A program made the position numbers and the translations under genes. From an uncultured Anaerolineae bacterium (GTDB lineage Bacteria > Chloroflexota > Anaerolineae > Anaerolineales > Villigracilaceae), in the NCBI GenBank assembly GCA_937120535.1, contig CAKZJX010000080.1, positions 1 through 46,656 on the forward strand: a stretch of DNA of 46,656 nt, read 5' to 3'. Below, one piece after another: positions 1 through 46,656 of the stretch. Position 1 is the stretch's first letter; every line of letters starts with the position of its first letter. The notes beneath the pieces are model-generated. The model searched no databases, had not been told where the DNA came from, and saw only the letters and a list, made by a program, of their open reading frames with translations.

Positions 1-78
1 GGCTACGCTGAAGCGCCGATTGTGCGGCACGTGAAGGTGCGGGGTGAGAAGAGCCCGTATGACGGGGATTGGGTCTAC
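1..78 (+). pseudogene. C-terminal fragment of a group II intron reverse transcriptase/maturase
   Basis: Frame 1 from the window edge reads GYAEAPIVRHVKVRG then EKSPYDGDWVY. This is the conserved stretch that precedes the HNH endonuclease in LtrA-type intron maturases, usually followed by Trp. The similarity stops abruptly at about position 78, where the sequence changes to one that matches an element at 43045-43208, so the protein is broken. The start lies outside the window. The family call rests on recognition of the motif; no catalytic RT or HNH residues remain here. Confidence 0.6.
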
Positions 79-97
79 CGGGCTCTCCTTGCGCGTC
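77..97 (-). repeat. 21-bp trace of the tRNA-associated MITE-like repeat
   Basis: Twenty-one bases here are identical to an internal segment of the element at 43045-43208 (around 43168-43188). The match starts where the maturase similarity ends, which suggests a deletion or recombination involving a third copy. Nothing else of the element, including its ends, is visible. Confidence 0.4.
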
Positions 98-352
98 AAA
101 TGCCAATGTCGCAAGGGACGTTCGCAACCCAATCACATGGCTTGTGGTTACCATGCCTGGCTCTCACGCAAAGTCAAGGCCAAGGAATTCGGCAAGACAC
201 GGTACCCAACCAAGCACGACCTGCTCAGCGACTACTTGCGAGCAGAACTTCGCCGGCCGCGCATCCCTACCTTCATGCCCGCATAAGCGAAAGTCCTACT
301 AACTCACATCTCACCCTGGCGATGGGAAAAGGAGAGCGGTGTATGGAATTGC
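98..352. other. Intergenic remnant without a recognisable gene
   Basis: Several overlapping short open frames cross this stretch, but none has a recognisable motif or a convincing ribosome binding site. It lies between the maturase fragment and the end of the membrane protein gene and is probably decayed mobile DNA. One frame (44-286) ends in a basic 40-residue stretch that I do not recognise. Confidence 0.4.
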
Positions 353-892
353 TTATGGGAAAATCTCTTCGGCTGGGAAAATCTCTTCGGCCCGGTTGTA
401 TTTGCGATGCAAGACCAAGTACCAGCCGCCGAGCAGGAGGGGATAAACAACCACAGTGATATAGTAACCGACGACCATGTTGAGCGGGTCGGTTGCGCCG
501 AGGGCGAGTAGGTTGATCCAGCCGACCAGCAGGAAACCAGCGATCAGGTTAAAACGTTTGTGGAGTGCCACCTTGCGCCAGTGCGAGGTCAGACCCAGCA
601 TGGCCGCCGGTGCCAAAGCAGCGATTTCCACCGCCATCCAGAGCAGCGAGCGCCAGGGGGAAATGTATATCATGCTCAACTCTCTGTAGGAGTGGGGCGG
701 CAACCATTCGAAAGCATTCATTTCACCTTCGAGAGGGAACAGAAGGTCTGTCAGAGTGGTATTTTCGTAGTACTTGATCAAGCCCTGCGCCAGCATGATG
801 AGCGCCGCGCCGAGACAGAAATAGAGCCACTTTTCCCAGTGCGGCAGCCGGGCCTCGAGTTTTTCGATCAAGAGCGAGGATTTATTGCTCAT
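353..892 (-). CDS. Four-helix membrane protein co-transcribed with a PadR regulator
   Basis: A 179-residue protein with about four predicted membrane helices (around residues 23-42, 80-100, 115-135 and 140-162) and no recognised catalytic motif. The start at 892 (MSNKSSLLIEK) is chosen over an upstream ATG because it overlaps the PadR stop by 11 nt, typical of translational coupling. PadR regulators often control an adjacent membrane protein or exporter, so this is the likely target. Oddly, the last residues are a duplicated AEEIFP made by an 18-bp tandem repeat just before the stop. The function is unknown. Confidence 0.7.
   Translation of the reverse strand: MSNKSSLLIEKLEARLPHWEKWLYFCLGAALIMLAQGLIKYYENTTLTDLLFPLEGEMNAFEWLPPHSYRELSMIYISPWRSLLWMAVEIAALAPAAMLGLTSHWRKVALHKRFNLIAGFLLVGWINLLALGATDPLNMVVGYYITVVVYPLLLGGWYLVLHRKYNRAEEIFPAEEIFP
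357..392 (-). repeat. Two tandem 18-bp units at the end of the membrane protein gene
   Basis: The units 357-374 and 375-392 differ only at the last base. They encode a doubled AEEIFP at the C-terminus and keep the frame, so they look like a recent slippage duplication. Confidence 0.85.
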
Positions 893-1268
893 GGCTTTCT
901 CCTTCCTGCATGATCCGGCGGATGCGCTCCGCCACATTGGGATGCTGAAAAATCAGGATGTTGCGTTCGATGAAGCGGCGCAGCAACTCGCGCCCGGCCT
1001 CGGTCAAACGGTAGTACTTGCGCGGCGGGCCGAGGCTGGAGGTCTCGGCTTCGCTAACCACCAGCCCTATCCCCTCTAAGCGGTTGACAGCGCGATAGAT
1101 GCTGTTATCGTCGGCGATGAGCGTTCCCTGGCTGGCGAGCGACACGGCGGCGCTCATTTTGTATGCGTAGTGCGGCTTCTCGTCCAACAGCAGGAGCAAC
1201 CAGAAGGTGAGCAAGCCTTTCTTGTAGACGCTTTCCCAGTTTTCGAGCAGGTGATCGAGTTCGGGCAT
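882..1268 (-). CDS. PadR family transcriptional regulator
   Basis: A 128-residue winged-helix protein. The N-terminal half has the PadR pattern (LLTFWLLLLLDEKPHYAYKM, then an Ile/Tyr/Arg-rich recognition helix SIYRAVNRLEGIGLV), followed by the wing with GPPRKYYRLTEAGRELL. The C-terminal helix is short, as in PadR subfamily 1 proteins. It is the first gene of a two-gene unit with the membrane protein downstream. A dyad just upstream may be its own operator. PadR proteins usually repress and are relieved by a small hydrophobic ligand; the ligand here cannot be told. Confidence 0.88.
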   Translation of the reverse strand: MPELDHLLENWESVYKKGLLTFWLLLLLDEKPHYAYKMSAAVSLASQGTLIADDNSIYRAVNRLEGIGLVVSEAETSSLGPPRKYYRLTEAGRELLRRFIERNILIFQHPNVAERIRRIMQEGESHEQ

Positions 1269-1282
1269 AGGATTCTCTTTTT

Positions 1283-1305
1283 GTATTATTCCTCATGTAT
1301 AATAC
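1283..1305 (-). promoter_or_regulatory. Candidate PadR operator overlapping a promoter
   Basis: A perfect inverted repeat GTATTAT-N9-ATAATAC lies 15-37 nt upstream of the PadR start in a very AT-rich patch. It contains TATTAT/TATAAT-like -10 boxes, so a bound repressor would block the promoter. Autoregulation is inferred from position and symmetry only. Confidence 0.5.
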
Positions 1306-1471
1306 CAAAGTGATTATAGTAGTCGATCGCTAATTTGTCAAGGCGCGTGAGGGCGTAGAACCGGCCTGGAATACTCCTGCTGGTTCCGGAGCAAGGTTAC
1401 CGTGACCAGCGTACCACAGCGCTTCACGGGAACGGCCTGAATCCAGGCGCCCCTCCCATGACTGATCACTA

Positions 1472-2317
1472 GAAGTCATCTTACAAATCTGTGAAATGAT
1501 TATATTACGCTCACCACGATGATGGAGGTGAGCGATGGACCGGACAGACGCGCAGTGGGCCGTAGTAGAACCGCTTTTGCCCGAGGAGGAACGCACCCCA
1601 CCGCGCAAGCGGGGACGCCCCCGGAAAGACCCGCGGCAGGTACGGAACGCCGTTCTCTGGATTTTGCGGACCGGCGCCCGTTGGAAAGACTTGCTAGAGC
1701 AATATCCGCCGTACCAGACCCGCCGCCGGTTCCAGCGTTGGGTCCGCAAGGGGGTGATGGAAACCATCTTGCAGGCGTTGGCCCGGGATCTCAAGGAACG
1801 CGGCGGTCTGGATGTCCAAGAGCGTTTCATCGACGGCGCCTTCGTGGCGGCAAAAAAGAGGGCGATGGGGTGAGAAAGACCAAGCGGGGCAGAGGTACGA
1901 AGCTTATGGCAGCGGCGGACCGCACCGGTCTTCCCATCGCCGTATGCGTCACAAGTGCTAGCCCGCGCATGAAGCGACCCTAGCTGAGCCTACCCTGGCG
2001 ATGTGTTTTGCCCCGGAGCTACCCAAGAAGTGGATCGCAGACCGGACCTATGACAGCGACCCGCCGGATGCGCGCCTGGCGGAGCGGGGCATCGAGCGGA
2101 TTGCGCCCCATCGGCCCAACCGACGCAAGCCTCGTACCCAGGATGGCTGCAAATTGCGGCGTTACAGGCGGCGCTGGAAGGTCGGGCGCCCGTTTGCCTG
2201 GTTGAGCAACTTCGACGGCTGGTGGTTCGCTACGAGCGTCATCTTGTGAACTACCTCGGCTTCGTGCAGCTTGGCTGCATCATCGTTTTGCTCAGACACT
2301 ATTTACGAGATGACTCC
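1472..2317 (+). mobile_element. Defective IS5-family insertion sequence (IS427-like)
   Basis: About 846 bp, the usual size for this group. The terminal inverted repeats are imperfect but clear: the left end starts GAAGTCATC and the right end, read inward, GGAGTCATC, with further matches inside. A TA (within CTAR on both sides) is repeated at the two ends, fitting the target preference of the family. It carries one degraded transposase. The exact boundary is uncertain by one base. Confidence 0.8.
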
Positions 2318-2320
2318 TAA
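1535..2320 (+). pseudogene. IS5-family transposase, inactivated
   Basis: ORF A (1535-1873) encodes the N-terminal part (MDRTDAQWAVVEPLLPEEE ... RWKDLLEQYP ... ERFIDGAFVAAKK). An A6G run near 1854 is the usual site of programmed frameshifting into ORF B (KTKRGRGTKLMAAADRTGLP). ORF B then breaks near 1970, where SASP should continue EATLAEPTLA in another frame, and again near 2213, where NF should continue RRLVVRYERHL. The catalytic Glu in the motif RRRWKVERxFAWL is replaced by Gly (RRWKVGRPFAWL, near 2190). Two frameshifts and the lost Glu make it dead; it could move only with a related transposase in trans. Confidence 0.85.
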
Positions 2321-2412
2321 TCTCGAGTGAAAACCCGATTTATGCCGCAATCGAAATAGGCAGGGGGTATTTTCTGCGCAGACTGTTGGGCCGGCTTTTG
2401 CTAAAGTTCTGT

Positions 2413-2441
2413 TTGCCATTTCTACAAAGAGGCAGTACAAT
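2413..2441 (+). promoter_or_regulatory. Sigma-70-type promoter upstream of rnc
   Basis: TTGCCA (2413-2418) and TACAAT (2436-2441) are separated by 17 bp, about 100 nt upstream of the rnc start and just after the insertion sequence. It probably drives rnc and smc. Confidence 0.5.
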
Positions 2442-2540
2442 CGGTTATGCATTCTATAGTTTTGAAGAAGAACTGAGGGGTCGCGAGACGCTGTCCGCAT
2501 AGGGAGGAGTCTGGCGCTCCCTAAGTTCTGGGAGGTTATT

Positions 2541-3260
2541 TTGACGACGCTGCGCGATCCAAGCGAGGACGTTCGCGCCGTTCAAACCCTGGTCGAACGG
2601 TTAGACCTGCCGGTCAAAAACATCGCTCTGTTTGTACGTGCCTTTACCCATCGTTCCTATGTCAACGAGAACAGTTTGGCTGTAGAGGACAACGAGCGCC
2701 TGGAATTCCTGGGCGATGCGGTGTTGGATTTCGTGGTGGCCGATTGGGTCTACCATCACTTTCCCGAAATGGAGGAAGGTGAACTGACTCGTCTGCGCTC
2801 GACGCTGGTGCGGACCGACACCTTGGCGTCCTTTGCCCGCCGGTTGGATTTCGGTTCAGCACTGCGCTTGGGGCGGGGCGAATTGGCCTCCGGCGGACGC
2901 GATCGGGACAATATCCTGTGCGGCGCCTTCGAAGCCTTCGTTGGCGCCCTTTATCTGGAAAGCGGCCTTCAGACAGCGATCCAATTCTTACAGCCCCTGC
3001 TGGAAGAAGCCCAGGAGCGAATCCTCGCCCAGACCGATCTGGTTGATCCCAAATCGCGACTCCAGGAGTGGAGCCAGGGACAGAAATTGGGCGCTCCGAT
3101 CTATGTGGTGATCGATAAGAGCGGCCCAGAACATGCGCGCATCTTTGAAGTGGAGGTGCGACTCAACGGCCAACCCCTCGGGCGGGGGCGCGGCTCTAGC
3201 AAAGCTATGGCCGAGCAAGAAGCCGCCCGTGCTGCCTTGCACGCTCTGGGCCTGGAATGA
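2541..3260 (+). CDS. rnc: Ribonuclease III
   Basis: Cuts double-stranded RNA, including the 30S rRNA precursor. The 239-residue protein has the usual length. The catalytic signature NERLEFLGDAVLDF is at residues 51-64 and the second acidic motif is near residue 125 (GRDRDNILCGAFEAFVGALY). A double-stranded RNA binding domain follows from about residue 168 (DPKSRLQEWSQGQ ... GRGSSKAMAEQEAARAAL). The TTG start is chosen because GGGAGG lies 5-8 nt upstream. smc follows after 27 nt, an rnc-smc order common in many bacteria. Confidence 0.95.
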   Translation: MTTLRDPSEDVRAVQTLVERLDLPVKNIALFVRAFTHRSYVNENSLAVEDNERLEFLGDAVLDFVVADWVYHHFPEMEEGELTRLRSTLVRTDTLASFARRLDFGSALRLGRGELASGGRDRDNILCGAFEAFVGALYLESGLQTAIQFLQPLLEEAQERILAQTDLVDPKSRLQEWSQGQKLGAPIYVVIDKSGPEHARIFEVEVRLNGQPLGRGRGSSKAMAEQEAARAALHALGLE

Positions 3261-3287
3261 CGTCAATTCTTTCGTTAAGGAACCGCC

Positions 3288-6200
3288 ATGCCGCTGCGTA
3301 TTAAGTCCCTTGAATTACACGGTTATAAGACCTTCGCCTCGCATACCGAGTTTCAATTTGCCGAGGGGATCACGGCTATCGTAGGACCGAACGGCTCGGG
3401 GAAATCCAACATCGCTGATGCCCTGCGGTGGGTGTTGGGCGAGCAGTCCTATAGCCTGTTGCGGGGCAAGAAGACCGAGGACATGATCTTTGCCGGCTCG
3501 GAGCAGCGGCCGCGGGCCGGCATGGCCTCGGTAACCGTGGTGTTCGACAACTCGACCAGTTGGCTACCAGTGGATTTTTCTGAGGTAGCGATCACCCGTC
3601 GCGCTTATCGTGATGGACGCAACGAATATCTAATCAACGATCAACAGGTCCGCTTGCGCGATATCAATGACCTTTTAGCAGCCTCGGGGTTGAGCGAGCG
3701 CACCTATACTATCATCGGCCAGGGATTGGTAGACGCTTCGCTGGCTCTGCGCGCCGACGAGCGAAGACGTCTCTTCGAAGAGGCAGCAGGGATTGGCCTG
3801 TATCGCAGCCGTCGTGAGGAGGCGCTGCGTCGTTTGGAAGCTACCCGACGCAACTTAGAACGCGTGCTCGACATCTTGGCCGAGTTGGAACCTCGTTTGA
3901 AATCGCTTGAACGACAGGCGCGTCGAGCGGCCGAGTATGCCCGCGCTCAGGCCGATCTCAAAGTGTTGTTGCGCGAATGGTACGGCTATCATTGGCATCG
4001 TGCTCAGGAGGAACTCAGCCAGGCCTATAGCACTCTGCGCGCCGAGGAGGCGCGGGTCCGCGAGGCCAGGCAGGCCTCTGGGCGCTTGCAAGAGGAAGCC
4101 GCTCAATTTCGCGCCCGAGCGACAGGGTTGCGCGCTCAACGCAATGCCCAGCTGCGCGAAGCTTCAGAATGTTATGCGAAGAAGGAAGCTATCGGCCGCC
4201 AATTGGCCGCTCTGGAGGAGCGCCTGCGCGCTCAGAAGGCCGCCCACCAATCGTTGCTAGCCGAACAGGAACGGCTGGCCGGCGAAGAAGCCATCGCCCA
4301 AGCTCGCCTGGCGGAAGCTGAGCAAGAGGTGCAACGTCGGCAAGGAGAGCAGCAAGAAGCGCAGGAACATCTAACCACTGTGCAGTCTGTCTTGGAAGAA
4401 CGCCAGCAGCAACGCGCTGAGCTGGAGTCCCAACTCGAGCAGGCAGGCGCCCGCTGGCAGGAATATCAATCCAAGCGCGCAGAAGTTCAAGCACGCCTGG
4501 ATGAACTCACCCAACGCATCCGCAGCCACACCGAGACCATTCAAACCACGCTAGAAACACTGCGCTCGCTGGAACGGGGTTTTGCACGTTCCGAGGAGCG
4601 CTGGAAGGAGAGTCACCTAGCTCGTCAGCGGACAGAAGCCGAGTTTGCCGCTATAGAGAAGCGCCTGGACCAGAGCCGGGCTACCGCGGAGCGTTTGGCC
4701 GCCGCCGTGCGCGAGCAGATGCGGGTGCGGGATGCTCATATGGCCGAGCAGGCTCGCCTGCAGGCGCAGCTGGAGGTCTTGGAGCAGGCCGAGTCGACCC
4801 TGGCCGGCTATGCCGAAGGCGTGCGAACACTGCTGGAAGCCGCGCGCCACACCCGCCTGGGGGTGCGCGGTGCTCTGAGCGCCGTGATGGAGGTGCCGGT
4901 TGAATTCGAGACGGCGGTCGCTGCGGCCCTGGGAGAGGCAATGGACGCGGTCTTGCTTCCTCGGCAAGCGTTGGAGGAAGCGCTGGGGTGGTTGGAGCAG
5001 CGAGAGGGGCGAGCAACCATGGTGGTGTTGGATCGCCCCTATCGGCAGCCGCATTTGGCGCCACTAGACGATCCGGAGTGCCTGGGGAACGCCGCCGACC
5101 TGGTTCGGGCGCCGGAGGAATTGGCCTGGGTGGTGGAAGTGTTGCTGGGCGATGCGCTGATCGTCTCCCATCGGGCGGCAGCGCAACGTCTGTTGAATCG
5201 CTTGCCCGATTCGGGGCGTCTGATCACGCTGAACGGCGAGGTCTTTCGCCCAAATGGGGTGGTGGTGGGAGGCAAACCGCCTCGTTCGGGGACCCTGGGC
5301 CGGCTGCGGCGCCGACGAGAGCTTCAACAAGCCCTGGAGGAGCTGCGCAGCCAATTGCTCCACCATGAGGCGGAACTGACCGCTTTGAATCGTCAATTGG
5401 AGGAGGCGCGGCAGCAACAAGCTCAAACCCAAGTCGAAGCGCACTCGACGCGTGCCTTTCTGGAAGCCGCGCGCCGAGCTGAGCAGGAAGCGGTGTTGGC
5501 CCTGGAAACAGCGCGAAGCCAGCTCGAGGTGACCCGCCAGCGCCTCGAAACGTCGAAGGACGAGATCGCTGCTGCCAAGAACGAACGAGAGCGCCTGGAG
5601 GCCATGCAGATCGAGATAGAAACCGGCCTCTCCAACGCTCACGAGCAAGTGCACACTCTAACCTCGCAGATCGCCGCCTTGACGTTCGATGAATTGCAGC
5701 AACAGGTGATGTATTGGGGGACGCAATTGGCGGTGGCCCAAAGCGCCTTGGTCGAAGCGCTCAATCGTCGTCAAGAGCGAGTCGCTGCGCTGGCGCAGGT
5801 GCAAGATCAACGCATCGAGGTGGCGAAACGCTTGGAGCAGAGCGATCACGCTTTGGTTGAGTTGGAGGCGCAGATCGCCGCACTGCGGGAGCAGGAGGCC
5901 GCTCTGGCGGGACGGATCGATTCATTGAATCGTTGGATCGAGCTGGCCGACAGGGAGTTGGAAGCTCTGGAGCAGGAAGAACAGGCCTATCAGGAGCGGG
6001 AGGGTGAGGCTCAGCGCCTGTTGGCCAACGCCGAGCGCTCGCTGACACAGGTACAGTTGGAGGTGACACGCCGACAGGAAGCCCTGGCATCGTTGCGCCA
6101 GCGTATTGAGGATGATTTTGGGTTGGTGCAGTTTGATTATGGCGAGCATGTCTTGGGACCAGTGCCCTTGCCGCTAGAAGGCATGGTCGAGCAACTGCCG

Positions 6201-6893
6201 GTTGTGACCACCCTGGCGCCCGATCTAGAGGAGCAGTTGAAGCTCGCCCGCCAGCAGTTGCGCCGTATGGGTGCGGTCAATCCAGAGGCTCAGCAAGAGT
6301 ATGAAGCAGAAGTACAGCGCTTTGGCTTTCTCAAGGAACAGGTGACCGATTTGCAGAAAGCTGAGGCGGATTTGCGTCAGGTGATTGCCGAACTGGATAA
6401 GTTGACGCAGCGCGCTTTCTATGAGACGTTTGAACGGGTGGCAGCTGAGTTTCGGACGATCTTTGTACGTTTGTTTGGGGGCGGCTCGGCACGCTTGACC
6501 TTGACCGACCCCGAGAATCTGGTGGAAACGGGCATCGAGATCGAGGCGCGTTTACCAGGCCGGCGTGAGCAGGGGTTGGCGTTGCTTTCAGGCGGCGAGC
6601 GTTCCTTGACGGCAATTGCTTTGGTGTTCGCCCTGCTCAAGGTATCCCCAACACCGGTCTGCGTTTTGGATGAGGTGGATGCGATGCTGGACGAGGCGAA
6701 TGTGGGACGTTTCCGCGACTTGCTCAAAGAGTTGAGTCGCGAGACGCAGTTTGTGATCATCACCCACAACCGCAATACGGTTGAGGTGGCCGACGTGATC
6801 TACGGGGTCACCATGGGGCGCGACTCAGCAAGTCGGGTGATCAGCCTGAAGCCAGATGAGATCACGGACAAAGTGATGGGACAAGGTGTTTAG
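3288..6893 (+). CDS. smc: Chromosome segregation protein SMC
   Basis: A 1201-residue ATPase that, as a dimer with ScpA/ScpB, organises and separates chromosomes. The Walker A motif GPNGSGKSN is at residues 33-41 and the Q-loop/signature region follows. Two long coiled-coil arms (about 170-500 and 680-1010), rich in Glu, Gln, Arg and Ala, flank a hinge near 510-660. The ABC signature LSGGERSLTA is near 1100 and Walker B VCVLDEVDAMLDE near 1124. AAGGA precedes the ATG. It ends 4 nt into the convergent ROK gene. Confidence 0.97.
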   Translation: MPLRIKSLELHGYKTFASHTEFQFAEGITAIVGPNGSGKSNIADALRWVLGEQSYSLLRGKKTEDMIFAGSEQRPRAGMASVTVVFDNSTSWLPVDFSEVAITRRAYRDGRNEYLINDQQVRLRDINDLLAASGLSERTYTIIGQGLVDASLALRADERRRLFEEAAGIGLYRSRREEALRRLEATRRNLERVLDILAELEPRLKSLERQARRAAEYARAQADLKVLLREWYGYHWHRAQEELSQAYSTLRAEEARVREARQASGRLQEEAAQFRARATGLRAQRNAQLREASECYAKKEAIGRQLAALEERLRAQKAAHQSLLAEQERLAGEEAIAQARLAEAEQEVQRRQGEQQEAQEHLTTVQSVLEERQQQRAELESQLEQAGARWQEYQSKRAEVQARLDELTQRIRSHTETIQTTLETLRSLERGFARSEERWKESHLARQRTEAEFAAIEKRLDQSRATAERLAAAVREQMRVRDAHMAEQARLQAQLEVLEQAESTLAGYAEGVRTLLEAARHTRLGVRGALSAVMEVPVEFETAVAAALGEAMDAVLLPRQALEEALGWLEQREGRATMVVLDRPYRQPHLAPLDDPECLGNAADLVRAPEELAWVVEVLLGDALIVSHRAAAQRLLNRLPDSGRLITLNGEVFRPNGVVVGGKPPRSGTLGRLRRRRELQQALEELRSQLLHHEAELTALNRQLEEARQQQAQTQVEAHSTRAFLEAARRAEQEAVLALETARSQLEVTRQRLETSKDEIAAAKNERERLEAMQIEIETGLSNAHEQVHTLTSQIAALTFDELQQQVMYWGTQLAVAQSALVEALNRRQERVAALAQVQDQRIEVAKRLEQSDHALVELEAQIAALREQEAALAGRIDSLNRWIELADRELEALEQEEQAYQEREGEAQRLLANAERSLTQVQLEVTRRQEALASLRQRIEDDFGLVQFDYGEHVLGPVPLPLEGMVEQLPVVTTLAPDLEEQLKLARQQLRRMGAVNPEAQQEYEAEVQRFGFLKEQVTDLQKAEADLRQVIAELDKLTQRAFYETFERVAAEFRTIFVRLFGGGSARLTLTDPENLVETGIEIEARLPGRREQGLALLSGGERSLTAIALVFALLKVSPTPVCVLDEVDAMLDEANVGRFRDLLKELSRETQFVIITHNRNTVEVADVIYGVTMGRDSASRVISLKPDEITDKVMGQGV

Positions 6894-7822
6894 GCCGTTG
6901 TTGCTGCGCTCTGGGCTAGGGCGATGGCTCCCAAGCTGCCTGACAGGTCGCCTAAGGTTGGGGGAACGATGTAGCGATCGACGTCCGTCAGAAAAGCGGG
7001 GTGATGGAGGTAGCCGTTAAGCAAAGTCTTCACTTTGTGCCGAATGAGCGGGAAGAGATGGGCCCGCCTCATCACGCCGCCACCCAGTACGATCTTCTCA
7101 GGCGCTAGGGTGAGGATGTAGTTGACCAGCGCATGGGCGATGTAGTCTGCTTCCACCTGCCAGAAGGGGTGGTCCTCAGGCAGGGATTCGCCGTTCTGAC
7201 CAAAACGGGCTTGCAAGGCCGGGCCGCTGGCCAATCCCTCGAAGCAATCCCTGTGAAAGGGGCAGTGGCCAGGGAAGGGGTCACGTGAGGGATCGCGCGG
7301 CAGGCGGATGTGTCCCATCTCGAGGGGGACCAGACCGACAAACGGTTTGCCGTTTAGGATCACGCCGCCTCCGATGCCGGTGCCGACGGTCAGGTAAAGC
7401 AAGGGGTTGCAGCCTTGACCTGCCCCCCAGGTCCATTCGCCCAAGGCAGCGCCGCTCACGTCCATGGTGATCACGGTGCGCACGCCTAGGGCACGTTGCA
7501 GGGTTCCGAGCACGTCGGTATGATCCCAGTGCGGTTTGGGGGTGGTGATGATATGGCCGTAGGTTGGGGAAGCGGGGTTCAGGTCGAGCGGTCCGAAGCA
7601 GGCGATTCCCAGATCGGCGAGTTGGCCGGCCTCCACAAAGGGCCTAAAGAAGGCAATGGTTCGCTCGAGGGTTTCGGCCGGGGTTGTAGTGGGGATGCGT
7701 GTTTGGGCGACGATGTGCTCTGGCCCTTTGGCAACTAGGCAGATGAATTTGGTTCCCCCGGCTTCGATCCCACCAGCCAGGCGGCTTACTGGACGCGGAT
7801 CAGAATCTTGCCTTGCTGCCAT
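6890..7822 (-). CDS. ROK family sugar kinase, fructokinase type
   Basis: A cytoplasmic kinase phosphorylating a hexose with ATP. The phosphate-binding motif IEAGGTKF is at residues 19-26, the catalytic Asp at 121 (MDVSGAALGEW), and the glycine-rich TVGTGIGGG at 145-153. The ROK zinc site is intact: His171 with C187-x2-H190-x2-C193. The GHCPFH...C..GLASGPA pattern is typical of the fructokinase branch (ScrK/GmuE-like), so fructose is the best guess. The ATG lies inside rsfS, a 37-nt overlap suggesting translational coupling. Mannose or glucose cannot be ruled out. Confidence 0.85.
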   Translation of the reverse strand: MAARQDSDPRPVSRLAGGIEAGGTKFICLVAKGPEHIVAQTRIPTTTPAETLERTIAFFRPFVEAGQLADLGIACFGPLDLNPASPTYGHIITTPKPHWDHTDVLGTLQRALGVRTVITMDVSGAALGEWTWGAGQGCNPLLYLTVGTGIGGGVILNGKPFVGLVPLEMGHIRLPRDPSRDPFPGHCPFHRDCFEGLASGPALQARFGQNGESLPEDHPFWQVEADYIAHALVNYILTLAPEKIVLGGGVMRRAHLFPLIRHKVKTLLNGYLHHPAFLTDVDRYIVPPTLGDLSGSLGAIALAQSAATTA

Positions 7823-8130
7823 AGTTCCTCTAGGCGATAGTAATCTCGTTGATCGGGGGAGAACAGGTGGACGACGACATCTCCGAAGTCAAGCACGACC
7901 CAGCCCTCTCGCGCTTCGCCCTCAACACGGCCGCGCTTGCGGTGTTTTTTGCGAATGGTTTCGAGGACTGATTCGGCTAGGGCGTCTAGCATGCGATCGC
8001 TGGTGCCGGTGCACAGCACGAAGTAGTCGGTGAATGAAGCCAAGCCTTTGATGTCAAGCAGTAGGATGTCTTCACCCTTTTTCTCTTCCAGGGCGGTAAC
8101 TATCGATCGGGCAAGTTCAAGCGCGCTCAG
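7786..8130 (-). CDS. rsfS: Ribosomal silencing factor RsfS
   Basis: Binds ribosomal protein L14 (uL14) and blocks subunit joining when nutrients are short. The conserved core DIKGLASFTDYFVLCTGTSDR, ..WVVLDFGDVVVHLF and YYRLEELW is intact. The usual N-terminus (LSALELARSIVTALEEKKGE) is in frame only if translation starts at the CTG at 8130. This codon has a strong AGGAGGTGAT 7 nt upstream, and no ATG, GTG or TTG fits. This gives 114 residues, the normal length; the next in-frame start (TTG at 8043) would remove the first helix. It follows thpR by 84 nt. Confidence 0.92.
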   Translation of the reverse strand: MSALELARSIVTALEEKKGEDILLLDIKGLASFTDYFVLCTGTSDRMLDALAESVLETIRKKHRKRGRVEGEAREGWVVLDFGDVVVHLFSPDQRDYYRLEELWQQGKILIRVQ

Positions 8131-8214
8131 AGAATCACCTCCTGGTATCAGTGGTTTGGGTGATCAGGGCTGGATCAGGGACATGGTTGGGAACAGACCA
8201 TGGAGACGAAGGGG

Positions 8215-8805
8215 TTAGGGAGTGGGACTACCTAGTGGGGTGGAGAACAGGCGAGTGTATTCTGCACCGCTGGGTTTGAGGTCGCTCTTGAAGAGGTGGA
8301 TGGCGGTCACGTTAGTCGTTCCTAGGCGGCCGATAGTGGTTTTTTCGAGGGCGGTGCGGATTTTTTGCTGGTCAGCGATCGAGATGGGTTGGCGGATGCG
8401 GCTGATGGTCAGGTGAGGGGAGAAGGGACGGGCGTCGGCTTCGTAGCCAAGGCGCACGGCGGCGGCTTCGATGCCGCGCTGGAGGGAGGTCAGGGCCGGC
8501 GAGGGGTGGATGCCGATCCAAATCACGCGCGCTTGTCGCGCGTTTGGGAAGGCTCCTAAACCACCGATCTCGATCGAGAAGGGCGGATGCGCTTGAGCTT
8601 CGGTGCTCAGCATGTCGCACAGCAGGGCGACATTGCTCGAGGAGATCTCGCCGATAAATTTCAAGGTCAGGTGGACGTTCTCGATGGGAACCCAGCGGAC
8701 CAACTCCTGGCCTAGGGTGAGACGCAGAGAGACAGTTTGGTCGTAGATGGCTTGTCGGATTGAAAGGGGAATTTCAACAGCAATGAAGACGCGCAGTAGA
8801 GGCAT
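8215..8805 (-). CDS. thpR: RNA 2',3'-cyclic phosphodiesterase (2H family, ThpR)
   Basis: A 196-residue 2H phosphoesterase that opens 2',3'-cyclic phosphates on RNA ends (earlier called 2'-5' RNA ligase). The two catalytic HxTx motifs are HLTL at residues 45-48 and HLTI at 131-134. The fold pattern LRVFIAVEIP ... VHLTLKFIGE ... RPFSPHLTISRI matches the family, and the length is normal. It starts 2 nt after the response regulator stop, so the two are co-transcribed. The physiological RNA substrate is unknown. Confidence 0.93.
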   Translation of the reverse strand: MPLLRVFIAVEIPLSIRQAIYDQTVSLRLTLGQELVRWVPIENVHLTLKFIGEISSSNVALLCDMLSTEAQAHPPFSIEIGGLGAFPNARQARVIWIGIHPSPALTSLQRGIEAAAVRLGYEADARPFSPHLTISRIRQPISIADQQKIRTALEKTTIGRLGTTNVTAIHLFKSDLKPSGAEYTRLFSTPLGSPTP

Positions 8806-8807
8806 GT

Positions 8808-9188
8808 TCAGCCTGGTTTGATGAAACGTTCAACCGCTTGTTTGAGTTCGAGGTAGCCCACCGGCTTAGTGAGGTAGAGAGAGGCCCCAGCTTCTATGCC
8901 AGCGCGGATGTCGCCGGGCAGGCTCTTGGCCGAGACGATGATGACCGGCATGTTTTTAAGCTCTGGCTCGCGGCGTATGAAGCGCAGCACCTCTAGCCCA
9001 GACACGTCGGGCATCATCAGGTCGAGGATGACCAGGTCGGGTTTTTCTTGGCGGAGGGTCTGGATGGCGACGGCGCTGTTGAAGGTCTTGATGACGCGAA
9101 AGCCGTTGACGCGCATCATCTCCGCAAAGAGTTCGGCCGCATCGGGTTCGTCTTCGACGATTAAGACAGTTTTCTGTTCGTCGGACAT
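8808..9188 (-). CDS. Single-domain response regulator (CheY-like)
   Basis: A 126-residue receiver domain with no output domain. The acidic pair is E12/D13 (VEDEPDAAE), the phosphorylation site D56 (LVILDLMMPD), the Ser/Thr position is in IIVSAK and the conserved Lys is K108 (LYLTKPV). The ATG at 9188 is preferred to one 13 codons upstream because the receiver fold starts at once after it. No histidine kinase is in the window. It probably acts by protein-protein contact. Confidence 0.88.
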   Translation of the reverse strand: MSDEQKTVLIVEDEPDAAELFAEMMRVNGFRVIKTFNSAVAIQTLRQEKPDLVILDLMMPDVSGLEVLRFIRREPELKNMPVIIVSAKSLPGDIRAGIEAGASLYLTKPVGYLELKQAVERFIKPG

Positions 9189-9328
9189 GGTGCTATCAAA
9201 CATAGCATAAGATAAAGGAAATGGCAAGGGCGTTTTGAAGCCTTTGTCACAGGGGATGTGGTTTCGGGAAGCACAGAGCCGGCCCGCCGGGGCCGACCCT
9301 GAGGGCTGGCTGTTTGGGTGGCTCTCGA

Positions 9329-9652
9329 CTAGAGTCTGTCATTCTTGTTGCCCTCGGATTCCTGGATTTTAATCAGCACGTCTAGCAAGGCCTCGTACTC
9401 GTCACAGCACTTGGAACAGGTTTCTAGGTGCCGATGGACGAATGGCAATAGGCGCGCAGCATCTTCTGTGCGAATTTCGATCTCAGCATATTGGTCGAGA
9501 ACATCGAAAACCCGTTCGCAATCTAGCTCGGGGGATTCGAGGAAGCGAATCAAGTCGAGGAGAGAGGAGTCAGACAATTCCATATCGGCATTTTGGGGAG
9601 GTGGGTGTTTTCGCTTTCGAGGTGGAAACCAATCTTTTAATTTCATACTCAT
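9329..9652 (-). CDS. Candidate zinc-finger anti-sigma factor
   Basis: A 107-residue soluble protein directly downstream (35 nt) of a sigma factor gene. It has C45 and then H75-x3-C79-x2-C82 (HLETCSKC), the arrangement of the zf-HC2/ZAS domain that binds ECF sigma factors. No membrane helix is visible, so it would be a cytoplasmic, possibly redox-sensitive, anti-sigma. The N-terminus is basic and Pro-rich (WFPPRKRKHPPP). The spacing between C45 and H75 is longer than usual, so the assignment leans on the neighbour. The start could also be the ATG at 9646. Confidence 0.6.
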   Translation of the reverse strand: MSMKLKDWFPPRKRKHPPPQNADMELSDSSLLDLIRFLESPELDCERVFDVLDQYAEIEIRTEDAARLLPFVHRHLETCSKCCDEYEALLDVLIKIQESEGNKNDRL

Positions 9653-9687
9653 TTTCTCTTCTGTTGACGTGAGCCAAGGGGAATTTC

Positions 9688-10326
9688 TTACCCTGTTTCG
9701 AAAGCGGTCAGGATTTCCTGTGCCGATAGGCCCTCGCGCGCCAGGCGATGCTTCAAGCGAACGCGAGCGTCGTGGAGCAGTTTATAGAGGGCGTTGCGAT
9801 TGGTGTTCAGCCGACGCGCCACTTCCTCAATGGGAATGCCTTGTACGCCCAAATAGATCAACGCTTGGCGTTGGCGCTCAGTTAGTTCTTCTGTGATGAC
9901 GCGACGGATGCGCTGAAGCATATCAGCGCGCTCCAGCGAGATCTCAGGCCCAGCACCCGAGTCTTCTAGCAACGATTCGGGAACGGGGGTCTCTTCGTTG
10001 TCTACCAGCTCATCGAGCGAGGAATCGCGCCAGCGTTTTCGGCGCAGCTCAGAAAGGGCGATACGGATAGCGATCTTGTGGACCCAGGTGGTGAATTGGC
10101 TACGCCCTTGGAAGGAGTCTAGGCGTTCTAGGATGCGCAGCAGGGCCTCCTGGATCACCTCTTCGACCAGGAATTCAAATTGCGGGTCGGCGGGGGAGAT
10201 CCAACGTGAGAGGGCGTAGGGTAGCCCTTTGGCAAGGATAGCGCGCAAATCTTCCAAGGCGGCATCGCGTGCCAGACCCTGACTTTTCAGCGCCTGCAGC
10301 CATTCTTGGTTGGTTCGAGTGGACAT
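9688..10326 (-). CDS. RNA polymerase sigma factor, ECF-like (sigma-70 family)
   Basis: A 212-residue protein. Region 2 is at about residues 50-100 (EEVIQEALLRILERLDSFQG, then FTTWVHKIAIRIALSELRRKRW) and region 4 at about 140-190 (LTERQRQALIYLGVQGIPIEEVARRL, NTNRNALYKLLHDARVRLK). There is no region 1.1 or region 3. A C-terminal tail of about 20 residues follows region 4. The downstream gene is a candidate anti-sigma factor. A TATAAT box ends 7 nt before the ATG, so the mRNA is likely leaderless. The signal it responds to is not evident. Confidence 0.88.
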   Translation of the reverse strand: MSTRTNQEWLQALKSQGLARDAALEDLRAILAKGLPYALSRWISPADPQFEFLVEEVIQEALLRILERLDSFQGRSQFTTWVHKIAIRIALSELRRKRWRDSSLDELVDNEETPVPESLLEDSGAGPEISLERADMLQRIRRVITEELTERQRQALIYLGVQGIPIEEVARRLNTNRNALYKLLHDARVRLKHRLAREGLSAQEILTAFETG

Positions 10327-10333
10327 TGGGATG

Positions 10334-10339
10334 ATTATA
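10334..10339 (-). promoter_or_regulatory. -10 box of the sigma factor gene, probably leaderless transcript
   Basis: TATAAT lies 7 nt upstream of the sigma gene ATG (10326), so transcription would start at or next to the start codon. No good -35 box is seen 16-18 bp upstream, and no ribosome binding site could fit. Confidence 0.5.
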
Positions 10340-10352
10340 ACCGAGACTGGAA

Positions 10353-10383
10353 GAAAGAAAACAGGTCACCGGGCGATGACCTG
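10353..10383 (-). terminator. Terminator of tRNA-Val
   Basis: Minus-strand hairpin CAGGTCA-8 nt-TGACCTG followed by TTTTCTTTC, 6 nt beyond the tRNA 3' end. Confidence 0.75.
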
Positions 10384-10389
10384 GTGTAG

Positions 10390-10463
10390 TGGGCGCGGAG
10401 GGACTCGAACCCCCGACCTCATCAATGTGAGTGATGCGCTCTAACCAGCTGAGCTACGCGCCC
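10390..10463 (-). tRNA. tRNA-Val (anticodon CAC)
   Basis: A full cloverleaf of 74 nt: acceptor GGGCGCG/CGCGCCC, D arm GCTC..GAGC, anticodon stem CATCA/TGATG with loop CTCACAT, and T loop TTCGAGT. Discriminator A; CCA is not encoded. It has its own promoter and terminator. Confidence 0.97.
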
Positions 10464-10473
10464 GGCAGATTAC

Positions 10474-10502
10474 ATTATAGCCCAGGCTGTGAGGTTTGAC
10501 AA
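10474..10502 (-). promoter_or_regulatory. Promoter of tRNA-Val
   Basis: Minus strand TTGTCA (10502-10497), 17-bp spacer, TATAAT (10479-10474), ending 10 bp before the mature tRNA. Confidence 0.75.
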
Positions 10503-10555
10503 GGCAGGCGATGAAATTTGTTTTACGCAAGGCAAAAAATTGTCTTCGGCTAGAG

Positions 10556-10561
10556 TATAAT
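10556..10561 (+). promoter_or_regulatory. -10 box upstream of the unrecognised gene at 10604
   Basis: TATAAT in a T-rich stretch 42 nt before the chosen ATG. The -35 region is poor. It argues against the ATG at 10496, which would lie upstream of the promoter. Confidence 0.45.
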
Positions 10562-10603
10562 TGCTTCGTCCTGATCTTGGAAATCTTGTGTATAAGGCAT
10601 GAT

Positions 10604-12163
10604 ATGGCGAGTGCAGTTTCCCCATCCTCGGCCGAATACTGGCAGAATCTCACGATCACACCGGCAGATATTGAGTTCCTGCAAACCTATCTGTTTGAAC
10701 AAGAAACTCCTCTTACGTCGACAGAATTAGCGTCCACTTTGGTGAAGGAGCGTATCCGCCTGGAACGCGAGGAGGCCAAGAAACGAGATAAGGCCAAGCT
10801 CTATCGTCCTAAAGATGTTTATCAAGTGGGTGATCTCTTGAAGTTTCCGATCTTTCGCGCAACCGGGCGGGTAGTGGCTGTGCGCCCTGGCGTAAACCCC
10901 GATCTAGGGCCGTTTGAGGTGATCACGGTGGAGATGGAAGATGGCCAACAACGCCAGTTTGCGGCGGCGTTGGAGAATCACAAATTAAATTTTGTGGAGG
11001 TCGTGGAGGAAAGCGACACTCAGCTTGATACGGAGAAGATAATTCAGAGCTTTGGTGCTGAGCTGGCCCAGAAGATCGAGGTGGCGTTCTCGGCCGACCC
11101 ATCGTTGGTGCGCATCGCTAGTCGTTGGTTCCCACGCTCGCTGTTGCTGGATATTCATACCGGTTATCTCAACCTGGCTGAGGCGATCTTGGATATGGCC
11201 GGCGGTGAGCCGTTGCCAACTTCGGCCCTGATGAAGGATCTCGAGTTGCCGGCTGGGGTCAACCCCAAGCTGGTGGAGTTTTCGCTCAACCATGTGCTGC
11301 AAGAGGATGAGCGGTTTGACGAAGTGGGGCCGGCCGGCGTGGTGTTGTGGTGTTTGCGTCGTCTGGAGCCGGAGCCGGTACGCCAGATCCCAACGTTATT
11401 GTCTTACTCGCCTATTCCCTACGATCGCTCGGTGTTGAGCGCACAGATGCTGGCCTTGGAAAGCCAGGTAGATGATGAGTTAAGCGAGGCGGCAGTAGCT
11501 CCTGCCATAGACGAGGTGGTCATCAGCTTGCTCTATCCGCACTGGCGCTGCGGCACGTTGCCGGTCTCAGCGCGGGCCCGCGCCTTGTTCCCCACAGCCT
11601 ATGAGTCGCCGCGGGTGCGTTTTACGTTGGTAGATGAGAAAACCGGCAAGAAAATGCCCGGCTGGGTGGTCCGCCAGCATGGATATGTGTATGGATTGAC
11701 GGAATGGTATCAGGCGTATAATGTGATGCCTGGGGCGTTGATCCGCGTTCGGAAGGGCAAGGAGGCCGGGGAGGTTCGTATTGAAGCGTTGACCCGCCGT
11801 CCGATGCGCGATTGGGTGCGGACGGTGATCGTCGGGACGGACGGCGGGATCGTCCTTGCGTTGTTGAAACAACAGATTTCGGTGGAGTTAAACGATCGCA
11901 TGTCCTTGGCCATTCTCGATCCGGCTGCAGTAGACATGGCCCGCGAACAGACGGTTAAGGCTCAATTGCCTTTTGATGTGCTGGTCAAGAGGATGATGCG
12001 TGAGTTAGCCAAGCTTAGCCCGCAGGGGCATGTCCATGTTCAGGAACTATATGCAGCGGTGAATATCCTTCGCCGAACGCCACTGGCGCCGTTGATGGCT
12101 CTCCTGGCGACCCACGCTGAGTTTGTCCACGTTGGCGATCTCTATTACCGCCTGGAGGAGTAA
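10604..12163 (+). CDS. Unrecognised 519-residue protein, possible nucleic-acid-linked factor
   Basis: I do not recognise the family. The start at 10604 (MASAVSPSS) is chosen because a TATAAT box lies between it and the earlier ATG. No signal peptide or membrane helix is visible. What can be seen: an N-terminal helical stretch (residues 15-60) that could be a winged helix; a charged linker EREEAKKRDKAK; a beta-rich segment at about 70-125 (VGDLLKFPIFRATGRVVAVRPG ... ITVEMEDGQQRQF) like a small barrel; a second beta-rich part near 370-430; and a C-terminal helical end (LYAAVNILRRTPLAPLMALL..VHVGDLYYRLEE). Three nucleotides separate it from the next gene. A DNA- or RNA-binding role is only a guess. 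Confidence 0.8.
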   Translation: MASAVSPSSAEYWQNLTITPADIEFLQTYLFEQETPLTSTELASTLVKERIRLEREEAKKRDKAKLYRPKDVYQVGDLLKFPIFRATGRVVAVRPGVNPDLGPFEVITVEMEDGQQRQFAAALENHKLNFVEVVEESDTQLDTEKIIQSFGAELAQKIEVAFSADPSLVRIASRWFPRSLLLDIHTGYLNLAEAILDMAGGEPLPTSALMKDLELPAGVNPKLVEFSLNHVLQEDERFDEVGPAGVVLWCLRRLEPEPVRQIPTLLSYSPIPYDRSVLSAQMLALESQVDDELSEAAVAPAIDEVVISLLYPHWRCGTLPVSARARALFPTAYESPRVRFTLVDEKTGKKMPGWVVRQHGYVYGLTEWYQAYNVMPGALIRVRKGKEAGEVRIEALTRRPMRDWVRTVIVGTDGGIVLALLKQQISVELNDRMSLAILDPAAVDMAREQTVKAQLPFDVLVKRMMRELAKLSPQGHVHVQELYAAVNILRRTPLAPLMALLATHAEFVHVGDLYYRLEE

Positions 12164-12166
12164 GCG

Positions 12167-12613
12167 ATGAAGGATGCGAATGTTTTCACGCCGGTGCGAC
12201 GTACCCTTCCCAAGCCTACTGTTCAAACGCCCTTCCACATTGATTTCGATTGGTGGAAGGAGAATGAGCGCGATTGGCAGGTTTATCTGCGCTCCTTGCT
12301 GTGTTCCGTGCATCAGGAGACGTTGGCAACCCTTGAGGAAGGACAGATGATCGACTGGGTGGACGAGGAAACTGCTGAGGTGCATCAGGTAGACGGTTTG
12401 CAGCACGTCTTGATGACCCACTGTTCGCGGCAACCCGAGTTTCTCACTCAACATACTACCCTGGTCGAGGCTGTGTTTCGCTTGTTTTTGGTGAACGGCA
12501 ATCGCCCAATGAGCGCTGAGGAGCTCTCTGTGCGGCTGGGCCGGCCGGCCCAAACCATCCTTGCTACCTTGGCCGGCCCGCGCATTTACAAGGGGTTACG
12601 CCCGCTTGGATAA
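12167..12613 (+). CDS. Unrecognised 148-residue partner of the 519-residue protein
   Basis: Starts 3 nt after the preceding stop, so it is certainly in the same operon. It is soluble, acidic and rich in Trp near the N-terminus (FDWWKENERDWQVYLRSLLC). The C-terminal third (FRLFLVNGNRPMSAEELSVRLGR then TILATLAGPRIYKGLRPL) has the pattern of a winged-helix domain, with a recognition helix ahead of a short wing. No known family is recognised. tRNA-Arg follows after 14 nt and may be part of the same transcript. Confidence 0.75.
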   Translation: MKDANVFTPVRRTLPKPTVQTPFHIDFDWWKENERDWQVYLRSLLCSVHQETLATLEEGQMIDWVDEETAEVHQVDGLQHVLMTHCSRQPEFLTQHTTLVEAVFRLFLVNGNRPMSAEELSVRLGRPAQTILATLAGPRIYKGLRPLG

Positions 12614-12627
12614 GGGTGCCTGTTTTT

Positions 12628-12700
12628 GCCCCCGTAGCTCAATGGATAGAGCAACTGCCTTCTAAGCAGGAGGTTGAAGGTTCGAATCCTTCCGGGGGTG
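12628..12700 (+). tRNA. tRNA-Arg (anticodon TCT)
   Basis: 73 nt: acceptor GCCCCCG/CGGGGGT (G-U at the first pair), D arm GCTC..GAGC, anticodon loop CTTCTAA, T arm GAAGG-TTCGAAT-CCTTC, discriminator G. The 27-43 pair is an A-G mismatch. CCA is not encoded. There is no obvious promoter of its own. Confidence 0.95.
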
Positions 12701-12770
12701 CTGAACGGCGCAAGCCGAGGGTAAGGTTTTCTCATTTCACAAAGTCGCAAAAGAAAAGGAGTGTTGGTAG

Positions 12771-13298
12771 ATGGCTACGGAACGTGTTGGTGTCATTAAA
12801 GTTGGTGGTCAAGATGCAACTATCGTTGGCGACGATGTACAAGTAGATCAACTTGCACCGGATTTCGTCGCTCACGCTCTAGACTGGTCATTGGTGCGTG
12901 GCCTGGCCGATACGCAGGGAAAGGTGCGCATTATCGCCTCGGTGCCCTCCCTAGATACCGATGTGTGTTCGCGCGAAACGCGGCGCTTTAACGAAGAAGC
13001 TGCCAAGCTGGATAAAGACATCGTGATTCTGACCATCAGCACTGATCTGCCGTATGCTCAAAAGCGCTGGTGTGGCGCCAACGGCGTGGATCAGGTAATG
13101 GTGCTATCCGATCACATGAATACCGAGTTCGGGGAGAAATATGGAGTGCTCATCAAGGAGCGCCGTATTCTGCGCCGGGCGGTGTTTGTCGTGGATCGGA
13201 ACGATCGTATCGTCTATGCCGATTACATGGCCAACTTGGGTGATGAACCAAATTACGAAGAAGTGATCGCTGCCGCAAAGAAGGTGTTGGAGAGTTGA
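12771..13298 (+). CDS. tpx: Thiol peroxidase, atypical 2-Cys peroxiredoxin
   Basis: Reduces hydrogen peroxide and alkyl hydroperoxides with electrons from thioredoxin. The 175-residue protein has the Tpx signature: SVPSLDTDVCSRETRRFNEEA with peroxidatic Cys66, and resolving Cys101 in KRWCGANG. This 35-residue spacing is that of E. coli Tpx (61/95). AAAAGGAG lies 13 nt upstream of the ATG. It heads a stress-related run with hsp20 and lon. Confidence 0.96.
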   Translation: MATERVGVIKVGGQDATIVGDDVQVDQLAPDFVAHALDWSLVRGLADTQGKVRIIASVPSLDTDVCSRETRRFNEEAAKLDKDIVILTISTDLPYAQKRWCGANGVDQVMVLSDHMNTEFGEKYGVLIKERRILRRAVFVVDRNDRIVYADYMANLGDEPNYEEVIAAAKKVLES

Positions 13299-13350
13299 GC
13301 AGCATGGATTGGGTTGTGCAAGATCGCCTTGCACCCGAACAGGAGGAGCT

Positions 13351-13752
13351 ATGACTTCGTTTACCCGAAAGACTGAGCTCATTATCTCTGAGCGACGGCG
13401 TGATCTTGCCAACGTGTTGGCCTGGACAGCGCGCTCAAGCGTCTGGAGCCCGCCCACCGACGTGTACGAGACCGAGGAGGCATATGTGGTGCGTGTAGAA
13501 GTGGCTGGGATGCGCAATGCTGAGTTTGAGATCATGCTGGAGAATGGTATCCTGCATATCACAGGAGTCCGTCCAGATGTGGCGGAGCGGCGCGCTTACC
13601 ACCAGATGGAAATTCGCTTTGGACGCTTCTCTACCTCTATAGGGTTGCCAGAGACCATTCAGGTAGAGGCAGCGCGTGCAGAATATGACGACGGTTTTCT
13701 AACCGTGATTTTGCCCAAACACAAACCGATCATGGTGGAAATTAAAAAATAA
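13351..13752 (+). CDS. Small heat shock protein, Hsp20/alpha-crystallin family
   Basis: A 133-residue ATP-independent chaperone that holds unfolding proteins. The alpha-crystallin domain spans about residues 33-130 ([17 protein letters not shown] ... [17 protein letters not shown] ... [12 protein letters not shown]), with the usual GILHI and GFL.V.LPK signatures. The start is MTSFTRKT because AGGAGGAG lies just upstream; the 14 codons before it have no support. Its TAA overlaps the lon ATG by one base (TAATG), so holdase and protease are translated together. Confidence 0.94.
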
Positions 13753-16415
13753 TGTGTGCTTCACGTTGGTTCTCTGCCCTAGATGAGTTCATAGAGATGT
13801 GGGAGAACGATTGGACGGAAGCTGACTTCCTGCTTCTGTCCATTTTCTCCCACGCTAAGAAGAAAGAAGAAGGCGAGGGACAAGAGAAAGCTCAGGAGGA
13901 CAAGCCGGCCTTTCCAGAAGTCTTGCCGATCCTGCCTTTGCGGGGAGTGGTTGTCTATCCGCTCACAGCCGTCCCGCTGACGGTAGGGCAATCCCGTTCG
14001 ATTCGCTTGGTGGACGATGTCACGGCTAGCGATCTGAAATTGGTCGGGTTGGTTGCCGCTAAAGATCCCGAATTGGAGCTGCCTGGTCCAGCTGATCTGT
14101 ATACCGTAGGCACCATCGCTGCCGTGCATCGCTTGCTGCGGGCCCCGGATGGGACGATCCGCTTGTTGGTGCAAGGGCTGGAACGCTTTCGGTTAGGAGA
14201 GTTTGTTCAACTTGAGCCCTACCTCAAGGCGCGCATCCAACCGGCGCCAGATACCGTGGAAGCCGGCCTGGAAATCGAAGCTCTAGCCCGCAACGCTCGC
14301 GAACAGTTCCAGCGGATCGTGAGCATGATCCCCTCCTTTCCAGAAGAATTGGCACAATCTATCTTGGCGATTGAGGATCCTCTCCAAACCGTTTACACCA
14401 TCGCCAATTTCCAGCGGATTGATCTGAAGGATGCGCAAGAACTGTTGGAGATCGATTCGGCGTCTGAGAAATTGCGAAAGCTGATCACCTTGCTGGTGCG
14501 CGAGGCAGAGGTCCTGACGATCGGTCAGAAGATCCAGAATGAGGCACGCGGGGAGATCGAGAAATTGCAACGCGATTTCTTCCTGCGCGAGCAGCTCAAG
14601 GCCATCCAGCGCGAACTGGGGGAGCGGGATGAGCATGCCGTGGAAGTCGAAGAGTTTCGCAAGAAGATCGAAGCCGCCAAAATGCCCGAAGAGGCGGAGA
14701 AGATGGCCCGTCGAGAGTTGGAGCGTCTGGAGCGCCTGCCCTCCGCCTCGGCAGAGTATGGCGTCATTCGTACCTATCTGGACTGGCTGGTCTCGCTACC
14801 CTGGTCGGTACAGACCACCGATAATCTGGATATTCAGCATGCCCGCCAAGTGCTCAATCAGGATCATCACGGTCTAGAGGACGTCAAGGAACGCATCCTG
14901 GAATTCTTGGCGATTCGCAAATTGCGCTTGGAACGGAAGGAGGTGCTAGCTCAGCAGGAGGCTAGGGATTTTATTCGCCGCGAGCGCGAGGGGGTGATCT
15001 TGTGTTTCGTCGGTCCGCCTGGCGTGGGCAAAACTTCGCTGGGGCAATCGATCGCTCGCGCCATGGGCCGCAAGTTCACCCGTATGTCGTTGGGAGGACT
15101 GCGCGATGAGGCCGAGATCCGCGGCCATCGCCGTACATACATCGGCGCCATGCCTGGTCGGATCATCCAAGCCATGCGCCGCGTGGAGAGCCGCAATCCG
15201 GTGTTTATGCTGGACGAGATCGATAAGCTGGTGTTCGACTTCCACGGCGATCCAGCCTCGGCATTACTCGAAGTGTTGGACCCTGAGCAGAATTTTGAGT
15301 TCCGTGACAATTATCTGGAAGTGCCGTTTGATCTCTCGCCGGTGATGTTTATCACCACGGCCAATTCGTTGGAGAACATCCCAATGCCGTTGTTGGATCG
15401 CATGGAGGTGATCCACATTTCCGGATATACCGAGCGCGAGAAGATCGCTATCGCCCAGGGTTATTTGATCCCGCGGCAGTTGCGCGAGAACGGTTTACGC
15501 CCCAAAGAAGTTGTCTTCACGGAGAGGGCCCTGGAGAAGATCATCCGCCAATACACGCGCGAGGCAGGGGTGCGCAATCTGGAGCGCAAGATCGGTGCGA
15601 TCTGCCGCAAAGTGGGCACGCAGATCGCTGAAGGGAAGACGGCTAAAGTTCGGGTGACCCTGAAGGTCGTGGAAGAATTTCTCGATCACCCAATCTACTT
15701 GAGCGAGCAAGAACTCAGTTATCGCACGTCGATCCCTGGCGTTGTTCCAGCATTGGCTTGGACGTACTTCGGCGGCGACATTTTATACATTGAAGCCACC
15801 AGTATGCCGGGGAGCAAGGGCTTTCAGACCACTGGCTCATTGGGCACGGTGATGCAGGAGTCGGCTCGAGCTGCTCTCTCTTATGTGCGTTCCCGTTCCC
15901 AGTCGCTGGGTTTGCCGCCGGATTTCTTCGATAAGCACGACATCCATTTGCACGTCCCGGCTGGCGCTACTCATAAAGATGGCCCTTCAGCCGGCATAGC
16001 CATGGCAACCGCTTTGGTTTCGCTGATCTCAGGGCGTAAGGTGCGGCCTCAAGTTGGCATGACCGGCGAGATCACTCTGCGGGGACAGGTGTTGCCCGTC
16101 GGTGGAATCAAAGAGAAGGTGCTGGCAGCACATCGCCATGGCTTGCAAACAGTGATCTTGCCCAAGGCCAATAAGCAGGACCTGGAAGACGTGCCGAAGG
16201 AGATCAAGAAGCAAATGAAATTTGCCTTTGTCGAGACGGTGGATGACGTTCTCAAAGCTGCTCTTGAACCTGCTCAGAAGGCTGCGGCGAAGGCGAAGAA
16301 AGCTCCTGCTGCAAAATCATCTCCGGCTTCCGATAAAACGCAAAAGCAAGCGCCAAAGTCAGAAGAATCGGACGAAGAGCTTGAGCGGGTTGGCCAAATT
16401 GCCGCCGGCAAATGA
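13752..16415 (+). CDS. lon: ATP-dependent protease Lon
   Basis: An AAA+ serine protease removing damaged and some regulatory proteins. The order is: N-terminal substrate domain (from about residue 55, [13 protein letters not shown]), coiled coil (about 255-310), AAA+ module with Walker [10 protein letters not shown] near 421 and Walker B VFMLDEID near 484, then the protease domain with catalytic Ser near 746 (DGPSAG) and Lys near 788 (GGIKEK). At 887 residues it is slightly longer than usual. The extra length is an acidic 50-residue N-terminal lead ([10 protein letters not shown]..) and an Ala/Lys/Ser-rich C-terminal tail. Starts at the ATG in TAATG or at M16 (13797). Confidence 0.97.
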
Positions 16416-16795
16416 TAGACATCCTCGTGATGGATAACCTGGCTATGGCAAAAGTCCTGATTGCTGAAGACGATGCTACTATGGTGGGTCTGCTGAAGAT
16501 CCTCTTGAAGATGGAAGGCTATCAGGTGGTCGCTCTGGATGCCAATGCAGATGTGGTCCAAGGCGTTCTCGAGAGCCGGCCCGATGTGGTGTTGATGGAT
16601 GTCCATCTCTCCCATCGCAACGGAATCGAAGAGTTACAGCGGTTGCGTCAGGTCCCCGGCGGGCAACAGGTCAAGGTGATCATGATCTCCGGCTTGGATT
16701 TCAAAGAGCTCAGCTTAGCCAACGGGGCTGACGCCTTTTTACAAAAGCCGTTCATGCCGGATGAGCTGCTTCACATTCTGCACAGCATGAGTTGA
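16412..16795 (+). CDS. Single-domain response regulator
   Basis: A receiver domain of 127 residues: acidic residues ED20-D21, phosphorylation site D63 ([10 protein letters not shown]), Ser in IMISG and Lys112 (FLQKPF). The ATG at 16412 overlaps the lon stop as ATGA, suggesting coupling; an ATG at 16445 just before [10 protein letters not shown] is an alternative. It has no output domain. Its place in the lon operon hints at a link to stress signalling, but its kinase is unknown. Confidence 0.87.
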
Positions 16796-16804
16796 AGCCA
16801 GGCG

Positions 16805-17314
16805 ATGAGCTTGCGCATTGGGATTTTGACGGTTTCCGATCGCTCCTTTCGTGGGGAACGCCCGGACCAAAGCGGGCCGGCCTTGGCGGATTTTGCTCGC
16901 ACTCGAGGGTGGAATGTGGTTGAATTGGGCCTTGTCCCTGACGAACTCGATCACATCGTTTCCCTCCTGACCCAGTGGTGTGCGCGCGACCACCTAGACG
17001 TGATCCTCACCACTGGCGGAACCGGCTTCGCCCCGCGCGATGTCACTCCTGAAGCAACGCGCCGGGTTATCGAACGCGAGGCGCCCGGCGTAGCTGAGTT
17101 GATCCGTCTCGAATCGCTGAAGATCACGCCTCACGCTGCTCTCTCACGCGGCGTGGCTGGCATTTGCCAAAGGACGATCATTATCAACCTACCCGGCAGC
17201 CCAAAGGGGGCAGTAGACGGATTGCGCATTGTAGCCGATGTGTTACCGCATGCCGTCCAACTGCTGCGTGAAGCGCCGGATGCGGAACAAGGCCATCACG
17301 CAAAACAGGGCTAA
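16805..17314 (+). CDS. Molybdopterin adenylyltransferase, MogA/MoaB family
   Basis: Activates molybdopterin with ATP before metal insertion. The 169-residue protein carries the family motifs TTGGTGFAPRDVTPEAT (residues about 69-85), the SDRSFRGERPDQSGP start region and INLPGSPKGAVDG. It follows the response regulator by 9 nt. The aldehyde oxidoreductase in this window needs a tungsten/molybdenum pterin, which fits the need for this enzyme. MogA and MoaB cannot be told apart by eye. Confidence 0.92.
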   Translation: MSLRIGILTVSDRSFRGERPDQSGPALADFARTRGWNVVELGLVPDELDHIVSLLTQWCARDHLDVILTTGGTGFAPRDVTPEATRRVIEREAPGVAELIRLESLKITPHAALSRGVAGICQRTIIINLPGSPKGAVDGLRIVADVLPHAVQLLREAPDAEQGHHAKQG

Positions 17315-17372
17315 CCCTGGATACGTGTACTCTGCCTGGGTCTGTCGCTTTTCGCTTTCTCCATTTCTTGGG

Positions 17373-17378
17373 TATAAT
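17373..17378 (+). promoter_or_regulatory. -10 box upstream of efp
   Basis: TATAAT in the 138-bp gap before efp, 75 nt from the ATG. The -35 region (TTTCGC at 17 bp) is weak. Confidence 0.45.
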
Positions 17379-17452
17379 CCATTTTAAACCTTTGTCCTTT
17401 CTCGGCTTGTCGACCCGACGTGAGCCCTGAAAGGCATGCTTGAGGATGGTCT

Positions 17453-18010
17453 ATGATCGATGTGAATGATCTTCGCAAAGGTGTAACATTCGAGCTCGAT
17501 GGTGCGATTTACCGAGTGCTGGAATATAGCCATCACAAACCCGGCCGCGGCAACGCCACTATTCGCGTCAAGGCGCGCAACTTGTTGACCGGCGCCACGA
17601 TTGAACGCACCTTCACGTCTGGTCAGAGTGTACAAGATGTGCGCCTCGACTTTCATAACGTCTCGTTCTTGTACTCCGACGGGGAGTTCTATCATTTCAT
17701 GGACAATGAGACCTTCGACCAGCCGGCCCTGCCCAAAGAGATGCTGGGCGACGCTGCCCTTTTCCTGAAGGAAGGTCTGGAAGTGAAATTGACCTTCTAT
17801 AACGGCAAGCCAATTGACATCGAGCTTCCTACCTCGGTGGACATGAAAGTGGTGGAGGCCGAAGTGGCGGTTCGGGGCGACACCGCTACGGGTGTGACCA
17901 AGAAGGTCAAGACCGAAACGGGTTTGGTGGTCCAGTGTCCGGCTTTCGTCAACGTAGGCGATACCATTCGGGTCGATACGCGCACAGGCGAATATATCAC
18001 CCGAGTGTAG
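17453..18010 (+). CDS. efp: Elongation factor P
   Basis: Relieves ribosomes stalled at consecutive prolines. The 185-residue protein has all three domains: KOW-like domain I (residues 1-62), the OB domain II with FYHFMDNETFDQ, and the C-terminal OB domain III with the signature KVKTETGLVVQCPAFVNVGD. The residue at the tip of the domain I loop is Arg32 (HKPGRGNA) where E. coli and Bacillus have a modified Lys. Arg32 is rhamnosylated by EarP in some proteobacteria. No EarP or other modification gene is in this window. Confidence 0.96.
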   Translation: MIDVNDLRKGVTFELDGAIYRVLEYSHHKPGRGNATIRVKARNLLTGATIERTFTSGQSVQDVRLDFHNVSFLYSDGEFYHFMDNETFDQPALPKEMLGDAALFLKEGLEVKLTFYNGKPIDIELPTSVDMKVVEAEVAVRGDTATGVTKKVKTETGLVVQCPAFVNVGDTIRVDTRTGEYITRV

Positions 18011-18067
18011 CTTTGGTCTACTCTGGCAGCGAGAGGGGTCTGGACTTGACCGAAGCGGTATAGCAGC

Positions 18068-18397
18068 ATGCGAACCCCGTTTGGCACAGAATGCGAATAT
18101 TTCTATGGCGACTATATGCGAGGTCGTCGCCGCGAAGAGTGTCGGCTGCTCGATGCAGCGGGCTTACCCTGGGAGTCTGCCCTTTGTCGGGATTGCCCGG
18201 TGCCGGCCATTCGTCGAGCGAACGTCTGTGAATTCATGCGCTTACGGCCACGGGTGGGCCGTTCGCTTTTGACTCTCTTTCGCAAACGGGTGCAGGTAGA
18301 AGCCTACTGTGAGAAGAGCCAGAGCATGGTGGCCGATCCTCACATCGGCTGTGGCCAATGTCACCCTTTGCCGCCGGTATTTGAGCTGCGCAAGTAG
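18068..18397 (+). CDS. Small Cys-rich protein of unknown function
   Basis: A 109-residue basic protein, 57 nt after efp on the same strand and followed by a strong terminator. It has about nine cysteines (TECEYFYGD, EECRLL, ALCRDCPVP, NVCEFMRL, AYCEKS, IGCGQCHP), some in CxxC pairs. This suggests a zinc site or iron-sulfur cluster. The CGQCH could bind haem, but there is no signal peptide, so haem c is unlikely. I do not recognise the family. Confidence 0.65.
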   Translation: MRTPFGTECEYFYGDYMRGRRREECRLLDAAGLPWESALCRDCPVPAIRRANVCEFMRLRPRVGRSLLTLFRKRVQVEAYCEKSQSMVADPHIGCGQCHPLPPVFELRK

Positions 18398-18429
18398 CGT
18401 TTCTGCTCTCCTGCATTCCGAGAATCATC

Positions 18430-18458
18430 GCCGGCCCAAGACTAGGGCCGGCTTTTTT
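18430..18458 (+). terminator. Rho-independent terminator after the efp unit
   Basis: Perfect 8-bp stem GCCGGCCC/GGGCCGGC with a 7-nt loop, followed by TTTTTT. It also lies just beyond the convergent gene at 18490. Confidence 0.9.
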
Positions 18459-18489
18459 GGCGACTTTCAGTCGGATCCTCAGCGGCTGG

Positions 18490-19212
18490 TTAGGAGGCTT
18501 TGCCGGCTAGGGCGGCGTTGATCAGAGCGATCTGTTGGGAGGAGAGCGGCTTTTCCTTGGCGGTTTTGCGTAGAAACTCTTTTAGTTTCTTGGCCGGCAG
18601 CGTTGGAAAGGGGGCATCGTCGGCCTGAATCTGAGCGGTCTCTTCCAGAAAGACCAGAGCCGCTTGAATGGGAGGAAGTTCGGCCTCTGTGGGAAGGCGC
18701 TCCTTGAGAAATTTTGTCAGAGCCTCTGCCTGAGCGCTGATCTCCAGATCGGGCTGGCCCAGCGTCTCCTGACCCAGGAAACGCATGTATTTGCTGGCCC
18801 AGGAGCCGCCGCTCAATCGCCAGCGATTCTTACGATAGGTGACGACGCCACGCACGAAGTAGGGCAACAGCAGCCAAAGGCCGGCGGAGCCGACCAAGAG
18901 ATGGGGAACCGGTGTCGTGTAGTGATATAGGGTGTAGTCTCCCGGTAGGCCTTTGAGGGCTTTCTCCAGCAAGAGATCGGGGCGACGTCCCCAACGGGTA
19001 GCAAAGTAGACGCTCACCTGGGAGATGATCATGCTGACCAACAGGGTCCCGAGCAGCAGCCAGGTGGTGGTTTCAGTTATCGTCTCGGCCCGACCCATGG
19101 CCTGGAACAGATAGATGGTTACCCCGATGATGATCAACAACCCCACTAGGGAGGAATAGCGTCCAATTTTAGCGTTGCGTGTGATCAGCTTCTCATTTTT
19201 GACGATCTTCAT
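18490..19212 (-). CDS. Unrecognised membrane protein with helical hairpin
   Basis: 240 residues. Two helices near the N-terminus (about 20-38, LVGLLIIIGVTIYLF; 50-72, WLLLGTLLVSMIISQVSVYF) are followed by a cytoplasmic-looking part with LEKALKGLPGDYTLYHYTTPVPHLLVGSAGLWLLLPYF, which may dip into the membrane, and YRKNRWRLSGG. The C-terminal half is helical and charged. It starts 15 nt after plsX, so it is co-transcribed with it. No enzyme motif is recognised. Confidence 0.7.
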   Translation of the reverse strand: MKIVKNEKLITRNAKIGRYSSLVGLLIIIGVTIYLFQAMGRAETITETTTWLLLGTLLVSMIISQVSVYFATRWGRRPDLLLEKALKGLPGDYTLYHYTTPVPHLLVGSAGLWLLLPYFVRGVVTYRKNRWRLSGGSWASKYMRFLGQETLGQPDLEISAQAEALTKFLKERLPTEAELPPIQAALVFLEETAQIQADDAPFPTLPAKKLKEFLRKTAKEKPLSSQQIALINAALAGKAS

Positions 19213-19227
19213 AATGCCTCGACGAAG

Positions 19228-20247
19228 TTATTTCTTCAAGCTGTCCTCGATGGCCGATTTGATGGCGTCCAGCACTTTGGCTTCCACTGCTTCTTTGGCC
19301 ACTCGAACGGCGTTCTTGATAGCAATGGCATCGGAGCGACCATGGCCGATGAACACCAACCCATTGACGCCGAGCAGCGGCGCTGCCCCATGCTCGCTGG
19401 GATCAAGCAGTTTTTTGACTTGCCCCATGGCCGGCTTGATCAGCAGTCCCCCGATCAGGGCCGGCAACCCGCCGGCCTTAATGGCATTGCGAATTTTATC
19501 AACGATGAGCTTAGCCACTGCCTCAGCGGTCTTGAGCATCACATTCCCCACAAAGCCATCGGTCACGGCCACATCCACCTTGCCGCCGATCACCTCCTTG
19601 CCCTCAACATTGCCGTAGAAATTGAGCAATGGGGAGGCTTTGAAGAGCGGCGTGGCGTCGCGCACCAATTGATTGCCTTTTCCTTCTTCTTCGCCGTTGG
19701 AGATCAACCCCACTTTTGGGCGCTGCACGCCGCGCACTTTTTCGGCGTAGATGCTGCCCATGATGGCAAATTGCAACAGGTGGAGGGGATCACAATCGGG
19801 GTTGGCGCCGACGTCGAGCACCACACAGGAGCCAGTAGCGGTGGGGAAGATTGGCGCCAGGGCCGGCCGTTCCACGCCACGAATGCGACCGAGGCGGAAG
19901 AGAGCAGTCACCATGGCCGCGCCAGTATTGCCGGCGGTGACAAAGGCATCGGCTTGGCCGTGCTTGACCAAGTCAATCCCCACAGCCATGGAGTTCTTCG
20001 CGTCTTTGTGGCGGGCTTTGAAGGCCAGTTCTTCGCCCTTGTCTTCCATAGTCAGGACATCCGGAGCGTGGACCAGACGAATCGGCAGATTGCTAGGGCG
20101 CTGCGCTTCCAGCACCGGCCGAATGCGGGCCTCGTCGCCGACCAGGATGATCTCCACTCCATACTCGCGCGCCGCCATTACGGCGCCCTCTACGTCGGGG
20201 TGGGGATGGTTATCACTCCCCATGGCGTCAACAACAATGCGAATCAT
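19228..20247 (-). CDS. plsX: Phosphate acyltransferase PlsX
   Basis: Makes acyl-phosphate from acyl-ACP for the first acylation of glycerol-3-phosphate. The 339-residue protein has the expected length and motifs: IVVDAMGSDNHP at the start, SMAVGIDLVKHGQADAFVTAGNTGA, VLDVGANPDC, LISNGEEEGKGN, DVAVTDGFVGNVMLKTAE and the end HGAAPLLGVNGLVFIGHG. It is a peripheral membrane enzyme. No plsY, fabD or acpP is adjacent in the window. Confidence 0.96.
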   Translation of the reverse strand: MIRIVVDAMGSDNHPHPDVEGAVMAAREYGVEIILVGDEARIRPVLEAQRPSNLPIRLVHAPDVLTMEDKGEELAFKARHKDAKNSMAVGIDLVKHGQADAFVTAGNTGAAMVTALFRLGRIRGVERPALAPIFPTATGSCVVLDVGANPDCDPLHLLQFAIMGSIYAEKVRGVQRPKVGLISNGEEEGKGNQLVRDATPLFKASPLLNFYGNVEGKEVIGGKVDVAVTDGFVGNVMLKTAEAVAKLIVDKIRNAIKAGGLPALIGGLLIKPAMGQVKKLLDPSEHGAAPLLGVNGLVFIGHGRSDAIAIKNAVRVAKEAVEAKVLDAIKSAIEDSLKK

Positions 20248-20268
20248 ATGCTCTCCGCTTAAGGTTTC

Positions 20269-20296
20269 TTGACAAGCAAGGTAAGCCGATTATAAT
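20269..20296 (+). promoter_or_regulatory. Promoter of tRNA-Leu
   Basis: Consensus TTGACA (20269-20274), 16-bp spacer and consensus TATAAT (20291-20296), 23 bp before the tRNA and divergent from plsX. Confidence 0.8.
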
Positions 20297-20319
20297 ATGT
20301 TCTGCTAGCTTGAATTTGT

Positions 20320-20401
20320 GCGCTGGTGCTGGAACTGGCAGACAGGCATGGTTGAGGGCCATGTGCCGCAAGGCGTGGAGGTTCAAGTCCTCTCCAGCGC
20401 A
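20320..20401 (+). tRNA. tRNA-Leu (anticodon GAG)
   Basis: 82 nt with a long variable arm, as for Leu: acceptor GCGCTGG/CCAGCGC, anticodon stem CATGG/CCATG with loop TTGAGGG, T loop TTCAAGT, discriminator A. CCA is not encoded. Confidence 0.96.
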
Positions 20402-20404
20402 CCT

Positions 20405-20434
20405 ACAGCATCCCTGTTCGGGATGCTGTTTTTT
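20405..20434 (+). terminator. Terminator of tRNA-Leu
   Basis: Perfect 10-bp stem ACAGCATCCC/GGGATGCTGT with a 5-nt loop, running into six T residues. Confidence 0.92.
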
Positions 20435-20811
20435 GGTCCGAATGCTGGCTATTCCTGACTCGACTGCAATTCGTTTCGGAGGATCGGGGATCAAAGCCCG
20501 CTGTGGGCTGCTACCTCAGCGGTTCGCTGAGGGGGTGCTGAGGAAGTTGGCCGGCCTCAAAGCCCCCCTTCGACGGTCTACAAGAAGGTGTCGAACAGGG
20601 AGGGCGATCAGCGGCAGGGGGGCGATCGAGCGGTGATCGTCGTTCACCAGATGCAGGGTCGCTCGAAAGGTGCGCGCATAGCGCAGGCTATGCTCATAAT
20701 CAGGCGCCTCTGGTTAGAAAAGGATCGACCTGAATGGTAAAATCAAGCCCGTATGCGTCAATTGGCCCCAAAACAGGCAGCAGGTTCGGAGAAGTCCCCT
20801 GAGGAGTTGTC
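20435..20811. other. Gene-free stretch with small hairpins
   Basis: About 375 bp with no convincing frame. It contains the hairpins CCTCAGCG-GTTC-region/GCTGAGG near 20514-20532 and GCATAGC-GCAG-GCTATGC at 20677-20694. I looked for signatures of tmRNA, RNase P RNA, SRP RNA and 6S RNA and found none that I can defend. A weak promoter for the SCP2 gene may lie near 20715-20743. Confidence 0.3.
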
Positions 20812-21219
20812 ATGAGCGCTATCTTTCCCTCGCTAGAATGGTTGAAGGAACTGGAGACCAAGCTGAACAGCGATCCGCAGTATGCCGAGATTGCAAAAAA
20901 GTGGGAAGGCGACTTGATCATCGTGATCGAACCCGAAGGAGCGTTGCAGGAACGGAAGGTGTTTTATTTGGATTTGTGGCATGGAACTTGTCGCGGGGTT
21001 GCTGAGATGAACGATCCGAGCGAGCGCAACGCCGCCTTCGTGTTGACCGCTACCTATGAGAACATCAAGCGCATTCTGACAGGGAAGTTGGATCCAATGC
21101 AGGCGATGTTAACGCGTAAGTTAGCGGTCAAGGGGAATATGGCGGTGATGATGCGTTCGGTTCCAACGGTATTGGATTTTGTGCGCTGTGCGCGAGAGAT
21201 CACGACGGAGATGATCTGA
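20812..21219 (+). CDS. SCP2 sterol-binding domain protein
   Basis: A 135-residue protein with the SCP2 lipid-binding fold: an N-terminal helix (WLKELETKLNSDPQYAEIAKKW), a central beta sheet (GDLIIVIEPEGA, VFYLDLWHGTCRGV) and the C-terminal signature AAFVLTATYENIKRILTGKLDPMQAMLTRKLAVKGNMA. Such proteins bind fatty acids, acyl-CoA or other lipids in the cytoplasm. TGAGGAG lies 5-7 nt upstream of the ATG. It is a single gene; its lipid is unknown. Confidence 0.88.
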   Translation: MSAIFPSLEWLKELETKLNSDPQYAEIAKKWEGDLIIVIEPEGALQERKVFYLDLWHGTCRGVAEMNDPSERNAAFVLTATYENIKRILTGKLDPMQAMLTRKLAVKGNMAVMMRSVPTVLDFVRCAREITTEMI

Positions 21220-21480
21220 GAGCGGCCTAGAGAGCTCTCTGCACCATTCCCGGCAGGAGATGACGGCCATGAGGATCGCCGGCCGAGTGGTTGGGCGCGT
21301 CACAGGGCCGGCGGAAAGGGGTTTGGCGCGTTTGGTGGTAGCCGTCAGATGATGGTTTTGTTGGAGTCTGAGGTCAGCAAATTAGGGAGGGCCGTTGTTT
21401 TTGAGATCCTCGGTTGCATGGCGAGCGTGTGACGCAGCAGATTCAGTGTATCCAACAGTCCAACCGATAGGAAGGGTTTT

Positions 21481-22248
21481 TTATTCGGAGCGACCCGAGC
21501 GATAGCGTTCGAGCAAAGCTTGGGTTTGTTTTTGTTTTGGATTAGCAAAGATCTCTTGCGGGGTGCTTTCTTCGATGATCTCACCTTCGTGCATGACGAT
21601 CACCCGATCGGCCACGTCGCGGGCGAAGCCCATCTCGTGGGTGACAACCAGCATGGTGGTCCCTTCTTTGGCCAGGGCTTTCATCACTTCCAGCACTTCG
21701 CCGATCAATTCCGGATCGAGAGCAGATGTAGGCTCGTCGAAGAGCATGATCTTGGGTTCCATGGCCAGGGCGCGGGCGATGGCCACGCGTTGTTTCTGAC
21801 CGCCGGAGAGGCGATTGGGGTATTCGTCCTTTTTGAACAGCATGCCCACACGAGCCAGGTTCATCTCGGCCAGCTCGCGGGCCTTGTTTTTGTCCATCTT
21901 CTTCACGATCACCGGCGCTTCCATCACGTTTTGCAGGACGGTCATGTGGGGGAAGAGGTTGAATTCCTGGAAGACCATGCCGGTCAGTAGTCGAGCTTCG
22001 TGTACCAGACGATTGTGTTCTTTTCCCCGGCTGCCGGCCGGGATGCGCAGGCCGTAGATCTCTACTTCTCCCTCGGAAGGCTCTTCTAGGAAGTTGATGC
22101 AACGCAACAAGGTGCTCTTGCCAGAACCGCTGCGGCCAATGATGCAGATCACTTCACGCGGCTGCACGTCTAAGTTGATGCCTTTGAGGACGTGCAAGCG
22201 ACCGAAGTATTTGTGCAGGTTGCGGATGCTCAGGATGGGCAGGCTCAT
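21481..22248 (-). CDS. Polar amino acid ABC transporter, ATP-binding protein
   Basis: A 255-residue GlnQ/HisP-type ATPase. Walker A is GRSGSGKST (about residues 38-46), the Q-loop [12 protein letters not shown], the signature [16 protein letters not shown], Walker [14 protein letters not shown] and the H-loop VVTHEMGFA. The start at 22248 is chosen because it lies 2 nt after the permease stop; a longer frame to 22395 runs inside the permease gene. It powers uptake through the permease encoded upstream. Confidence 0.94.
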
Positions 22249-22250
22249 TG

Positions 22251-23099
22251 TTAGCGATCCCCTTTTGCCAGTCGGGCCTCGATGCGGGTCTGGATGGCCG
22301 TCAGGATGAGGGTCATTAGCCAATAGAAGATGGCCGCCATGATGAGCGCCTCCAGATTGCGAAATTGGGCGCGCCCCACTTTGACGGCACGCCACATCAG
22401 TTCATGGACGAAGCCGGTGGCTGCCACCAGGGCTGAGTCCTTGGTCATCGAGATGAAGTCGTTGCCCATCGGGGGAATGGCGAAGCGCAAGGCTTGAGGG
22501 AGGACAATGCGTCGCATCATCTGGCCATAAGTCATGCCCAGGGCGAGAGCGGCCTCTCGTTGCCCTTTGCTGACCGACATGATGCCAGCGCGGAAGGTCT
22601 CGCTCATGTAGGCGCCGTAGTTGAGTCCCAGGGCGAGCACGCCGGCCCACAGGCCCGGTAAGACGATCCCGAGTTGAGGCAGAGCCAAGAAAAAGAAGAA
22701 AATCTGGAGATAAAGGGGAGTCCCACGGATCAGGGAGACGTAGAAGGTGCTCAAGGCGAAGATGGGTGGGATGCGCGAAAGCCGTCCTAAGGCCGCCAGA
22801 AGTGCCAGGACAATGGCCAGCGAGATAGAGAGAACGGAGATGCGAATGGTCTCTCCAACACCACCGGCGATGAACCAGATGTTGTTGCGGATGAATTCGC
22901 TGTTGATTTTGATAGTCTTGAAGGTCAGGCCGGCCAAGGTGAATTCTTGACCGCTAAAGAGGAACAGTAAGAACACAAAGAAGATTGCCCATGAGATGGC
23001 CACGTAAACCCGAAAGGCGCGTTCCTTTCGCTGGATGGCCTCGTAGAGCAGATCGGCTTGCGATTTGGGAGCTTGATCTTTGGTCCAAGACAAGTTCAT
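22251..23099 (-). CDS. Polar amino acid ABC transporter, permease
   Basis: A 282-residue HisM/GlnP-type permease. A first helix (about 33-50, [16 protein letters not shown]) is followed by a loop and the core of about five helices from residue 75. The cytoplasmic EAA loop that meets the ATPase is [29 protein letters not shown] (in two parts, residues about 166-194). A 40-residue cytoplasmic N-terminal extension precedes the first helix. Only one permease is encoded, so it probably works as a homodimer. Confidence 0.93.
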
Positions 23100-23239
23100 G
23101 GCGTTTTGTCCTTTTAGCCATTGTCTCGAGAAGCTGGGTTCTCGCTAACATGCCGGTTGGGTGGGCTCTATGGCTGGTAGGATCCTGGCCTCTGGCTTTT
23201 TGAGAACAACACCAAACGCAGATCGATCGTTTCGGAAGA

Positions 23240-23285
23240 GCAGGAAGCGGTCGATGAAAGGTGGGAGATTTCGACCGCTTCCTGC
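23240..23285 (-). promoter_or_regulatory. Long intercistronic hairpin between binding protein and permease
   Basis: A perfect 15-bp stem (23240-23254 with 23271-23285) and 16-nt loop in the 195-bp gap after the binding protein gene. There is no T run on the minus strand, so it looks like an mRNA-stabilising or attenuating hairpin rather than a full terminator. Such hairpins let binding proteins be made in excess over permeases. Confidence 0.7.
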
Positions 23286-23294
23286 AGAAGTGCT

Positions 23295-24191
23295 TTATTG
23301 AGGCGGTTGGGTTAGATCAACACCAAACCACTTGATGGAAAGTTGCGAGAGCCTACCATCGTTGTGCATGGCCTCGAAAATCTTGTTGACCTCGGCACGC
23401 AACGTCTCCGTGCTCAGGCTAGAGGCTTTGTCGAAGGCGGCGGCCAGCTCCTCGGCGAAGACAGTGGCCAGTTTAGTCACTGGCATGCCGGCCTCAATGT
23501 TGGCATCCACCACGGTCTCAGAGGTGACATAGCCGATGAAGTCCTTGCGTCCGGCGGCCAGCGCTTGGGCGCATTCCTGGTCGGTCTCTACAGCGAACAC
23601 TGTGACGTTGGCCGGAGGCTGGGCATAAATCGAAGTGGGCGGGAAGCCCAGGTCCTGACCGTTCAGCCAGGTTTCATAGGTAGTGGCCGTGCCGACGCAC
23701 AGGGCTTGTCCGGCCAGCTGGTCAATGGAGGTGATGCCGGAGTCTTTGTGGACGGCAATCATGGCCTTGGCATAATAGTAGGGGATGCTGAAATCCAGCA
23801 CTTTCTGACGCTCGCGAGTGATGGTCATGGAGCCAATGCTCACATCCCATTTGTCAGCCCAGTTGCCGGCGGTGATCGCATCCCAACTCGGCGTAGCAAA
23901 GCAGGTTTCCACACCGAGCGCTTGGCCAACGGCAATGGCCACATCCACGTCGAAGCCCTGCATTTCGGCAGCGGTTAAGGCATCGCCAGGGCATTTGGTA
24001 TTGGCTGGGCGTTTGCCTTCGGTGTTCAGGAAGGATTGCGGTTCATAGTTGGGATCTGTGGAGACGAGAATGTAGCCACGGGCCTTGATGGCTGAGAGCA
24101 GATCGGTCGGCGGAGTCTGACGGGGGCCACAAGCGGATAGAACGAGGGAAAGGACGATCAGCAGGCTAAATAGAGCGATGGATTTTTTCAT
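23295..24191 (-). CDS. Amino acid ABC transporter substrate-binding lipoprotein
   Basis: A 298-residue extracellular solute-binding protein, family 3. The signal peptide ends in the lipobox LSAC with Cys21. The mature part has the family pattern (ARGYILVSTDPNYEPQSF, GFDVDVAIAVGQALG, WDVSIGSMTITRERQKVLDFS, PYYYAKAMIAVHK). An insert with paired cysteines (TKCPGDALTAAEMQG, VETCFA) is present near 66 and 97. GAGGAG precedes the ATG. The ligand is probably a polar amino acid, but the specificity cannot be read. Confidence 0.93.
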   Translation of the reverse strand: MKKSIALFSLLIVLSLVLSACGPRQTPPTDLLSAIKARGYILVSTDPNYEPQSFLNTEGKRPANTKCPGDALTAAEMQGFDVDVAIAVGQALGVETCFATPSWDAITAGNWADKWDVSIGSMTITRERQKVLDFSIPYYYAKAMIAVHKDSGITSIDQLAGQALCVGTATTYETWLNGQDLGFPPTSIYAQPPANVTVFAVETDQECAQALAAGRKDFIGYVTSETVVDANIEAGMPVTKLATVFAEELAAAFDKASSLSTETLRAEVNKIFEAMHNDGRLSQLSIKWFGVDLTQPPQ

Positions 24192-24453
24192 GGCGATTGT
24201 CTCCTCATTTCGAACAGGATTGGCGGATGGGGGTGGGGATGGCGTATGGCTTTGTAGAAAGACGGCGCCTCACCTCCTCTCTAAAAAGTTACTGACCTGG
24301 TCTGATGGCGCTTGCTTGAGACGCATCATACCGGCCACAGGCTCTGTCCTTTGGCGCAGCAGCGATGTTAGAATTATACGGCAAAAAGAATTCTATTCAA
24401 GATGGTTTTTTTGGGTAACTGCCGGTGGTTGTCGATCCCAAAGGAGATCACGC

Positions 24454-26268
24454 ATGCAACCGATTCTAGTCATCAATTTGAGTAACGGTGAAATTGAAGA
24501 GTATACGCTCCCGAACGTTTGGCGAGAAGCTTACCTGGGGGGCGCTTCGCTTGCGGCGCGCCTGTTGTATGCTCACCTCAGGGGCGATCTCGATCCGCTA
24601 TCAGACGAGGCGCCGTTGTTGTTTTTGAATGGACCGTTGAGTGGCACGCTGGGGCCGGCGGTGGGGCGCTTCGTGGTTTGCGGGCTGTCGCCGCTCACCG
24701 GTTTGTGGGCCGAATCGAATTGCGGAGGGTTTTGGGGGCCGGAGTTGCGTTTTGCGGGGTACGATGGGGTCTGGATCGTCGGTCGGGCGGCAGAGCCGGT
24801 GTATGTTTGGATACATCATGGCCGGGTAGAGGTGCGTTCGGCGCGTCTGATCTGGGGGCAGGATACATATCGAACGCAGGAGACAATCAAAGGGGAGATC
24901 GGTTTGCCAGGAGTGCACGTAGCGTGTGTGGGGCCGGCGGCCGAGAACGGGGTTTTGTTTTCGGGCATTTTCTGCGACCATGGGCGCACGGCCGGACGCA
25001 CGGGCTTGGGTGCGGTCATGGCGACGAAGAATCTCAAGGCCATCGCTGTGCGAGGCAGCGGAACTATCCCGCTGGCCGATGCTCAAGCCTATCATGCGTT
25101 GCGTTTGACCGTCAACCGAGCCTTGAAGGCCGATAATCAGACGCGCGTGCTGCATGAGTTGGGTACGTCGGGAGTGGCCGACTTTGCCGATTATCTGGGC
25201 GCTATGCCCAAACGGTACTATCGCCAGGGGGTAATGCCAGACGTAGATCGCATCTCTGGCTCGACCATGGCCGAGACGATTCTAAGCGGGACTAGCGCCT
25301 GCCATGGTTGTGTGATCGCCTGCGGGCGTGTGGTGGACCTGGGCACTGGCAAACAGAAAGGCCCGGAGTATGAGACGCTGGCGGGATTTGGTCCCAATCT
25401 GCTGATCGACGATCTGCGCGCGATCACCCGCTTGGGCGACCTGTGCGATCGCTATGGGATGGATACGATCTCCATGTCGAACACGCTCGGCCTGGCCTTT
25501 CATCTCTTCGAGCGTGGCGTGATCTCGGAGAAAGATACCGATGGCCTTGTTCTGCGCTGGGGCGACCCGCAGGCAGCAGAAGCCTTGATCCATCGCACGG
25601 CCCAACGCCAAGGGATCGGGGAGCTGTTGGGGCGCGGCTCGCGACAGCTCGGGCGTTATTTCGGCGCCGAGGAGGAAGCGGTGCAAGTGAACGGCTTGGA
25701 GGTGGCCTATCACGATCCTCGCGCTGTGTCGGGTATGGCGCTTTCGTATGCCACTAGCCCGCGCGGGGCCTGTCACAATCAAAGCGATTACTTTTTTGTG
25801 GATTGGGGACAGGCGGAAGAGACCTTGGGCTTGAAGTTTTTTGACCGCCAGGCCGGAGCAGAGAAAGCGGCCAATGTGGCAATCCATCAGAATTGGCGGA
25901 CGGTGTTCAACGCCCTGGTCATGTGTATTTTCGCCAACCTGCCGCCTCAAACGGTCGTGGACTTGATCAACACAGCTTGCGGCTACGGATGGACGATAGA
26001 AGATGCGCTGCGCTGCGGCGAACGGGCATGGAATCTCAAACGAGCGATCAATATCCGCCGCGGCTTGCAACGTGCCCACGATACTCTGCCGGCCCCCCTG
26101 CGCCAACCCCTGCCCGACGGAGGGGCCGCTGGCTATGTAATCCCCTTCGAAGAGATGCTCGATGCTTACTACGTCGCTCGTGGCTGGGACCCGATCACCG
26201 GCAAACCCTTGCCCGACACTTTGCGACGCCTCGGCCTGGAAGAGATGATCTCGGACCTGTGGCCTTGA
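24454..26268 (+). CDS. Tungsten-containing aldehyde:ferredoxin oxidoreductase family protein
   Basis: A 604-residue enzyme that oxidises an aldehyde to an acid with ferredoxin. The N-terminal domain has the tungstopterin-binding pattern (GPAVGRFVVCGLSPLTG, SNCGGFWGPELRFAGYDG, HGRTAGRTGLGAVMATKNLKAIAVRG). The [4Fe-4S] ligands are C283-x2-C286-x3-C290 (ACHGCVIACGR) and C509. The start at 24454 is chosen because AAGGAG lies 7 nt upstream; the frame is open further up without a start signal. It is a single gene, so whether it is AOR, FOR, GOR or another subgroup is open. Confidence 0.92.
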   Translation: MQPILVINLSNGEIEEYTLPNVWREAYLGGASLAARLLYAHLRGDLDPLSDEAPLLFLNGPLSGTLGPAVGRFVVCGLSPLTGLWAESNCGGFWGPELRFAGYDGVWIVGRAAEPVYVWIHHGRVEVRSARLIWGQDTYRTQETIKGEIGLPGVHVACVGPAAENGVLFSGIFCDHGRTAGRTGLGAVMATKNLKAIAVRGSGTIPLADAQAYHALRLTVNRALKADNQTRVLHELGTSGVADFADYLGAMPKRYYRQGVMPDVDRISGSTMAETILSGTSACHGCVIACGRVVDLGTGKQKGPEYETLAGFGPNLLIDDLRAITRLGDLCDRYGMDTISMSNTLGLAFHLFERGVISEKDTDGLVLRWGDPQAAEALIHRTAQRQGIGELLGRGSRQLGRYFGAEEEAVQVNGLEVAYHDPRAVSGMALSYATSPRGACHNQSDYFFVDWGQAEETLGLKFFDRQAGAEKAANVAIHQNWRTVFNALVMCIFANLPPQTVVDLINTACGYGWTIEDALRCGERAWNLKRAINIRRGLQRAHDTLPAPLRQPLPDGGAAGYVIPFEEMLDAYYVARGWDPITGKPLPDTLRRLGLEEMISDLWP

Positions 26269-26335
26269 GTGGTCGAATAGGGCCCAGAGCGCTGCCCTTT
26301 GTCGGTGGATGGGGCAAATCGAGCTGTATAGAGGT

Positions 26336-26497
26336 GGGCTTGTTCTAAGTACCCTTGACACAAAAGGAGAGCCCGCTAGAGCAGGCATGGGAGGGGATCA
26401 GGGATGGAATCAGCCGCCGATTCAAGGGTCAAACGGCCTTCTTGTGACTCTTCTAGAGACAGTTCGTGCCATCCAAAGAGACTTATCGAACAAGCCC
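26336..26497 (+). mobile_element. MITE-like element, copy A, upstream of tRNA-His
   Basis: 162 bp, about 90% identical by eye to the reverse complement of 43045-43208. The ends form inverted repeats (GGGCTTGTTC at left, GAACAAGCCC at right). A 9-bp flank is repeated with one mismatch: TATAGAGGT at 26327-26335 and TATAGAGAT at 26498-26506. An inner inverted repeat (ACCCTTGA/TCAAGGGT) adds structure. It has no coding capacity of its own; the short frames in it are not conserved as proteins. It ends 8 bp before the -35 box of tRNA-His. Confidence 0.75.
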
Positions 26498-26505
26498 TAT
26501 AGAGA

Positions 26506-26535
26506 TTGTCTGCATTCGACCAAGTGTGATATAAT
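26506..26535 (+). promoter_or_regulatory. Promoter of tRNA-His
   Basis: TTGTCT (26506-26511), 18-bp spacer, TATAAT (26530-26535), 16 bp before the tRNA. The first T of the -35 box is the last base of the target duplication of the repeat element. Confidence 0.75.
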
Positions 26536-26551
26536 ATCGGCCGCACCGCAC

Positions 26552-26624
26552 GGAGCCTGTAGCTCAACGGTAGAGCACTTGACTGTGGATCAAGGGGTTG
26601 TGGGTTCGAGACCCATCAGGCTCC
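26552..26624 (+). tRNA. tRNA-His (anticodon GTG)
   Basis: Cloverleaf with the extra 5' G (G-1) opposite discriminator C, as in tRNA-His: acceptor GAGCCTG/CAGGCTC, anticodon stem CTTGA/TCAAG with loop CTGTGGA, T loop TTCGAGA. CCA follows directly (26625-26627) and may be encoded. Confidence 0.97.
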
Positions 26625-26635
26625 CCAAACACCCA

Positions 26636-26667
26636 CTTCTGAGGCCAGCTAGGGCCTCGGAAGTTTT
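26636..26667 (+). terminator. Terminator of tRNA-His
   Basis: An 11-bp stem with one G-T pair (CTTCTGAGGCC/GGCCTCGGAAG), then TTTT. It ends 4 nt before the stop of the convergent Rieske gene. Confidence 0.75.
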
Positions 26668-26670
26668 CGT

Positions 26671-27789
26671 TTACTCTCCCATCGCTCGCAGATATTCTCG
26701 ATCGAAGGCTGCAGGGATGGATTCGTTGGGCGCGTAGGGCGAGGGGGCATAAACTCGAGAAGCTACCCCTTGTTGGGAGATTTCACATACGTGCCAATCT
26801 TGGCGGTTGGTCAGGTCCCAGAATTCGATGGCGTCTTCGGGGCGGAAGCGGGGATGGGTATAGGCATCGGGGTGGAAGAGCCAGTCACAGGTCACTAAGG
26901 TGGCGGCAGGGGAGAGGGGCGTCAGGGTGTGATACATCACGTAATCGGGGTGGAGGCTGAGGAGCATGTTGGGGAAGATCGAGTAGTAGTACACCCGATC
27001 GAGGTCCGGACCAGCGACGGTGGGAATGGGTGGGGCGCTGATCTGGCCGCTTAGGGTCATGCTACCTACCTCATGGCGGAGTTCCATGTAGCCGCCCAGG
27101 AAGGGACCTTCGGTCAGGTCGTTGTGACCGCTGTTGGGCGGGGATTTTTTGACCAGTTCAGGATGGACCGGCGAACAGTGGTTGCACTCGGAGTAGTTCT
27201 GAACGATCAGTTTCCAGTTGGCGCGAACGTGGTATTCGATGCGCCGGACTGAACGTAGTCGGCCAAGCTGCCAGGCGGTGAATTTGTTCATCAGAGGGGC
27301 AAAGAATTGCTCGAAGGATGGCGGGGCAGGAGAGAGGTTCAGGAACAGGAAGCCCTCCCATTCGTGTAGAGCAGCGCGATGGAGAGGGTAATCCTGCTTG
27401 CGGAATCCTTCTACCCGATCCATGTTGGGCGCTCCGATCAGGTTGCCTTGTAGGTCGAAGGTCCAGGCATGGTAGGGGCACTGGATGGAACCGGGCAGGT
27501 GGCCGGCCGCCTCTTGGCAGATACGGGCGCCTCGATGACGACAGACGTTGTAAAAGGCATGGATTTGGTTGTCTCGGTCGCGGATGATGATCAGGCTTTC
27601 GTCGCCGATATTGTAGAGGAAGTAGTCGCCTGGGTTGGGGATCTGTTCGGCTCGACCGATGCACAGCCAGTAGCGAGAGAAGATGCGTTCCTGTTCTTGG
27701 GCGAAGACGTGGTCGGAGACGAAGTAGGGACGCGGCAGGGTGAGCGAGCCTTGGACGTAGGTTTCGGTTGAGTGAAGGAAGGTGGTCAT
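26671..27789 (-). CDS. Rieske non-haem iron oxygenase, alpha subunit
   Basis: A 372-residue oxygenase. The Rieske [2Fe-2S] site is C83-x-H85 and C104-x2-H107 (CRHRG ... CPYHAW). The catalytic domain has the mononuclear iron ligands H204 and H209 in NYSECNHCSPVHP with E201 as the bridge to the neighbouring Rieske centre, and a distal Asp around 320. The NYxEC.HC.xVHP form resembles choline/glycine betaine monooxygenases and related quaternary-amine demethylases more than ring dioxygenases, so an N-methyl compound is a reasonable guess. No beta subunit or dedicated reductase is adjacent; the RACo-like gene upstream carries a [2Fe-2S] domain. Confidence 0.88.
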   Translation of the reverse strand: MTTFLHSTETYVQGSLTLPRPYFVSDHVFAQEQERIFSRYWLCIGRAEQIPNPGDYFLYNIGDESLIIIRDRDNQIHAFYNVCRHRGARICQEAAGHLPGSIQCPYHAWTFDLQGNLIGAPNMDRVEGFRKQDYPLHRAALHEWEGFLFLNLSPAPPSFEQFFAPLMNKFTAWQLGRLRSVRRIEYHVRANWKLIVQNYSECNHCSPVHPELVKKSPPNSGHNDLTEGPFLGGYMELRHEVGSMTLSGQISAPPIPTVAGPDLDRVYYYSIFPNMLLSLHPDYVMYHTLTPLSPAATLVTCDWLFHPDAYTHPRFRPEDAIEFWDLTNRQDWHVCEISQQGVASRVYAPSPYAPNESIPAAFDREYLRAMGE

Positions 27790-27840
27790 GGGGCCTCCTA
27801 AGCAATGGGGGAGAGGTCAAACTGTGGGGTGGTAGTGAGC

Positions 27841-27871
27841 ATTATATATTATATATGATTTTTACGGTCAA
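27841..27871 (-). promoter_or_regulatory. AT-rich promoter of the Rieske oxygenase gene
   Basis: Minus strand TTGACC (27871-27866) and two overlapping TATAAT boxes (27853-27848 at 12 bp, 27846-27841 at 19 bp) in a 20-bp pure A/T stretch. It stands out from the G+C-rich surroundings. It indicates separate control of this gene from the RACo gene upstream. Confidence 0.55.
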
Positions 27872-27927
27872 AATTGGCACAATTTGTTCGGGACGGATCG
27901 ACCTGCCATTTGACTTGCGGGCAGAAT

Positions 27928-29769
27928 TTAGATCAGCACCAGGGAGCGGGAGTAGATTTTGGTGAAGGAGGGATGTTTGGCCAGCTCGACGAATTCCACG
28001 TGGCGGGCCAGGGACTCGGCCAGCCGGCGCTGGGTTTGGGAGAGGAGCATGCGCCGTGCGCCGATGCCGGCCGCATTGCCGATCTGGCGGTAGCGAGAGC
28101 GCTCGAGGCGCGGCAGCATGCCGATGGCGACGGCGCTGTCGACATCGAGGTAGGTTCCAAAGGCGCCGGCGATGACGATCTGGTGGAGGTCGGCGGCCTG
28201 GATGCCGGCTACGTCGAGCAGGACTTCGATCCCGGCCCGGATAGCACCCTTGGCGAGTTGGATTTCGTTGACGTCTTTGCGGGTCATCCGAAGGTCACGT
28301 CCTGTCTTGGACTTGGCGGCGGGGACCAGGACGAATTCGGCGTTCCCACCCGAGCCGCGCAGGCGAGGATGACTGCCAGTGAAGGCGCCGCGCGGGGTGA
28401 GTAGGCCGGCTTTTTTGCATTCGGCCACGGCGTCTAGGATGCCGGATCCGCAGATGCCGATCGGGTCCAGGTTTCCGATGGTGTGGATCTGCACGTGGTC
28501 GCCCTCGATGCGCACGCGTTCGATGGCCCCTGGTGCGGCGCGCATTCCATCTTCAATGTGGGCGCCTTCGAAGGCCGGCCCGGAAGGGCAGGAGCAGGTC
28601 CAGTGACGGCCACGGTGGAAGAGGCTGAGCTCGGTGTTGGTGCCGATATCCAGGGCGATCAGGGTATCGGTGACGTTTGTCAGGCCGGCTCCGATCAGCA
28701 TGGCGACGTGGTCAGCTCCGACGAAGCCGGCGATGTTGGGTGGTAGGTAGATGGTGGCACCGTCTGCCAGGCGCAGACCTAGATCGCGCGCTTTGATGTG
28801 CAGGGCTTCGCCCACCGTCGCCATGTAGGGGGAGTCGCCCAGTTGCCGCACCGGCAGGCCGGCGAAGATGTGGTGCATGGCGGTATTGCCCACCACCACT
28901 GCCTCGACGATCTGCTGACGATCGATGTTGTGTGAGCGGCTCAGGTCGGCGATCAGGTCGTTCAGGCTTTCTATTAGGCGTCCTTGAAGGGTGGCTAAGC
29001 CGTCGGTGGGGTGATCGTTGATGTAGCGAATGCGGCTGATGATATCTTCGCCGTAGGCAATTTGGGGATTCATGGCTCCACCTTTGGCAATGGTGGCGCC
29101 AGAGGCCAGGTCTACCAGGTAGACGGCAATCTTGGTGGTGCCGATATCCGCCGCTAAGCCGTAGAGGGGGGCGCCGGCAGGCAAGAAGGCTACCCCTTCT
29201 GAGCGGTTGCGCAACGTTAGGCGCAGACGCCAATCTTGGGTGCGCAGCAACGGCGCCAGGGTTTTGAGCGCTTCGAGGTCGAAGCGAATGGTTTCGGTGG
29301 CGAGGGGCTGGGAGGCGACTGCGGTTTCTCGCAAGGCATCTAGGATGCGGGTGGTGTCGGGGCGGAGATCGGTCAGGGTGGCTGGGGGCACGATCAGGTC
29401 GAAGGCTTGAATAACCGGCTCTTGGGGGTCGAATTCGGCTTCTTGGCCTTCGATGGAGAGGCGCTGGGGTGCACTGAGTGACTCGGGTGGGATCTCGATC
29501 ACCAAGTCGGAGAGCACCTCGGCTTGGCAGGCCTGGCGAATGCCCTGCGCGCGTTCAGCGGGGCTGAGTTCGTCCAATTCGGTGGGCGTGTGATCGCTCA
29601 GCTGTCCTTTGAGTACCCGCACGCGACAGGTGCCACAGACGCCTGCGCCGCCGCACAGGGCTACCAGCTCGACCCCTGCCTGTTGACAGGCGTCGAGCAG
29701 GTTGGTGCCGGCCAGGACACTGATGCGCTTGCCGATCGGTTGTAGATCAATGTGGCAGGAGAGGGACAT
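27928..29769 (-). CDS. RACo-like protein: [2Fe-2S] ferredoxin domain plus ASKHA ATPase (DUF4445)
   Basis: 613 residues. The N-terminal plant-type ferredoxin domain has C39-x5-C45-x2-C48 and C81 (LCGGAGVCGTC .. ACQAE). The linker is followed by an actin-like ATPase domain (GLAADIGTTKIAVYLVDL at about 208, VVVGNTAMHHIFAG, IALDIGTNTELSL, PIGICGSGILDAVAE, IAGAFGTYLD). This is the layout of reductive activators of corrinoid proteins, which use ATP to return Co(II) to Co(I). The start at 29769 is chosen because the ferredoxin fold begins there; the 40 residues before it lack the pattern. It lies 23 nt after the DUF1638 gene. Confidence 0.92.
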   Translation of the reverse strand: MSLSCHIDLQPIGKRISVLAGTNLLDACQQAGVELVALCGGAGVCGTCRVRVLKGQLSDHTPTELDELSPAERAQGIRQACQAEVLSDLVIEIPPESLSAPQRLSIEGQEAEFDPQEPVIQAFDLIVPPATLTDLRPDTTRILDALRETAVASQPLATETIRFDLEALKTLAPLLRTQDWRLRLTLRNRSEGVAFLPAGAPLYGLAADIGTTKIAVYLVDLASGATIAKGGAMNPQIAYGEDIISRIRYINDHPTDGLATLQGRLIESLNDLIADLSRSHNIDRQQIVEAVVVGNTAMHHIFAGLPVRQLGDSPYMATVGEALHIKARDLGLRLADGATIYLPPNIAGFVGADHVAMLIGAGLTNVTDTLIALDIGTNTELSLFHRGRHWTCSCPSGPAFEGAHIEDGMRAAPGAIERVRIEGDHVQIHTIGNLDPIGICGSGILDAVAECKKAGLLTPRGAFTGSHPRLRGSGGNAEFVLVPAAKSKTGRDLRMTRKDVNEIQLAKGAIRAGIEVLLDVAGIQAADLHQIVIAGAFGTYLDVDSAVAIGMLPRLERSRYRQIGNAAGIGARRMLLSQTQRRLAESLARHVEFVELAKHPSFTKIYSRSLVLI

Positions 29770-29792
29770 GATGGTAGGGAGATTTCGGTGGG

Positions 29793-30524
29793 TTATTCGA
29801 TGGCGAGGATGTCGTTCTCGTAGGTAGGGCGCGTGCGTTGGCCTGGAGGAACGATCAGGAAATCTTGCTCGGACCAATCGCCATCGCATAGGCGCTGGAT
29901 CAAGCTGAAGTCGGCCGGCAGGCGTTCAAAGGTCCAGCCGCGACGGGCCGCTTGGGCGCGCGCTTCTTCTTCGGCCGACGTGACCACGTCGGGATCGATG
30001 ACCAGGAAGACGGCACGTTTGTAATGCGATAGCCAATCGCCCATGATGGCCATCAGGCGGTCGGCCTTTTGTTTGCCGTATTTGTAACAGTAGGTTTCGT
30101 AGATGGCATCCATTTCTGCTTGGCTGCCTTGCCCCATGGCAAGGGCGGCGTGGGCGCCCTGGACGCGCTCCAGGTAGTCTTGGGCATACCAGTAGGTGGC
30201 CGGTTCTTTTTGCAGTTCGGCTTCGTGGCGTTGGCGCGAGCCAAGGTGCAAGGTGATGCAATCATGGGCGCGAGGCAGGACCAGGGGGATGCGGCGCGCC
30301 CTCAGGCCGGCCGTGGCCATGCCGCATAAGCCGTAGACCAGTCCGATGGCTTGGTAAGGTTGGTCGTCTGCCTGATCGATCAGGGTTTGCAGGCGGACGC
30401 GGATGTCGTCGGGCTGGTGACGGTTGCGTGGGACGATGGTCACGTCTACAATGTTGGGCGAGCGCGCTGCGGCAGCATAGGCAGCACGAGTGAGGGATTC
30501 GCAGGTCAGGAGCAGGATGCGCAT
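29793..30524 (-). CDS. DUF1638 family protein
   Basis: A 243-residue soluble protein. The conserved features I can see are Cys8 (LLLTCESL), Cys67 (GLVYGLCGMATAGL), RAHDC at 86-89 with Cys89, TLHLGS, and YWYAQDYLE. DUF1638 proteins often occur beside corrinoid methyltransferases of the MttB group and their RACo activators, as seen with the next gene here. The biochemical role is not known to me. AGAGG precedes the ATG. Confidence 0.85.
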   Translation of the reverse strand: MRILLLTCESLTRAAYAAAARSPNIVDVTIVPRNRHQPDDIRVRLQTLIDQADDQPYQAIGLVYGLCGMATAGLRARRIPLVLPRAHDCITLHLGSRQRHEAELQKEPATYWYAQDYLERVQGAHAALAMGQGSQAEMDAIYETYCYKYGKQKADRLMAIMGDWLSHYKRAVFLVIDPDVVTSAEEEARAQAARRGWTFERLPADFSLIQRLCDGDWSEQDFLIVPPGQRTRPTYENDILAIE

Positions 30525-30646
30525 AGGTACCTCTAAAGCAAGGGCTTGGGGAGATAGGCTGGCTGAGAAGCCGTCTGCAATCTCCTACCGAGGGTTTCAC
30601 GGGAAGATGCGCTCTGGCAGCAAAGCGGGGGATGGTTTGGGCCGGC

Positions 30647-32197
30647 TCACACCGGAATGTTGCCGTGTTTGCGGGGCGGAGCCGGAGCGTATTTGTCGCG
30701 CAGGGCGGTCAGGGCAGCGATGATCTTCGGACGGGTTTCGCGCGGTTCGATAATATCATCTACGTATCCTGTGGCTGCGGCATGGTAAGGGTTGTTGAAT
30801 TTGCGGCGGTATTCTTCGGCCAGGCGTTGGCGTTCAGCCTGCGGATCGGGCGCCGATTCGATCTGCTTTTTGTAGAGGATGTTCACCGCACCCTCTGCGC
30901 CCAAGACGGCGATCTCGGCGCTCGGCCAAGCATAGGTGACGTCGGTGCCCAGGTATTTGCTGGACATCACCACATAAGCGCCGCCGTAGGCTTTCCGAGT
31001 AATAACGGTGATCTTGGGAACGGTGGCCTCAGAATAGGCGTAGAGCAGTTTGGCGCCATGACGGATAATACCGCCGTGTTCTTGGGCCACGCCAGGCAGG
31101 AAACCAGGCGAATCTACAAAGGTGACCAGGGGGAGGTTGAAGCAATCGCACATGCGGACGAAGCGCGTCATCTTATCAGCAGCGTCAATGTCGATCACGC
31201 CGGCCAGCACCGAGGGCTCTTGTCCTACGATGCCGACGCTGTAGCCACCGATGCGCGCCAAGCCGATGATGGCATTGCGCGCCCAATCGGACTGAAGCTC
31301 GAGGAAGGTCCCTCGATCCACGACGGCTTCGATGACTTGGTGCATGGAGTAGGGTTCTTTAGGGTCTAGGGGAACTATCTGGTTTAGCCATTCCTCCATG
31401 CGCAGCGGATCGTCACCGTTGGGCCGGAAGGGAGGGTTCTCGACGTTGTTGGAGGGCAGGTAGCTGAGGACGCGTCGTGCCAGGGCCAGGGCTTCTTGCT
31501 CGGATTGGGCTACCAGGTGGGTGGTGCCGCTGATGGTGGCGTGAACCGTGGCCCCGCCGAGCGTCTCGGGGTCGATGCGCTCGCCGGTCACGGTTTTGAT
31601 CACTTCGGGGCCGGTGAGGAACATGAAGGATTGTTTGTCCACCATGATGATGATGTCTTGCAAGGCAGGGGAGTAGGCGGCACCGCCGGCACATGGACCC
31701 AGCATGACGCTGATCTGGGGGATCACGCCGGAGTATTGGGCGTTGCGCCGGAAGATTTCGGCGTAGCCTCCCAAGGCTTTGACGCCTTCCTGGATGCGTG
31801 CTCCGCCCGAGTCGATCAATCCGATGCAGGGCGTACCGTTGCGCAGGGCCAAATCCATGACGCGGCAGATTTTGTGGCTTTGCATTCCGCCAAGGGTGCC
31901 GCCATAGATGGTGAAGTCTTGGGCATAGACATAGACGGTGCGACCTTCGATTTGTCCGTAGCCGGTTACGACGCCGTCGCCGAAGAAACGTTCGCTTTCT
32001 GAGCTAAGTTCGGCCGCTGAACTGGTGATGAACGGTTCGATTTCGTTGAAAGTTCCAGGATCGAGGAGCAGGTCCAGGCGCTCACGAGCGGTGAGTTTGC
32101 CTTTGGCGCGTTGTTTGGCAATGCGTTCTGCACCGCCTCCTTCTAGGGCGCGAGCGCGCATTCGACGGAGTTCTAGGATTCGGGGATCTTCATGCAT
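30647..32197 (-). CDS. Acyl-CoA carboxylase beta subunit (carboxyltransferase), propionyl-CoA type
   Basis: A 516-residue carboxyltransferase that moves CO2 from carboxybiotin to propionyl- or methylmalonyl-CoA. The N-terminal crotonase domain has FGDGVVTGYGQIEGRTVY, DFTIYGGTLGG, LIDSGGARIQEGV and the oxyanion loop LGPCAGGAAYSP. The C-terminal half has FVDSPGFLPGVAQEHGGIIRHGAK, RKAYGGAYVVMSSK and the typical end PRKHGNIPV. ATG 32197 is preferred over GTG 32206 because AAGG is better spaced. No biotin carboxylase or biotin carrier is adjacent, so PccB and MmdA cannot be separated. Confidence 0.94.
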   Translation of the reverse strand: MHEDPRILELRRMRARALEGGGAERIAKQRAKGKLTARERLDLLLDPGTFNEIEPFITSSAAELSSESERFFGDGVVTGYGQIEGRTVYVYAQDFTIYGGTLGGMQSHKICRVMDLALRNGTPCIGLIDSGGARIQEGVKALGGYAEIFRRNAQYSGVIPQISVMLGPCAGGAAYSPALQDIIIMVDKQSFMFLTGPEVIKTVTGERIDPETLGGATVHATISGTTHLVAQSEQEALALARRVLSYLPSNNVENPPFRPNGDDPLRMEEWLNQIVPLDPKEPYSMHQVIEAVVDRGTFLELQSDWARNAIIGLARIGGYSVGIVGQEPSVLAGVIDIDAADKMTRFVRMCDCFNLPLVTFVDSPGFLPGVAQEHGGIIRHGAKLLYAYSEATVPKITVITRKAYGGAYVVMSSKYLGTDVTYAWPSAEIAVLGAEGAVNILYKKQIESAPDPQAERQRLAEEYRRKFNNPYHAAATGYVDDIIEPRETRPKIIAALTALRDKYAPAPPRKHGNIPV

Positions 32198-32294
32198 AGA
32201 GGGCACCTTGTAGGAAGTTGTGAAGGGAAGTATACATGAAAGAAGGGGAGAGGGGGAGAGAGTGAAGAGAGTGGGGGAGCAGGAGAAATGGTGA

Positions 32295-32319
32295 CGCGCT
32301 GTCGAGGGGGGACAGCGCG
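32295..32319 (-). terminator. Strong hairpin after the complex III operon's last gene region
   Basis: A 9-bp inverted repeat (CGCGCTGTC/GACAGCGCG) with a 7-nt loop, downstream of the cytochrome gene. The T run is poor, so termination is probable but not certain. Confidence 0.45.
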
Positions 32320-32346
32320 CCGATCAGGTAGGGATATATCTACAGG

Positions 32347-33006
32347 TTAGGGGGTGGTTGCGGCAGGCGCGTAGGCGCCGGCGTAGATGATCCGTTCGCT
32401 TGGCGGGTAGTCGGCAGGGGGATGGCCGGCGGGGATGTTCTCGGCGAGGGTGAGGGTTCGGTAGAGGATAGAGGCTTTCCAATGACCGCCTGCTAGGATG
32501 TCCACCCCTTTGGCTTGCTCAGGAGTCTGGCGTTGTGAGCCAGCCAGAATCCCGGCATAGCTGCTTAGGTCTAAGCCGGCGCTGTCTTTCCGCAGCGCTG
32601 CGTTGTGGCACGAGGTGCACGACAGTGAAGCCGGGTACCACACATGGTTCTCGTTCAGCAGAGGGAAGATGTCGGCGGCAAAGGTTCCTTGGCAAAGGGC
32701 GCCGGTGCGGTCGGTGAACGAGAAGGGCTGCGACTCAGGGTAGCCGGCTTCGACCCAGGCGCCGAGCAAGTCCAGGGCGTTTACTTGGCATTGGGAGGAG
32801 CCGGCTGGGGCGGTCGGGGCCGGGGCAGGTAGGGTGGCCGGGATCAAGGTGGGAACGGGCGTCTTCAGGGCAATGTCTTCGGATTGGGCCCGATAACACG
32901 CAAGATCGAAGCCACATCCCATGAGGTAGATAAATACGATAAAGCCGACGATGAGCACAATAAAGCCGGCCAGGATGCGCAGCATGAAAGGTTGGAAATC
33001 GTCCAT
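32347..33006 (-). CDS. Membrane-anchored monohaem cytochrome c, last gene of the complex III operon
   Basis: 219 residues. An N-terminal helix (about 10-30) ends in LMGC, a possible lipid attachment at Cys31. A Pro/Ala/Thr linker (residues 48-70) is followed by a soluble domain with one haem c motif CTSCH (C130, C133, H134) and four more cysteines. The start at 33006 follows GGAGAA and the ActE stop by 17 nt; the frame is open for 83 codons more without support. It may be an extra subunit or the electron carrier to the oxidase. It does not match a standard Act subunit that I recognise. Confidence 0.8.
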   Translation of the reverse strand: MDDFQPFMLRILAGFIVLIVGFIVFIYLMGCGFDLACYRAQSEDIALKTPVPTLIPATLPAPAPTAPAGSSQCQVNALDLLGAWVEAGYPESQPFSFTDRTGALCQGTFAADIFPLLNENHVWYPASLSCTSCHNAALRKDSAGLDLSSYAGILAGSQRQTPEQAKGVDILAGGHWKASILYRTLTLAENIPAGHPPADYPPSERIIYAGAYAPAATTP

Positions 33007-33023
33007 GGATTCTCCTTCTCTCC

Positions 33024-33545
33024 TCAGGGTGTGGTAGGCTGGGCCAAGGTGCGCAGATAGTTCACCACGTCCCATCGCTCGCGCACCGTGAGATTCTCGT
33101 TCAAGGCCGGCATACGCCCCTGAATGCCCAGGCTGATGGTCAGGAAGATCGATCCGTCGCCCTTGGACTGCACGACGGCCGAGGTCAGGTCGGCCGGGCG
33201 GTTTTTTAAGAAGGCTGCAATTTGACCGTTGCCCTGGCCTTCCGGGCCGTGACACATAGCGCAGTGGATGGCGTAGAGTTGTGCGCCGCGCGCAACCGAC
33301 ACTTCATTGGCCGGCACCGGATTGACCAAGGCCTCCGGTCCTAGCTCTATAAGATAAACCGGCCCCTGGATGGGAATAGAACGGGCAGGAGGAGGCAGGG
33401 GTTCTTCCATATCTCCAAACGAGGGTTGCAGACCCATGAAGCTGACCCATTGAATCTTGATGATATCGAAGGCAAATAACATCAATACACCCGCTAGCAG
33501 GGCAATGACGGAAAACACGACGGAGAGTTGTTTGAGCAGTCTCAT
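33024..33545 (-). CDS. actE: Alternative complex III, monohaem cytochrome c subunit ActE
   Basis: 173 residues: one N-terminal membrane helix (about 7-28), then a class I cytochrome c domain with CAMCH (C95, C98, H99) and likely axial Met in IQGRMPAL. The order in the cluster and the size fit ActE, the subunit that passes electrons out of the complex to a cytochrome oxidase. Its ATG overlaps the ActD stop by 4 nt. Confidence 0.88.
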   Translation of the reverse strand: MRLLKQLSVVFSVIALLAGVLMLFAFDIIKIQWVSFMGLQPSFGDMEEPLPPPARSIPIQGPVYLIELGPEALVNPVPANEVSVARGAQLYAIHCAMCHGPEGQGNGQIAAFLKNRPADLTSAVVQSKGDGSIFLTISLGIQGRMPALNENLTVRERWDVVNYLRTLAQPTTP

Positions 33546-34072
33546 AGGTGTTGCGCCTCCGCAAATTGGACGGACTCGGCGCCCAGTTTCCTGAGGGTAG
33601 TGATCATGCGAGATTCATCCGCCGGTGGACATTCGATCAGGATGGCGATCTTGCCGTCGCTGATTTCCGGCACATAGTGCATGGGGCGATAGTTGGGGAA
33701 GAACGAGTCGAGGAACACGCCCAGGAAGGTTGCCAGCAGCATGACCAACATGGTTAGTTCAAAGAGGATGATCACGGCCGGCGGGAACGATGCATAGGGT
33801 CGTCCACCCACCACGATCGGATACAGATTGGGCGCAACGAAGGCCAAGAACAGGCCGGCCCCAAAGCCAATCACGGCGCCGCCCAACGCTAGTCGGGGCA
33901 CGTTCGTCCACTGCCGGGGCCGGCCCAGCATCGCCTCGGTCACCGGAATGCCCGAGATCACGTTCATACAGTCATCGCCGATGCCGAGAAGGCGCAGTTG
34001 TTCGATCGCATCAGCGGCCGGTTCAATATCGCTAAAGACGGCCAGCAACGATGTTTGTGCGCTTGTTGTCAT
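33542..34072 (-). CDS. actD: Alternative complex III, subunit ActD (DUF3341)
   Basis: 176 residues: a cytoplasmic N-terminal part (LLAVFSDIEPAADAIEQLRLLG), two membrane helices (about 62-80 and 98-122) and a C-terminal cytoplasmic domain (GKIAILIECPPADESRMITTLRKLGA). This is the DUF3341 layout of ActD. It has no cofactor site. It lies 10 nt after actC. Confidence 0.88.
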   Translation of the reverse strand: MTTSAQTSLLAVFSDIEPAADAIEQLRLLGIGDDCMNVISGIPVTEAMLGRPRQWTNVPRLALGGAVIGFGAGLFLAFVAPNLYPIVVGGRPYASFPPAVIILFELTMLVMLLATFLGVFLDSFFPNYRPMHYVPEISDGKIAILIECPPADESRMITTLRKLGAESVQFAEAQHL

Positions 34073-34082
34073 AGCGGCCTCC

Positions 34083-35498
34083 TTATTCTAACTCTGCCAC
34101 TGTGACCACCGTCTCGCGGCCAACTTTCTTCAGCGAGTGCGCCATCTGGCCTTCTTGCACTTCCCAAACCGGAACCAGAGGAATCAGGCGCGAGGCGATC
34201 AGGTAGAGGAGGATGAAAAAGGCCAGGGTCCCAATGCCCAACGGAATCTCTATGCCGGGTTCATACATCCGCCAGGTGAACGGCATGCGGTTGATCGTCA
34301 GGGAGATCGGAATAATGATATACCGTTCAAGCCACATGCCCACGTTGATCAACAGGCCGACCGTCAGCATGATCCAGGGATTGGAGCGCCAGGTACGGTT
34401 CCACAAGACCAGCCAAGGGATCAGGACGTTGAAGATCAGCATGGCGAACCACATCCATCCCAGAGGGCCGGCCTCGTGCCAATGGAGCAGCTGTTTGGTC
34501 CACACATCGCCGCCGTACCATTGGACGATGTAGTCGTTGAAGAAGAAATATCCCCAACCCATGGAAATGATCAGCATCAATTTGCCGATCGCTTCGAAGT
34601 GCTCGGTGCGGATGAAATAGTCCATATGCTTCATCGTGGCGCGCACAATCGCCAACACCACGACCACAGCGCCCATTCCCGAATGCAGCGCGCCGATCAC
34701 GAAGTAGGGTCCGAAGACGGTGGACGACCAGCCCGGTCGGGTCGCCATCGCAAAGTCCCAGGAGACGATGGTGTGCACCGAGAACATCACCGGGATGATG
34801 GCAAAGGCAAAGATGTTCATCGCCGTTCGCAAGTGAGTCCATTCGCCTTCGGTGCCGCGGAAGCCCAGGGCGAGGATTTTATAGAATGTCTTGCGCCAGC
34901 CGGTCGAGCGATCGCGGGCCATCGCCAGATCGGGGATCAGAGGAAGGAATAGGTACATGGTGGAGGCCAACAAGTAGGTCGTGATGGCCAGCAGGTCCCA
35001 AGTGAGGGGCGAGTGGACGTTGGGCCAGAGCTGGCGCTGATTCGGGTAGGGCAATAGCCAGTAGGCCAGCCAGACTCGTCCCATGTGCATCAGAATGCTG
35101 AAGCCGGCCTGGATCAGGCCAAAGGTGGTCATCAACTCGGCGGCACGCGTGAACGGGCGGCGGAATTCGGCTTTGAAGACCCGCAGGATGGCCGAGATGA
35201 ACGTCCCGGCATGGCTAATGCCGATCCAGAACACCGTGTTCACCAAGAAGATCCCCCAATACGACGGGCGATTCACGCCGGCCATGCCCAGACCATCCAA
35301 CATGAGAACGCCCCAGGAGTAGAATAGTCCCCAAGCAGTGATGGCGGCCAACACAGCAAACACCACCCAGAACTTCCAGGACGTGGCATGCATGGACTCC
35401 ATCACCATGGCGTTCATCTGGCCGCGTGGCAACGGGTCGAGCATCAGGTGTTTTTTGCGCAAGTGTCTCTCGGCTGTGTGCTCGTGTTTCTCTGTCAT
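34083..35498 (-). CDS. actC: Alternative complex III, NrfD-like quinol-oxidising subunit ActC
   Basis: 471 residues with about ten membrane helices of the NrfD/PsrC type. The first is at about 41-66 (WKFWVVFAVLAAITAWGLFY). Loops hold GVNRPSYWGIFLVNTVFWIGISHAGTFISA and the family pattern SMGWGYFFFNDYIVQWYGG. NrfD-like subunits form the menaquinol site and, in complex III, possible proton paths. The ATG overlaps the iron-sulfur subunit stop by 4 nt. No second NrfD-like gene (ActF) is present in this window. Confidence 0.92.
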   Translation of the reverse strand: MTEKHEHTAERHLRKKHLMLDPLPRGQMNAMVMESMHATSWKFWVVFAVLAAITAWGLFYSWGVLMLDGLGMAGVNRPSYWGIFLVNTVFWIGISHAGTFISAILRVFKAEFRRPFTRAAELMTTFGLIQAGFSILMHMGRVWLAYWLLPYPNQRQLWPNVHSPLTWDLLAITTYLLASTMYLFLPLIPDLAMARDRSTGWRKTFYKILALGFRGTEGEWTHLRTAMNIFAFAIIPVMFSVHTIVSWDFAMATRPGWSSTVFGPYFVIGALHSGMGAVVVVLAIVRATMKHMDYFIRTEHFEAIGKLMLIISMGWGYFFFNDYIVQWYGGDVWTKQLLHWHEAGPLGWMWFAMLIFNVLIPWLVLWNRTWRSNPWIMLTVGLLINVGMWLERYIIIPISLTINRMPFTWRMYEPGIEIPLGIGTLAFFILLYLIASRLIPLVPVWEVQEGQMAHSLKKVGRETVVTVAELE

Positions 35499-36262
35499 GA
35501 AGCGCCTCCCACAAGATACGTCACGCGCGGCTGGGTGCCGAGTTCTTCGAGATAGTGGACGCCATGCTTCTGGCGTATCAACCGCGAGACACGGCTTCGC
35601 AGATCGTCAATGCGACCGAAGACAATGGCGTCGGCTGGGCAGGCCTGGGCGCAAGCAGGGGCAAACTCGCCGTCTTGAACCTCTCGACCCTCGGCCTTAG
35701 CCCGATCCTGGGCGCGGTGGATGCGCTGGATGCAGAACGTGCATTTCTCCATCACGCCCCGCCGGCGAACCGTTACGTCGGGATTATATTGATTCTTGAG
35801 CGTTGCGATGGCGTCGTTCACCCGCTCGTCGGTGTAATCCCGCCAATTGAACGAGCGAACCTGATAGGGGCAGTTGTTGGCGCAGTAGCGAGTCCCTACG
35901 CAGCGATTGTACACCTGTAGGTTGATCCTCTCCGATTGAGAATGCACTGTTGCATAGGCTGGGCAGACCGGTTCGCAGGGCGCGTTGCCACATTGTTGGC
36001 ACAACATCGGCCGATAGGGGGTCATCCTGATCTCGGGATATTCCCCCTCCCAAAACCGTTCAATTCGAATCCAATGCATGGAGCGACCGTAGCCGGCGTC
36101 AATCTCTCCTACGAAGGGAACGTTATTCTCCATGGCGCAGGCGACCACGCAGGCCTGGCAGCCCGTGCACAAGTCCTGGTCAATCGCCATGCCCCATTTG
36201 CCCTCTGCTGCCTCCACAATAGCGCCTTTGGCGCCGAACAGACTCAAGTCAATCGGTTTCAT
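35495..36262 (-). CDS. actB2: Alternative complex III, iron-sulfur part of ActB (separate subunit)
   Basis: 255 residues with four ferredoxin-type Cys groups: CTGCQACVVACAMENN (C32, C35, C38, C42), CQQCGNAPCEPVCP, CVGTRYCANNCPYQ, and CTFCIQRI with CAQACPADAIVFG. These fit three [4Fe-4S] and one [3Fe-4S] or [4Fe-4S] clusters. In Rhodothermus these domains are the C-terminal half of one ActB protein; here they are a separate gene 9 nt after the large part. There is no signal peptide, so it would be exported with the Tat-bearing partner. Confidence 0.9.
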   Translation of the reverse strand: MKPIDLSLFGAKGAIVEAAEGKWGMAIDQDLCTGCQACVVACAMENNVPFVGEIDAGYGRSMHWIRIERFWEGEYPEIRMTPYRPMLCQQCGNAPCEPVCPAYATVHSQSERINLQVYNRCVGTRYCANNCPYQVRSFNWRDYTDERVNDAIATLKNQYNPDVTVRRRGVMEKCTFCIQRIHRAQDRAKAEGREVQDGEFAPACAQACPADAIVFGRIDDLRSRVSRLIRQKHGVHYLEELGTQPRVTYLVGGAS

Positions 36263-36271
36263 CCTTCACTC

Positions 36272-38434
36272 CTAGTGCGCTTCTTCGAGACCTTCACCGT
36301 AAACTCCGATACGGCTTTCCAGGCGGGACAGGGAATACTTTCGACCGGTCTTTTCTAGCCGCACTTTTACGTCGGCAAAAGCCAGATCACCGGCCTCGTT
36401 TAAGATCGGGAGTAGCAAATTGATCGGATTCGCCCCCCGGCCGGCCGCAAACCGCCCATAGGCGGTATGTCCCTGCCCGAATGGCACAGCGAGCGTATCT
36501 GGACGAATGGCCGGGTACACGTATACTGGAACTTCAATGGCCCCTGCCGGCCCGATCAGACGCACCACCTCGTCGTTCTTGATCCCCAACTTCTTGGCCG
36601 TCTTGGGGTTGATCTCAACCCAGGTATTCCACATGACCGTGGTAGTCGGATCCGGCGTCTCTTGCAGCCAAGGTTTATTGGCGCCGGCCTCGCCGAGCAC
36701 CGGCGAGACGAAGGGCAGCAGGTAAAACTCTCCGTCTTCAGGCGCAGCCATGGCAACCGCAATCCTTCCTCGGGGTGACGAAGGCTGCTGGCGCATATCG
36801 TTCAAAGTCCACCAGCCGCCGTGCTGCTGGAAGAGAGCCATAAAGGTGTGCTCCTCCGGGGCGGTGAAAGAACCGCCGGCTAACGTCATCAATGGCCGAA
36901 TCTTGGATTGGATAAAGGCAAATTCGTCCGAATATGGCAGGGGACGTCCAGCCTGGGCCAAGGCGGCCAGCAGGAGGTCGACAGTAGCACGAGTGTCGTG
37001 GAAAGGAGAAACTACCGGTTGCAGGCCAGAGAGCGCCGCTTCTTTGGCGCCGGCCATTACCCGTTGATATCCGAAGCTCTCCAAGCCATGGTGATCAGGG
37101 AAGATATAATCGGCCTGCAAGGCGGTTTCGTCGGGGAAGGTGGCAAACGAGACGATCGTTTCCACATTTTTCAAAGCTTCGGCCAAGCCGAGTGAGGCCG
37201 GCAGTTCAAAGAGCGGGTTGACACCGTGGATGAACAACGTCTTGACGGTGCCCGAAGCCAAGCGTTGCACAAAAGCTGCCATCTCCTGGACCGAGGCCAG
37301 TCGAGAGTGGGGAGCCCCGTCGGGCGCCGGCGGCGAGAGGAACACACCCCCTTCGCGTCCCACATTGCCTAGCAGAGCGTTCAAGGCCAGGGCGGCCTTG
37401 GCCACTTGCAGGCCGTTTCGGTGGGCCAGGGCTGAACCACCCACCAGGACCAATGGACGAGCCGCCGTGGCCAAGCGATCGGCCAGGTGATACAGCATCT
37501 CCGGCGGAATGTCGGCCGCAGTGGCCGCTTCGTCTGGGGTGACCTCCTGGAAGGAGTCGGCCGGCCGGCCCTGGACTTCAGCCACCAACCGAGCGAGGGC
37601 AGCGATCACCAATCCCTCGCTGCCGAGGCGGATGGGGATCCATTCGTCGGCTACCGATGCCGTTTGCGACATGCGCGCCTCAAACTGTACCAGAATGCCG
37701 CGCCGGCCATCCCGACCTTTGCGCATCGTTGAAAGACCGCGCGTGTAAGACACTGGCGAAATCCAGGTTTCCAGGAAATTGGCGCCGAACGAGAAGACCA
37801 GGTCGGCACTAGCGAGATCGAAAAAGGGCAAAGCAGCTTGGCCGAACAGCTCTTGGGCAGCTTGGATCAACGTGGTGCGTCCTTCGAACAGGCTGAGCGC
37901 CCCAAAGCGGATGGGAGCCGGCCCGCCTAGATGGGCGGCCAGCTCGACCACCAAATCGTAGAGATGATCAGGAGCCGGCCCGAGCAAGAAGGCCATTTGA
38001 TCGGCCGGCGTGTTCTGAAACAGCTTGGCGAGGATGTCAAGCGCCTCGTCCCAAGTCATGACCTGTCTGCTGAGAGCGCCAGCGCGCCCCTGGCGGATCG
38101 GCCCAGGGATGCGGTCGGGGTTATACAATCCCTGCAGCGTGGCCTGGCCGCGGGCGCAGGTCTTGCCGCGGTTGACGGGATGGGCCGGGTTGCCTTCCAC
38201 TTTGATAGCTCGACCTTGGAAGGTGCGCACGATCAACCCACAGCCGGCGGCGCACTCACGACAGGTGGTGGCATAATAGGTGCTCTCGCCGTGGTAAGTA
38301 TATTCCGGCATGTCGAAATAGGGTTGACGCGTCACATATTTGGCAGCCGGCCCACAACCGGTCAACACCGCCGACGTGGCGGCGCCCAAGCCGGCCAGCT
38401 TGAGAAAATCGCGCCGTGAAATCGTATTGCTCAT
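36272..38434 (-). CDS. actB1: Alternative complex III, molybdopterin-oxidoreductase-like part of ActB
   Basis: 720 residues. The N-terminus is a Tat signal (ISRRDFLKLAGLG) that ends in the lipobox LTGC with Cys27, so it is probably a lipoprotein on the outer face. The fold is that of molybdopterin enzymes, with a Cys set C58, C61, C65 and C93 (CRECAAGC .. KTCARGQ), but ActB proteins are known to lack the molybdenum cofactor. The start at 38434 gives the Tat motif; the longer frame does not. It is coupled with the separate iron-sulfur subunit next to it. Confidence 0.9.
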   Translation of the reverse strand: MSNTISRRDFLKLAGLGAATSAVLTGCGPAAKYVTRQPYFDMPEYTYHGESTYYATTCRECAAGCGLIVRTFQGRAIKVEGNPAHPVNRGKTCARGQATLQGLYNPDRIPGPIRQGRAGALSRQVMTWDEALDILAKLFQNTPADQMAFLLGPAPDHLYDLVVELAAHLGGPAPIRFGALSLFEGRTTLIQAAQELFGQAALPFFDLASADLVFSFGANFLETWISPVSYTRGLSTMRKGRDGRRGILVQFEARMSQTASVADEWIPIRLGSEGLVIAALARLVAEVQGRPADSFQEVTPDEAATAADIPPEMLYHLADRLATAARPLVLVGGSALAHRNGLQVAKAALALNALLGNVGREGGVFLSPPAPDGAPHSRLASVQEMAAFVQRLASGTVKTLFIHGVNPLFELPASLGLAEALKNVETIVSFATFPDETALQADYIFPDHHGLESFGYQRVMAGAKEAALSGLQPVVSPFHDTRATVDLLLAALAQAGRPLPYSDEFAFIQSKIRPLMTLAGGSFTAPEEHTFMALFQQHGGWWTLNDMRQQPSSPRGRIAVAMAAPEDGEFYLLPFVSPVLGEAGANKPWLQETPDPTTTVMWNTWVEINPKTAKKLGIKNDEVVRLIGPAGAIEVPVYVYPAIRPDTLAVPFGQGHTAYGRFAAGRGANPINLLLPILNEAGDLAFADVKVRLEKTGRKYSLSRLESRIGVYGEGLEEAH

Positions 38435-38456
38435 ACGCCGTTCCTTCCAACCATGA

Positions 38457-39011
38457 TTAGTAATGGCATGTGCCGCAATCGAGCAATTTCTTCTCAAGTT
38501 CTGGATTGCCGGCCGAACGCTCCCGATGACAATTCAGACACCATCCCATGTTCATCACCTGTGGATTCTGGTAAATCGTCATTTGTGCCACGTTGCCGTG
38601 GCAATCCTCACAGTTCAAACCGGCGGCCAGATGAGGGCGATGGTTGAACTGCACAAAGTCGGGCACCTGAGCGACCGGCACCCACCTCAAAGGAGTGCCG
38701 TTCTCGATGGCCGCAACCAATGGCGGCAACAATGGACTGGTCTTGGTGATCTCCATCTGCTGATGACATCCCCAGCATTTCATTGGGCTAGGCAGGCCGG
38801 CCGATGGCCCGCGCGTCGCCCCCGGATGACAATACAGACAGGGGATGCCCATAGACACATGTCGCACATGAGGAAACTCAATGGGTTGTTCCGGCGTTGT
38901 TTGGAGCACGTTAATGCCCCAGGCTGCGCCGCTAATCACTGTCAGCCCAACAATCAACAAGGCTACGCGTCCCAATGGCTCAGAAAGCCATTTTACGACA
39001 GAAGATATCAT
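38457..39011 (-). CDS. actA: Alternative complex III, pentahaem cytochrome c subunit ActA
   Basis: 184 residues: one N-terminal membrane helix (about 15-35) and five CxxCH haem sites (CLYCH, CWGCH, CEDCH, CLNCH, CGTCH). Five haems and this size are those of ActA, the electron wire of complex III. AGGAG lies 6 nt before the ATG. It is the first gene of the operon, which runs ActA-ActB1-ActB2-ActC-ActD-ActE-cytochrome with gaps of -4 to 22 nt. Confidence 0.92.
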   Translation of the reverse strand: MISSVVKWLSEPLGRVALLIVGLTVISGAAWGINVLQTTPEQPIEFPHVRHVSMGIPCLYCHPGATRGPSAGLPSPMKCWGCHQQMEITKTSPLLPPLVAAIENGTPLRWVPVAQVPDFVQFNHRPHLAAGLNCEDCHGNVAQMTIYQNPQVMNMGWCLNCHRERSAGNPELEKKLLDCGTCHY

Positions 39012-39447
39012 AGATGCTCCTGAGGATTAGGATATTCCTTGGCCACCGTGCCACGGCGCAAAAAAACCCCCCCGCCTTTTCCAGCGCCCCTTCGATTCTG
39101 AGGCGAGCAACGCCCCGCAGCGGTCCTGCTTCTGCCATGGCAATTCTGGCAATGGTTCGTAACGGTTTTTTCCTGCCCTATGTGCGAGCAGTTGACCCGT
39201 TTGGCACCCCTCCTAAAGGATGGATGAAGATGAGGCAGACATGAAGAGTCATTCAAAGCCATACTTGCCACAAAATTCGACGAATTTGCTCTGAGTAGTT
39301 CGAATTATAACCTTTGCCGAAGATCCGGCAAGGAGCGTCTAAGCAGATTATAATTGTTCCCAAGCCATTTCCCGAGGAATTTCCCGGCCAAGCTCCCAGA
39401 ATCGCCCTCGCTGTGGAAATTCTCTGCCGTTCCCTTCGAGATGAGCC
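39012..39447. other. Divergent control region between complex III and the decarboxylase unit
   Basis: It holds the actA promoter, a leader of about 290 nt and two TATAAT boxes facing opposite ways (39309-39304 minus; 39349-39354 plus). The leader contains a run of seven C and seven A bases near 39060-39073. An 87-residue minus-strand frame (39008-39271) containing CQNCH overlaps the actA start but has no signal peptide or start signal. Confidence 0.4.
39304..39331 (-). promoter_or_regulatory. Promoter of the alternative complex III operon
   Basis: Minus strand TTGCCG (39331-39326), 16-bp spacer, TATAAT (39309-39304). The -35 box is half of a perfect dyad TTGCCG-6 nt-CGGCAA (39314-39331), which could be an operator. 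Confidence 0.55.
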
Positions 39448-39594
39448 ATGAATCTTCTCTTCTCCCAGTTGCTGTACTCCCTCCCTTTACAGAACGATCG
39501 GATTGCGATCGGCTCCACAGATGGGATTGTTGTCATGGGGGCCTTGATTGTGCTGATCATCCTTGTGCCGGTCGTGTGGCGTTGGCATAGATAG
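39448..39594 (+). CDS. Possible 48-residue single-helix membrane protein
   Basis: The frame MNLLFSQLLYSLPLQN .. DGIVVMGALIVLIILVPVVWRWHR has one clear membrane helix and a basic end. It stops 8 nt before the decarboxylase start, so it would be the first gene of that unit. The ribosome binding site (CGAGATGAG) is weak. The family is unknown; the hydrophobic segment and tight spacing are the only support. Confidence 0.4.
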   Translation: MNLLFSQLLYSLPLQNDRIAIGSTDGIVVMGALIVLIILVPVVWRWHR

Positions 39595-39602
39595 GCATAA
39601 GC

Positions 39603-40574
39603 ATGTCCTCCGCCACAGCGATTGCCCATGCTAACATTGCTTTGATTAAATACTGGGGGAATCGCGATGATGCGTTGCGCATTCCGGCTAACGGCTCGAT
39701 CTCAATGAATCTGGCCAGCTTGACCACCCGCACCACCGTTCGATTTTCTGCATCGCTCTATTCCGATTGCCTGATCCTGAACGGTCGACCAGTGGCCGGG
39801 GCCGGCTTGGAGCGCGTGCGCCTGATCCTCGACTGGGTGCGCGCCCGAGCTGGGGTGGGCGCATCGGCCGAGGTGGTCAGCGAGAACAACTTCCCGACCG
39901 GGGCCGGCATCGCCTCCTCTGCTTCAGCCTTTGCTGCCCTGGCTCTGGCTGCCTCGCATGCGGCCGGCTTGAGCTTGACCGAGATCGACCTCTCGCGCCT
40001 AGCTCGGCGCGGCTCTGGCTCGGCCTGCCGGTCGGTGCCGGGCGGTTTCGTTGAGTGGCATCCTGGCAATGACGATACTGACTCCTATGCCGTCTCGATC
40101 GCCCCACCAGAGCACTGGGATCTGGTGGATTGCATCGCCATCGTCCATGCCGGACCCAAGGCAGTTGGCTCGGGCGAAGGGCACGTCCTGGCGTGGACTA
40201 GCCCGATCCAAGCCGCGCGCGTGGCCGACGCGCCGCGCCGGCTCGACCTGTGTCGCCGCGCCTTGCTCAACCGCGATTTCGACGCCCTGGCCGCCGTGAT
40301 CGAGTTGGATTCGGACTTGATGCATGCCGTCATGATGACCTCTCGCCCTCCGTTGCTGTATTGGCAAGCTGCAACCATCACCGTCTTTCATGCCGTGCGC
40401 AACTGGCGCGCCCAAGGACTGCCGGTGGCCTACACAGTGGATGCCGGCCCCAACGTGCATGTCATCTGCCCAAACCAGGTGCACGTCGAAGTTAGCCGTC
40501 GCTTGCGCAACCTGCCCGGGGTTCAAGAGGTGCTCGTGGCTCCGGTGGGCGGGCCGGCCCATTTGGAAGAGTGA
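39603..40574 (+). CDS. Diphosphomevalonate/phosphomevalonate decarboxylase
   Basis: A 323-residue GHMP-kinase-fold enzyme that makes isopentenyl (di)phosphate. It has the family start AIAHANIALIKYWGNRD, the phosphate loop NNFPTGAGIASSASAFAAL (in part, residues 94-112), SGSACRSVPGGFVEW and the end YTVDAGPNVHV. The homologue from the chloroflexote Roseiflexus was shown to use mevalonate 5-phosphate, feeding isopentenyl phosphate kinase, so either substrate is possible here. Its presence shows a mevalonate route, unusual in bacteria but known in this phylum. Confidence 0.92.
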   Translation: MSSATAIAHANIALIKYWGNRDDALRIPANGSISMNLASLTTRTTVRFSASLYSDCLILNGRPVAGAGLERVRLILDWVRARAGVGASAEVVSENNFPTGAGIASSASAFAALALAASHAAGLSLTEIDLSRLARRGSGSACRSVPGGFVEWHPGNDDTDSYAVSIAPPEHWDLVDCIAIVHAGPKAVGSGEGHVLAWTSPIQAARVADAPRRLDLCRRALLNRDFDALAAVIELDSDLMHAVMMTSRPPLLYWQAATITVFHAVRNWRAQGLPVAYTVDAGPNVHVICPNQVHVEVSRRLRNLPGVQEVLVAPVGGPAHLEE

Positions 40575-40604
40575 CCCTTTATCGTGTCGCGAAAGGATCT
40601 TTTT

Positions 40605-42662
40605 ATGAACTGTCTTGCCTCCTCCACCTCTCCTTACCTATTGCAACATGCCCACAATCCCGTGGATTGGTACCCGTGGGGCGAAGAAGCCCTGGCGCGC
40701 GCTCGCGCCGAGGACAAACCGATCTTCCTCAGCATCGGCTACGCTGCTTGTCACTGGTGCCACGTCATGGCCCACGAATCCTTCGAGAACCCGGAGATCG
40801 CCGCCCTCCTGAACGAGCATTTCATCAACATCAAGGTCGATCGCGAAGAGCGCCCCGATCTCGACGCCATCTACATGCAAGCCACGCTAGCCATGACCGG
40901 CTCAGGAGGTTGGCCCATGTCGGTGTTCCTCACCCCCGACCTCAAACCGTTCTTTGCCGGCACCTACTTCCCACCGGTGCGCCGCTACAACATGCCCTCC
41001 TTCAAAGAGGTGTTGCTTAGCCTGCTACACGCCTGGCGCGAACAGCGCAACGAAATCGAGAATGTCGGCCGGCGCGTGGCCGAGTACCTCCGCCTCCAAA
41101 TGTCCCCAAGCGAGAGCCGCGTGCCGGTAGGCGACCAAACCCTTGAGAGCGCCGTCCAACACCTGCTCGATACCTACGACTGGGGCTACGGCGGCTGGGG
41201 TGGCGCCCCCAAATTCCCTCAGCCGATGACCATCGAATTCCTCCTGCGCCGCGCCTGTGCCGGCTCCCCGCGTCGCGAGACCATCCTCAAAGCCTGCCGC
41301 CATGCTCTCGACGCCATGGCGCGCGGCGGCATGTACGACGTGGTCGGCGGCGGTTTTGCCCGCTACAGCGTAGATGCCTTCTGGCGCGTGCCTCACTTCG
41401 AAAAAATGCTCTACGACAACGCCCAGCTGGCCCAAGTCTACCTGCATGCCTACCTGATCACCGGCGAGGAGCGCTACCGCCGCGTCTGCCAAGAGACCCT
41501 CGATTTCCTCCTGCGCGAGATGACCCATCCCCAAGGCGGTTTCTACAGCAGCCTGGATGCCGACTCGGAAGGCGAAGAAGGCAAATTCTACGTCTGGACC
41601 TTCGACGAACTGCGAGAGGTGCTGGGCGAAGCGTTCGAATTCTTCCGCATCGCCTACGGAATCTCGCCCCAAGGCAACTGGGAAGGCAAGATCGTCCTCC
41701 AACGCGCCCTCGACGACTCGACCCTCGCTGCCCGCTTCCAAACTACCCCAGACGTGATCCGGTCTCGATTGGCTGAGTGCCACGCCCGACTCTTCGCCGC
41801 CCGCAGCCGGCGCGTCCGCCCCAGCACCGACGATAAAATCCTAGTGATGTGGAACGCCCTGGCGCTTCTGGCCTTGGCCGAGGCCGGCCGCTACTTAAAG
41901 CGCGCCGACTACCTCGAGGCCGCCGTTCGCAATGCCCGCTTTCTGCTGACCCATCTCTATGTGGGCGATCGTCTATTGCGTTCCTGGCGCAACGGCCAGG
42001 CCCAACACAACGCCTATCTCGAAGACTACGCTGCCCTCTGCCTGGCCCTGCTCGGCCTCTACCAATCCGACCCCAACCCCGAATGGTACACCTGGGCCTT
42101 GAAACTGGCCGACGAGATGGTAGCCCACTTTGCCGATCCGACAGTCGGCTTCTTCGACACGCGCCGCGATCACGAGACGCTGCTCCTCCGCCCCAAAGAC
42201 CTCCAAGACAACGCCACGCCTTCCGGCAATGCGCTGGCGGCCATGGCCTTGCTCCTGCTGGCGGCCTATGGCGACCGTTTGGAGGGGCGCGACCGCGCCG
42301 AAACCATGCTGGCGGCCGTGCACGGTTCCTTGTTGCGCTACCCGGCGGCGTTTTCCTTCTGGCTCTCGGCGGCTGATTTTGCCGTGGGGCCGACTCGCGA
42401 GGTTGCCTTGCTAGGGCAACTCGATCACCCGGAGATGCAACGGATGATCGGCGTGCTCTGGCAAACCTATCGCCCGCAGATGGTAGCAGCCATCTCCGGA
42501 TTTCCTCCGCCAGCTGGAGCGCCGGCCCTGCTGCGCGACCGTCCGTTGCTCGATGGGCAGCCGACCGCCTATGTCTGTCGGGGCCTGGTGTGCTTGCAGC
42601 CCACCGCCTCGGCGGAGGAGCTGGAGCGCCAATTGGCCGGCGAGGCGCCTTTGCCGTCCTGA
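40605..42662 (+). CDS. YyaL/SSP411 family protein with thioredoxin-like and (alpha/alpha)6 domains
   Basis: A 685-residue cytoplasmic protein. The N-terminal thioredoxin-like domain (DUF255) has [20 protein letters not shown] (C49, C52) and [24 protein letters not shown]. The C-terminal two thirds form a helical barrel like that of glycan epimerases ([47 protein letters not shown]). The ATG at 40605 is preferred to the GTG at 40584 because AAAGGA is well placed. The reaction is unknown. It is 30 nt after the decarboxylase and likely in the same operon. Confidence 0.92.
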
Positions 42663-42874
42663 ATTCAAGGCCGGGAAGAAGGGTTTCCCCACCCGCTGGG
42701 AGGCCGCCCGTATGACGATCTGGAACAGCCCGATCCGATCGTCAACTTGGTCGTTCAACACGAGTGCGATTGGGCGTTGCTGAGAGCGCCGACGGTGTGC
42801 GGCGTGAAGGCCGCTGGCAGCCGAAGTGGAAGGCGTATCGGTGTATGAGTAGCTGCGATGAGCGCCGGCCAAAC

Positions 42875-42897
42875 AAAAACGCCCCGGCGGGGGCGTT
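42875..42897 (-). terminator. Terminator of tRNA-Ser
   Basis: Minus-strand perfect 8-bp stem AACGCCCC/GGGGCGTT with a 4-nt loop; the stem runs into TTTTT, 10 nt beyond the tRNA. Confidence 0.88.
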
Positions 42898-42906
42898 GCA
42901 TGCTAG

Positions 42907-42993
42907 CGGAGAGGGCGGGATTTGAACCCGCGTCCCCTTGCGGGGAACACGCTCTCCAGGCGTGCGCGCTAGGCCAGACTACGCGACCTCTCC
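42907..42993 (-). tRNA. tRNA-Ser (anticodon GGA)
   Basis: 87 nt with a long variable arm: acceptor GGAGAGG/CCTCTCC, anticodon stem CACGC/GCGTG with loop CTGGAGA, variable hairpin TCCCC-GCAA-GGGGA, T loop TTCAAAT, discriminator G. CCA is not encoded. Confidence 0.97.
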
Positions 42994-43007
42994 AATGCAG
43001 CGCACAG

Positions 43008-43036
43008 ATTATATATCATGTGCGTTGGACGAGCAA
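43008..43036 (-). promoter_or_regulatory. Promoter of tRNA-Ser
   Basis: Minus strand TTGCTC (43036-43031), 17-bp spacer, TATAAT (43013-43008), 14 bp before the tRNA. The first T of the -35 box is the last base of the target duplication of the element next to it. Confidence 0.75.
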
Positions 43037-43044
43037 GGTGCATG

Positions 43045-43208
43045 GGGCTTGTTTAATAAGTCTCTTTGGAGGGTACGAACCGTCTCTAGAAGAGCCTCAA
43101 GAAGGCCGTTTGACCCTTGAATCGGCGGCTGATTCCATCGCTGCTCCTCTCCCATGCCTGCTCTAGCGGGCTCTCCTTGCGCGTCAAGGGTGCTTATTGA
43201 ACAAGCCC
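43045..43208 (-). mobile_element. MITE-like element, copy B, upstream of tRNA-Ser
   Basis: 164 bp, the reverse-complement sister of 26336-26497. On the minus strand it begins GGGCTTGTTCAATAAG and ends CTTATTAAACAAGCCC, a 16-bp inverted repeat with one mismatch. The 9-bp flanks match at 8 of 9 positions (AGGTGCATG at 43036-43044; AGATGCATG at 43209-43217). It is oriented with respect to tRNA-Ser exactly as copy A is to tRNA-His. It has no transposase. Confidence 0.78.
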
Positions 43209-43323
43209 AGATGCATGACCAAGATTTTTCACCCATCAGGGATCTGCATCAGCTCTTGGAGTTTGACCCGAATCTTGATACACTGAAGCCGAGATTTCTG
43301 CACAAGAAGGAGTATATATACAA

Positions 43324-43857
43324 ATGAGCACACAGAGCCGTACCCAATTGGTGTTGGGGATCTTGTTGATCGCCGTCGGAGCTTGGTTGCTGGCCCAGGG
43401 GAGCGTTCCCTCGCTAGTCGAATTCAGCGAACGCCTCTTCCGCTGGCCGTATACCCTAATGTGGATCGGCGGCTTGATCTTGTTCCTCGGTTTGCTAGGC
43501 GGTCAGCCGGGCGCAGCTGTGCCGGCGACGATCGTGGCCGGCATCGGCGTCATCTTCTACGTCAATGATCGCTACGCTGGAGGCCAAGCGGCGTGGTCAT
43601 ATATGTGGACGCTCATCCCTGGTCTGATCGGCCTAGGATCAATCCTGGCTGGCTTGTTGGGAGAGACGCCGCGCCAAAACTTTCGCCATGGGCTGAATTT
43701 AATTGTGATCAGCGCGATCGCCTTCTTGATTTTCGCTTCGATTTTTGGCGGGCTCTCTTTGCTCGGCAACTATGGGCCGGCAATCTTGATGATCGCAGTG
43801 GGCCTGTGGTTGTTGGGCCGAGGATTCTGGAGGTCGTTCTCGCGGCGAGGAGAGTAG
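43324..43857 (+). CDS. Six-helix membrane protein of unknown function
   Basis: 177 residues with about six short membrane helices in pairs (for example residues 8-25, 43-60, 64-80, 92-112, 124-142, 150-167). The repeated pattern (LVLGILLIAVGAWLL .. ILMIAVGLWLLGRG) recalls small LiaF-N/DUF5668-like membrane domains, but I cannot assign a family. AAGGAG is 11 nt before the ATG. The next gene starts 2 nt after its stop and has the same style, so the two probably work together. Confidence 0.75.
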   Translation: MSTQSRTQLVLGILLIAVGAWLLAQGSVPSLVEFSERLFRWPYTLMWIGGLILFLGLLGGQPGAAVPATIVAGIGVIFYVNDRYAGGQAAWSYMWTLIPGLIGLGSILAGLLGETPRQNFRHGLNLIVISAIAFLIFASIFGGLSLLGNYGPAILMIAVGLWLLGRGFWRSFSRRGE

Positions 43858-43859
43858 CC

Positions 43860-44456
43860 ATGTTCAGGCGCTGGGACCCGATTGCGATCGGGGGGCTATT
43901 GCTGATCTTGGCCGGGGGACTATATGTGTTGCAAGCCCAGGGAATATTAGAGAGCGCTAGCAGGATGTTCTGGGCCATTGTGTTCTTCCTGGCAGGAGCG
44001 TCCTTTCTGATGATGGACGCTTGGTGGGCTGTGCTCCCAGGGTTGACGCTGATCGGCCTAGGGGGAATGATCGGGCTGCCCAACCGATTCGAGGTCTATC
44101 GGGGGGCGCTATTTCTCGGCGCCTTGGCGCTGGCCTTCTGGGTGGTGTATCTGCGAGAGCAGAGGGCTCGCTGGTGGTCGCTGATCCCAGCTGGGGTGTT
44201 GAGCACGCTGGCAGCGACTCAGATCGTTCCCCCCTGGTTGAATCAGGCCAGCATCTTTTTATGGGGAATGGCCTTGACGTTTGCCTTGGTGGCGCTGCTG
44301 GCCGGCATGAGCTGGGCCTGGTACCCGGCCGGCATTTTGGCAGTGCTCGGCCTGTTCGTCCTGGTAGGCTGGATGAAATTGTTTTCCTATCTCCTAGGGT
44401 TTCTGCTGATCGTCGGCGGCGGCGCGCTGATCTACGGCGCTCTGCGCCGGCGATAG
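43860..44456 (+). CDS. Multi-helix membrane protein, partner of the preceding gene
   Basis: 198 residues, almost entirely hydrophobic, with about seven short helices separated by small charged turns. It opens FRRWDPIAIGGLLLILAGGLYVLQAQG, the same layout as the start of the previous protein, suggesting distant duplication. The start at 43860 is taken because it is 2 nt after the preceding stop; the frame extends upstream inside that gene. No enzyme motif is seen. Function unknown. Confidence 0.75.
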   Translation: MFRRWDPIAIGGLLLILAGGLYVLQAQGILESASRMFWAIVFFLAGASFLMMDAWWAVLPGLTLIGLGGMIGLPNRFEVYRGALFLGALALAFWVVYLREQRARWWSLIPAGVLSTLAATQIVPPWLNQASIFLWGMALTFALVALLAGMSWAWYPAGILAVLGLFVLVGWMKLFSYLLGFLLIVGGGALIYGALRRR

Positions 44457-44592
44457 GCACGCCATGCCTAGCACCCACCCTGGCAAAAGAAACCCCTGCC
44501 TTTGCTATACCTCTCCGGCCAGTGAATTAGATTGGTAGCCGGTTGAGGGACAGAAGAGGCAGGGGATGGGGTTTTTGTCGGAAAGTGATCGT

Positions 44593-45318
44593 TCACACCT
44601 CGGCGGCCACCACTTCAACGTCGGGGAAGAATTGACGCACCGTTCCCGCAACCCAACCATGCAAGGTCGAGGGGAGCAAGGGACAGCCCAAACAGGCGCC
44701 ACCCAGGCGGACAGTCAAACGATTGCCTTCTAGGGAGACGAATTCCACCGAGCCGCCATGGAATTGTTCCACATATGCGCTCAGGCTCTCGATGAGACTG
44801 CGAAGTTGTTGTTCTTTGCTGTAACCGTTGTTGTTGTTGATCATCGCTTTGGCTCCTTTCTCCCTGGTCGAGACGGCTTCCTCCAGGATAGCACGCACCT
44901 GTAAAGTTGCATCTTGCCAGCGACTGGAAACTCTCCTGGCCAATCGATCGAAGATGACCCGGCCGGCTTTGGGATAGCGCATGGCTAAGCGACGTAATTC
45001 AACGCCGCGTATGCGGATGGCCTCTATGTCTTCTTTGGCTACCGTGCCGGAAGTGTAGGTCAGATTCCCAATCACCGCCGACCAGCCAAACACGCTTCCA
45101 GGCTGGATTTGGGTTAGGGTGATTGGAGGTCCGTCATAGGGTTTGTAGCGCAGGGTGACGGTTCCGCTCAGGAGGATGTAAACATGAGTGGCGGGTTCTC
45201 CCTGCTCGAAGATCACCGTTCCTGCGGGACAAATGTAATTTTCCAGCAGCGGATCGAGCAGCCTCAGGACTTTGTCATCCAAGTCTTCAAAGAAAGCCGA
45301 TCGTAACTCTTGTAGCAT
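44593..45318 (-). CDS. Cyclic-nucleotide-binding-like domain fused to a NifU-like domain
   Basis: 241 residues. Residues 1-125 form a Crp-type cNMP-binding beta roll (NYICPAGTVIFEQGEPATHVYILLSGTVTLR, IQPGSVFGWSAVIG). A long helix (about 115-150) takes the place of the dimer helix. No DNA-binding winged helix follows; instead residues 165-241 are a NifU C-terminal domain with C209-x2-C212 (GGACLGCPLLPSTL), a site for an [Fe-S] cluster. An in-frame ATG at 44844 (residue 159, MINNNNGYSKEQ) has AAAGGAG 8 nt upstream, so a free 83-residue NifU protein may also be made. The full-length start at 45318 has a poor ribosome binding site. Confidence 0.82.
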   Translation of the reverse strand: MLQELRSAFFEDLDDKVLRLLDPLLENYICPAGTVIFEQGEPATHVYILLSGTVTLRYKPYDGPPITLTQIQPGSVFGWSAVIGNLTYTSGTVAKEDIEAIRIRGVELRRLAMRYPKAGRVIFDRLARRVSSRWQDATLQVRAILEEAVSTREKGAKAMINNNNGYSKEQQLRSLIESLSAYVEQFHGGSVEFVSLEGNRLTVRLGGACLGCPLLPSTLHGWVAGTVRQFFPDVEVVAAEV

Positions 45319-45474
45319 TGTCAAAATGTTACATGGAAGTCTTGGCCGATCTGTAGTGGAAAATATCCTGAGTGTGACGACATTTGTCCTATTCTTGTCT
45401 GGAGAAGAATACACGGAAAACGTATGATAAACCGACGTACTTGCGTCTGAATAGCTTGGAGGAAGATCATCCTT

Positions 45475-46068
45475 ATGAAACAAAAAACCAAGATCAAACG
45501 CCGCTCTGCGGAGCTGTCTAAACGGCTTTTGTCTTCGTTGGCCATTGGTGTCGGATTGATCGCCTGCGGCGTCGCTTCGATGGCATTGCTTACGGGGAGC
45601 CAGGAGGTTTCTCAGGCGCGCGAACGGGCTCTTGTGGTGCCCGCACGCGTCGATTATCCGGCTCCCGAGCTGACGCTAGCCGATTTGGAAGGCGTTTCTC
45701 GCTCGCTAAAGGACTATCGTGGGCAGGTGGTGCTGGTCAATCTATGGGCCTCATGGTGTCCGCCGTGTGTGGCCGAGCTGCCCACGCTCAACGCGTTTTA
45801 TGGCGACTATGCAGATCAGGGATTTGTGTTGATCGGGATCAATGCCGGTGAATCTCCCAGCCATGTGAGGGAATACGTGCTTCAGAGACAGTTGAATTTC
45901 CCGATCTGGATTGATACTGAGCAGCGGGCCGGCGAGGCCTTTCGAACCATGAGCCTGCCCTCTTCCTTCGTCATTGACCGACAAGGACGGGTGCGCTTAG
46001 AATGGTTGGGCGCGATTGAGCGCACGATGTTGGATAAGTATGTGGTGCCTCTTCTTCGAGAGCAGTAA
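45475..46068 (+). CDS. Membrane-anchored thioredoxin, TlpA/ResA family
   Basis: 197 residues. A basic N-terminus and one helix (about 19-40) anchor it, with the domain outside. The thioredoxin-like domain has the active site WASWCPPC (C95, C98), the cis-Pro loop LPSSFVID (Pro157) and the AhpC/TSA-like start APELTLADLEG. Such proteins reduce apocytochrome c cysteines or other outside disulfides, which would suit the c-type cytochromes of complex III. It is divergent from the CNBD-NifU gene, 156 nt apart. Confidence 0.9.
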   Translation: MKQKTKIKRRSAELSKRLLSSLAIGVGLIACGVASMALLTGSQEVSQARERALVVPARVDYPAPELTLADLEGVSRSLKDYRGQVVLVNLWASWCPPCVAELPTLNAFYGDYADQGFVLIGINAGESPSHVREYVLQRQLNFPIWIDTEQRAGEAFRTMSLPSSFVIDRQGRVRLEWLGAIERTMLDKYVVPLLREQ

Positions 46069-46327
46069 CATCGTTGGTGAGAGCATCCGCTTTCTGTACG
46101 GGATCTTCCGTGAACCACCAATAGGAAATCAAAAACAGCTGCCTAAGTTCCTTGGACAGGCTGTTAAGACGGTTGGCGCCGATGTGAACGGCGTGGGCTA
46201 AAGCCGTTCGGCTACCAAAGATACTATTTTGCAATGCGGGTTCTTTCTCAATCAACGATCGCCCCGCCATCCATAGGTGTTTGTGGGAGAGGGCATCTCG
46301 GCTCTCCTAGGGACCGAGCTGCAGGTC
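46069..46327. other. Gene-free stretch before the tandem repeat
   Basis: No supported gene. The minus strand is open for 67 codons (46270 downward: MAGRSLIEKEPALQNSIFG..), which looks like it could be a decayed protein fragment, but I cannot name a family and it runs into the antisense of the thioredoxin gene. Confidence 0.3.
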
Positions 46328-46656
46328 TCCGTAGAGGAAAAGGTGCTAAGCTCCCAAGGCTATTTTTGAACTCTACTGCAAAAAGGTGGTTGAACCGCCA
46401 AGATCACGGAGTACGCAGAGACCTTACGAAGAACTCTGCGCCTTCTGCGGTTGGCTTTCGCAGTGGGCTCATCTTTGACTATCTGTAACCTATCCGTAGA
46501 GGAAAAGGTGCTAGCTCCTAAGGCTATTTTTGAACTCTGCTGCAAAAAGGTGGTTGAACCGCCAAGATCACGGAGTACGCAGAGACCTTACGAAGAACTC
46601 TGCGCCTTCTGCGGTTGGCTTTCGCAGTGGGCTCATCTTTGACTATCTGTAACCTA
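46328..46656. repeat. Two tandem copies of a 165-bp repeat
   Basis: Unit 1 is 46328-46492 and unit 2 is 46493-46656; unit 2 lacks one base, and a few bases differ near the start. Each starts TCCGTAGAGG and ends ATCTGTAACCTA. Within each unit nested inverted repeats (AACCGC .. GCGGTT around CGCAGAG .. CTCTGCG) can form a stem-loop. The array reaches the window edge, so it may continue. There is no convincing coding frame. Confidence 0.92.

Follow-up and report, generated by a model that had tools for sequence, protein, structure and literature searches.

A short inverted-repeat element lies eight base pairs from promoter -35 boxes in the genome of an uncultured Anaerolineae bacterium

In the genome of an uncultured Anaerolineae bacterium (Villigracilaceae; 3.11 Mb in 140 contigs), a short repeated element occupies a fixed spot relative to promoters, most often with one end exactly 8 bp from the -35 box, and this placement is well above chance. 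Two of its copies lie in the window, the whole stretch of 46,656 nucleotides analysed here (contig C80). We consider it probable that the element belongs, as a MITE, to an ISTth7-like insertion sequence (IS) whose transposase recognizes the -35 sequence (T^TGAC, with the caret marking the cut) and prefers real promoters besides.

Copy A (162 bp; positions 26336..26497, plus strand) is bounded by perfect 10-bp inverted ends (GGGCTTGTTC/GAACAAGCCC). The promoter-proximal target duplicate TATAGAGAT (26498..26506, plus) ends in a T that is base 1 of the tRNA-His promoter -35 box (TTGTCT, 26506..26511, plus), which thus lies 8 bp off the element end; the distal duplicate is TATAGAGGT (26327..26335, plus). 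An 18-bp spacer leads to the -10 box TATAAT (26530..26535, plus), followed by tRNA-His (GTG) at 26553..26627 (plus; ARAGORN, Rfam RF00005). Copy B (164 bp; 43045..43208) is on the minus strand, as are its neighbors: the distal duplicate CATGCATCT (43209..43217), the proximal duplicate CATGCACCT (43036..43044), whose final T is again base 1 of the -35 box, the tRNA-Ser promoter -35 box TTGCTC (43031..43036), 8 bp off the copy B end, the -10 box TATAAT (43008..43013) after a 17-bp spacer, and tRNA-Ser (GGA; 42906..42993; ARAGORN, Rfam RF00005). The two copies are 90% identical and both turn their right end toward the promoter, and an earlier note on this DNA was correct that the element ends against a tRNA -35 box twice in the same relative orientation. 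Its 9-bp target duplicates are present at both copies with the final T inside the -35 box, but each pair carries one mismatch (8/9). Both -35 boxes match TTGACA weakly, and both -10 boxes are perfect. The extended -10 sequence TGATATAAT together with a weak -35 is found in the tRNA-His promoters of the window (26527-26535) and of three same-genus genomes.

A search of the genome with the 162-bp sequence of copy A gave 44 matches, copies A and B among them and one a 44-bp fragment, and the 8-bp spacing to a -35 box recurs far beyond the two copies on which the earlier note was based. The element has the traits of a MITE: a 164-bp consensus (43 copies), terminal inverted repeats, many copies, and no coding capacity as judged by size only. 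No Rfam family matched across the element at gathering thresholds, which ruled out a known RNA as its identity. Further elements with identical ends exist beyond the 44, several of them at contig ends; contigs that start or stop inside elements indicate that the assembly breaks there, so the true copy number is probably above 44. A second non-coding family has identical ends and a different interior (AAAAAATCCCCTTTTTATCCACTCCCTATTGAACAAG) and was seen at four loci (contigs C48, C67, C73 and C118); its 513-bp forms at C73 and C118 include most of the 164-bp element. A scan of the genome contigs for the end pattern gave, among the matches listed (80 loci of 104 stretches), at least 7 paired-end candidates, which we take as chance, their flanking 9-mers agreeing at 1-3 of 9 bases. 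Outside this genome, the element was absent from all 60 other genomes searched at E <= 0.001. The terminal inverted repeat pattern was present in 4 of 100 other genomes, with no partner end to complete an element within the stretches around the matches, and 11 pattern matches in viral contigs included no relative.

The spacing was measured on 87 unique non-tandem end flanks, which remained when 14 ends facing another element and 1 near-duplicate were removed from 102 distinct ends; ends with less than 45 bp of flank were left out. Exact TTGAC begins at offset 8 in 32 of these flanks, at offset 7 in 5 and at offset 9 in 2, and at each remaining offset from 0 to 31 in 0 or 1, for the genome stretches examined. 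When good promoters are taken to be those whose combined -35/-10 score is 9/12 or more, one lies exactly 8 bp from an end in 26 of 44 copies, against 0-5 copies at other offsets and 14 of 40,000 random positions. With 7-9 bp permitted, the count rises to 31 of 44, the promoter being at the left end in 16 copies, at the right end in 20 and at both in 5. Among the 13 copies below the threshold, 4 are tandem neighbors of copies that pass. At offsets from 10 to 22, a range that includes the 15-17 bp typical of known promoter-targeting transposases of the p-MULT 3/4 groups, the threshold was reached by 0 or 1 of 44 copies per offset. Five elements, one of them a 513-bp form, have promoter-like -35/-10 pairs about 8 bp off both ends and duplications that do not match; they have the look of recombinants between two insertions at divergent promoters.

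The earlier note suggested, as one of two possibilities, a transposase guided to tRNA promoters, and only the more general part of this proposal stands: the spot relative to promoters is fixed, but a special role of tRNA promoters as targets is not supported. The 48 tRNA matches fall into 38 transcription units, of which 10 bear an element; the gap measures 8 bp in nine of them and 9 bp in one. An element is present at 6 of the 16 units whose -35 box contains TTGAC and at 4 of the 22 whose box does not. Of the 44 matches, 9 belong to these units, so most copies are elsewhere, the outcome that the earlier note had named as counting against its proposal. Scanning 10 proteins, several as partial sequences, showed that the first open reading frames (ORFs) downstream of other element-flanked promoters include those for ribosomal proteins L21 (rplU) and L36, IF-3 (infC), an elongation factor G, isoleucyl-tRNA synthetase, argininosuccinate synthase (argG), chorismate mutase, MtnA, a dihydroorotase-like protein and XseA. 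Counted by hand, 6 of 14 strong tRNA promoters (TTGAC -35, -10 of at least 5/6) bear an element, compared with 19 other strong TTGAC promoters that bear one (also a hand count) and about 44 that are free, a figure extrapolated from 10 in 709 kb. The resulting Fisher p = 0.36 is a rough estimate, as the 19 lack the ORF-distance filter that the 44 passed. Targeting specific to tRNA genes was dismissed as the main rule on this comparison; tRNA genes appear to be taken as strong promoters. The share of near-consensus promoters that carry an element is, very roughly, a third (20-50%, from a small count).

The -35 motif by itself does not account for these positions. Where an end has TTGAC at offsets 7-9, a -10 box of at least 5/6 follows in 25 of 39 cases (64%), whereas background TTGAC words across 709 kb of this genome have one in 30 of 1,443 cases overall and in 12 of 133 (9%) intergenic cases; the background excludes words close to elements or stretch ends and uses a rough ORF mask. 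Even for TTGAC words that precede an ORF start by no more than 250 bp the figure is 10 of 44 (p = 2e-4 against the elements). Among the 48 remaining ends, 8 have such a -10 box in the register set by offset 8, compared with 0-2 in shifted registers. These 8 include copies A and B, and 2 of the 8 are without TTG at offset 8, one of them having TTGAA at offset 7. The -10 enrichment needs something more than the motif, namely promoter DNA features, contact with the transcription machinery, or selection, and sequence alone cannot separate these.

Flanking 9-mers match at 7 or more of 9 positions at 14 of the 44 copies, 8 of them at 9/9, and do not match at the other 30. We read these 30, some of which have two-sided promoters, as possible products of recombination between copies or of assembly joins. 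In the stretches examined there are 8 element-element junctions, and the spacer is always exactly 9 bp. At least 4 of the 8 unite different element types; the same-type pairs are 88%, 97% and 83% identical, with random pairs at 88%, and the 97% pair could instead be a duplication. A ninth facing pair, at window position 33318, has a spacer of 4 bp and as many as 4 mismatches in each end; we take it to be chance. Because the 9-mer and the adjoining T^TGAC survive insertion, the site can be used again, and repeated insertion at a single base pair accounts for the arrays. That one base pair was reused at 8 junctions points to choice at insertion. Divergence from the consensus does not differ between promoter and non-promoter copies (median 0.061 versus 0.067, p = 0.24), which neither shows nor excludes selection.

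The element is in none of the 60 other genomes searched, and same-genus relatives supply empty sites of the kind that the earlier note had asked about. In these genomes, the 200 bp upstream of tRNA-His were free of it in 7 of 7 and the 200 bp upstream of tRNA-Ser in the 5 comparable loci, the other 2 giving short matches only. These element-free loci have a TATAAT- or TAAAAT-type -10 in place. Four of the 5 comparable tRNA-Ser loci carry TTGCCC or TTGCAC at the -35 position, from which the tRNA-Ser promoter, with its non-TTGAC -35, is probably older than its insertion. Synteny of tRNA-His with its upstream gene was also followed, and no tRNA was present at the 10 relatives' loci examined of 20, one of the 20 being the window's own.

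The only transposase frame identified behind ends of this kind, part of which were followed inward, is on contig C105 (18993-19461), where a 16-bp end identical to that of the MITE is followed by 143 residues and then by the end of the contig. The gene is thus incomplete, and a complete autonomous copy was not among the sequences examined, so the pairing of MITE and transposase is based on the shared ends. This transposase-bearing copy is itself 8 bp from the -35 box (TTGACG) of a tRNA gene. Its match to NCBIfam NF033579 (IS5 family) has E = 4e-8 and does not reach the curated cut-off. For this transposase fragment, for ISAae1 and for two ISTth7 proteins, Pfam matches at E <= 0.1 were to DDE_Tnp_1-type families only; PF01609 was above its cut-off for ISAae1 and one of the two ISTth7 proteins, and NF033579 was below its cut-off for both of the latter. 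A Mutator-type (p-MULT) origin was ruled out by these matches and by the 8-bp spacing. The 8-9 bp duplication and GG-starting ends of ISTth7-like members of the IS5 family are both found here. IS903, with its ends and 9-bp duplication, was considered as a further candidate. The fragment had no match at E <= 0.001 among 100 other genomes, and a draw of 400 genomes of the phylum gave relatives at E <= 1e-8 in 2 other genomes. In a phylum relative (genome G459) two copies lie 8 bp before TTGACA-17-TATAGT and TTGGCT-18-TATAAT, and in genome G463 the copy is followed by TTGACA at a distance of 8 or 9 bp, according to the placement of its end. A short remnant on contig C123 (716-790) encodes the start of a similar IS5-type transposase, with no recognizable ends in the surrounding stretch.

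ISTth7 of Thermus thermophilus resembles the element in its transposase (39-40% identical over the fragment), in its end (GGGCTTG...) and in its 9-bp duplications (9/9 at 17 of 30 paired copies). It differs in being transposase-bearing and about 1.03 kb long, in ends that diverge past GGGCTTG, and in being found also inside coding sequence. In Table 2 of PMC6352166 it is assigned to the ISH1 sub-group of the IS5 family with an 8-bp repeat, and passages of the same paper record its activity in laboratory T. thermophilus and an insertion into ago; the words "TTGAC" and "promoter" are absent from the main text on ISTth7. Our sample comprised 47 stretches from 17 of 38 matching plasmid records; from one record the argonaute copy alone was taken, its other copies resembling those of another record. 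Among 60 unique end flanks, TTGAC is at offset 8 in 18 and at other offsets in 0-2. At unique sites with duplications, one end has TTGAC at offset 8 in 11 of 18, TTG in 13 of 18 and no TTG in 5 of 18. A strict -10 (at least 5/6) accompanies 4 of the 18 TTGAC ends (1 of 10 with duplications, 3 of 8 without); a looser TANNNT accompanies 11 of 18 (5 of 10 with, 6 of 8 without) against 7 of 73 background words drawn from the stretches around ISTth7 copies (p = 1e-5). ISTth7 also enters non-promoter sites: one Thermus copy has a 9/9 duplication and no -35-like box, and in an HB27 derivative (NZ_CP144686.1, 23634-24662) the argonaute gene is interrupted at TTGACG with the 9-bp duplication AAGCCCACG. 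ISAae1, on Aquifex aeolicus plasmid ece1, likewise has an IS5-like transposase (31% identity) and a 9-bp duplication (AACCAAGGT), and it lies 8 bp from TTTACA with TATACT 16 bp further on; its ends are less alike (AAGCCCG.../GAGCCTG...), and the comparison is based on one copy.

These observations suggest the following mechanism. An IS5-family transposase similar to those of ISTth7 and ISAae1, to which the shared ends point, would mobilize the MITE in trans, and the target would be chosen at insertion and not through later selection. One end would attach at a point 8 bp upstream of the -35-like box and the opposite strand would be cut 9 bp off, between bases 1 and 2 of the box (T^TGAC), and the resulting 9-bp duplication would keep the promoter whole and restore the target. 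Sigma region 4 covers the -35 box in the promoter complex, which makes it likelier that the transposase itself recognizes T^TGAC than that it acts on a target occupied by polymerase. On this view the -35 sequence is most likely recognized directly, to one side of the cut, as DNA and not through RNA polymerase, with an added preference for real promoters that may come from promoter DNA features or from a promoter-bound protein. The tRNA genes would be targeted because their promoters are strong.

There are other ways in which the pattern could have arisen. RNA polymerase or a sigma factor could guide the transposase to promoters, as proposed for TnGBS, leaving TTGAC as a mere footprint. We regard this as possible though doubtful. 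It would explain why a good -10 is enriched beyond TTGAC (25/39 versus 10/44), why 8 ends without TTGAC at offsets 7-9 are still in register with one, why 4 of 22 non-TTGAC tRNA-unit promoters are used at exactly 8 bp, and why ISTth7 TTGAC ends are followed by TANNNT in 11 of 18 cases against 7 of 73 in the background. It does not fit the entry of ISTth7 into TTGAC within the argonaute coding sequence, and a bound polymerase should block a cut within the -35 box, the site of sigma region 4. Alternatively, insertion could follow TTGAC alone throughout the genome, with selection then purging nearly all copies except those just upstream of factor-independent promoters, where an insertion disrupts nothing. 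That 43 of 44 copies break no ORF with at least 150 nt on each side (1 of 44 possibly does), when 1,310 of 1,443 background TTGAC words are in coding sequence, is what such purging would give, as is the more frequent -10 at ISTth7 ends without duplications (TANNNT 6/8 versus 5/10; strict -10 3/8 versus 1/10). We nevertheless think this explanation rather unlikely: a good -10 accompanies 9% of intergenic TTGAC words and 64% of those at elements, promoter association does not rise with copy divergence, and the same base pair was reused at 8 junctions.

Two further explanations were considered. The earlier note had raised the possibility that selection favors the element for an effect on tRNA transcription, and the fixed 8-bp spacing and the several housekeeping genes downstream are what would be expected of an activating element or a regulator site kept at a set distance. 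However, either end can face the promoter (16 left, 20 right), duplications and 9-bp-spaced arrays arise from transposition alone, and the transposase-bearing ISTth7 and ISAae1 have the same spacing. Selection of this kind is not needed to explain the positions, and we judge retention as a transcription regulator to be improbable. The pattern could also have been made by chimeras in a fragmented assembly, in which several contigs end within elements and most copies are without matching duplications, but misjoins cannot bring promoters that are not related to a single distance, nearly matching duplications flank each of copies A and B, and Thermus plasmid records described as complete have the same spacing. 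An assembly origin is thus very improbable, and we return to the reading in which an IS5-type transposase recognizes the -35 sequence and favors real promoters.

The yeast elements Ty1 and Ty3 are retrotransposons that integrate at tRNA genes. The element described here resembles them in its integration beside tRNA promoters and differs in kind and in having no specific tRNA preference. For Ty3, the integrase contacts TFIIIB and TFIIIC (PMC3942029). The earlier note was aware of no bacterial MITE with such target choice. Promoter-directed insertion in bacteria is, however, established for ISLre2/TnGBS (p-MULT 3): according to Guerillot et al. 2014 (PMC3942029), these elements enter at a distance of 15-17 bp ahead of the -35 box of sigmaA promoters and produce duplications of 8-9 bp. 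The same source describes a similar but weaker promoter signal for some ISKra4-group ISs (p-MULT 4). Like these two groups, the present element keeps a fixed distance, and its near-perfect inverted ends go with promoters on either side. Unlike ISLre2/TnGBS, with a Mutator-type transposase, a distance of 15-17 bp and a cut outside the box, it is probably IS5-type and sits at 8 bp, with the cut within the -35. IS5-type promoter targeting with a cut inside the -35 box would be new relative to the Mutator-type cases. The available text of a review of prokaryotic MITEs (PMC10969869) does not name promoter-targeted insertion and does not contain the word tRNA.

Promoter-targeted transposition is thereby indicated in a family other than the Mutator type, with the cut inside the -35 box. 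Because ISTth7 is reported to be active in laboratory strains of T. thermophilus (PMC6352166), reading of DNA and a need for RNA polymerase can be told apart by direct test. In the genome studied here, a considerable fraction of strong promoters has one and the same sequence upstream. This provides a natural experiment on the regions that precede promoters, and the element is a marker for locating real promoters in an unstudied lineage. A bolder version, which we put forward tentatively and hold to be less likely than its negation, is that the IS5-type transposase senses working promoters through the -35 sequence together with promoter DNA state or the transcription machinery, and has in this way spread the MITE to, very roughly, a third of near-consensus promoters, always at the same position and leaving them unbroken. 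If so, the system would be a bacterial counterpart of the promoter-targeting yeast Ty elements, with an enzyme and a position unlike those of TnGBS/ISLre2.
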